From: Candidatus Heimdallarchaeota archaeon
GTDB lineage: Archaea > Asgardarchaeota > Heimdallarchaeia > Heimdallarchaeales > Heimdallarchaeaceae
DNA length: 37,610 nt
Assembly (NCBI GenBank): GCA_016839945.1
Contig: JAEOTE010000100.1
Span: forward strand, 1 to 37,610
Reading direction: 5' to 3'
A program made the position numbers and the translations under genes. The notes under the pieces were generated by a model that ran no database searches, was not told the origin of the DNA, and saw only the letters and a program-made list of their open reading frames with translations. Positions 1 through 37,610 of the stretch are shown piece by piece (positions within the stretch are counted from its first letter, which is position 1; each line of letters starts with the position of its first letter).

Positions 1-1704
1 GTTGTTTCATCATTAATAGCTAGTTCTTTAGCAATTCTAGTTGAAATTAAGAAAACAGACCCAAAAGTACACAAATTCTTCTCCACAATTCTATCATTAG
101 AAATAGCTATAATGAATTCAGATGTTTCAGCTTTTCAGAAACATGCCAAAGTTTTCAAAGAAATTCTTTTTGATGAAGTTTTAATCCATGAGTATCCACT
201 ATTAACAATGCAAGTTGTTAGTGATCTTGCATATAGAGAATTTCGAATAGGAAATCTATCCTATTCAGGTTGGTTAGAAATCTATAAGGAATTATCTGAA
301 GCATTAAACATGGATACGAAAAGGTTAGATTGTTACACCATGTTAGGAGGTATATACAGATTTAAGGGATATCTTGAAGATTCCTACGAATACTATAACA
401 AAGCAATGGTTCTTGCAGAAAAAATAGGTAACAAAGATTCTATTGCTTCACTAATCTCGAATATAGCTGATTTAGAGCATACAAAAGGAAATCTTGAGAA
501 AGCTTTGTTTTTGTGTAGTGAAGCTTTGAAAGATCCTGAGATATCTCAATCAAAACCTTCTATCTATATCAACATGGCTGAGATATTAATAAAATTGGAG
601 AAATATCAAGATTCAGTAAACTATTTGAAAAAAGCTGATAAACTAACGAATCAGCAATCACCAGTTGTAAACCTACTTTATGGATATGTTTTAACAAAGC
701 TTCCTGGAAAAACTAATTTTAATGAAGGCATTAAATATCTAGAAAAGGGAGGTTTATTGAGCGAGAAAGCTAAAAACCAACGCTACATGACAATTTATCA
801 CTTTTTAACAGGAAGAGTTTATCTAGATACATTTGATCTTTCTTCAGCAATTAAATCATTTGAGACATGCTATTCTCTTGCTCTGTTGAGTGAATTTCAA
901 TATGTCCTATTATCACAGCTTTATCTTGCAGAAACATATTTACTCCGATACAAAATTTCTCAACTTGATCGAGATTTAACAAACTCGGAAAGATATCTTG
1001 CTAATGTAATTTCAATATGTCATGAACAAGAGCTTCCAATATTAGCTGATGTTCTTTATCTAAGTGGTCAGTTACTAGTTACTTTAAATGAGCTTGTGGA
1101 TGCTGAATTTATTTTCAGTCAATCAAGAGATTTAGCTGAAGAAAATAATAACCTAAATCTTGCTATTAAATGCGAAGAAAGTATTAAGATGATCCAAACT
1201 AACAAGGTAGAAAAATCTTCAACAATCATCAATGAAATGACCGACATTATAAACAATTTAGCAAAGAAATCCTATATCAAGAAAACAGAACGATTACCAC
1301 AAATCTATTTTCTAAATGTTTTTACAAACGAAGGAGCATATGTTTTCTCTTACCTTTTTGATAAAAGTTTGCAACTAAATGATGTTCTTATATCAGGTTT
1401 AGTTTCAGCCATAAGAACAATGTCATCTGAAGTGTTTGCATCAGGATTAAGAGGAATAGATTTTGAAGGCAAAAAACTTCTAGTTGAAAACTTCGGAGAA
1501 TATTGTGGTATATTAGCTTGTGATCGTGATAGTTTTAATGCTAGAACAATTTTGTATGACTTTGTTAAACGATTTAATAACAAATTCGAAGAATATGCTC
1601 ATAGAGTTAACGAATTAGGAGCTGTTGATGAGATAAGCAAAGAAGCTAATAAAATGGTCTCTACAATTTTTGGAAAATTGATGAGAAGTGTAATTCCTCC
1701 ATGA
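1..1704 (+). CDS. TPR-repeat protein with longin/roadblock-like C-terminal domain (5'-truncated by window edge)
   Basis: The reading frame is open from base 1, so the ATG at 112 is probably internal and the gene starts outside the window. The first 37 codons read as more helical sequence with no stop. From about 300 to 1250 the protein is a series of tetratricopeptide-type helix pairs (for example LGGIYRFKGYLEDSYEYYNKA and SNIADLEHTKGNLEKAL), normally a protein-protein interaction scaffold. From about 1295 to 1605 the character changes to alternating strands and helices: YFLNVFTNEGAYVFSYLF, then LISGLVSAIRTMSSEVF, then LLVENFGEYCGILACD. This pattern resembles the longin/roadblock-like modules common in Asgard archaeal proteins. 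It has no signal peptide or membrane segment in the visible part and looks cytosolic. A signalling or small-GTPase-related scaffold role is an inference from the domain type; the partner is unknown. Confidence 0.75.
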   Translation, partial: VVSSLIASSLAILVEIKKTDPKVHKFFSTILSLEIAIMNSDVSAFQKHAKVFKEILFDEVLIHEYPLLTMQVVSDLAYREFRIGNLSYSGWLEIYKELSEALNMDTKRLDCYTMLGGIYRFKGYLEDSYEYYNKAMVLAEKIGNKDSIASLISNIADLEHTKGNLEKALFLCSEALKDPEISQSKPSIYINMAEILIKLEKYQDSVNYLKKADKLTNQQSPVVNLLYGYVLTKLPGKTNFNEGIKYLEKGGLLSEKAKNQRYMTIYHFLTGRVYLDTFDLSSAIKSFETCYSLALLSEFQYVLLSQLYLAETYLLRYKISQLDRDLTNSERYLANVISICHEQELPILADVLYLSGQLLVTLNELVDAEFIFSQSRDLAEENNNLNLAIKCEESIKMIQTNKVEKSSTIINEMTDIINNLAKKSYIKKTERLPQIYFLNVFTNEGAYVFSYLFDKSLQLNDVLISGLVSAIRTMSSEVFASGLRGIDFEGKKLLVENFGEYCGILACDRDSFNARTILYDFVKRFNNKFEEYAHRVNELGAVDEISKEANKMVSTIFGKLMRSVIPP

Positions 1705-1713
1705 TAAAGAAAA

Positions 1714-1723
1714 GCTTTATTAT
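1714..1723 (+). promoter_or_regulatory. TATA box of threonine synthase
   Basis: GCTTTATTAT is centred about 26 bp upstream of the ATG at 1745. That places the transcription start at or next to the start codon, suggesting a leaderless mRNA. No Shine-Dalgarno motif precedes this ATG. Confidence 0.5.
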
Positions 1724-1744
1724 TAGTAGAAAAACTTCTAAACA

Positions 1745-2956
1745 ATGGATTCAACAGCTGAAATTCCTTCATTTCTAAAAAACTTAGTATGTACTAAATG
1801 TCTAAAACAATATGATCCTGATGAGTTACATAGACTTTGTACTTGTGGCAAAGTATTGTTTGCAGAATATGATATAGAAGATGCAAAAGAAGAGATCTCT
1901 AAGACATCTTTTGAAAAAAGGAAACACAATATTTGGCGAATAGCAGAGATGATGCCAGTAAGAAAGGAAAAACATCGATTTAGTCTAGGAGAAGGATTCA
2001 CTCCATTACTCAGGTTAAACAACCTAGGAAAAATTCTAGGATTGAAAACCCTCCTCCTAAAAAATGAGGGGGAAAATCCAACTGGATCCTTTAAGAGTAG
2101 AGGACTTTGTGCAGCTGTTTCTAGAGCATATGAATTAGGTGTAAGAGAGTTTTCTATACCAACTGCAGGAAATGCTGGGGCTGCATTAGCTGCTTATGCA
2201 GCAAGAACAAATACTCAAGCTCATGTTTTCATGCCAAAAGATACACCTCCTCTAATAATCAATGAGATAAATGCCTTTGGGGCAAAATATCATTTAGTAG
2301 ATGGTCTAATTACTGATGCTGGAAAAGAAGCTAGAGAAGCAGCTGAGGAGCATGGATATTTTGATATGTCAACTTTAAAGGAACCTTATCGTGTTGAAGG
2401 AAAAAAAACAATGGGGTATGAAATAGCTGAACAAATGGATTGGTCTCTACCTGATGCAATCATCTACCCTACTGGAGGGGGAACAGGAATAATAGGAATG
2501 AGAAAAGCTTTCGATGAAATGGAAAAGCTAGGACTAATTGGAAGTGAAAGACCAAGAATGATATCGGTTCAATCTTCAGGATGTGCACCTATAGTGAAAG
2601 CATTTCATGAAGGAAAAAAACACGCAGAATTTTGGGAAAATGCTGAAACAATAGCTGCAGGTTTAAGAGTACCAGCTGCAATTGCGGATTATTTAATCCT
2701 AGAAACAATATATGATTCAAAAGGTTCTGCTATTGAAGTAGATGATTTAACAATCAAAATTTCCATGGCTCAAGTAGCAAAGGAAGAAGGAATTATGCTT
2801 GCACCAGAAGCAGCTGCTACAGTTGCTGCTCTTAATCCACTAATCGAAAACAAGGAAATTAGTAAAGATGAGAAGATTATTGTGTTTGGTACTGGTTCAG
2901 GTTTAACAACACCTGAAGAGTGGGAGATAAAAGCAATGGTAGATTATATAAAATAG
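1745..2956 (+). CDS. thrC: Threonine synthase
   Basis: PLP-dependent enzyme that converts O-phosphohomoserine to threonine in the cytosol. It begins with a small zinc-ribbon-like head (C16, C19, C32, C34), as in archaeal threonine synthases. The PLP lysine lies in NPTGSFKSRG (K117). GNAGAALAAYAA and PTGGGTGIIG match the fold-type II cofactor and phosphate loops, and GTGSGLT occurs near the C-terminus. The length of 403 residues is normal for the archaeal family. The ATG at 1745 is supported by a TATA box 26 bp upstream. No other threonine-pathway gene is adjacent, so it appears to be its own transcription unit, followed by T-rich DNA at 2970-2990. A related fold-type II enzyme such as threonine dehydratase is less likely given the zinc head. 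Confidence 0.93.
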   Translation: MDSTAEIPSFLKNLVCTKCLKQYDPDELHRLCTCGKVLFAEYDIEDAKEEISKTSFEKRKHNIWRIAEMMPVRKEKHRFSLGEGFTPLLRLNNLGKILGLKTLLLKNEGENPTGSFKSRGLCAAVSRAYELGVREFSIPTAGNAGAALAAYAARTNTQAHVFMPKDTPPLIINEINAFGAKYHLVDGLITDAGKEAREAAEEHGYFDMSTLKEPYRVEGKKTMGYEIAEQMDWSLPDAIIYPTGGGTGIIGMRKAFDEMEKLGLIGSERPRMISVQSSGCAPIVKAFHEGKKHAEFWENAETIAAGLRVPAAIADYLILETIYDSKGSAIEVDDLTIKISMAQVAKEEGIMLAPEAAATVAALNPLIENKEISKDEKIIVFGTGSGLTTPEEWEIKAMVDYIK

Positions 2957-3058
2957 ATTTCCAGTTATATTTTGTTTTTATATATTCTTCTTGATGCTAA
3001 GGATACTATAGATATCAAGCTTATTATAAACAGAAAAGAAATAGTTGGGTGAAGAAAA

Positions 3059-4006
3059 TTATACTTTTGGTATAATCTCTTCTTTGAATATCTTCATTTG
3101 TTCCAACTCTTTCTGATATGGAAACATTATAATGAAATGATCAAGATTCAGAGTTTTGTATCCTTTAAGCTTCTCTATTAATTGCTCCTTAGTTCCCACT
3201 AAAGCTCTTTCCATTCCTTTTTCGATTTCTTCAACTGGTACTTTCCTCTCTTCTGCACCTTTTTTTATTGCATCTTTCTTAGCTTCTTCATCAGGAAAGA
3301 TATCAGTCCAAGCACCATAAGATTTTTTGATTTTTGAAGGATCTCTGCCTTCTTCTTTTGCTAGCTTATCAAATTCATCAAGTTTCTCTTTTAGCTCTTC
3401 TGGTGGGATTGCCCACACATAATTAATCCCTTCTGCATATTTAGCTGCTAACCTTGTCATTTTCGGTTTTCCTGAACCTAGTCCAATCCAGATTGTTGGA
3501 TAAGGGTTTTGATATGGTTTAGGAGCAGCTACAGCATCTTTAATTTGATAATATTCTCCTTCAAAATTTGTTCTTTCTTCTGTCCATAGTTTCTTATAAA
3601 TTTGCAAAGATTCTTCAAGCTGCTTTATTCTTACTCCTGCTGAGGGAAATTCAATTCCATAAGCTTCATATTCCAGATCCTTCCAACCTGCTCCTATTCC
3701 AAATTCAATCCTACCTTCAGAATAATGATCCAAGCAAGCAATTTGTTTTGCTAATACTGCTGGATATCTGTATGAATTGCTTAAAACTAAAGGTCCTATT
3801 CTCAGTTTCTGTGTATAGGATGCAGCAGCTGTCATTGCCATAATACATTCGAATGAATTTTGATCAATAGAATCAGCACGAAGCATAAAGTGATCTGAAA
3901 ACCATGCATGAGTGAAATCTATTTCCTCAGCATATTGAACTATATTTTTTATTTCCTCAAAAGTAAAACCAAATTGAGGTTCTATTTGAACACCATAGGA
4001 TTTCAT
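3059..4006 (-). CDS. LLM-class (F420-dependent type) oxidoreductase
   Basis: Luciferase-like monooxygenase family TIM-barrel protein of 315 residues. Visible family signatures are the N-terminal GVQIEPQFGFTFEEI, the FSDHFML segment, LRIGPLVLSNSYRYPAVLAK, the GRIEFGIGAGW loop and PTIWIGLGSGKPKM. In archaea such proteins usually use coenzyme F420 to oxidise or reduce small organic substrates; the substrate cannot be read from sequence. The frame is open upstream to a possible start at 4162, but that 52-residue extension would overlap the divergent gene at 4099 and has no family resemblance. The ATG at 4006 has a TATA box 25 bp upstream and is followed at once by conserved sequence. The gene is monocistronic on the minus strand. 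Confidence 0.87.
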   Translation of the reverse strand: MKSYGVQIEPQFGFTFEEIKNIVQYAEEIDFTHAWFSDHFMLRADSIDQNSFECIMAMTAAASYTQKLRIGPLVLSNSYRYPAVLAKQIACLDHYSEGRIEFGIGAGWKDLEYEAYGIEFPSAGVRIKQLEESLQIYKKLWTEERTNFEGEYYQIKDAVAAPKPYQNPYPTIWIGLGSGKPKMTRLAAKYAEGINYVWAIPPEELKEKLDEFDKLAKEEGRDPSKIKKSYGAWTDIFPDEEAKKDAIKKGAEERKVPVEEIEKGMERALVGTKEQLIEKLKGYKTLNLDHFIIMFPYQKELEQMKIFKEEIIPKV

Positions 4007-4027
4007 AACAGTGTTTTTCACTAGGAA

Positions 4028-4035
4028 TTTATAAA
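4028..4035 (-). promoter_or_regulatory. TATA box of the LLM oxidoreductase gene
   Basis: TTTATAAA is centred about 25 bp upstream of the minus-strand ATG at 4006. It supports that start over the longer reading frame and implies a leaderless transcript. Confidence 0.55.
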
Positions 4036-4069
4036 CATTAGTTGATTCAATCCAAAAAAAGGAATAAAT

Positions 4070-4078
4070 AAATATAAG
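4070..4078 (+). promoter_or_regulatory. TATA box of the 4099 membrane protein gene
   Basis: AAATATAAG is centred 25 bp upstream of the ATG at 4099. Together with the TATA box at 4028-4035 it forms a compact divergent promoter pair within about 90 bp. Confidence 0.5.
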
Positions 4079-4098
4079 TTTTCTAGAACTATTAATTA

Positions 4099-4476
4099 AT
4101 GCTAATAATTGAATTCTTTGATAACATTGATAAAGAAGATTTTTTCTGGGGTTCAGTAGCATTCATCTTAATCTTCGTAACTGGTTTTATTATAGGATTT
4201 GTAATTAATTTGCTTTGGATAATTATTGTAGCTGCTATAACTGCTGGTCTCTTTGCTATATGGTGTTTTCTCTGGATATTTGCTAATTGGCATGAATGGA
4301 GAAAAGAAAAAGAATTACTTGTGGAGTTACCTAGCTTTCCTGAAAAAACTTTCTGTGATATGTGCTCAAAAGAATTAGAAGGTGGAGAAAGAAAAACTGA
4401 TGGTGAATTCCTTACAATAGTATGTCCTCATTGTGATGCTGAAAACATTGTTTCAAGTGAACAAAAAATACAATAA
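4099..4476 (+). CDS. Small membrane protein with C-terminal zinc ribbon
   Basis: A 125-residue protein of no recognised family. Residues about 15-60 are strongly hydrophobic (SVAFILIFVTGFIIGFVINL, then LWIIIVAAITAGLFAIWCFL) and form two closely spaced transmembrane helices. The polar tail contains CDMC and, about 24 residues later, CPHC, a four-cysteine zinc ribbon. The basic WRKEKE stretch after the second helix suggests the ribbon is cytosolic. The start is supported by a TATA box 25 bp upstream. The next gene (4570) also joins a membrane anchor to zinc-binding modules, so the two may act together, but this is only proximity. Function unknown. Confidence 0.75.
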   Translation: MLIIEFFDNIDKEDFFWGSVAFILIFVTGFIIGFVINLLWIIIVAAITAGLFAIWCFLWIFANWHEWRKEKELLVELPSFPEKTFCDMCSKELEGGERKTDGEFLTIVCPHCDAENIVSSEQKIQ

Positions 4477-4569
4477 ATTGAAAAAACCCATGAGGATGAA
4501 GCAGAAAGTTAATTCAATTCTAAAGATTAGTTTTTTATAATAGAATAGGTTTTTTCTATTTGAGGACAT

Positions 4570-5511
4570 TTGGTCGATGTAGAGGGACTTATAGGTTTCA
4601 TTTTTCAAGCAGGGATAGTGCTACTGATAATTGTGCTTTATACTGCGAAAATAGCTTCTAAAAGAAGAAGAAAAAATCAAATGAGACAACAATCTCAGCA
4701 GTATCACTATTCTGTTCAAGCAACTCCACAAAGAACTCAAACTAGAGTATTTAGAGACCTAGACCAGATTATAAAAGAACTCAACATTACAGATCACATG
4801 CATTTTGAAAGAAGAGAAAATGGTTTTAGCTTTCATGTACCTGAAAATCATCAATATTCCTTATTTTCATCAATAAGAGTAGTAGAAACAAGAAAATATA
4901 TGAAATTATTTGCAAGTCTAAGAAAGTCACTTCCTTCTACTTTAGACATTAGAAAAAGAGAAAGTGCTAAAATGGATTCCTTTCCAACAGAAATCTTGAT
5001 TTCTAAATTGAGCAATGTTTATCAAATATTTTCAGAATCTCCTGCAATCTGGGAAGAAGTGTTGAAAAACGAAAATTCAAAAGAACAACTGTTAGCTCTT
5101 AGAACCTATGTAGAATCTGTTTACATAAGAGGAGATTACGTTGAAGCTGTGGTGTATTACGATGCTGCTGTTTTAAGAATTCTAGAATTTGTCATTTATA
5201 GTCATACAATACTTACAACATTGTTTTCAGGAATAGATGAATATGAAGTTGAAAGTTTAAAATGCTATAATTGTGGGGATCCATTTGATGTCACAGAAGA
5301 AGTGTGTGATAAATGCAACTCTCCAAGACCTCGATGTATAATATGTCATCTCGATTTAAAACGTAGCGATAAAGAAGAAGTTGTCACTCTTCCTTGTTGT
5401 GATATATATAGTCATAAAAATCATATTATTTCGTGGTTGAAACAAAATCCCCATTGCCCTAATTGTCACAAAAATCTAAGTCACTGGTTAAACAAAGTAT
5501 TAATGTTTTGA
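4570..5511 (+). CDS. Membrane-anchored protein with zinc ribbon and RING-like finger
   Basis: A 313-residue protein with one N-terminal transmembrane helix (about residues 6-26, LIGFIFQAGIVLLIIVLYTA) followed by a basic stop-transfer KRRRKN, which puts the rest in the cytosol. The middle (about 60-225) is a predicted soluble alpha-rich domain I do not recognise. The C-terminus holds a four-cysteine ribbon (C232, C235, C246, C249) and then a RING-H2-like pattern: C256, C259, C276, C277, H282, H285, C296, C299, with the hallmark LPCC, a Trp (ISWL) and CPNC. Spacing around the third and fourth ligands differs from classical RING-H2. A ubiquitin-ligase-like role would fit an Asgard archaeon but is inference. 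The start is TTG, with GAGG four bases upstream; no better start is in frame. Confidence 0.75.
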   Translation: MVDVEGLIGFIFQAGIVLLIIVLYTAKIASKRRRKNQMRQQSQQYHYSVQATPQRTQTRVFRDLDQIIKELNITDHMHFERRENGFSFHVPENHQYSLFSSIRVVETRKYMKLFASLRKSLPSTLDIRKRESAKMDSFPTEILISKLSNVYQIFSESPAIWEEVLKNENSKEQLLALRTYVESVYIRGDYVEAVVYYDAAVLRILEFVIYSHTILTTLFSGIDEYEVESLKCYNCGDPFDVTEEVCDKCNSPRPRCIICHLDLKRSDKEEVVTLPCCDIYSHKNHIISWLKQNPHCPNCHKNLSHWLNKVLMF

Positions 5512-5578
5512 ACTGGATAAATTTTTATTTCTAAAGAGATTGAATAGTATTATAATAGATATTTTCTGAGGTAATTAT

Positions 5579-5986
5579 ATGAAAAAAGATAAGCAAGAAA
5601 AAAGACGAGTCAGAACTCAAGCAAGCTTGGATTTGATTGGAAGAATTAGACTCTATTTCCTACGAGGTCATAACTCTTGGTTGTATCTTCCGATATGGTT
5701 TGTTAATATTATGATAATTATTTACAAACTGTTTCTTGAAGATTTGGAATTTATGCCTGAATGGGTGTCATTCTGGAAATTCGCATTATTTTTCACCGTA
5801 CTATATCTCCCAATAGCAGTTTTAATTGGTAGATTCGACTACTATAGAGGAACATACAAAGGTGAAGCTGAATTAGGAATGCATGTCAACCCAATATGGA
5901 AAAGGCAATTCAATGAGATGGAAATTCTAAGAAATGAAGTAAAGGAATTGAAAGCTCTATTAATTGAAAAGAATAAGGATGAATAG
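5579..5986 (+). CDS. Small two-TM (2TM-domain-like) protein with coiled-coil tail
   Basis: A 135-residue protein. After a basic N-terminus come two hydrophobic helices, about residues 37-54 (LPIWFVNIMIIIYKLFL) and 64-85 (WKFALFFTVLYLPIAVLIG). A short amphipathic segment follows, then a charged C-terminal helix (about 108-135, EMEILRNEVKELKALLIEK) with heptad-like leucine spacing that probably forms a coiled coil. The two-helix layout recalls 2TM-domain proteins, but no catalytic motif is visible. The ATG at 5579 has a clear Shine-Dalgarno GAGGT at 5568-5572, six bases upstream. It lies 67 bp after the RING-like gene on the same strand and could be co-transcribed with it. Function unknown. Confidence 0.72.
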   Translation: MKKDKQEKRRVRTQASLDLIGRIRLYFLRGHNSWLYLPIWFVNIMIIIYKLFLEDLEFMPEWVSFWKFALFFTVLYLPIAVLIGRFDYYRGTYKGEAELGMHVNPIWKRQFNEMEILRNEVKELKALLIEKNKDE

Positions 5987-5992
5987 AAAGAA

Positions 5993-6337
5993 TTAATCCA
6001 AATATGGGATAATGCAGAGAAATACTAATGGTTCATTTCCAGTATTTTTGTATCCATGTTTCTCCTCTGGAGGAACATACAGTACATCATCTTTTATTAT
6101 GTCAAATTTATCCTTAGAAGTGAAAACTTCTCCTTTTCCATTTAAACAGTAAATCTCATGTTCTTGTGGATGTTCATGTAATCCTATTTGTCCTTCAGGT
6201 TGAATTTCAAACCTTCTGAGTGCATATCTAGGAGCTCCTTCTTTTTCACGTGTAATTAACCATCTAACAGTTGTTCCTGTTGATTCATAATCGGTAACTT
6301 GTAACTCTTCTTCATCAGTATAATGCTTTTTTTTCAT
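5993..6337 (-). CDS. Cupin-domain protein
   Basis: A single small cupin barrel of 114 residues. The first cupin motif is visible as GLHEHPQEHEIYCLNGKGE, which supplies two histidines and a glutamate of the usual metal site. The second is the segment VLYVPPEEKHGYKNTG, which supplies the last histidine. Such proteins may bind a metal and a small ligand, or act as isomerases or dioxygenases; the substrate cannot be read. The frame also permits a GTG start at 6346. The ATG at 6337 is preferred because GAATAAAAAG (6364-6373, minus strand) lies about 30 bp upstream of it, but the GTG cannot be excluded. It is convergent with the 2TM gene, 7 bp from its stop. Confidence 0.82.
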   Translation of the reverse strand: MKKKHYTDEEELQVTDYESTGTTVRWLITREKEGAPRYALRRFEIQPEGQIGLHEHPQEHEIYCLNGKGEVFTSKDKFDIIKDDVLYVPPEEKHGYKNTGNEPLVFLCIIPYLD

Positions 6338-6461
6338 ATTTCTCACTCTTACTATCAGAAGAACTTTTTATTCTTTTTTGTTTAACGAATAATCTGCAAA
6401 CACAAATCCTTATTTATTTCCTCAACATACTGCTCATAAAAATGTTGAAGAGGATTGAAAG

Positions 6462-7214
6462 ATGAGTGAAGGATTTTGCCCTGATCAATGTCCCCATTAT
6501 TATAAAGAATTTTTAAGAGAAATAGATTTTGGACAGAGTTTTAGGAAAGGGGTTTACAAAGAAATTGGATTGAAAAACGCACGTAGAATTCTTGAAGTAG
6601 GTTGTAGAACAGGAATTATCAGTCATGAAATAAGAAAAGAATCAGATGCACAAATTACAGCGATTGATTCAGATCATATGAACATTGCAGAAGCATCAGA
6701 AAGAGTTCAAGGTGTTGAATTCTATAGAGAAACAGCTGATAAATTATCTATGCGAGATGAAATTTTTGATATAGTACTATGTCATTATTTATTTCTCTGG
6801 AAACCGAAACCATTCGGAACTTTAATGGAAATGAAGAGAGTATTAAAGAAAGGAGGTTACATTGTAGCTCTTGCAGAACCAGATTATGGAGCTTGGATTG
6901 AGCATCCAGATTTGGGATTAGGGAAACGACATATGGAAGCTCTATTCAATCAAGGTGCAAATCCTCAGATTGGAAGAGGTTTGCTTTCAATCTTTTCTTC
7001 AGGTGGATTAGACACAAAAGTATTCGTAAACTCAAGGATTTGGGGACAAGAAGAACTTGAAGGACACATTGCAGATGAATGGTTTAACATTCAAAAAGAA
7101 GGATTAATCTCTGAAGAAGAATATAATGCAAAAATAGAGGAAGAGAAAAAAGTTATTGAGAATAACCTACGAATCATCTCACTTCCTATATTTACTGCAA
7201 TAGGAAAGAAATAA
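6462..7214 (+). CDS. Class I SAM-dependent methyltransferase
   Basis: A 250-residue Rossmann-type methyltransferase. Motif I is ILEVGCRTGIISHEI, the acidic end of strand 2 is AIDSDHMN, and the motif IV/post-I region reads DIVLCHYLFLW followed by LKKGGYIVALAEPD. It resembles the UbiE/Methyltransf_25 group. The N-terminus has CPDQCPHYY, a small cysteine-containing lead-in that could bind a metal or just form part of the substrate site. Start ATG at 6462 has AGAGGA seven bases upstream, and a TATA-like CTTATTTATT lies near 6408-6417. The substrate is unknown. A second, unrelated-looking methyltransferase follows convergently at 7237. Confidence 0.85.
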   Translation: MSEGFCPDQCPHYYKEFLREIDFGQSFRKGVYKEIGLKNARRILEVGCRTGIISHEIRKESDAQITAIDSDHMNIAEASERVQGVEFYRETADKLSMRDEIFDIVLCHYLFLWKPKPFGTLMEMKRVLKKGGYIVALAEPDYGAWIEHPDLGLGKRHMEALFNQGANPQIGRGLLSIFSSGGLDTKVFVNSRIWGQEELEGHIADEWFNIQKEGLISEEEYNAKIEEEKKVIENNLRIISLPIFTAIGKK

Positions 7215-7236
7215 GACATCCAATAAATTCTATCTT

Positions 7237-8019
7237 CTATTTATCTTTTTTTTCAATTAGAATAATTAAATCGTTACTTTTTTCTTCATCAAAAGAAGAG
7301 TAGTTAAAATCTCCAAAAAGTCTAAGTTTTAGACTGTTATCTTCTCTAAGTGTTCCAAAATCCTCTTCTCTGACAGCAAAGAATTCTGTTGTTTTTTGAG
7401 ATTGTTCAAAATCTTCTAGATTTTTTTCCTTTTGTTTCAGACGCTGAACATACATTCTCACTTTTTCTTTATCTTTATTTATCCATTCTAATATTCGAAC
7501 AAAAAAACTAATTAATCCATTATTTTCTCTGAAAACTTTAGGATTGATAGTCCACACAGATTTATCTTTATTTTTGAAATAATTTACAACTTGAATCACT
7601 ATTTTTCCACTAGGTTTTAGCGATGCTACAGCTTGCTTTAGGATACTTTGTCTTTCTTCTGGAGAAAATAGTGCAAAACTATTTCCCAAACAAACGACTA
7701 AATCAAATTTCTTATCACCAATAGTGTCATGTAAGTATCTCATATCTCCAAAAGAGGAATTCAGTAAATGCTCCAAATTATATTCTTTTATTCGTTTTAG
7801 TGCCAGTTCAATACTTTCTTCAGAAAAATCTATACCATAACCAAAGTATCCCCAGCTAGCAAGAAGTATAAGATGGTGACCAATACCACATCCGAGATCT
7901 AAAACATTATTTTCCTCAGGTTTGAAATCTTTAACTAAGCTGTGAAAAAAATCTTTCTCTCGATCAAGTCTTTTATCCCAATCAACCATCTTATAGAATA
8001 AATTGGAATCATCACTCAT
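7237..8019 (-). CDS. Class I SAM-dependent methyltransferase
   Basis: A 260-residue protein. The SAM-binding motif I is VLDLGCGIGHHLILLASWG, strand 2 ends in GIDFSEESI, and DLVVCLGNSFALFSPEERQ is the motif IV region, followed by LKPSGKIVIQVVNYF. The C-terminal part (about 150-255), rich in charged residues, probably shapes substrate binding. It matches small-molecule methyltransferases of the Methyltransf_25 type; the acceptor is unknown. ATG at 8019 has a TATA box (8042-8050) about 27 bp upstream, so it is probably leaderless. It is convergent with the 6462 gene and divergent from the glycosyltransferase at 8161. Confidence 0.85.
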   Translation of the reverse strand: MSDDSNLFYKMVDWDKRLDREKDFFHSLVKDFKPEENNVLDLGCGIGHHLILLASWGYFGYGIDFSEESIELALKRIKEYNLEHLLNSSFGDMRYLHDTIGDKKFDLVVCLGNSFALFSPEERQSILKQAVASLKPSGKIVIQVVNYFKNKDKSVWTINPKVFRENNGLISFFVRILEWINKDKEKVRMYVQRLKQKEKNLEDFEQSQKTTEFFAVREEDFGTLREDNSLKLRLFGDFNYSSFDEEKSNDLIILIEKKDK

Positions 8020-8041
8020 AGTTAGGAAAGAATTCCATTCA

Positions 8042-8050
8042 TTAATATCT
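8042..8050 (-). promoter_or_regulatory. TATA box of the 8019 methyltransferase gene
   Basis: On the minus strand this reads AGATATTAA, centred about 27 bp from the ATG at 8019. It fits the leaderless pattern of the window. Confidence 0.4.
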
Positions 8051-8160
8051 TTTCCATTTTGTCAAAAATTGTTTCTCTATCATTTACATAAAAAAGTTTT
8101 ATATCTCCAAAAAATAAAAGAATTAGAAATAACCCATTAACAACTGAAGAGAAAGATACT

Positions 8161-9057
8161 ATGACCAATAAAATGAAAATCAAAAATCTACGATTTGGGC
8201 TTGTAGGAGCTCATACTCCACCTCTAAAAGATGCTATGGAAAAAAGGGGATACAATGTAAAACTCCTTCCAACAACACATTTTCCTAAATTTAAAGAAAT
8301 AAAAGAAGTGGATATAATTTATGGAGCTTATTTTCAATCCGCATGGACATGGTTTTTCATTGGTAAACTCGCTAGGAAGAAAACTCTGTGTCACTGGGTT
8401 GGATCAGATTCTCTACTAGCAATAAAAAATAAGAAGAGAAGAATTCAGACAAAACTATTCAGTAGATATATAGATACTCATGTTGCAGTCTCTGAAAGAA
8501 TAAAAGAGGAACTAGCTGAAATAGGATATGAAAGCACAGTTTTGTTTCATGGATCAGATATTGAACCAGAGGATATGGATTTACCAAAAAAACATGCTGC
8601 TCTGATTTATTTTACTGAAGACAGAGAGAAATTATATGGTTTGAAAAGAATTATTGCTATTTCAAAGATTTTTTCAGATATCGACTATTATTTCATTGGT
8701 CATTTTGATATAAAGAAGTATTCAGAATTATATCCCCAAAAGAATTTACATTTTCTAGGTTTTGTTAATTTAGAAGAGCTTTGGTCAAAAATCACTGTAG
8801 TTATTCGCATGACGGAACATGATGGTTTTCCCAAAACAATGGTTGAAGCATACTCAAAAGGTAGATATGCTATTCATAACTATCCTCTTCCAGGAGTAAT
8901 TCATTGTCAGACAGATGAAGATGTGATAAGGGAATTAAAGAAAATAGTTAAGGAAAATCAGATCAATAAAAAAGGCATAAAGCTATTTGAAGAAGAATTT
9001 CATTTTGATAAATTCTTAGATAAGTTCGAAGAAATATGTCAAAATCTCTATTCTTAA
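8161..9057 (+). CDS. Glycosyltransferase, GT4-like
   Basis: A 298-residue cytosolic protein. The second half carries the GT-B nucleotide-sugar site pattern: YFIGHFD, then LHFLGFVNLEELWSKI, then EHDGFPKTMVEAYSKG, the equivalent of the GT4 E-x7-E loop, followed by the YAIHNYPLPGV strand. The N-terminal half is short, and HWVGSDSLLA fits an acceptor-domain loop. It heads a same-strand group with an SDR epimerase (9105) and a CapD-like enzyme (10044), which points to assembly of a surface polysaccharide or N-glycan precursor; the sugars are unknown. A TATA box (GTTTTATATC, 8096-8105) lies about 60 bp upstream, leaving a leader of about 35 nt. Confidence 0.8.
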   Translation: MTNKMKIKNLRFGLVGAHTPPLKDAMEKRGYNVKLLPTTHFPKFKEIKEVDIIYGAYFQSAWTWFFIGKLARKKTLCHWVGSDSLLAIKNKKRRIQTKLFSRYIDTHVAVSERIKEELAEIGYESTVLFHGSDIEPEDMDLPKKHAALIYFTEDREKLYGLKRIIAISKIFSDIDYYFIGHFDIKKYSELYPQKNLHFLGFVNLEELWSKITVVIRMTEHDGFPKTMVEAYSKGRYAIHNYPLPGVIHCQTDEDVIRELKKIVKENQINKKGIKLFEEEFHFDKFLDKFEEICQNLYS

Positions 9058-9104
9058 TAAAACTACTAATAAAATTCTTAAATGCTAGATTTACATCATA
9101 TTCA

Positions 9105-9992
9105 ATGAGAATTCTTATTACAGGATCAAGTGGTTTCCTTGGTTCCAATCTTATTCAATATATAAAGAAGAATCATGAAGATTGGGAAATATTTGGTTTT
9201 GATATTAAGAAGAGAAAAGAAAATGATTATAATTTTGAAAAAATTGATTTTAATGATACAAAAGATTGGAAGAATATCTTTCAAAGAATTGAACCTGATA
9301 TAATATTCCATCTGGTTGGATTATTTGTTGGTAATGAATCAGAAATGTTTGATACAAATACTGCTTCTTTCTTTAATTTCATAAATGGATTACGCGAATC
9401 TGATGTAGAAAGTAGACTATTAATTACAGGTTCAGCAGCCCAATATGGAGAAGTTAAGAAAGAAGATAATCCTGTAACAGAAGATCATAAAACAGCTCCT
9501 ACAAGCATTTATGGACTGACAAAGAATTGGCAAGAGGAGCTAGCTATTTTCTATAATCAAACTTATGGAACAAATGTAGTTTGTACAAGACCTTCCACAT
9601 ACATAGGAAAAGGAGTATCACCGGAATTATTAGCTGGATATTTAACAGATAAATTCTTAGAAAAAAAAGACAAGATAGAGATTTCTATAACAAATGCTGA
9701 TGATATAAGAGACTATATAGATATAAGAGATGTGAGTTGTGCTTTAGTAGAACTCATTCTCAATCCAAATACATCTGGGGAAATCTTTAACGTGTCTTCA
9801 AAGAAACCAATATCAAATTTAGAACTTATTAGGAAATTTGAGAAAATAGCTAAAAAGGAAGCGATATTAACTTATACGAATCCAGAAAAAACTCCATTTA
9901 TGATATGGCAAGATAATACTAAAATCAAAGAAAAAATACCTTATGAACTCAATTTCTCACTAGAGGATTCCATCTCATGGTGTTTAGAATGA
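9105..9992 (+). CDS. NAD-dependent epimerase/dehydratase (extended SDR), NDP-sugar type
   Basis: A 295-residue extended short-chain dehydrogenase. The nucleotide-binding glycine motif ITGSSGFLGSNL is at the very N-terminus, GSAAQYGE gives the catalytic serine region, and SIYGLTKNWQEELA gives the YxxxK pair. Late RDYIDIRDVSCALVELI and GEIFNVSSKKP match NDP-sugar 4-epimerase/4,6-dehydratase relatives. The frame is open back to 9036 within the previous gene, but the glycine motif requires ATG 9105 to be within a few residues of the start. It sits between the glycosyltransferase and the CapD-like gene and probably supplies an activated sugar for the same glycan. Confidence 0.88.
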   Translation: MRILITGSSGFLGSNLIQYIKKNHEDWEIFGFDIKKRKENDYNFEKIDFNDTKDWKNIFQRIEPDIIFHLVGLFVGNESEMFDTNTASFFNFINGLRESDVESRLLITGSAAQYGEVKKEDNPVTEDHKTAPTSIYGLTKNWQEELAIFYNQTYGTNVVCTRPSTYIGKGVSPELLAGYLTDKFLEKKDKIEISITNADDIRDYIDIRDVSCALVELILNPNTSGEIFNVSSKKPISNLELIRKFEKIAKKEAILTYTNPEKTPFMIWQDNTKIKEKIPYELNFSLEDSISWCLE

Positions 9993-10011
9993 ACAAAAAG
10001 TTCTTTCATAA

Positions 10012-10022
10012 GATTAAAAAAG
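10012..10022 (+). promoter_or_regulatory. Possible TATA box before the CapD-like gene
   Basis: GATTAAAAAAG lies about 27 bp upstream of the ATG at 10044. It could give this gene its own leaderless transcript in addition to read-through from 9105. The match is plain and AT-rich, so confidence is limited. Confidence 0.3.
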
Positions 10023-10043
10023 AATCAGATATTTTTTCTTCTA

Positions 10044-11438
10044 ATGAGTCAATCATCTAATCTAATAATAATTGGAGCTGGTAAGGCAGGAAGGATCCTC
10101 TTAGAAGAATTGAAACAATCCATCTATAAGAATTATAATGTAATTGGATTTGTTGATGATGATCCTACTAAATTAGGAACAAAGATTGAGAATATAGAAA
10201 TATTAGGTGGCACAGAAGAGATTCCTGAATTAGTTAAGAAATACAATGTTGATCTTTCTATCATTGCAATTCCTTCTGCTCCAGGAAAAACAATCAGTAG
10301 AATTCTTTATATCATTCAAAAAAATTCTTCCAATTTTATGATAGTACCTCCTATTTTTCAAAATCTACGAATTAATACTATATCTGCACCAAGAAAAGTA
10401 GGTGTAAGAGATCTTATTCGAGCTCCAATAGAGAATGTTTTGACAGAAGAATCTATGGAAAAAATCAAAGATTATACAATTATGATCACTGGAGTTGCTG
10501 GTTCAATTGGATCTGAAATTTGTTATCAGCTGTCAGGATGTTTTCCAAGAAAAATTATCGGATTAGATGTTGCTGAAACACCTCTGTTTGAACTAACCAA
10601 CAAAATGAAACAGAATTATGATAATGTAAATTTTATTCCTATTCTAGGTGATATTAGAGACAAAGCTAGATTACATAAGATCATCCAAAAATATAAGCCT
10701 GATATTATCTATCATTGTGCGGCTTTCAAACATGTTGGTATGATGGAAAATTTTCCACATGAATGCGTGAAAAACAACCTCCTAGGTACTATTAACTTAA
10801 TTAATGAAGCAATAGAGGGAGAAACCAATAGATTTGTATTTGTTTCAACTGATAAAGCGGTTAATCCAATTAACACAATGGGAATTTCTAAAAGAATTTT
10901 AGAGAAATACATTCTATCCATCCAGGAGAATAATACAAAGTTCCTGATTGTTCGATTTGGTAATGTGTTAGAAAGTAATGGAAGTGCTATTCCTATCTTC
11001 AAGAAACAAATCGAATCTGGAGGACCAATATTGCTAACCGATGAAAGGATGGAAAGATATTTCATGACACTTACGGAAGCAGCTCAACTTGTAATTCAAG
11101 CTTCAATACTTGGGAAAGGAGGGGAGCTTTTTGTTTTGGATATGGGACAACCGTATAAAATGATAGATATAATTCACAAATTAATTAGGATCTATGGTTA
11201 TGACATAGAAGACATTCCAATCAAAATCATTGGAGCAAGAGCTGGAGAAAAACTATCAGAGGAACTCTTTCACGATTTTGAAAAACCAGAAATATCACAA
11301 CATGAACGTATCTATTTTTGTGAATTAAGCAATGATATTACTACCAAAGATTATAGAGAAAAAATTGAGGATTTCATAGTTAAATCAGAAAATATGAATA
11401 AAGAGGAATTAAGAAATAAAATAAAAGAATTAATTTAA
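10044..11438 (+). CDS. CapD/WbpM-like NDP-sugar dehydratase/epimerase without membrane helices
   Basis: A 464-residue two-domain protein. The first domain (about 1-130) is a CoA-binding-like Rossmann fold (IIIGAGKAGRILLEEL, GFVDDDPTKLG). The second is the polysaccharide-biosynthesis SDR domain: ITGVAGSIGSEI, AAFKHVGMMENFPHE, FVSTDKAVNPINTMG and then ISKR, so the catalytic tyrosine position carries Met (MxxxK), as in the long WbpM/CapD family. Long family members usually begin with four membrane helices; these are absent here, so the enzyme is soluble. Typical reactions are 4,6-dehydration or epimerisation of UDP-GlcNAc. It ends the surface-sugar group and overlaps the convergent CpXC gene by 4 bp. 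Confidence 0.87.
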   Translation: MSQSSNLIIIGAGKAGRILLEELKQSIYKNYNVIGFVDDDPTKLGTKIENIEILGGTEEIPELVKKYNVDLSIIAIPSAPGKTISRILYIIQKNSSNFMIVPPIFQNLRINTISAPRKVGVRDLIRAPIENVLTEESMEKIKDYTIMITGVAGSIGSEICYQLSGCFPRKIIGLDVAETPLFELTNKMKQNYDNVNFIPILGDIRDKARLHKIIQKYKPDIIYHCAAFKHVGMMENFPHECVKNNLLGTINLINEAIEGETNRFVFVSTDKAVNPINTMGISKRILEKYILSIQENNTKFLIVRFGNVLESNGSAIPIFKKQIESGGPILLTDERMERYFMTLTEAAQLVIQASILGKGGELFVLDMGQPYKMIDIIHKLIRIYGYDIEDIPIKIIGARAGEKLSEELFHDFEKPEISQHERIYFCELSNDITTKDYREKIEDFIVKSENMNKEELRNKIKELI

Positions 11439-11959
11439 GAATAAGTCTTTAATTTATCCATCTCTTGATACATTAATTTCTTCGCTTCTGGAATTTTTTC
11501 ATTGATTTTTAACGCGTTTTTATAACATTCGACAGCTTTCTTTCCAGTAAATAGTTTTCCCAAACCTAACCAATCTTCACATGTTTGTGGTTGTTTCTCA
11601 TTCAATACATACTGTAAACAATTACATGGTTCACCAAATTCTACAAAAACCATTTCTTGTTCAATCAATCCTTCAAAGTTGTTTGGAATAATAGTTTTAA
11701 AAAATTCATCTTGATACCCAGGATTTTGATGCTTCCTATCTACAAGCCAGATCCATCTGGGAGGATTGAGATAAGTTAACAAGACGTGTGTTTTATGGTT
11801 TATTTTTTCTTTACAATTAGGACAAGTAGAATAATTTATTTTTCCATCAATTATTTCACTAATAATCTTTGGATTATTTGTGATATTAATAGACTCCTCA
11901 CTTACTCTCTTTTTTACTTTAGTTCCACAATTAGAACAATCCAACTCTTTCAACGGCAA
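11435..11959 (-). CDS. CpXC-domain zinc-binding protein
   Basis: A 174-residue cytosolic protein. The N-terminal CpXC-like domain is visible as LDCSNCGTKVKK, then an INGKINYSTCPNC-like stretch (bases about 11815-11850) giving two CxxC pairs for one zinc. After that come hydrophobic beta strands HVLLTYLNPPRWIWLV. The C-terminal part (about 130-174, LGLGKLFTGKKAVECYKNAL) looks like a TPR-type helix pair. Function unknown. The start is TTG at 11959; a stop codon lies directly upstream in frame, and GAGGGG six bases upstream is a strong ribosome-binding site. Its 3' end overlaps the end of the CapD-like gene. Confidence 0.75.
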   Translation of the reverse strand: MPLKELDCSNCGTKVKKRVSEESINITNNPKIISEIIDGKINYSTCPNCKEKINHKTHVLLTYLNPPRWIWLVDRKHQNPGYQDEFFKTIIPNNFEGLIEQEMVFVEFGEPCNCLQYVLNEKQPQTCEDWLGLGKLFTGKKAVECYKNALKINEKIPEAKKLMYQEMDKLKTYS

Positions 11960-12036
11960 TTAGAACCCCTCTATTACCTACCAATAATAATTATAGAGGA
12001 TATCATTTAAATAAGTTGCTATTTAAAGTGATAAAA

Positions 12037-12546
12037 ATGAGTAAAACAGAGAAAAGTAACCTCCTACTAAGAATTTCAATAATTTTTGCTTTAATTGGTT
12101 TCTTAGATTCGCTTTATCTTTTCTACTCTGAGTTGACTGGAAGATTCTTTTGTCCAATCCAAGTGGGAATGTTTGAATGTGAAACCGTTAATACTAGCAA
12201 ATTCGCTAAACTTCTGGGAGTTCATGTTAGCTTTTGGGGGATGCTTTTTTATCTCTTCATAATAGTTGTTCTGTTCCTTTCACAATACACCAAAAACGAA
12301 TATTGGGTAAGTTTCTTTCTTCCTGTAGCAGGATTATGGGGATTTCTTTTTTCAATATATTTAACAGCAATTGAACTCTTTGTAATAAAGAAATTATGTG
12401 AATTTTGTCTACTCTCGGCCATATCTACTACTGTTGTATTTGTTCTAATCCTCTTCGCAAAAAAACTGGTTTTCCCATCTTTGTTCTCGAAACTAGATTT
12501 CTGGAATATGTTTGACAAAGAAAATGATGATGAAAATCAATCTTGA
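12037..12546 (+). CDS. Vitamin K epoxide reductase (VKOR) family membrane protein
   Basis: A 169-residue membrane protein with about four to five hydrophobic helices. It carries the VKOR signature: the loop cysteines C39 and C48 (FFCPIQVGMFECE), a conserved Ser/Trp stretch (HVSFWGMLFY) and the active-site pair CEFC (C121, C124) in the last helices. In prokaryotes VKOR homologues re-oxidise extracytoplasmic thioredoxin-like proteins and pass electrons to quinones, forming disulfides. It has no fused thioredoxin domain here; partners could be the TlpA-like proteins encoded at 24357 and 27943. The frame opens at a TTG (12016), but ATG 12037 is 28 bp from a TATA-like ATTTAAATAA (12005-12014) and is preferred. 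Confidence 0.85.
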   Translation: MSKTEKSNLLLRISIIFALIGFLDSLYLFYSELTGRFFCPIQVGMFECETVNTSKFAKLLGVHVSFWGMLFYLFIIVVLFLSQYTKNEYWVSFFLPVAGLWGFLFSIYLTAIELFVIKKLCEFCLLSAISTTVVFVLILFAKKLVFPSLFSKLDFWNMFDKENDDENQS

Positions 12547-12552
12547 AACAGA

Positions 12553-12561
12553 TTTAAAAAT
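12553..12561 (+). promoter_or_regulatory. TATA box of the phosphohexomutase-like gene
   Basis: TTTAAAAAT is centred 28 bp before the ATG at 12585, consistent with a leaderless transcript. Confidence 0.4.
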
Positions 12562-12584
12562 CAATAAAATATAATCCATATTAG

Positions 12585-13985
12585 ATGCAAGACAATAGAG
12601 ATTTAGATTTTTCAGAATTAAAACGAAAAAACCGATTGGCCGGAACGGCAAGTGAACTAACTCCTGAAGTAGCATCAACACTTGGAGCTATTTTGGGTAC
12701 TTATCTAGGAGGAGAAGAAGCTGTTGTTGTTTCCGCTCGAGATTTCAGAAAAGATACAAGAATGATAAGTCGAGCATTTAATGCAGGACTCATAAGTGTA
12801 GGAACAGCTGTTTTTGAATTACACGCAAGTTCTCTTCCTGTTCTCCAATTTGCATTAAGAAGATTCAGTGCTCATTGTGGTGTTCATTTTGCTTCAGCGC
12901 ACAGATCTTCTGAAAAAATCAATGTTAGAATATTTGACCAGACAGGAATAGAAATTCCTTTTCCAGAAATCTTCAACAAAGAGAAATTAAAACCAATAAA
13001 AAGAGCTCCACCAGAGAATATAGCAGATATTTTATCAGTTAAGCAAGCAAACGATCTATATCGAGCTGCAATAAGTTCTGCTTTAGGAGTGGATATCTTA
13101 AGAGAGCAGAAATTCTCTGTTGTTGTTGATTGCGCATTAGGGCCAGTTGCAGAAGTATTTCCTAATATCCTTGCAGAACTAGGATTTAATGTTCTTACAT
13201 TAAACGCTTATAAACCAGAAGGGATACCTGAATCCCTCCCAAGTCCAACATCACTGTCAATCCTTTCAAGAACAATTGTTGCAGCAAAAGCTGATGCAGG
13301 AATAGCTTTTGATCCAAGTGGCTCAAGAGTAATCTTCTTTGATGAAAACGGGAAAATGATTGAACCTCACGTAGTTACAACGATTTTACTACAAAACAAA
13401 ATGATAGGAAGGGATAAGGGTCATGTAATCCTTTCAGAAACTCTTTGGCCTTTAGAAGATTGGCTAGAAAAAAGCAAAATAAGTGTTGACTTCTCAAATG
13501 AATATCCAGGTGAAATAAGCAGAAAAATACAATTTCAAAGAGCTATTTTTGGAGCTAATGAACAAGGAAACTACATTCATCCTACAATTTCAAATGAATC
13601 TGAACCTATGGCATCAACTCTTCTATTGTTATCTTCTTTTGCTAGAGATGAAAAACACAGATTTTTATCTACATTTGTTGAACAAAATGATGTTGCAAAT
13701 AAAGAATTTATAGAAAGAAAAACCTATTCTCCTTACTCTGAAGCTGATACTGTCTTAAGGAAATTATATGAATCTGATAATGAAAATCAAATCATCAACA
13801 CTTTGAATGGGATTAAAATGATTTGTGGAAAAGCTACCTGGTGTCAAGTTTCCACTGGGATTCTACCAAATAAAATAACACTCAAAGTATATGCAAAAGA
13901 GAGAACACAAAGAGAAAAATTGATGGATACAATAACTAATAAAGTAGAAGAAATAGATGAAGAAATAACAGAAAAAAAACTTTAA
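12585..13985 (+). CDS. Phosphohexomutase-family protein with degraded active site (likely pseudoenzyme)
   Basis: A 466-residue protein alignable over its whole length with phosphoglucomutase/phosphomannomutase. It shows ELTPEVASTLGAILGTYLGG, SARDFRKDTRMISRAFNAGL, the LPVLQFALRRFSAHCGVHF region and a long second domain with VVVDCALGPVAEVFPNIL. All four functional loops are altered. The phosphoserine loop reads ASAHRSS (Ser104 kept, but not TASHNP). The metal loop is DPSGSR (243-248) where active enzymes have DGDGDR, so two of three metal aspartates are gone. The sugar loop is GANEQGN rather than GEESGH, and the phosphate loop VSTGILPNK lacks the RxSGTEP arginine. The intact frame argues for a retained non-catalytic or changed role, perhaps regulatory in glucan metabolism given the branching enzyme downstream. 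Confidence 0.85.
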   Translation: MQDNRDLDFSELKRKNRLAGTASELTPEVASTLGAILGTYLGGEEAVVVSARDFRKDTRMISRAFNAGLISVGTAVFELHASSLPVLQFALRRFSAHCGVHFASAHRSSEKINVRIFDQTGIEIPFPEIFNKEKLKPIKRAPPENIADILSVKQANDLYRAAISSALGVDILREQKFSVVVDCALGPVAEVFPNILAELGFNVLTLNAYKPEGIPESLPSPTSLSILSRTIVAAKADAGIAFDPSGSRVIFFDENGKMIEPHVVTTILLQNKMIGRDKGHVILSETLWPLEDWLEKSKISVDFSNEYPGEISRKIQFQRAIFGANEQGNYIHPTISNESEPMASTLLLLSSFARDEKHRFLSTFVEQNDVANKEFIERKTYSPYSEADTVLRKLYESDNENQIINTLNGIKMICGKATWCQVSTGILPNKITLKVYAKERTQREKLMDTITNKVEEIDEEITEKKL

Positions 13986-13998
13986 GCACTGATGTTGA

Positions 13999-14292
13999 AT
14001 GAGCATTTTCGGAAATCCTCTTCTAGATGCAGTATTTTTCTTAATCTTAGCTTCCATAATGTTAATTGTTATTTTTACTGTTATTTCTACAATTCGAGTC
14101 AAATTTCCTGAATTAAGAATCAATAGTCTAAGAAGGAGAAACAAAGAAAGAGGAAAGAAAAGGAAAATGGAAATAAATATAACCTCTGAATGCTTAAAAT
14201 GCGGTGAGCAAGCAGAAACTCAACAAATCTATTGTTCTAAATGTAATAAAGATTTTATAATGAGAAAATACTATCCTAACAATCTATTATGA
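13999..14292 (+). CDS. Small single-TM protein with cytosolic zinc ribbon
   Basis: A 97-residue protein: one N-terminal membrane helix (about residues 8-32, LDAVFFLILASIMLIVIFTV), a strongly basic linker (RRRNKERGKKRK), then CLKC and CSKC separated by 14 residues, a zinc ribbon. By the positive-inside rule the ribbon is cytosolic. It begins 13 bp after the phosphohexomutase-like gene and probably shares its transcript. It is not homologous in any obvious way to the other membrane-plus-zinc proteins of the window, but has the same plan. Function unknown. Confidence 0.7.
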   Translation: MSIFGNPLLDAVFFLILASIMLIVIFTVISTIRVKFPELRINSLRRRNKERGKKRKMEINITSECLKCGEQAETQQIYCSKCNKDFIMRKYYPNNLL

Positions 14293-14314
14293 AAAAATCT
14301 TTTCGCACAACAAC

Positions 14315-14326
14315 ATTAAAAAATAA
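14315..14326 (+). promoter_or_regulatory. TATA box of the GH57 branching enzyme gene
   Basis: ATTAAAAAATAA is centred about 26 bp before the ATG at 14346, so the transcript would be leaderless. Confidence 0.4.
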
Positions 14327-14345
14327 TAGATTATAGCATATTACA

Positions 14346-16052
14346 ATGATTAAGGGATATCTCAATTTCGTCTTACATGGACATTTACCTTGGGTATTGC
14401 AACAAGGAGTGTGGCCACACGGAGAAAATTGGCTATTTGAAGCAGCTGCTGAGACATACTCTCCAACTCTCTCTATGTTAGCTAATCTTTACGAACAGAA
14501 AGGATATACAGAAATGCTTACTGTTGGCATAACTCCAGTTTTAGGAGAACAATTAGCTCATCCTAGATTTAAAGAAAGTTTTGAGGGATATCTTCAGGAC
14601 AGAATAAATGCAAGCTATAAGGATAAAGATTACTTTAACTGGGTAGGAGAATCTGAAAATTCAAAACTAGCTGAAGACTGGGCTAATTATTATACTTCAG
14701 TCAAAGAACAATTCGTTGAAAGATTCCATAAAGACCTGATAGGTGGGTACAAATATCTTCAAGATGAAAATGCAATAGAAATTATCTCTAGTGGTGTAAC
14801 TCATGGTTACCTACCCTTATTAGGTAAAGAAGAAACTGTAAATGCTCAAATACGAGCAGGACAAGCAATATATCAGAAATTATTTGGGAGAGAAAATTCA
14901 CAAGGTATCTGGCTTCCAGAACTGGCTTATAGACCGAGTTATAAATGGAAGAATCCTATTACAGGTAAAGAAATCGATAGGAAAGGAATAGAGCATTTCA
15001 TTGAGAAAAACAACATAAAATATTTCATAGTTGATACACCTTTATTAAGAGGGGGAAAAGGAATAGGAGCGTATCTAAAAAGGTTTGATGCGTTACAGCT
15101 TCTCTGGAAACAGTTTGAAAAAGAGAAAAAGGAATTGAAAGGAACTGATGAATCAATCTATAGACCATATTATGCTAATGAGAATGTAAAATTCTTTACT
15201 AGAGACGATAAAACAGGGATTCTTGTATGGAGTGGAGATGTGGGTTTTCCAGGAGATGGTTGGTATTTGGAATTTCATAAGAAACACCACCAATCTGGGC
15301 ATAGATATTGGCGGGTAACTGGAAAGGATGTAGATCTAGGAGAAAAAGAAATTTATGAACCAGATAAAATTGTAGAAAGGTTAGATGAAAATTCAGCATA
15401 CTTTGTAAAGATAGCTAAGGATAACCTGTTAAATTATTATGATCATGAGAAAACTCCTGGAATTGTAGTAAGTCCTTATGATTTCGAACTATTTGGTCAT
15501 TGGTGGTTTGAAGCCATTGGTTTTCTAGAAAGAGTTATAACACAAGTAAGTGAAGATGAAGAAATAGCAACAACTACTGGAACTAAATATCTAGAAACAT
15601 TTCCACCTGAGAAGAAGAAGATTATTTCTCTACCTGAAGGAAGTTGGGGAGAAGGTAATTTTCATTGGATTTGGTTAAATCAAGATACTCAATGGTGCTG
15701 GAAATATATCTATGAATGCGAAGAAATCTATCTAAAAGCTGTTAAAGAATATAGAAAAAAACATCATAGTTATTTTGAAAATGCTACAAGAATAATTAAT
15801 CAAATGGGGAGAGAATTATTCCTCTTATCATCCTCTGATTGGGAATTCCTCATTTCTACATGGGGGGCTCGAGATTATGCTGAACACAGGGTGACTCTTC
15901 ATTACGAGAATTTTAAGAAACTTCATAGCTTCTTTAAACATGCTTGCTCTAATCCTTTAACTGATGAACAGAATCAATTTCTGGGTAATTTGGAAGAAGA
16001 AGATAGTTTAGCTTATGAAATGAATGTACAAGAATGGTTCAGTAAAAATTAA
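14346..16052 (+). CDS. 1,4-alpha-glucan branching enzyme, GH57 family
   Basis: A 568-residue cytosolic enzyme of glycoside hydrolase family 57 with a C-terminal DUF1957-type domain, the architecture of archaeal glycogen branching enzymes. Motif 1 is LHGHLPWV at the N-terminus and motif 2 is VGITPVLGEQLAHP. The catalytic nucleophile is E192 in GIWLPELAYRP, and the acid/base is D379 in SPYDFELFGHWWFEA. The last part (GRELFLLSSSDWEFLISTWG, then ARDYAEHR) is typical of the C-terminal domain. It would introduce alpha-1,6 branches in glycogen, working with the glycogen synthase at 19016-20473. The TATA box at 14315-14326 supports the ATG, and an oligo-T tract follows the stop. Confidence 0.92.
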   Translation: MIKGYLNFVLHGHLPWVLQQGVWPHGENWLFEAAAETYSPTLSMLANLYEQKGYTEMLTVGITPVLGEQLAHPRFKESFEGYLQDRINASYKDKDYFNWVGESENSKLAEDWANYYTSVKEQFVERFHKDLIGGYKYLQDENAIEIISSGVTHGYLPLLGKEETVNAQIRAGQAIYQKLFGRENSQGIWLPELAYRPSYKWKNPITGKEIDRKGIEHFIEKNNIKYFIVDTPLLRGGKGIGAYLKRFDALQLLWKQFEKEKKELKGTDESIYRPYYANENVKFFTRDDKTGILVWSGDVGFPGDGWYLEFHKKHHQSGHRYWRVTGKDVDLGEKEIYEPDKIVERLDENSAYFVKIAKDNLLNYYDHEKTPGIVVSPYDFELFGHWWFEAIGFLERVITQVSEDEEIATTTGTKYLETFPPEKKKIISLPEGSWGEGNFHWIWLNQDTQWCWKYIYECEEIYLKAVKEYRKKHHSYFENATRIINQMGRELFLLSSSDWEFLISTWGARDYAEHRVTLHYENFKKLHSFFKHACSNPLTDEQNQFLGNLEEEDSLAYEMNVQEWFSKN

Positions 16053-16074
16053 AAATTACATGACTTTTGTTTGG

Positions 16075-16080
16075 TTTTTT
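16075..16080 (+). terminator. Oligo-T terminator after branching enzyme
   Basis: Six T in a row 23 bp after the stop at 16052, within a T-rich stretch, matching the usual archaeal intrinsic termination signal. No hairpin is visible. Confidence 0.35.
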
Positions 16081-16179
16081 ATATCTTGTTAAATGGAGAA
16101 GAAACCAATCATTAAGCATAATGTTTAATAGTTAACCAAACTAAAAATTACTAGTAAACTCATTTATAGAAGGAATAAT

Positions 16180-17922
16180 ATGAAAAACAAATTATTTTTT
16201 TATATAATTTTAACAGCGTTTATCACTCAGATTGTATCTGTTAATGGTGTTTTTCCTGAACCTGATCCTATTTTTGAATTAACTCTAATTTCTCCTTATG
16301 GTGGTTTTGATCTTATTGCTCAAGAATGGGAAAAACTGAGTATATCGACGGAGATTATACACCTAAGTTATCCTGAAATTGGTACAAGAGTTTGGGACTA
16401 TCCATTTTCAAATTACAGTTATATCCCAACTTACATTGAAGGAGGGTATGATCTTGTTATAATTGGTTATACACATCCTAATTATGTTAATCTGGGAAAT
16501 TTATTTAGTGAAGACGAAATAATTCCAGAAGGGATAAATTATTCTCAATTTAACAATACTGATTTTGAAACTGCATTAGATAGTTTTGTCTATGAACAGA
16601 ATTTAAATCAAAGATTACAATATTATTATGAACTACAAAGAATAATACATGAAGAAGTTCCTTCAATAGGTATAATCAATGATGCTGATTTTTTTGCATT
16701 TAATGAAAATCTTGTAGGAATAAATCCCAATCTATTACGTCAGAGAAATCATAGGATTGAATATTGGGATGATCCTTTTGATCATATAATTAATGTTGCT
16801 ATTGCATATTACTTCAATCAACACAATCCTTTCAAACATTTTATTGATGTTGATAACTTGTGGATGCGTAGTGTTTATGGTTCTCTACTAAAACCATCAC
16901 ATGATAACATAGAATTTGAACCTTACATTGCAGAAAATTATTCAATGAGCTCTGATATGCTCACTATAACAGTTGATATAGATAAAAATGCTAGATTCAG
17001 TGATAATAATTCAGTTTTAGCTGAAGATGTCAAATATTCTTATGAATTTTACAATGATCCTAATCTTGATCACTATAGTTATTTTAGTAGATTTTTTGAA
17101 AATAATGATGCATTCGAAATAATAGATTTAGATACTATTAGATTTCATTTGAAAGAAATTGTACCTTGTTTTCAAGAATTATTAACATATGGAATAATAG
17201 ACAAGAGTAGAGTAGAACCAGTATTTGTTGCAAATGGGTATAGTATTTTCGATTCTTTAGCTTTATCTGGGGCAGTAAATGATTCGCTAGTAACATCCTG
17301 TGGTCCTTATAAATTAGTAGAATATAGTACTAATTCAGCTAAACTTATTCCAAATCCTTATTGGCACGGAATTTTTCCAGATTTAAATGAAATAAATATT
17401 ATTTATCTAGAATCTAATTCTGATTATATTGCTGAAATTTCATCTGGGAATATTGATATATTGGATTATATGTTTTGTTTTCAACCAGAGGATATTGATG
17501 CAATTTCAGGTGTAAAACCTGTTTTAGCTGAGAAACTTTACATTTATCAGCTAATATTAAATCAGAAGCATCCTATAATAGGAACAGGAGAACTTACACC
17601 GCTAGGATCTAAAGATGCTGTAAAAAAAATAAGACAAGCATTGAATCATGCAATTCCCCGTCAAGATATTGTAAATGACAAAGGAGGATTCGCAACCCCA
17701 GGAATAATCCCGATACCTTCTGCATGTGTATATTTTAATTCTAATTTACAAGCTTATTCATACAATTTATCCCTTGCAGAAAATCTACTTAAGGAAGCAG
17801 GATATCTTGAAGGAAAAAGTGGACCTACCACTCCTACGAAAAGTAATTTCCCAAACCTTGTTTTCATAATAGTATTATATTCTGTTTGTTATTTGTGCTA
17901 CAAAAAAAGAAAACGAAAATAA
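16180..17922 (+). CDS. Secreted, C-terminally anchored SBP_5-type solute-binding protein, apparently circularly permuted
   Basis: A 580-residue protein with a signal peptide (about 1-23), a C-terminal membrane helix (about 559-574) and the basic tail KKRKRK; it sits on the outer face of the membrane. The family is the peptide/nickel ABC-transporter binding proteins (SBP_5). The normal N-terminal half appears late, from about residue 200: NPFKHFIDVDNLWMRSVYGS, EPYIAENYSMSSDM, FSDNNSVLAEDVKYSYEF, SCGPYKLVEY and finally AENLLKEAGYLEG (ending near 545). The segment that normally follows that last motif is instead at residues 32-195: FELTLISPYGG, YDLVIIGYTHP, YYYELQRIIHEEVPSIGII, LVGINP. No permease or ATPase gene is adjacent. 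Ligand unknown. GAAGGA lies five bases before the ATG. Confidence 0.82.
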   Translation: MKNKLFFYIILTAFITQIVSVNGVFPEPDPIFELTLISPYGGFDLIAQEWEKLSISTEIIHLSYPEIGTRVWDYPFSNYSYIPTYIEGGYDLVIIGYTHPNYVNLGNLFSEDEIIPEGINYSQFNNTDFETALDSFVYEQNLNQRLQYYYELQRIIHEEVPSIGIINDADFFAFNENLVGINPNLLRQRNHRIEYWDDPFDHIINVAIAYYFNQHNPFKHFIDVDNLWMRSVYGSLLKPSHDNIEFEPYIAENYSMSSDMLTITVDIDKNARFSDNNSVLAEDVKYSYEFYNDPNLDHYSYFSRFFENNDAFEIIDLDTIRFHLKEIVPCFQELLTYGIIDKSRVEPVFVANGYSIFDSLALSGAVNDSLVTSCGPYKLVEYSTNSAKLIPNPYWHGIFPDLNEINIIYLESNSDYIAEISSGNIDILDYMFCFQPEDIDAISGVKPVLAEKLYIYQLILNQKHPIIGTGELTPLGSKDAVKKIRQALNHAIPRQDIVNDKGGFATPGIIPIPSACVYFNSNLQAYSYNLSLAENLLKEAGYLEGKSGPTTPTKSNFPNLVFIIVLYSVCYLCYKKRKRK

Positions 17923-17941
17923 AACAATCTTATCCCTCATC

Positions 17942-17948
17942 TTTTTTT
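17942..17948 (+). terminator. Oligo-T terminator after the solute-binding protein gene
   Basis: Seven T in a row about 20 bp after the stop at 17922. It would separate the solute-binding protein transcript from the beta-helix gene downstream. Confidence 0.35.
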
Positions 17949-18064
17949 AAACAAGAAAAATGAAAGAAATTAAAACAAAGAAATTAGGAGGAAAGTTTTA
18001 TTTTTAACCTTGTTTCTATTATTAATATTCGAGAAAGTAAACTGGGTTTCTTTAAGTGTAAAAA

Positions 18065-19003
18065 ATGAAACTAAGAACAATAGTTATAGTTATACTATTG
18101 AGTATTGTCTCTTATTCTATAAACCTAAATATACCCTTGGTAAGTGCTAGATGTGAAAACAAAGAAACTACTTCTTTTTCTCCAAATGGATTAATTCAAC
18201 ATTCTCCAATTCGAATTATTTCAGATGAAAATCTTACAGCATACAATTTTCCTGGCTTAGGTACAGAAAATCATCCATATTTAATCAGAAATCTGAACAT
18301 AACAACTAATGAAAGAACGGGATTATACATTTCAAAAACAACCAAACACATTATTATTCAGAACTGCTATATTGATGCATTAAATTATGGCATTGAAATT
18401 GTGCATGTAGCTGATAATACTTTGTTATTGACTGAAAATACTCTTAAAAATAATAGATATTATGGAACTTTTTTTTGGAGAACAGCTTCATCTAATATCT
18501 CCTATAATTATTATTTCAATAATGGAGATGGATTAACTATGTTCTATTCAGATAAGACCTTTATTTCAAATAATACTTGCATTAATAATACAAATTACGG
18601 GATTTACTTATCTCGTTCAAAGTCATGCAATGTTACATATAACGTGCTAAAAGAGAATGAAAAGTATGGAGTTGTACTTGGACGTTACACAGAGTTTTGT
18701 GCAGTCCATCACAATTATTTTATCAACAATAACTTAGGTGGATCCTCTCAAGCTTATGATCATGGTTCAAATAACATTTTTTATGATTTAGAAACTAACG
18801 AAGGGAATTGGTGGAACGATTGTTTAAGTGAAAATTATGATATAGATGGCAATACTATGGCTGTTGATTTTTATCCACTTGGTAAAATACCTAATGAAGA
18901 AGAAATGCAAAGAACATCTTATAATTTACTTCTATCCTTGGTTCTGTTTCCTACAATAGCAGTTTTATATCTGCTACAAAAAAGAACAAAAAGAAAAAAC
19001 TAG
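18065..19003 (+). CDS. Secreted NosD-like parallel beta-helix protein, C-terminally anchored
   Basis: A 312-residue surface protein. A signal peptide covers about residues 1-28. A cap module follows, SPIRIISDENLTAYNFPGLG then TENHPYLIRNLNIT, and then short beta-helix repeats rich in Asn and Ser (NNRYYGTFFW, SKSCNVTYNVLKENEKYGVV, HHNYFINN). A closing module reads NEGNWWNDC and then VDFYPLGK. One membrane helix (about 284-304) and the tail KRTKRKN anchor it. The same start and end modules occur in the protein at 31066. NosD/pectate-lyase-like helices often bind sugars or mediate contact, but the ligand here is unknown. Asn-x-Ser/Thr sites are frequent, so N-glycosylation is likely. A TATA-like ATTAATATT lies about 40 bp upstream. 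Confidence 0.82.
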   Translation: MKLRTIVIVILLSIVSYSINLNIPLVSARCENKETTSFSPNGLIQHSPIRIISDENLTAYNFPGLGTENHPYLIRNLNITTNERTGLYISKTTKHIIIQNCYIDALNYGIEIVHVADNTLLLTENTLKNNRYYGTFFWRTASSNISYNYYFNNGDGLTMFYSDKTFISNNTCINNTNYGIYLSRSKSCNVTYNVLKENEKYGVVLGRYTEFCAVHHNYFINNNLGGSSQAYDHGSNNIFYDLETNEGNWWNDCLSENYDIDGNTMAVDFYPLGKIPNEEEMQRTSYNLLLSLVLFPTIAVLYLLQKRTKRKN

Positions 19004-19015
19004 ACTCTATTCTAA

Positions 19016-20473
19016 TTATCTTTTTTTATCTTGAGCTAGCTCGTAAACCTTTTGCCATTGTTTAGCAGCATTTTTCCAAGTAAAATCCAGGTTCATAATT
19101 TTCTTCTTGAGTTTTAGCCACTTCTCAGGTTCTTCTTTGTATACTTTAACAGCTCTTTTAACTGCAGCAAAAAACTCCTTTACATTAGGATTCTCAAAAA
19201 CAAATCCAGTCCCTTCTTCAGTTTTAGGGTCATAATTTTGTACAGTATCAGATAGTCCTCCTGTATTTCTAACAAGAGGTACTGTTCCATAAATCATTGA
19301 ATAGAGTTGATTTAATCCACAAGGTTCGTATTTAGATGGCATCAAGAATATATCTGCAGCTGCTTCAATTTGATGAGCAAGAGTGTTATCAAACATAATA
19401 TTTATTGAACTATTCTCATGATATTTTTCTTCTTTTTTCTTGAATTTTTTCTCAAGTTCAGGTTCTCCTGTTCCTAATAGAATGAACTGAACTTTCAGTT
19501 TCATAATATCATCGAACTTTTCAAGAATAAGGTCTAATCCTTTTTGAGTTGCTAATCTTGATATCACACCCAATATAGGCAAATCAGAGACGTTCAAATT
19601 GAGTTTATCTTGAAGATAACTTTTAGATTCAGTTTTACCTTTCAGATTCTTTGAATCATAATTCTTAACTAACAAAGGATCACTCTTTGGATTCCAGACA
19701 TTAAGATCAACTCCATGTACAATTCCATAAAGGTCTTCCTTTCTCTGTTCAATAAAGCTCTCTAAACCATATCCGAATTCTTTAGTTTGAATTTCTTCTG
19801 CATATTTTGAACTTACAGTTGTAAGAATATCTGAATAAACAATTGCTCCTTTCATGAAATTTATTTTACCATAAAAACCAAGGAGATCCTCATCAAAATA
19901 GACATCTGCAAGTTCAGCATCTGCAATATCCTCAAAAGGGTAGATTCCTTGATAGCCGATATTGTGAATTGTAAAAACAGACTTTGATTTCTTGAACAGA
20001 TCAACATCGTTATATTCTGTTTTCAAGAAGAAAGGTAGCAATCCTGTATGCCAATCATTACAATGAATAATATCCGGAGAAAATTTTAACCACCTTAGCA
20101 TTGCAAAAACTGATTTTGTGAATGTTAGAAATCTGTATGCACTGTCTGAATAATCCTCTCCATCTTCATCCACGTAAATTCCTTCTCTGTATAGATAGGG
20201 ATTCTTGATGAAATAAACTGGAACTTTCGAGTGCGGAATAAAAGAAACATAAAGATCGAAAAGCTCTACTTTTTCTCCTATTTTTGCAATAATGTTCTCT
20301 TTAACTAATTGAAGTCTAAACTTCTTAGTATCAATGGATTTGTAAAGAGGTGTGATAATAACTATTTTATGACCTAACCCTTGCATAGCCTTAGGAAATG
20401 CTGCTGAAACATCTCCTAATCCCCCTGTTTTGGAAAAAGGTGCAATTTCAGCTGTTACGAATGCTATCCTCAT
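19016..20473 (-). CDS. glgA: Glycogen synthase (GT5)
   Basis: A 485-residue GT-B glycosyltransferase of the GlgA family. The nucleotide-sugar loop KTGGLGDV (residues 15-22) directly follows the start, HCNDWHTGLLP and FTIHNIGYQG are typical of the N-terminal domain, and ISRLATQKGLDLI and EPCGLNQLYSMIYGTVP form the C-terminal donor site. It extends alpha-1,4-glucan chains from ADP- or UDP-glucose in the cytosol. The frame opens at a TTG (20494), but ATG 20473 is preceded six bases upstream by AAGGAG and fits the family start exactly. It overlaps the end of the upstream GH57 gene by 26 bp, so the two are probably translationally coupled. It is convergent with the beta-helix gene. Confidence 0.94.
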   Translation of the reverse strand: MRIAFVTAEIAPFSKTGGLGDVSAAFPKAMQGLGHKIVIITPLYKSIDTKKFRLQLVKENIIAKIGEKVELFDLYVSFIPHSKVPVYFIKNPYLYREGIYVDEDGEDYSDSAYRFLTFTKSVFAMLRWLKFSPDIIHCNDWHTGLLPFFLKTEYNDVDLFKKSKSVFTIHNIGYQGIYPFEDIADAELADVYFDEDLLGFYGKINFMKGAIVYSDILTTVSSKYAEEIQTKEFGYGLESFIEQRKEDLYGIVHGVDLNVWNPKSDPLLVKNYDSKNLKGKTESKSYLQDKLNLNVSDLPILGVISRLATQKGLDLILEKFDDIMKLKVQFILLGTGEPELEKKFKKKEEKYHENSSINIMFDNTLAHQIEAAADIFLMPSKYEPCGLNQLYSMIYGTVPLVRNTGGLSDTVQNYDPKTEEGTGFVFENPNVKEFFAAVKRAVKVYKEEPEKWLKLKKKIMNLDFTWKNAAKQWQKVYELAQDKKR

Positions 20474-21617
20474 TTTTTTCTCCTTTTTGTTCAACTATTT
20501 CTATTATTCTTTGAATAATGTCATTTGATAGGTTAAAAATTATTTGTTTGGACCTTTTAGGCAAGCCATCAATCATTTTAACGAGTGATTTTCTTTGTAA
20601 TTGTAAACCTGTTAATATTAATTCAGGACTCCACCAATCCCTTGAAGCCCACCAAAATTGACAAGAATACAAAGAAGATTGATAATCATCAAACCATTCC
20701 CCTCTATCTATAAATTCCCTCACTCTTTCAAGAAAATCAATATGACTTTGTTGAAGCTGATGTATTGCATTAAATGGATGGTTCCATAAAGGTAATGGTA
20801 TATTGTCTTCCATATCTTGATCAGATGTTGACCAAGAAGAAGTTAAGAAATTCTTTATTTTCTTATTTAATGGAAATTCTCCAATGCTTTTAGAAAGAGT
20901 ATTCATTTGAGTAGATTTTGCTAAATCAAAGAAAAAATTATAGTACCTCTTATGATGCTCTCCAAATGTTTCTAAATCCATAGCTAGTAGGATAGGACAT
21001 TTTTGATTGTCATACTGATCACGTAAATCCTTAATTGCAGCATCTACATTTCCATTATACTGATTAAAAGCGATATTATTACTCAATTCCTTATCTCTCT
21101 TAATTAAGAAGACGGATTTACCATCCTCTAGCTCATAATACCCTCCGATTTTGAGATTGTTTATATTCTCTGGTGCAACGATTATCTTATAACCTTCTTT
21201 TACTATCTGGGGAATTACTTCCCCTGATATAGCTAATTCTGGAGGGAAGAACACTGAGCTGTTAACACCTAAAATATTGTAGGTTAACTTCTTTTGTTTG
21301 TTTATCTGATATCTTTGATCTTTTTTTAGAATCAGTGGTAAAATAGGGTGGTAGAACGCTGATCCCATAAGTTCTATTTGTTTAGATAGAATACCTTCCT
21401 CAATTAGATGTAAAACATCTGGATAACTTGTAGCAAATTTCTCTAATAAACAACCAGAAATATTTAATGTTATTTTGATTTCTGGATTTTCTAATAGTTT
21501 TCTTAAGAAAGGAATATAGCATTTTGAAATTATTCGATTGTATATCTCTTCCTTTTGAGTAATAGGTTGATAAGCATGTAAAACGAAAACCAAAGGGATT
21601 TTTTCCTTATTTTCCAT
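20448..21617 (-). CDS. GH57 family alpha-amylase/glucanotransferase-like protein
   Basis: A 389-residue cytosolic glycoside hydrolase of family 57. The opening FVLHAYQP matches motif 1 (HxxQP type). QIELMGSAFYHPILPL is the second motif, FFPPELAISGE gives the nucleophile candidate E127, and AMDLETFGEHH gives acid/base D214. The C-terminal QFWWASRDWW region is usual for short GH57 amylases. It likely trims or rearranges alpha-glucan and lies directly upstream of glycogen synthase, overlapping it. The ATG at 21617 is preceded six bases upstream by AAGGTGA. Specificity (amylase, 4-alpha-glucanotransferase or other) cannot be settled by reading. Confidence 0.86.
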   Translation of the reverse strand: MENKEKIPLVFVLHAYQPITQKEEIYNRIISKCYIPFLRKLLENPEIKITLNISGCLLEKFATSYPDVLHLIEEGILSKQIELMGSAFYHPILPLILKKDQRYQINKQKKLTYNILGVNSSVFFPPELAISGEVIPQIVKEGYKIIVAPENINNLKIGGYYELEDGKSVFLIKRDKELSNNIAFNQYNGNVDAAIKDLRDQYDNQKCPILLAMDLETFGEHHKRYYNFFFDLAKSTQMNTLSKSIGEFPLNKKIKNFLTSSWSTSDQDMEDNIPLPLWNHPFNAIHQLQQSHIDFLERVREFIDRGEWFDDYQSSLYSCQFWWASRDWWSPELILTGLQLQRKSLVKMIDGLPKRSKQIIFNLSNDIIQRIIEIVEQKGEKNEDSIRNS

Positions 21618-21642
21618 ATGCTTTCACCTTAGAGATTAAAGC

Positions 21643-22836
21643 TTATTTTTTGTTCAAACAATCTCTCATAATTTTAGCAACATCTTCAGGAAACATAGTT
21701 GCTATTCTATATGTTTCCATTATTTCAGCTCCACCAATTCTTTGAATAGGGATGATATCAATTAATAAATGCATATCAGAATTATAACCTATATTTTCTT
21801 GTCGAAACAGGATGTTTCTGTCTTGTAATAGATTCATGCTTTGAGGAGCTAGTGCTATGAACTCGTCTAAAGCTATATTTGCAATTAGAATAGCTTCAGC
21901 AAGTTTTGCAATCTGTTCTTCATCTAAGTACAAGAACTGGGAAGTGTGTCTTTTTGGTATCAATCTAAGTTGACCATCTCTTTCTGGAGCAAAAGCGGTT
22001 AGAAGTATCCATTCTTCATTTTCAAACACTATTCTTTCTTCAAAGTTTAGTTCTTGATTTAAAGGATCTTTGATTTTCTTATCTTCAACCAGTTTACATG
22101 CTAAGCAATAATTATGATTGTTCATCTTTTTCTTATGAAAACCTGGAACACTAAGGAAACCAAGTGAAGTCCAGCCATGACCTATATCATTAGCATAGAT
22201 ATAAGTTTGAGAATGGAGATGACAAATACTAGCACCAGCTTCTTCTCCAATATTGAAGAAATGTAAAATCGTCAATTTGGATGTATTGTATTTTTCTTTA
22301 AGGACACCAACACTGTCATTATGAGCAACTTGAGTTGTTTTCAATAGTTCAATAATTTCCTCTTTAGATGCATCAGATAAGGTATCATAATGTTTTGTGA
22401 GTAGATGAACCATTCCAATACCAATACTCTTGTCTTGTATGGAATCTAACTCTTGGGTGTGTTGATACAGAACCCTAGCCATTGGAGTAAAAAGATTGAC
22501 AATTGAAATAGCAGCATGACTTTCTAGATTCTCTTTTTTTGGTTCAACACTTAAAGGATGATTACTGATATTGCCATCTTGTGATAAAACAACAGCTGGA
22601 AGCTCTCCTGCAACTACTTTACAAAATGAATCTCTTTCAATATGAAGCTCTTCTAGAATGATTTGATTATTCTCTTTATGTTCAAAAGGTCTCTTTCCTC
22701 TTAAAGGAGAAAATTGTGTTATATGCCCAACCTTTGTACCAAATTCATTTATTATTGTACGAAAGGGATCAAATCTCTCTAAAGGCATATTCTCTGTATC
22801 TCTGTAAATTCCCCAATAGCCTTCCGGTATATCCAA
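21643..22836 (-). CDS. Galactose-1-phosphate uridylyltransferase-like protein (HIT superfamily)
   Basis: A 397-residue nucleotidyltransferase-like protein with two HIT-type halves. FNIGEEAGASICHLHSQTYI ends in the catalytic-type H206-L-H208-S-Q210; classical GalT has HPHxQ. The second half has RDGQLRLIPKRHTSQF and MHLLIDIIPI. CLAC in the middle is a possible zinc pair. GalT enzymes exchange UMP between UDP-glucose and galactose-1-phosphate; with the altered motif the substrate could be another sugar phosphate. It is the first gene of a minus-strand group with GH57 and glycogen synthase, 25 bp from the next gene. The start is TTG at 22836, supported by GGTGAT (22842-22847) five bases upstream; the first in-frame ATG lies 16 codons further in. 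Confidence 0.82.
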   Translation of the reverse strand: MDIPEGYWGIYRDTENMPLERFDPFRTIINEFGTKVGHITQFSPLRGKRPFEHKENNQIILEELHIERDSFCKVVAGELPAVVLSQDGNISNHPLSVEPKKENLESHAAISIVNLFTPMARVLYQHTQELDSIQDKSIGIGMVHLLTKHYDTLSDASKEEIIELLKTTQVAHNDSVGVLKEKYNTSKLTILHFFNIGEEAGASICHLHSQTYIYANDIGHGWTSLGFLSVPGFHKKKMNNHNYCLACKLVEDKKIKDPLNQELNFEERIVFENEEWILLTAFAPERDGQLRLIPKRHTSQFLYLDEEQIAKLAEAILIANIALDEFIALAPQSMNLLQDRNILFRQENIGYNSDMHLLIDIIPIQRIGGAEIMETYRIATMFPEDVAKIMRDCLNKK

Positions 22837-22841
22837 ACTAA

Positions 22842-22847
22842 ATCACC
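22842..22847 (-). promoter_or_regulatory. Shine-Dalgarno deciding the TTG start of the GalT-like gene
   Basis: GGTGAT on the minus strand, five bases before the TTG at 22836. It is the clearest reason to start translation at TTG rather than at the internal ATG. Confidence 0.55.
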
Positions 22848-23041
22848 ATTAACAGCACAATGCAAATTATATCTCTTTTAAGATTATAGATAGTTATCTT
22901 TTTAAGAATTTATGAAGGAAGGAGAAAAATAGAATCTCAAGCAATTTGAGGTTATAATTTTTCAAAACAATATATAGCAGTCTCTTAATGAAAATGAATA
23001 TTTTTAAATAGCTTTCTTCTTATTCTGAATTAGACTGAATT

Positions 23042-23683
23042 GTGAGTAAAATGATGGGGCAATCACAATCATTGAAACCAATCTTGTTTAGAGATATGAT
23101 GATAAAGAGTGAAAAACTAATTTCTGATGAAAAAGAGAATATCAATGCAATCAATGTTTTTCCAATACCAGATGGAGATACTGGTTCAAACATGTTCTAT
23201 ACGATTCAAGCCATTGTAAATGAAGTGAGAGGAGTAGAGGAGGGGAATGGTGATGATGTTTTTCAAGCAATTAGCAAAGGGAGTTTTGTAGGTGCAAAAG
23301 GTAATTCTGGTGTAATTTATTCTCAATTCTTGATAGGTGTGGTAGAACACTTAGATGCACAAGAACAGATAACTCCTAAGGCTTTTGCTGAAGCTTTACA
23401 GGAAGGAACTGATTTTGCATATGATAGTGTTCTTAATCCAACAGAAGGAACGATTTTGACAGTGATGAAAGAAGCTACAGAAAAAGCTAAAGAGATTATT
23501 GAAGAAAATCCTAAAATTGAATGGTTAGAATTTATGAATCTCATTGTTGAAAAAAGTCAAGATTGTTTGAAAAGGACTAAAGAGATGCTAGATGTTCTCA
23601 AAGAAGCTAATGTTGTAGACGCAGGAGCTAAAGGTTTTGTTCATATCCTAGAATCTTGGAGAGATACAATAGAAAACCAATAA
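23042..23683 (+). CDS. Stand-alone DAK2 (DhaL/FakA N-terminal-like) kinase domain
   Basis: A 213-residue protein. It matches the ATP-binding DAK2 domain of dihydroxyacetone kinase and of the fatty-acid kinase FakA: NVFPIPDGDTGSNM (metal-binding aspartates D44 and D46), GSFVGAKGNSGVIYSQFL, a PTEGTILTV segment and VVDAGAKGFVH. In FakA this domain is followed by a further roughly 330 residues; here it stands alone, so it would need partner subunits. No DhaK, DhaM or DegV gene is in the window. The reading frame begins at GTG 23042, with ATGs at 23051 and 23054 as alternatives; no Shine-Dalgarno decides between them. A TATA-like TTTTTAAATA lies at 23001-23010. Confidence 0.85.
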   Translation: MSKMMGQSQSLKPILFRDMMIKSEKLISDEKENINAINVFPIPDGDTGSNMFYTIQAIVNEVRGVEEGNGDDVFQAISKGSFVGAKGNSGVIYSQFLIGVVEHLDAQEQITPKAFAEALQEGTDFAYDSVLNPTEGTILTVMKEATEKAKEIIEENPKIEWLEFMNLIVEKSQDCLKRTKEMLDVLKEANVVDAGAKGFVHILESWRDTIENQ

Positions 23684-23695
23684 ACTACTGATCCT

Positions 23696-23701
23696 GAGGG
23701 G
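23696..23701 (+). promoter_or_regulatory. Shine-Dalgarno for an apparent CTG start
   Basis: GAGGGG ends six bases before CTG at 23708 (intervening AAATAA). The same GAGGGG-plus-six arrangement precedes the TTG start at 11959. It supports initiation at CTG, the only site that keeps the P-loop of the downstream NTPase. Confidence 0.55.
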
Positions 23702-23707
23702 AAATAA

Positions 23708-24262
23708 CTGTTTTTTGTAATAACAGGACCAATAAGTATTGGAAAAACAACCCTGATGAAAAATATAATTAGAAAATTCAAGCACTCATATAGTGTTGCT
23801 GGAGTTATAACTGAAGGACAAGAAAATAGGTTTTTTGTTAACGTTAAAACAAATGAAAAAGTTTCTTTTTATTTTGAAGGAGAAGAAATAGCAGAAGAAA
23901 TAGGAAAATATTCAATCTCCAAAAGAGCAATGAGTTTCGCTAATAATGTGATTAAATCATCTTATAGTTCTCAAATAATTTTCATAGATGAAGTAGGTAG
24001 ATTGGAGGGAGAAAGAAAGTGTATGTATGAGCAGATTTCAGGATTGGTTGATGAAACAAACAGAATGAAAGATAAAGCAGTTATTATGATCGTAAGAGAG
24101 GACTTACTTCATGAAATCTTAGTATTGCTTGACATTAAACCCATGAAAATATGGTCTTTACACAAAAAACCCAAAGAGAAAAATGTTAGAGAAATATATG
24201 ATTTTATTTTGCATGCGATAACAAAAGGAGGGAGGGAGGATTGTGAGTTTGAAAATATTTAA
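23708..24262 (+). CDS. THEP1-type nucleoside-triphosphatase with apparent CTG start
   Basis: A P-loop NTPase of the THEP1 (NTPase_1) family, 184 residues. Walker A is VITGPISIGKTTL at residues 4-16, and Walker B is IIFIDEVGRLE with D94 and E95. The first ATG (23756) lies after the P-loop, so starting there would give a protein unable to bind nucleotide. Upstream, an in-frame stop lies at 23705-23707, directly followed by CTG, and GAGGGG sits six bases before that CTG. No ATG, GTG or TTG exists between the stop and the P-loop, so CTG is the best start. The family hydrolyses NTPs in vitro; its physiological role is unclear. It follows the DAK2 gene by 24 bp, probably as an operon, and its stop lies in a stem-loop. 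Confidence 0.85.
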   Translation: MFFVITGPISIGKTTLMKNIIRKFKHSYSVAGVITEGQENRFFVNVKTNEKVSFYFEGEEIAEEIGKYSISKRAMSFANNVIKSSYSSQIIFIDEVGRLEGERKCMYEQISGLVDETNRMKDKAVIMIVREDLLHEILVLLDIKPMKIWSLHKKPKEKNVREIYDFILHAITKGGREDCEFENI

Positions 24263-24270
24263 ACTCACAA
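24241..24270 (+). repeat. Perfect 10-bp inverted repeat straddling the NTPase stop codon
   Basis: TTGTGAGTTT and AAACTCACAA are separated by ten bases (GAAAATATTT). The TAA stop at 24260-24262 lies at the base of the right arm. It would form a stable hairpin in the mRNA 3' end and may terminate or stabilise the transcript; alternatively it is an operator for the gene at 24357. Confidence 0.6.
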
Positions 24271-24356
24271 TCAATATGATTGTAGTATGAAATTATATAA
24301 AAGCTTCTATTTTGTTCTTGGGTAAAATTGATAAATAAGTGATTAAATCTCCTTGC

Positions 24357-25649
24357 ATGAAAAAGAAATCAACATATTTTCTTATATTTCTGATTTTAGG
24401 GACTTCTTTCATAAGTTTTAGTAATTTCAATAAAACTGTAATGCCTGCTAAAACAGATGAAGAAGATACATTTCTAAAACCAGAGCTAATTGATAATGGA
24501 TTACTTGCTCCAGAATTCAACATTACTGATGCTGATTCTCTTATTACATACAATTTAACAGATTTCCAAGGAAAAATGGTTGCTATAGATTTTTTTGCTA
24601 CTTGGTGTGTATATTGTATGGATTCTTTACCCTATATACGTCAATTATACTTGATGTATCCTGAAGATATGCTACAAATAATTTCTCTAGATACTGATAC
24701 ATCAGAGTCTAATGCTCAAATTTCCTCTTTTCGAAAAAAATGGGGTATGGATTGGATAGTGGGTAGTGATACATATGGAGTTAATGATGAATATGATATT
24801 TCAGGAATACCTTCTTTCTTCTTAATAAATCAAACTGGACATATAGTATGGAGTGAAGAGGGTTTTGCAGATTCTATGTGGCCTGGTTTTAGAGCAACTT
24901 TTGCTAGTTATTTGCCTGATGATACAGTAGATCCTATAATAACAGACTTTAGTGTAGAAAATAAAACAGAATTTTCAATATTTAATACAGAAATAAATAT
25001 TTTTGCTAATATAACTGAAGATAGGAATGTAAAAACAACTCAATTAAAAATAGAAACAAGTGGTCAAACAGAATTTATAGATCTGCCTTTTAATACAGAA
25101 GGAGATTTCAATATTATAAATGAATCAATAAGTATTGACCCTCTAATAGTATATGGAGAATCGCATATTGATTTAACCGTACAAGCTATTGATTACTTCG
25201 ATAATGTTGGAGTTTCAAGCGTAGAAGCTCTATCAGTAGCTAATTATGTAGATACAGCAGTACCTGAAATAGGAGAAGTAGCAATCATACTTGATGATGA
25301 TGGTTCAAGCAAGTATAATCTAACTGTTGAGGTTGAGGTAACAGAGGATTTACTATTGGTTGAAGCTGCTCTTTTAATACTAAAAGGAACTACACAACTG
25401 AAGTATATATACTTAGAACAGTTTAATTCAACTCATATGATTGCTAGTTGTGAATTGCCAAGATCAATAGCACCTCCAGAAGATATCACTGCAAAGGTCT
25501 TTCTTAGAGATGCTGCAAATAATACAGCTGAAGAAGCATATGACGTTCTTGATATTCCTGAAAATACTGAAAAAACGAGCTTAAATATCCTATATGCACT
25601 TTCTGCATTATTTATCATAATTATGTATTCCAAAAGGAGAAAGAAGTAG
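24357..25649 (+). CDS. Secreted TlpA-like thioredoxin with extra beta domains and C-terminal anchor
   Basis: A 430-residue extracytoplasmic protein. A signal sequence (about 1-25) is followed by a TlpA/ResA-type thioredoxin fold (about 50-185): FFATWCVYC with redox cysteines C84 and C87, and cis-Pro in SGIPSFFLI. The next roughly 210 residues are beta-rich, two Ig/cadherin-like segments (IITDFSVENK..., AVPEIGEVAIIL...). One membrane helix (LNILYALSALFIIIM) and the tail KRRKK anchor it. Its thioredoxin domain is clearly paralogous to that at 27943. It starts a redox island with thioredoxin-CcdA next door. GTG 24339 is also in frame, but ATG 24357 has a TATA-like GATAAATAAG about 23 bp upstream. 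Confidence 0.88.
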   Translation: MKKKSTYFLIFLILGTSFISFSNFNKTVMPAKTDEEDTFLKPELIDNGLLAPEFNITDADSLITYNLTDFQGKMVAIDFFATWCVYCMDSLPYIRQLYLMYPEDMLQIISLDTDTSESNAQISSFRKKWGMDWIVGSDTYGVNDEYDISGIPSFFLINQTGHIVWSEEGFADSMWPGFRATFASYLPDDTVDPIITDFSVENKTEFSIFNTEINIFANITEDRNVKTTQLKIETSGQTEFIDLPFNTEGDFNIINESISIDPLIVYGESHIDLTVQAIDYFDNVGVSSVEALSVANYVDTAVPEIGEVAIILDDDGSSKYNLTVEVEVTEDLLLVEAALLILKGTTQLKYIYLEQFNSTHMIASCELPRSIAPPEDITAKVFLRDAANNTAEEAYDVLDIPENTEKTSLNILYALSALFIIIMYSKRRKK

Positions 25650-25658
25650 CTCAGATCC

Positions 25659-25679
25659 TTTTTTTACCTTCTTTTTTTT
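25659..25679 (+). terminator. Double oligo-T terminator
   Basis: Two T tracts (seven at 25659-25665, eight at 25672-25679) begin 10 bp after the stop at 25649. It is the strongest T-rich terminator in the window. Confidence 0.5.
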
Positions 25680-25692
25680 ACTTAAGTAAAGC

Positions 25693-25701
25693 CTTTTAAA
25701 T
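25693..25701 (+). promoter_or_regulatory. TATA box of the thioredoxin-CcdA gene
   Basis: CTTTTAAAT is centred 25 bp before GTG 25722. It supports a leaderless transcript starting on GTG. An ATG four bases upstream of the GTG is out of frame. Confidence 0.45.
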
Positions 25702-25721
25702 CAAAGTTTTTTTCTTGATGC

Positions 25722-27011
25722 GTGAAGAAAGGACAAATAGCTTTTATCCTAATTTCTATTGTAATAATCGGTGGAGGAATAGGAGTCTATTTCTTAATTC
25801 AATCTTCATCGAAAAAATCTTCTACTGCTCCAAATTATGAATTAGAGAGTATTTCAGGATATAATTTCACCATTTCTTCTCTTGAAAACACGACTGTCAT
25901 ACTTGATTTTATGAGTGTAACTTGCATCCCTTGTAAACAGATGTACCCAATATTAAATGACCTTCAAAATGATGATGATCTTATGGGAAAAATTGAGATA
26001 ATATCCATTGAAACAGACTATACTACAACTATTCCTCAGCTAGAATCATATGCTTTAGATCAGAACATTACTTGGATACTCTGTAAGGCTCCCACAAACA
26101 TGACAGAAGATTATGGTGTTGTAACTCTTCCAACCTTTGTGATAATTAATCCTGAAGGTCTTGTAACATATATTGAAGAAGGAATAATTTCCTTTGACAA
26201 ATTAAAAGATGAGAGTCAAAAAGCAATAGAAGGAATAAGTGAAGGAATACAAATTACAAGTTATCAAGGATTCATAATTGGATTTGCAATTGTAGTTGCA
26301 ATGTCTTCTTTCTTCTCACCCTGTTCTTTCCCTCTTCTTCCAGGATATGTAGCTCACATAATAGGTGTAGATGTAGATGCAAAACAAAAAGAAGAGGAAG
26401 AAGAAGAAAAAGAAACTGATAAAACTTTGAAACAAGCTTTCCTTTATCCACTGCTTGGATTAAGCGGAGGTATCGGAATTTTGATCAGTTATTTAATTTT
26501 AGGTGTTATAGTTAGTTCTGTAGGAAAAGCAATTTTACCTTACTTAGTTTATGCTCTTCCCATAATTGGAGGATTATTCATCATACTTGGAATAGTAATG
26601 TTCACTAATTTCAATATTTCATTTTCAAAACTACTAGGATGGTTAAGAAAAGAACAAATGAAAATCAGTAAAACAGAAAAGAAAGCAACAATCTTTAGAA
26701 AAATATTCAGCACTTTCCTTTATGGTTTAGGCTATGGAATAGCATCTCTCGGATGTAATGGACCAATTTTCCTAGCATTTAGTCTGCAAGTGTCTGGACA
26801 AGAAACAATTGCAAAAATGATTTTTGCTTATCTAGCGTTTTCATTAACAATAATTCTCTTAATGGTAGGAGTAACAATAATACTCATCTTTTCAAGGGAT
26901 GTTATAGTCCAGAAATTAAAAGCTTCTACTGAAGTTATTAAGAAGATAAGTGGAGTAATCATGTTATTAGTAGGAATATATTTAATTCTAGAATTTGCAT
27001 TAGGGGCGTAA
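25722..27011 (+). CDS. Thioredoxin-CcdA fusion (DsbD-like thiol transporter)
   Basis: A 429-residue membrane protein. An N-terminal helix (about 6-26) is followed by an extracytoplasmic thioredoxin domain with CIPC (C68, C71) and cis-Pro in TLPTFVII. Then come the six helices of CcdA/DsbD: SPCSFPLLPGYVAHI carries the first transport cysteine, SLGCNGPIFLAF the second. A charged loop rich in Glu/Lys (QKEEEEEEKETDK) sits between the first helices. CcdA proteins move electrons from cytosolic thioredoxin across the membrane to reduce outside partners, here plausibly the fused domain and then the neighbouring TlpA-like proteins. The domain order is reversed relative to DsbD, whose thioredoxin domain is C-terminal. 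The start is GTG, set by the TATA box at 25693. Confidence 0.92.
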   Translation: MKKGQIAFILISIVIIGGGIGVYFLIQSSSKKSSTAPNYELESISGYNFTISSLENTTVILDFMSVTCIPCKQMYPILNDLQNDDDLMGKIEIISIETDYTTTIPQLESYALDQNITWILCKAPTNMTEDYGVVTLPTFVIINPEGLVTYIEEGIISFDKLKDESQKAIEGISEGIQITSYQGFIIGFAIVVAMSSFFSPCSFPLLPGYVAHIIGVDVDAKQKEEEEEEKETDKTLKQAFLYPLLGLSGGIGILISYLILGVIVSSVGKAILPYLVYALPIIGGLFIILGIVMFTNFNISFSKLLGWLRKEQMKISKTEKKATIFRKIFSTFLYGLGYGIASLGCNGPIFLAFSLQVSGQETIAKMIFAYLAFSLTIILLMVGVTIILIFSRDVIVQKLKASTEVIKKISGVIMLLVGIYLILEFALGA

Positions 27012-27012
27012 A

Positions 27013-27561
27013 ATGATTAGAAAAAATAGAAACGAAATAATTTTCACAACTTTAATGTTATTTTTAGTTTTAACTTTGAATTCAAGAACAATACAAGCAG
27101 AAATAGATTATGGGATTAGCTCTGTCTCTATAGATCCCCAACCTTTGGTTGCTGGAGAAAACATGACAATTGTTGCGAATTTTTATGATACAACTAATGT
27201 AAGTTTAGTTAAATTACTAGTGTGTCAACTAGCTCCCGAATTTAAATGTGAACTAACACCCATTATTATGGAAGAAGAATCATCTTTGAGTTATGAAGGG
27301 AAGTTCTTAGTGTATTATGAGAATGGAGTTTCGGTAGGATTCCATCTTCAGATAGTATATGAAAATGGTTCATCAATATTAATTCCAGATAGAGAAAATT
27401 TCTTAGGTTTTAATACATCAGAACCTGAGACAGATGAGTTCTTTTTCTATGCTGGAATAGTAGGAGATTCAACTGAAAAAACTAAGGGAATTGTAGTAAT
27501 TACATCTGTCTTATCACTGATGGTAATAACGATATGGATTAAAAGAAGAAAGAACCAATAA
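27013..27561 (+). CDS. Small secreted Ig-like protein, C-terminally anchored
   Basis: A 182-residue protein with a signal peptide (about 1-29), a beta-rich ectodomain of roughly 110 residues beginning YGISSVSIDPQPLVAGENMT, and a C-terminal helix (GIVVITSVLSLMVITIWI) with tail KRRKNQ. The ectodomain has exactly two cysteines (VCQLAPEFKCE), which could form one disulfide and so be a substrate of the flanking redox proteins; that is inference. The start is one base after the stop of thioredoxin-CcdA, so translation is coupled. No family recognised beyond the Ig-like appearance. Confidence 0.78.
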   Translation: MIRKNRNEIIFTTLMLFLVLTLNSRTIQAEIDYGISSVSIDPQPLVAGENMTIVANFYDTTNVSLVKLLVCQLAPEFKCELTPIIMEEESSLSYEGKFLVYYENGVSVGFHLQIVYENGSSILIPDRENFLGFNTSEPETDEFFFYAGIVGDSTEKTKGIVVITSVLSLMVITIWIKRRKNQ

Positions 27562-27568
27562 TAGTTTG

Positions 27569-27892
27569 ATGAATAATGAAATGGTGAATGAAGCTGGGAG
27601 AGGAGAAATCTGTTATTTTTGTAAAACTGATTTGAAGAATGTAGAGAGAAAACAGAAAACAGAACTCAGATGTTGCAAACTAGTTGCTCATAAGAAAGAA
27701 TTATTCCAATGGTTTTTAAAACATCAATATTGTCCTAATTGTCTTGCGGATGATAAGAAAGTAAGACAACAAATACTAGATTGGGGATTGAAGAAAGATA
27801 CTAAAAAGAAGAAATCAATTAAATCTATTGAACACAAGAAATGGAAAAATCAAAGATATGAGAAAAGACTGAGAGATACTAAGAAAGACTGA
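27569..27892 (+). CDS. Small cytosolic RING-like zinc-finger protein
   Basis: A 107-residue basic protein. The N-terminal half carries C15, C18, C35, C36, H41, W48, C55 and C58 (CYFC, ELRCC, AHKKELFQWF, CPNC), the same layout as the RING-like finger at the end of the 4570 protein, with the second histidine replaced by Glu. The rest is a lysine-rich helix (KKDTKKKKSIKSIEHKKWKN), suggestive of nucleic acid or membrane-surface contact. It starts 8 bp after the secreted Ig-like gene and belongs to the redox operon, an odd place for a cytosolic finger. A TTG directly before the ATG is an alternative start. Confidence 0.72.
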   Translation: MNNEMVNEAGRGEICYFCKTDLKNVERKQKTELRCCKLVAHKKELFQWFLKHQYCPNCLADDKKVRQQILDWGLKKDTKKKKSIKSIEHKKWKNQRYEKRLRDTKKD

Positions 27893-27909
27893 ATTTTTGT
27901 AATTAGAAA

Positions 27910-27921
27910 ATATTAAAATAT
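27910..27921 (+). promoter_or_regulatory. TATA box of the thioredoxin-zinc-finger gene
   Basis: ATATTAAAATAT is centred 27 bp before GTG 27943, again implying a leaderless GTG start. Confidence 0.45.
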
Positions 27922-27942
27922 GCTCCAAAGGTTTTCTGACTT

Positions 27943-28743
27943 GTGACACAGAAGAAATACTTACTAGCTCTCTCATTGATTATTATTCCACTACTTGCTA
28001 TTCCTATTAATGGGAATTATTCAGAGATTTCTGTAGGTTCGGAAAAACAATCAAAGACTTCTATAATTAAACAAACAACTTCTGATTTTACTATCCAAGA
28101 TGTAAATTCAGGTACATCCTATTCTCTTAGTGATTTTTGGGGTAAAGTTGTAGTTCTAGATATGTTTGCAACATGGTGTGGTCCATGCCAAATATCTCTT
28201 CCTTACTTAAGAGAGTTATATTCAGAATATTCAGAAGAAAAAGTTCAGATTATTTCGATTGCTGTTGATCCTTCTGAGAGTCTAGCTACTATCTCTCAAT
28301 TTCGTGATGATGAAAACATGGATTGGATTGTAGGTAAGGATTTAGATGGTTCCATTGCTACTGATTACGGTGTAAGTTCTATTCCAGTTTTCTATGTAAT
28401 AGATCAAAATGGAGAAATAGAATGGAATGATAGTGGTTTTACAGCTGATGGAACATGGCCAGTAATGGAAAGTACAATAAAAAAATTAGTGCGTGATGCT
28501 CAAGAGACACCAATAGTAGCAAGAGTATTTTTAATCATTCTTGAAGTAGGTGCTGGTTTAGGAGCTGCAGCTGGTATCATATTTGTTATATATAAAATAC
28601 GCAAACGATTAGGTGTTAAAAACTGTTTAAACTGCAATGCTGTGGCTAATTCAAAGTGTTCGAAATGTAGTACTTTGATATGTTCAAATTGTTCAGTAAA
28701 TGGTTGCCCAAATTGTGGTAGCACAAAATTTGTAAGATTATGA
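27943..28743 (+). CDS. Extracytoplasmic TlpA-like thioredoxin joined by a TM helix to a cytosolic eight-cysteine zinc module
   Basis: A 266-residue protein. A signal-anchor or cleavable signal (about 5-24) precedes a TlpA-like thioredoxin domain (about 45-185) with FATWCGPC (C79, C82) and cis-Pro in SSIPVFYVI. A membrane helix follows (about 192-213, VFLIILEVGAGLGAAAGIIF) with stop-transfer KIRKRLG. The C-terminus, which the positive-inside rule puts in the cytosol, has four CxxC pairs: C228/C231, C239/C242, C247/C250, C255/C258, enough for two zinc ions. The thioredoxin part is a paralogue of the 24357 protein. Joining an outside thiol sensor or reductase to an inside zinc module suggests transmembrane signalling, an inference. 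The last 6 bp overlap the convergent MBL gene. Confidence 0.87.
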   Translation: MTQKKYLLALSLIIIPLLAIPINGNYSEISVGSEKQSKTSIIKQTTSDFTIQDVNSGTSYSLSDFWGKVVVLDMFATWCGPCQISLPYLRELYSEYSEEKVQIISIAVDPSESLATISQFRDDENMDWIVGKDLDGSIATDYGVSSIPVFYVIDQNGEIEWNDSGFTADGTWPVMESTIKKLVRDAQETPIVARVFLIILEVGAGLGAAAGIIFVIYKIRKRLGVKNCLNCNAVANSKCSKCSTLICSNCSVNGCPNCGSTKFVRL

Positions 28744-29415
28744 TTTCTTCTTTTCTAATATCTTTTTCATTTTTGTAACACTAACTGCTTTTCCATGAGA
28801 AACAAATACTTCCTTCACTCCTTCTTTTAGAAGACGTTTCCAACTTGAATATATTTGATTTATATCTTCTGCAACTGTGGGTAATCCGGGATTAAATCGT
28901 AAAGGAAAACCATGAGCGCAACATCCAATAAAAGCAACACCATCTTCAGAAACTAACGAAACAGTTCCAAGAGTATGCCCTGGAGTGTGAATAACCTTAG
29001 CTTTAACACCAAATTCATCAAGAGAATATTCATCTTTTATAATTATATCAGGTTCAACAGGATCATATAGCTTTAGAGATTTAGGTATTAGTTTGAAGAG
29101 TAACTTAACTACAAAAGAAATGGGTTTAGGTTCTACGCTTATCCCTTTACGAAGATATTCTGCATCGTTTTCATGAACAAGAACTTTAGCATTAGTGATT
29201 TCCTTTAATGTTTTTAGTCCTCCTACATGATCAAAATGGGCGTGGTTGACAATAATTAATTTGATCTCGCTTGGATCAATGTTGTTTTTCTTTAACAAAC
29301 GAAGATATTTTTTAACATTAGATTTATAACCAGCATCCATCTGAACATAGCCTTTTTCTCCCTTAAGTAATTGGATATTGGTAAAACCTAGATCAAGTTC
29401 AATATGTTTTGCCAT
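28738..29415 (-). CDS. Metallo-beta-lactamase-fold hydrolase with Cys at the bridging-ligand site
   Basis: A 225-residue MBL-fold protein. Metal ligands visible are H58, H60, D62 and H63 (NHAHFDHVGG), H147 (HTPGHTLG) and H207 (VSHGK). The ligand that is usually Asp in glyoxalase II-like members (FTGD) is replaced by Cys165 in FIGCCAHG; class B1/B2 beta-lactamases also have Cys at this structural site. The substrate is not readable; general hydrolase or thioesterase activity is the family default. Start ATG 29415. It is convergent with, and overlaps by 6 bp, the thioredoxin-zinc-finger gene. Confidence 0.87.
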   Translation of the reverse strand: MAKHIELDLGFTNIQLLKGEKGYVQMDAGYKSNVKKYLRLLKKNNIDPSEIKLIIVNHAHFDHVGGLKTLKEITNAKVLVHENDAEYLRKGISVEPKPISFVVKLLFKLIPKSLKLYDPVEPDIIIKDEYSLDEFGVKAKVIHTPGHTLGTVSLVSEDGVAFIGCCAHGFPLRFNPGLPTVAEDINQIYSSWKRLLKEGVKEVFVSHGKAVSVTKMKKILEKKKS

Positions 29416-29513
29416 AAAACCTTAATTGATATATTTTTTTTAAGCGTTCTGATGGATTTTGTATTAAAATTACTCCGAGTTGTAAACAAGTAGAAGAGAA
29501 GGGATTATTATTT

Positions 29514-30323
29514 TCAATTTATGAATTCTATTATATCTTTAGTAAACTGCTTACTAGTTATAATATTATGACCTTTGTTTGCATAGATTTTTAGGATTGC
29601 TTCTGGAATTAATTGCTCCATTTCCTTTAGGTAATTCAAAGGCATATAGTAATCATTATCTCCACAGAGAATTAGGACTGGTTTCTTAATCTCTGTTAAT
29701 CGATCTTTGGTATTATGTGTGACTTCAGCATTTGCTTCAATAAGTGTATCCTGACCGTAAGTTTCACCTTTAAAACTCATAAATGAACCAAAGAAATAAA
29801 ATAATGGTCTTAACAAAAATCTCATGAATCTATTAGAAATGAAAACTGTAGGTATAGTAGAGAACGCTTTACCAGGTTTTCCTCCACTTATGTACTTTGC
29901 ATAGTTTAGATCAAATCGCATTCCTTCATCTGAACCCTTGTAAGTGGCCATAGCTACTATGAAATAATCACTCATCTCAGGAAAATCAGCAGCAAAATGT
30001 TGAATAATAAAACCTCCAAAAGAAATACCTATAATTACATCCACTTTTCCATTAAACTCTTGATTTATCATCGTTGCATAATCATTTGACATATCTAAAG
30101 TTGTATAATTTTCTGGTAAACCTGATTTTCTAGAGACGAAATAAACTGTATAATCCTGAGTGAAGGTAAAGAAGGATTTCGCAGACATTCTAAAACCTAA
30201 ACCTTCTTGAAGCATATTCCCTGGTCCTCCCTGAAAGACAATCATGTTTTTCTTGCCTGAGCCAAATTTTAGATAAGGAATACCATTTGAAAAAATGTCA
30301 TAAACAGGTTTAATCTTACTCAA
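29514..30323 (-). CDS. Alpha/beta-hydrolase
   Basis: A 269-residue alpha/beta-hydrolase. The oxyanion-type loop is VFQGGPGNML, the nucleophile elbow is GISFGG with Ser101, the acid is in ILCGDNDYYMP, and the histidine is in KGHNIITS near the C-terminus. There is no signal peptide or clear membrane helix. The substrate is unknown. The start codon is TTG at 30323, with GGAGAT (30331-30336, minus strand) seven bases upstream; no ATG near the beginning would keep the first beta strand. It is flanked by two other minus-strand enzymes with separate spacing of about 100-140 bp. Confidence 0.86.
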   Translation of the reverse strand: MSKIKPVYDIFSNGIPYLKFGSGKKNMIVFQGGPGNMLQEGLGFRMSAKSFFTFTQDYTVYFVSRKSGLPENYTTLDMSNDYATMINQEFNGKVDVIIGISFGGFIIQHFAADFPEMSDYFIVAMATYKGSDEGMRFDLNYAKYISGGKPGKAFSTIPTVFISNRFMRFLLRPLFYFFGSFMSFKGETYGQDTLIEANAEVTHNTKDRLTEIKKPVLILCGDNDYYMPLNYLKEMEQLIPEAILKIYANKGHNIITSKQFTKDIIEFIN

Positions 30324-30464
30324 TTTATTTATCTCCGCATATTCATAAACAAAATTAAAAGAGTATATGGCTTATATGAATAATTGCTTTTGTATTAGAG
30401 AATTTTAAAAATATTAAAAGAGAAAACGTAAGATTACTCAAGATAAGCTGTAATTGTTTAAATT

Positions 30465-30896
30465 CTATTCTGAGCTTATATCATTAGCTTCTGATAGATG
30501 TTGTTGACATATTCTCCAACTACCATCACGTTTCTCCAGAATCCCTGTCCATCGAATATCTTTTGCGCCCCATGGCTCTCCATCATATTCTCCTTCATCG
30601 TCTACTATTGCAGAGAACCAAGCTACATTTTTACTCTTTGCTATTACAATTCTTAAATCTCTTATATCGTATCCTTTAGCAATGTTTCGTTCATCCATCC
30701 ATCCGTCCAAGAATTTTTCAAATTGTTTCCATCCTATAGCAGTACTCTTAGAGTCAGGAAAAATTGAGAAATAATCCTCGTCGTTTGCAAAGATGCTTTC
30801 AAAGAGAGCTCGATCTTTGGTTAAGGCCCATCCAAAAGCATCATGAAGAATTCTACTAATTTCATGTTTTATTTCAGTTTCATTAGAAGAAGACAT
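30465..30896 (-). CDS. SnoaL/NTF2-like protein
   Basis: A 143-residue protein of the NTF2-like cone fold (SnoaL_3/DUF4440 type): an N-terminal helix (EISRILHDAFGWALTKDRAL), FESIFANDEDYFSIFPD, GWKQFEKFLDGWM, then strands VAWFSAIVDDEG, RWTGILEKRDGSWRICQQHL. Members are enzymes or binding proteins for small hydrophobic molecules; the last motif is also seen in ketosteroid-isomerase-like proteins. The substrate is unknown. On the minus strand a TATA-like CTTATTATTT lies about 30 bp upstream of the ATG. Confidence 0.83.
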   Translation of the reverse strand: MSSSNETEIKHEISRILHDAFGWALTKDRALFESIFANDEDYFSIFPDSKSTAIGWKQFEKFLDGWMDERNIAKGYDIRDLRIVIAKSKNVAWFSAIVDDEGEYDGEPWGAKDIRWTGILEKRDGSWRICQQHLSEANDISSE

Positions 30897-30973
30897 TTCA
30901 AATCAACTAGGAATCTTTTTCTTGAAAAATAATAAGTTTTTATGTAGGTGTGAAAAAAAAATAAAAATCGTCG

Positions 30974-30995
30974 TATGTGCAGTTTTAAGCACATA
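30974..30995. repeat. 7-bp inverted repeat, possible operator
   Basis: TATGTGC and GCACATA are separated by AGTTTTAA. It lies between the divergent NTF2-like gene and the surface protein at 31066, about 70 bp from the latter's start. It is GC-richer than its surroundings, and could be a regulator site or a chance hairpin. Confidence 0.35.
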
Positions 30996-31065
30996 TTTAC
31001 TTTAATTTGTTAAAGGTTAATCCTTAATATATTCTGTATTTTTCTTTTCAAAGGGTTAGATAAAA

Positions 31066-33057
31066 TTGAAAAAAGAATCTATAAGATTAAGTGGTAATTC
31101 CTTCCTTAGGATTGTTATCTTGTTATTAGTTATTACACTTATCCCGTTTTCATATGCAGAAAATAATAATAAACTCTTTGATATAGAAATTCAGAAGATT
31201 TCTTATGATCCAATAATTATTTCATCAGATGCTGATTTTGGACCTTCAGGATATAATCTTCCGGGTTCTGGAACCTTTGGAGATCCTTACAGAATTGAGA
31301 AGTTAAACATCAATACACAGGCAGAATATGCAGTAGAAATAAGAGAAGTAACTTCCTATTTCGTGGTTGAAAGTAATAATCTGAAAGGATCTTTAGGAGG
31401 TCTTTATATCTCAAGTATTCTTCCTGGTCACACAAATATTTCTAATAATTCGTTCATTAAAATCGAAGATGGTACAGGAATTATTCTTACCAGTTCTGAT
31501 CAAGTTGAGATTAGAAATAACAATTTTCTTGATACAAATACAGCAATTGATTGTTCTCTTTCTACTGATGTTTCTATTATTGATAACGATATCAAATTTG
31601 GAAATAATGGAATAATCTTGAAAGATTCTCCAGGAGCTTTGATAAGGAATAATGAAATCTTATCTATGACAGGAAATTCCATTAGATTACAAGATTCCCA
31701 CTCTTCTCAGATTCGTTTGAATCAGATTAATGAAACTGGTACTGCTATGATTCTTGAATCAAATCATGTAGATGTTTGCAGTAATGTCATTTATGCAAAT
31801 ACTCAGGGAATACTAATTGAACAATCTATAGGTAGTAAATTCTGCGAAAATTTCATCTATCACAATTTAGGGGGAGCGATTTATCTCTCAACCTCAATTC
31901 AAAATATTAAAGAAGATAATGTGTTTTACCATAATTATTTCATTGCAAATAGTGAAGGAGAAAATCCTCAAGCAAAAAGTTATGGAACAAATAACACTTG
32001 GTATAACACAACACTGAATGAAGGAAACTATTGGAATGATGCAAATAAAACTGGACCATATTATCTTGAAGGAGCTATAGATTATTATCCTCTTACAACA
32101 ACTGATCGAGACAATGATGGACTAGATGATATAAACGAGAGATACGTATATTTTACAGATTTAGATTTCAATGATACAGATTTAGATGAACTTCTTGATG
32201 GAGAAGAGGTCTATACCTATTTCACAAGTCCTACTGATTCAGATTCAGACAATGATCGATTGAAAGATGGTGAAGAAGTTTTAATTTACGGAACAAACGC
32301 CTTAGATCCTGATACTGACAATGATTTATTGGATGATTATGAAGAACTTATGATTTACTTCACAGATGCTTTTGATCCAGATACTGATGATGACTCAATT
32401 CCTGACGGATGGGAAGTACTGAAAGGTCTTGATCCTTTAGTTGATGATTCTACATTAGATTACGACAATGATGAATTAAGCAATGTTGAGGAATATTACC
32501 TTGGTACACATCCATTCTTAAATGATACAGATTTTGATGATTTATTAGATGGAATAGAGGTGAATACTTACGGTACAGACCCTCTAGACAAAGATTCAGA
32601 CAATGACAACTTATTTGATGGTGAGGAGATTTTGGTGTATTTCACTAATGCTCTTAATCCGGATTCTGACAATGACACTCTCACAGATGGGATTGAGGTC
32701 AATGTTTATTTTACAAACCCTTTGAGTAATGATACAGATCTTGATAATTTGCCTGATCCATGGGAGATAGAATATGAACTTGATCCTTTGTTTGATGATT
32801 CATCTCTTGATCCTGATAATGACGATCTTACAAATTTAGGAGAATATTTAGCGGGAACACACCCATTTCTAAATGACACAGACGGGGACAAATTCTTGGA
32901 TGGAAAAGAAGTAAAAGCTGGAACTGATCCTCTGGATCCAAATGATTATCCCTTGTCTTCAAAACAGATAACTATGATTATAATTAGTTCTGTATCTGTA
33001 GCTATTATAGTTTCCGCATTAATAACAGGAATAGTAACTAAAATTCGTAAACGATGA
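31066..33057 (+). CDS. Large surface protein: beta-helix plus calcium-binding (thrombospondin-3-like) repeats, C-terminally anchored
   Basis: A 663-residue protein. After a signal peptide (about 1-27) comes the cap module FGPSGYNLPGSGTFGDPYRI, then a NosD-like parallel beta-helix to about residue 300, closed by NEGNYWNDA and IDYYPL. Residues about 347-627 are acidic DxDxDxLxDxxE repeats (DTDNDLLDDYEE, DSDNDNLFDGEE) like thrombospondin type 3 calcium repeats, arranged as two 117-residue copies. A last helix (MIIISSVSVAIIVSALI) and tail KIRKR anchor it. The repeats should form a calcium-stiffened stalk holding the helix away from the cell; that is inference. The start is TTG 31066; the TATA-like TTAATATATT (31024-31033) lies about 37 bp upstream. 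Confidence 0.87.
   Translation: MKKESIRLSGNSFLRIVILLLVITLIPFSYAENNNKLFDIEIQKISYDPIIISSDADFGPSGYNLPGSGTFGDPYRIEKLNINTQAEYAVEIREVTSYFVVESNNLKGSLGGLYISSILPGHTNISNNSFIKIEDGTGIILTSSDQVEIRNNNFLDTNTAIDCSLSTDVSIIDNDIKFGNNGIILKDSPGALIRNNEILSMTGNSIRLQDSHSSQIRLNQINETGTAMILESNHVDVCSNVIYANTQGILIEQSIGSKFCENFIYHNLGGAIYLSTSIQNIKEDNVFYHNYFIANSEGENPQAKSYGTNNTWYNTTLNEGNYWNDANKTGPYYLEGAIDYYPLTTTDRDNDGLDDINERYVYFTDLDFNDTDLDELLDGEEVYTYFTSPTDSDSDNDRLKDGEEVLIYGTNALDPDTDNDLLDDYEELMIYFTDAFDPDTDDDSIPDGWEVLKGLDPLVDDSTLDYDNDELSNVEEYYLGTHPFLNDTDFDDLLDGIEVNTYGTDPLDKDSDNDNLFDGEEILVYFTNALNPDSDNDTLTDGIEVNVYFTNPLSNDTDLDNLPDPWEIEYELDPLFDDSSLDPDNDDLTNLGEYLAGTHPFLNDTDGDKFLDGKEVKAGTDPLDPNDYPLSSKQITMIIISSVSVAIIVSALITGIVTKIRKR
32182..32883 (+). 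repeat. Tandem 351-bp repeat inside the surface-protein gene
   Basis: Copy A 32182-32532 and copy B 32533-32883, each exactly 117 codons, followed by a partial third copy to about 32946. Shared landmarks are LLDG-EEV at the start, IPDGWE/LPDPWE in the middle, and GTHPFLNDTD at the end of both. The DNA copies have diverged at many positions, so the duplication is old. Confidence 0.8.
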
Positions 33058-33389
33058 GATTACATTAGGAGATTTTTCTTTTCTAAGATTTGCATTACAA
33101 TGTTTTCATGAAAAAAATCTCTAAAAAAAATGAAAAAATGAAAATAGGGAGGAGTAAAATTACTCTTTCTTTAATAATTTTTGAACGACTTTCTTGGTTC
33201 GGAAAATTATAATGAGGGTTCAAAGTAAGATTGCACTTAAAATAAGGTATTCAGAAAAAGTTAGTTATAAAGTTTTTAATACAGAGATGATTGTTTAAAA
33301 TTTCTCAGAATGGTCATTATTCAGCGAATTGTATCTGAATTTCTTTTTCATTATTAGTTTAACAGAGAAATCTTTCAAAGTTATATTAT
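33058..33389. other. Intergenic region without a recognisable gene
   Basis: This 332-bp stretch separates two convergent genes. It holds T-rich runs near 33075-33083 (terminator-like for the surface protein), a TATA-like TTAGTTATAAAG at 33261-33272 with no gene behind it, a weak inverted repeat ATTCAG/CTGAAT at 33319-33340, and an AT palindrome at its right end. No reading frame, tRNA or box C/D RNA could be supported. Confidence 0.5.
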
Positions 33390-33400
33390 TTAAATAATAT
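33383..33400. repeat. 18-bp perfect AT palindrome over the activase stop codon
   Basis: ATATTATTTAAATAATAT reads the same on both strands and includes the minus-strand TAA stop. Being pure AT it would melt easily. It could be a terminator element or chance in AT-rich DNA. Confidence 0.35.
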
Positions 33401-34343
33401 TAACTTGTAGACCAGCTTCTCTAGCCAATGTTTCAAAGGTTCTAAGACCATTTTCTTGAGATTCTGAGTGAATTTTTAGTGAATATTGACGACCTAATTC
33501 TTCATATTTACCTTTTCCCCATTCATGATATTTGAGAAACCTAATTTTTTTGATTCCTAGTTCTGTACAGAAATTGATTGTCTTTTTGATGTTTTCTAAA
33601 TCATCATTGATTCTTGGAATAATTGGGACAGAAATAGTTATTTTATTAACGTCAATTTGACTTAATTTTTTTAGATTCATGTGAATTTTCTCATTATTTA
33701 CCCCTGTTAACTCTTTATGTAATTTTGCATCCATAATCTTCAAGTCAAAAAAGAAGAAATCAATTTTTTGTATAAAATCTGCAACCTTTCGCCAATCAAA
33801 AAATCCACAGGTTTCTATTCCAACAGAAAATCCAATTGCCATAGTCTTCTTTAAAAACTCCCTAATAAAATCTGTATGAGCTAGAGGTTCACCACCTGAG
33901 AGTGTTATCCCACCTCCTGAGTTTCTGAATAATAAAGAATTCTTTTTTACTCTCTCAAATAAGTCTAAAACTGAAATACTGTATCCAACTGTTCTTAAAG
34001 CATTTTCAGGACACACTTGAGTACATATCTTTGATTCACAGATTGAACATTTCTTTCTGTTAATAATTGGGCATTCCAAATTAGAAAAATCAATACTAGA
34101 ATAAGTGCAAGCTTTTTCACATTTTCTACATCTCTTACATTTGATTTCAGAGTAAAAAATTTCTGGTTCAAATAGTTGACTTTCTGGATTTGAACACCAG
34201 ATACATTGAAGGTAGCATCCTTTAAAAAAAACAACTGTCCTTATTCCTGTCCCATCATCCACACAATAATCTTGTATATTAAAAATCGTTGTTTCCTCAT
34301 TCTTGAAGGATAATGGATTTGTTAAATCTTGTGTCAATATCAT
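33390..34343 (-). CDS. Glycyl radical enzyme activating enzyme (radical SAM, PflA-like)
   Basis: A 317-residue radical SAM protein. The cluster-binding motif is C43-x3-C47-x2-C50 (GCYLQCIWC), preceded by the DDGTGIRTVVFFKG segment typical of activases. An inserted ferredoxin-like domain (about residues 65-118) carries eight further cysteines (CKRCRKCEKAC; CSICESKICTQVC), enough for two extra 4Fe-4S clusters, as in the activases of non-PFL glycyl radical enzymes. GGGITLSGGEPL is the SAM-binding loop. It would place the glycyl radical on the partner encoded just upstream. Its ATG overlaps the partner's stop as TGATG, so translation is coupled; a TTG one codon earlier is an alternative. Confidence 0.92.
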   Translation of the reverse strand: MILTQDLTNPLSFKNEETTIFNIQDYCVDDGTGIRTVVFFKGCYLQCIWCSNPESQLFEPEIFYSEIKCKRCRKCEKACTYSSIDFSNLECPIINRKKCSICESKICTQVCPENALRTVGYSISVLDLFERVKKNSLLFRNSGGGITLSGGEPLAHTDFIREFLKKTMAIGFSVGIETCGFFDWRKVADFIQKIDFFFFDLKIMDAKLHKELTGVNNEKIHMNLKKLSQIDVNKITISVPIIPRINDDLENIKKTINFCTELGIKKIRFLKYHEWGKGKYEELGRQYSLKIHSESQENGLRTFETLAREAGLQVNII

Positions 34344-36829
34344 CAAAGCTCTAATTCAGTTCTTTCAATAATTTGGTCTTGAATGGACTTGCTTAATTCA
34401 ACGAAGAAAGCACTAAATCCAGCGACTCTAACAATTAAATCACGATATTTATCTGGATTATTCTGAGCATCTCTTAACATCTCAGTATGAACTACATTAA
34501 ATTGTAATTGAAAACCAAGGTAATCAAAATATGTCTTGATCAAGGAAATTAATTTTTTTGAACCTAAAATTCCTTTAAGAGTAACAGGATGGAATTTCAT
34601 ATTGTGAAGTCCTCCTCTTATTTTGGTGTGGTCAACTTTTGCTGCTGATAAGATTGCAGCAACTGGTCCATTGACATCAGTTCCAGGAAATGGTGAAGTT
34701 ACTCCATCGCATAAAGGTATTTCAGCAAGTCTCCCATCAGGTGTTGCTCCAGTTACTTTCCCAAATGGTGTGTGAGTGCTAATCGCTAACATTGATGGAT
34801 CATATGGTTTCCCTAAATAATTAATACCATTCTTTACAAATTCACAGTAGGTATCAAAGAGATCAACAAAAATCTCATCAACGTCATCATCATCATTACC
34901 CCATTTAGGAGCATCAAGAGCTTTTCTTCTCATATCATCGTTGTTTTCAAAATTATTTTTACAAGCTTCCATAACTTCTGCCATAGTAAATAGTTTTTGA
35001 TCTTCTACAAGCCTTTTTACTGCAGCAAGAGAATTTGCAACATTTACCATTCCTGAAGAAAGCGTTGTTGGCACTTCATTACAAATAGCTCCACCATCAT
35101 CAAGAGATAAACCTCTTTCTACACAATCCCGGATTAAAACTGAAGAATAAATTAGATTACAAGTCTGTCGATGAGCTGCCATAACAATATTCCAGTAAGA
35201 TTGCCAATTCTGTATTGCTGTTTCTAAGTGAATTTTGTAAACCTTAATTAATTCTTCATAACTTCTTGGAATTTTTGTTTCAGTGAACTGTAAGTCTGTA
35301 CGTGGATCTTTCCCCCCATACATAGCTAATTCAAGTAATTTGCCATGATTAATAAATCCTGCTTGAACAATTCCATAACTCATTCCTTCCATGGTTGGTT
35401 CTGTGCAACCTCCCATAGCAGCATATTTCCTAATAACAGGAACTGGTAATCCAGATGTTTGTAATTCATGTTGGATATAGATCTTGAGATTGAACCAAGC
35501 TGGGAAGCCACATCCAGTTTTAACACATTCAACTGCTTTTAGAAGAAATTCCTCACTAAGAGAATCATCATACCATATCGATAATGTCGGTTGTGTAGTT
35601 TGACAATTAATAGCTGATTGCAGAATTAACATTGATAATTCGTTATCTCCACGTCTTCCATTTTCATCAGTCCCACCAATAATCATATTTTGAAATAAAT
35701 TTCCTGATCCAAGTCCTTCCCATGAGAAAGAAGCAACATATTCAATTTCAGTCATTTTTATACGTAATGCTTCTAGTAACTCTAATACTTCATCTTCAGA
35801 AATTTGAGTATCTTCTTTATAAAATGGATACATATATCTATCGAATCTTCCAGGTGAATACCCAAGGTGAGCTCCTTCGATATGACCCGCTAAGTAAATA
35901 AACCAAAAAGCTTGCATAGCTTCTATAAAGTTTCTTGGTGGATTTTCTGGTACCCATTTACAATGACCAGCTATTGTTAATAACTCCTGTTTTCTCTTTG
36001 GATCCATTTCTGTCTGTGCTAATCTTTCTGCTTCATTAGCATAATTGTTCGCCCAAGTAATTGTCGCTTCTAAGACTCTTATTCCAGCTTTCCAAAAATA
36101 TACTTTTTCTGCTGATTTATAGTCAGTTATTTGTGTTTTCAAGATATTTTTTTTCATTTTCTCAATAATTTTTTGAAAACCTTCATTTAAAGCAGTTTCA
36201 AAATCAAGAACATATCTTCCTTCTGGAGCAGGATCATGTGGGGCTGTATATAATACTGCTTCCCATCCCTTCTCTATGTAGTCTGCTGCTGAAAAAGTAG
36301 TTTTCCATAAAGCATCTCCCACATCCTGCATACTTTTACCTTTAAAATATTCTGCACATTCTTTCAGATTATCTTTGTCCTTTTTTGATATTAGAAATTT
36401 ATGTGAAAAAATATCTAAATCTTCTGATTGAGCGAGTTCCCTTCCTTTAGCAATCCCACCTCCATCTCCTAAATCAGTAACACTATCTTGAGCTTCTTGT
36501 TGCTTTTCTTCAAATATTTTCAAAATGAAATCAGATGCATAATTGCAATAAGGAATTGCTCCACGAACAAATCTTGTTTTACTTCCAACAATAAGCTCAT
36601 TATCTCTTATTACTGGTGTTAAATTCTCTAAAGCATAAGCATGACATTCAGCTCTTCTTTCTAAAACATTCATTCCATCAGTTTTACGATGAGCTTCCAT
36701 GTAACCATAAATATACTCTGGATCAATCATCAAAGGTTCTGATAAATATTGATCACGTAAGTGTCGAATTCTTTCAGTTGAAGGTTGTTTAATAATTTCT
36801 CTTGGTTCAAAGGTAAGTGATTCAGTCAC
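34343..36829 (-). CDS. Glycyl radical enzyme (PFL-like, substrate unassigned)
   Basis: An 828-residue enzyme. The C-terminal radical domain has RVAGFSAFFVELSKSIQ, with Gly804 as radical site. The thiyl cysteine is C475 in AAMGGCTEPTMEG, followed by T476 and E477. Pyruvate formate-lyase has two adjacent cysteines here, so this is not PFL. Most dehydratases and lyases (glycerol dehydratase, CutC, HypD) have GCVE; GCTE is close but different. ERRAECHAYALENLTPVIRD is a normal family segment. Such enzymes work only without oxygen. Likely reactions are a dehydration, C-C or C-N cleavage or a decarboxylation; I cannot choose. The start is GTG 36829, with GAGGT eight bases upstream. No microcompartment genes are nearby. 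Confidence 0.92.
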   Translation of the reverse strand: MTESLTFEPREIIKQPSTERIRHLRDQYLSEPLMIDPEYIYGYMEAHRKTDGMNVLERRAECHAYALENLTPVIRDNELIVGSKTRFVRGAIPYCNYASDFILKIFEEKQQEAQDSVTDLGDGGGIAKGRELAQSEDLDIFSHKFLISKKDKDNLKECAEYFKGKSMQDVGDALWKTTFSAADYIEKGWEAVLYTAPHDPAPEGRYVLDFETALNEGFQKIIEKMKKNILKTQITDYKSAEKVYFWKAGIRVLEATITWANNYANEAERLAQTEMDPKRKQELLTIAGHCKWVPENPPRNFIEAMQAFWFIYLAGHIEGAHLGYSPGRFDRYMYPFYKEDTQISEDEVLELLEALRIKMTEIEYVASFSWEGLGSGNLFQNMIIGGTDENGRRGDNELSMLILQSAINCQTTQPTLSIWYDDSLSEEFLLKAVECVKTGCGFPAWFNLKIYIQHELQTSGLPVPVIRKYAAMGGCTEPTMEGMSYGIVQAGFINHGKLLELAMYGGKDPRTDLQFTETKIPRSYEELIKVYKIHLETAIQNWQSYWNIVMAAHRQTCNLIYSSVLIRDCVERGLSLDDGGAICNEVPTTLSSGMVNVANSLAAVKRLVEDQKLFTMAEVMEACKNNFENNDDMRRKALDAPKWGNDDDDVDEIFVDLFDTYCEFVKNGINYLGKPYDPSMLAISTHTPFGKVTGATPDGRLAEIPLCDGVTSPFPGTDVNGPVAAILSAAKVDHTKIRGGLHNMKFHPVTLKGILGSKKLISLIKTYFDYLGFQLQFNVVHTEMLRDAQNNPDKYRDLIVRVAGFSAFFVELSKSIQDQIIERTELEL

Positions 36830-36856
36830 TTTCTTCTACCTCTTAAAAAGAAATTG

Positions 36857-36870
36857 AATAATCAATTATT
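36857..36870. repeat. 6-bp inverted repeat in the glycyl radical enzyme promoter
   Basis: AATAAT-CA-ATTATT lies 28-41 bp upstream of the GTG start at 36829, next to the TATA-like AATATTAAAATAAT on the minus strand (36866-36879). The position over the core promoter would suit a repressor site, but it is AT-only apart from the centre. Confidence 0.3.
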
Positions 36871-37045
36871 TTAATATTCCTTAGGATTATTCTCTAATGT
36901 AAAAATGTTATCAAATTGAAGTGGATTCAATAAAAATACTTCCGACAAAACACAACTAATGAGATAAAAAAATAGAAAAATAAGAAAAGAAGAAGAGAGT
37001 ATTCATTTCAATCTAATAGATATAAGTTCGGAAACTAGTCCAAAA

Positions 37046-37055
37046 CTTTATTTAT
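37046..37055 (+). promoter_or_regulatory. TATA box of the LURP-one-like gene
   Basis: CTTTATTTAT is centred about 27 bp before ATG 37077, favouring this ATG over the TTG at 37071. Confidence 0.4.
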
Positions 37056-37076
37056 TATAATAAGTAAGTCTTGAAG

Positions 37077-37553
37077 ATGGAAGAACAAGAGTTCTATAGA
37101 TTCAAAATTAAAGCTCACAGGTCAATTTTTACACCAAAAAAATATGAGGTTTACGATGCTGTAACAGGAAGATTAAAATTCACTTGTCAATTTAAAGGAT
37201 TTACAAAATTAAGTTGTCTGTTATATGATCAAAGAGGAAAGGAAATTTTTGGAGCTCAAAAGATAGGATGGACGAAATTAACATATGACTGGATTATTTT
37301 TAAAGATAAAGAAGAAATAGCCAAGTTTGATAAATCCCAGGGGAAACACTTCGCAAAAGGATTTGAAGTAATAACAAAATCACAGATTTATCAAGGCATT
37401 CTAGGTAAATTCTCCGATGAAGAAGGAAAAGAGGTTTTCTCTATAGAACGCCAAGAAAAAATAAGCGAACTTTTTGTTGATGTGAATCAAAATTTCGATG
37501 TTAATCTAGCAATTATGATTTCTTTGATAGTGTTTATTCACAGATTTATGTAG
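37077..37553 (+). CDS. LURP-one/Tubby-C-like domain protein
   Basis: A 158-residue protein of almost pure beta-strand pattern followed by one C-terminal hydrophobic helix (NLAIMISLIVFIHRFM). The sequence FKIKAHRSIFTPKKYEVYDA, then GRLKFTCQFKG, YDQRGKEIFGAQK and FEVITKSQIYQGIL resembles the LURP-one-related/scramblase-like beta-barrel, in which the hydrophobic helix threads the barrel. Function in archaea is unknown; some relatives bind lipids or nucleic acid. ATG 37077 is chosen over TTG 37071 because the TATA box lies 27 bp upstream. Confidence 0.68.
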   Translation: MEEQEFYRFKIKAHRSIFTPKKYEVYDAVTGRLKFTCQFKGFTKLSCLLYDQRGKEIFGAQKIGWTKLTYDWIIFKDKEEIAKFDKSQGKHFAKGFEVITKSQIYQGILGKFSDEEGKEVFSIERQEKISELFVDVNQNFDVNLAIMISLIVFIHRFM

Positions 37554-37610
37554 TTTATCATTTTATTATATACTCTGAAAAAAGAATCTGGAAATTAGAT
37601 ACTTATATAA

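Follow-up and report, generated by a model that had tools for sequence, protein, structure and literature searches.

A circularly permuted OppA/DppA-type solute-binding protein with a predicted membrane anchor in a Heimdall archaeon

Introduction

Proteins of the OppA/DppA type are among the best studied of all binding proteins. A natural circular permutation has been described in a solute-binding protein (SBP) of a different fold, TpMglB-2 (Tp0684), a glucose-binding ABC SBP designated “Type Ic/Cluster Bc”, for which both ligand binding and conformational change were shown (PMC4990184). In Pseudomonas aeruginosa, one DppBCDF is reported to be served by five SBPs, DppA1-A5 (PMC4206461). For the OppA/DppA family itself, no report of permutation was found in the open-access literature.

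The protein considered here is encoded in a stretch of 37,610 nucleotides (the window) from a Candidatus Heimdallarchaeota archaeon (contig JAEOTE010000100.1), whose genome is 3.0 Mb in 186 contigs. A preliminary description, made from the sequence alone, proposed that one of its genes encodes an SBP of the SBP_5 family in which the order of the landmarks is rotated, and that the protein may be a surface receptor.

Results

The gene and the parts of its protein

The gene occupies positions 16180 to 17922 on the forward strand, the strand of all parts given below, and is an ORF of 580 aa with an ATG start; full-length relatives were found in 23 same-family genomes. Those relatives that carry a name are Asgard archaea of the Candidatus Heimdallarchaeota, among them Ca. 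Heimdallarchaeum endolithica PR6, whose genome is complete. The protein begins with a predicted signal peptide (residues 1 to ~25, positions 16180 to 16254), modelled as a hydrophobic helix at residues 2-20 and a low-confidence stretch at 21-25. Residues 30-198 (16267 to 16773) correspond to the C-terminal third of a canonical OppA/DppA protein, as judged from out-of-order PDB matches and from one full rotation in a doubled profile (see below), and residues 199-545 (16774 to 17814) correspond to the N-terminal two thirds, as judged from Pfam and from PDB matches to chain residues ~30-350. Between them, the junction that fuses the old C-terminus to the old N-terminus (residues 183-210, 16726 to 16809) is predicted to be ordered, with a pLDDT of ~96-97 in the blocks covering residues 181-210, and it contains W196, which is invariant in 24 relatives and also in a set of 80. 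The second piece runs to the AENLLKEAGY helix, the site of the cut, and is followed by a flexible linker (residues 546-557, 17815 to 17850; pLDDT <50) and a C-terminal transmembrane (TM) anchor with a basic tail (residues 558-579, 17851 to 17916, a helix in the model).

The landmarks lie, in sequence and model, at the residues where the preliminary description had placed them: FELTLISP at 32, YDLVIIGY at 90, LVGINP at ~178 and AENLLKEAGY at ~533-542. Judged by simple hydropathy and the model, the protein has both an export signal and a membrane anchor, and its TM helix leads into neither a signalling domain nor a long cytoplasmic tail.

The window protein has diverged even from its closest relatives (~40%), and its residue 102 (16483 to 16485) is a Tyr; of the 80 sequences aligned, 73 have Asp and 4 have Glu in this column. 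We take this column to lie near Asp408 of DppA, the binder of the peptide amino group, on an alignment that may be one or two residues off. Given the Tyr in place of Asp/Glu, and the divergence, the ligand of the window copy may differ from that of its relatives.

Evidence for a rotated chain

In Pfam, the match to SBP_bac_5 (E 3.1e-41; 142.1 bits versus a curated cut-off of 32.4) placed positions 1-288 of the model on residues 245-555, so that the usual start of the domain comes 245 residues into the protein. PDB searches returned the two pieces in inverted order, with residues 228-545 matching 3tpa 35-350 and residues 49-182 matching 3tpa 378-498. A profile of 80 relatives, searched against the PDB, aligned at its positions 99-195 with 8efz 384-481 (i-E 1.3e-7) and at its positions 232-559 with 31-323, the N-terminal piece being significant on its own. 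When residues 30-198 were moved in silico behind residues 199-550, there was one collinear match, to 3m8u 31-483, at 66.2 versus 54.9 bits. Among the matches listed (60 to 100 distinct solved sequences), no PDB chain was collinear with the permuted order over the whole length, and neither was any NCBIfam model among those listed.

A stricter test of the rotation used a profile built only from 23 canonical-order Asgard SBPs and joined head to tail, with which all ORFs were searched. The window protein aligned to this doubled, canonical-only profile in one piece, at 303.4 bits versus 224.5 for the best single-copy match, starting at position 397 and ending at position 368 of 548; across three doubled models the start fell at 360-397 and the end at 358-376, with a span of 0.95-1.02 of the model. 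The median gain from doubling was ~0.5 bit for canonical proteins and 158 bits for window-type proteins (those with the order of the window protein). As a control, canonical proteins were rotated at random: the test placed the cut with a median error of 1% of model length (21% at worst), and 19 of the 23 gave the full span.

The circular permutation put forward in the preliminary description is supported by independent sequence tests (Pfam, PDB, reordering and the doubled profile) and by the fold model, and the length, as that description also held, is that of one complete fold. By sequence match the protein belongs to SBP_5 (PF00496); no part of the canonical chain is missing, but the parts are not in canonical N-to-C order, and it is classed as a permuted variant. 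At the level of sequence, the rotated domain order, with a linker and a membrane anchor after it, is confirmed.

The predicted fold

From a single sequence AlphaFold2 reached a pLDDT of only 31.7, and an alignment of 80 permuted relatives was used instead; this yielded a pLDDT of 91.5, a pTM of 0.85 and one confident fold through the fused junction. The confident region extends from residue ~31 to 545, residues 183-210 included, and confidence was lower in the signal region, in the linker and, to a lesser degree, in the TM helix. All 50 rows listed by Foldseek were SBP_5-type proteins, with ~235-436 columns aligned and TM scores of 0.29-0.51; as Foldseek is a sequential aligner, from which partial alignments are expected for a rotated chain, these were counted as support, not proof. 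The preliminary description had named, as the outcome that would speak against it, a model in which residues 32-195 form an independent domain and residues 200-545 alone make a complete SBP. This is not the outcome: the first piece is the C-terminal third that the second lacks, and Foldseek aligned only part of the chain with canonical SBPs.

Copies in Heimdall genomes

In the window genome, ten window-type proteins are complete and two are partial, and its one canonical SBP is encoded within a DppBCDF operon; window-type copies were present in every same-genus and same-family genome searched. The complete PR6 genome has eleven permuted SBPs that are complete, together with one permuted gene carrying a frameshift and one short remnant, and the searches found no canonical SBP in it. 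Half of the window-genome copies (5/10) and three of those in PR6 make up a divergent subclass, whose assignment rests on a model made from permuted sequences, because only the family-derived doubled model aligns them over their full length. A set of 103 complete window-type proteins was nearly uniform at its ends, with a hydrophobic N-terminus in 101 and a C-terminal TM segment in 102. Two irregular copies stand out: a 407-aa permuted relative in the window genome (L033:7653-8876, contig C76) in which the greater part of the canonical N-terminal two thirds is missing, either a mini or a decaying form, and a window-type SBP gene of PR6 (L279:3410-5354) that is split across three frames.

Other cut points and other lineages

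The doubled-profile test revealed three further cut classes in other Asgard genomes, at model positions ~207, ~290 and ~429. The 207 class comprises 37-39 proteins of families f25 (dominant) and f5, and its rotation can be seen with Pfam alone, as profile positions 143-364 precede positions 2-141 within one ORF. The 290 class comprises two proteins (L290:2846-4876 and L291:5100-6845, the latter incomplete, its sequence being masked near the end) and the 429 class one (L171:789-2774). In the 207 class, and likewise for L290 and for L171, start and end positions coincide, as rotation demands. Two proteins called for a decision: L223 was counted as window type and not as 429 type, its N-terminal match being weak and its end lying at 0.68 of the model, and L352:3151-5001 (Natronorubrum) was kept unclassified despite a canonical label from the script, its match being partial and its sister permuted. 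The loci of the 207 class include L256, L257, L274, L260-L265, L331 and L336, and two of its members have long C-terminal extensions, with total lengths of 1076 and 1080 aa.

Beyond the Asgard archaea, the window-type order was found on plasmids of haloarchaea (Halobaculum, Halomarina, Natrononativus, Halorussus and Halalkalicoccus) and of Alphaproteobacteria (Salipiger, Nitratireductor, Neorhizobium and Microvirga); in the same plasmid collection, 207-type and 429-type queries found no place covering 80% of the query. The permutation is therefore no one-off: the permuted proteins form a large family, in which the chain has been opened at several different places. A restriction of the permutation to this gene, or to Heimdall archaea, was likewise rejected.

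History of the chain order

In trees built on reordered sequences, the 207 class was recovered as a single clade and the proteins of the 290 and 429 classes as each other's sisters (SH-aLRT 99 in both cases), and the window-type and canonical orders were each scattered. AU tests on a 41-row set rejected a single clade both for window-type rows (p 8.5e-5) and for canonical rows (p 2.6e-4), the groups being defined by order but the tested sets picked after the first tree, and some branches being long. With both single clades rejected, the order has changed at least twice on these trees. In families f2-f4, orphans with the canonical order group within a largely permuted clade, which suggests a return to the canonical order, with repeated origin at the same site as the alternative. 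In a strict AU test, a single clade of window-type proteins from the most closely related families was not rejected (p 0.078), and we therefore do not present a reversion within it as demonstrated. The broadest reading is that archaeal SBP_5 proteins have been permuted repeatedly, with at least four cut points in Asgard genomes and switching both ways, including from permuted to canonical in families related to the window genome; we hold this tentatively, at slightly less than an even chance.

The permuted order would probably have arisen by tandem duplication, followed by loss of the outer parts. The search for homologues that the preliminary description had recommended found permuted relatives widely and also a tandem copy, a single Asgard ORF of 1663 aa (L356:1783-6774; G080, C32) with two complete canonical SBP_5 domains at residues 50-546 and 600-1071, and so the intermediate demanded by the duplication model can exist.

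Neighbourhoods and importers

A homology search of the window found no transporter gene of the Dpp type, which agrees with the earlier observation that none is adjacent. The window gene is not encoded beside permease and ATPase genes, whereas genes of the same order elsewhere (in haloarchaea, Alphaproteobacteria and other Asgard genomes) often are, within ordinary Dpp operons. In Halobaculum, Halomarina, Natrononativus, Halorussus, Halalkalicoccus, Salipiger and Neorhizobium, and in two Asgard genomes (G182 and G047), window-type genes directly adjoin genes for permeases and ATPases of the Dpp type; at several plasmid loci the immediate neighbours are two permease and one or two ATPase genes. 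Among ~87 window-type SBPs sampled from Heimdallarchaeaceae and other named Heimdall loci, a few of which may be duplicates, none had a Dpp-type permease within 6 kb.

PR6 has one DppBCDF operon (L325; checked with Pfam) and one DppBC pair, neither with an adjacent SBP gene, and the window genome has DppBCDF sets without an SBP (L328 and L330), the contig of L328 ending soon after dppF. In the SBP-less operons at L325:5429-8393 and L328:4851-7854, DppB has 573-586 aa and DppC 408-410 aa, compared with 330 and 308 aa in the canonical operon; at L325 the additional permease length is N-terminal to the permease domain.

The neighbours of the gene within the window are a GH57 branching-enzyme-like gene (14346 to 16052) and a gene for a NosD/beta-helix protein with an apparent signal peptide and a C-terminal TM segment (18065 to 19003), beyond which lies a gene that is glycogen synthase-like by eye only (19016 to 20494). 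These sugar-metabolism neighbours were considered with regard to the ligand, and no assignment was made from them.

Discussion

We conclude with good confidence that the window protein is a membrane-anchored SBP of the OppA/DppA family with a circularly permuted fold, most likely serving an unlinked DppBCDF importer. The old N- and C-termini would be joined by the ordered junction, and the new ends would open in the second lobe, past the AENLLKEAGY helix. After export, the lobes would form the usual clam-shell and close around a small molecule, a peptide or a similar oligomer being the probable ligand. In all four cut classes the new ends presumably fall within the second lobe or close beside it, on our reading of the family fold, and so the anchor would hold the other lobe than in canonical archaeal SBPs; the TM helix would keep the protein at the membrane via the second lobe instead of the first. 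The ligand would then be passed, most likely, to an ABC importer of the DppBCDF type encoded elsewhere in the genome, with docking to DppBC. For the Heimdall archaea this partnership stays an inference, as no Dpp permease lies near the window-type genes sampled there.

The same absence of transporter genes, around the window copy and its ~87 relatives, is what a stand-alone surface receptor or scavenger with the same permuted fold, feeding no ABC importer, would also show, and the TM anchor, the many paralogs and the loss of the acidic site residue in the window copy fit such a protein. However, nothing past the TM helix resembles a signalling domain or a long cytoplasmic tail, PR6 retains Dpp permeases while no canonical SBP was found in it, and the same permuted order occurs within Dpp operons of other lineages. 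For the last reason in particular, the surface receptor of the preliminary description is a weaker idea than a binding protein of an unlinked importer, and we regard it as unlikely. It is less probable still that the permuted chain functions only as a domain-swapped dimer, with each clam-shell made from two chains, as the single-chain model (a monomer was modelled) is confident throughout and none of the results of these analyses speaks for a swap. Although SBP genes do form tandem arrays and one fused pair, there is hardly any chance that the protein is not permuted at all, being two unrelated domains, a fragment of a tandem array or an assembly chimera, given that it has one complete fold length with a single signal peptide and a single anchor, that its N-terminal piece itself matches the C-terminal third of an SBP, and that a complete genome and finished plasmids from organisms in culture carry the same order.

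The recurrence of this rotation and of three others across Asgard archaea shows that even in so intensively studied a family of transport proteins the chain can be opened and rejoined in several places. Annotation does not reveal the rotation, as domain searches report permuted proteins as ordinary SBPs, and it bears on how Asgard nutrition is read, since permuted forms dominate several genomes.

By sequence the window protein is a member of the family of OppA, DppA, NikA and GsiB (SBP_5/PF00496; cluster C SBPs), with every part of the canonical chain in place, but its chain order is rotated by about a third and its anchor follows the helix of lobe two. Natural permutation is known for type I SBPs through TpMglB-2, and its occurrence in the OppA/DppA class appears, from sequence and as far as the open-access literature goes, to be new. 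The sequence and structure matches listed for the window protein are SBP_5 proteins, which sets it apart from type I (Type Ic/Cluster Bc). DppA1-A5 of P. aeruginosa resemble the Heimdall arrangement in that several SBPs serve one importer; the abstract of that account describes them as orthologous SBPs and does not mention permutation (PMC4206461). TpMglB-2 is likewise a naturally permuted ABC solute-binding protein tethered to a membrane, but that protein has a type I sugar fold, another cut and is one permutant, whereas the window family, known from sequences and models, has four cut points.
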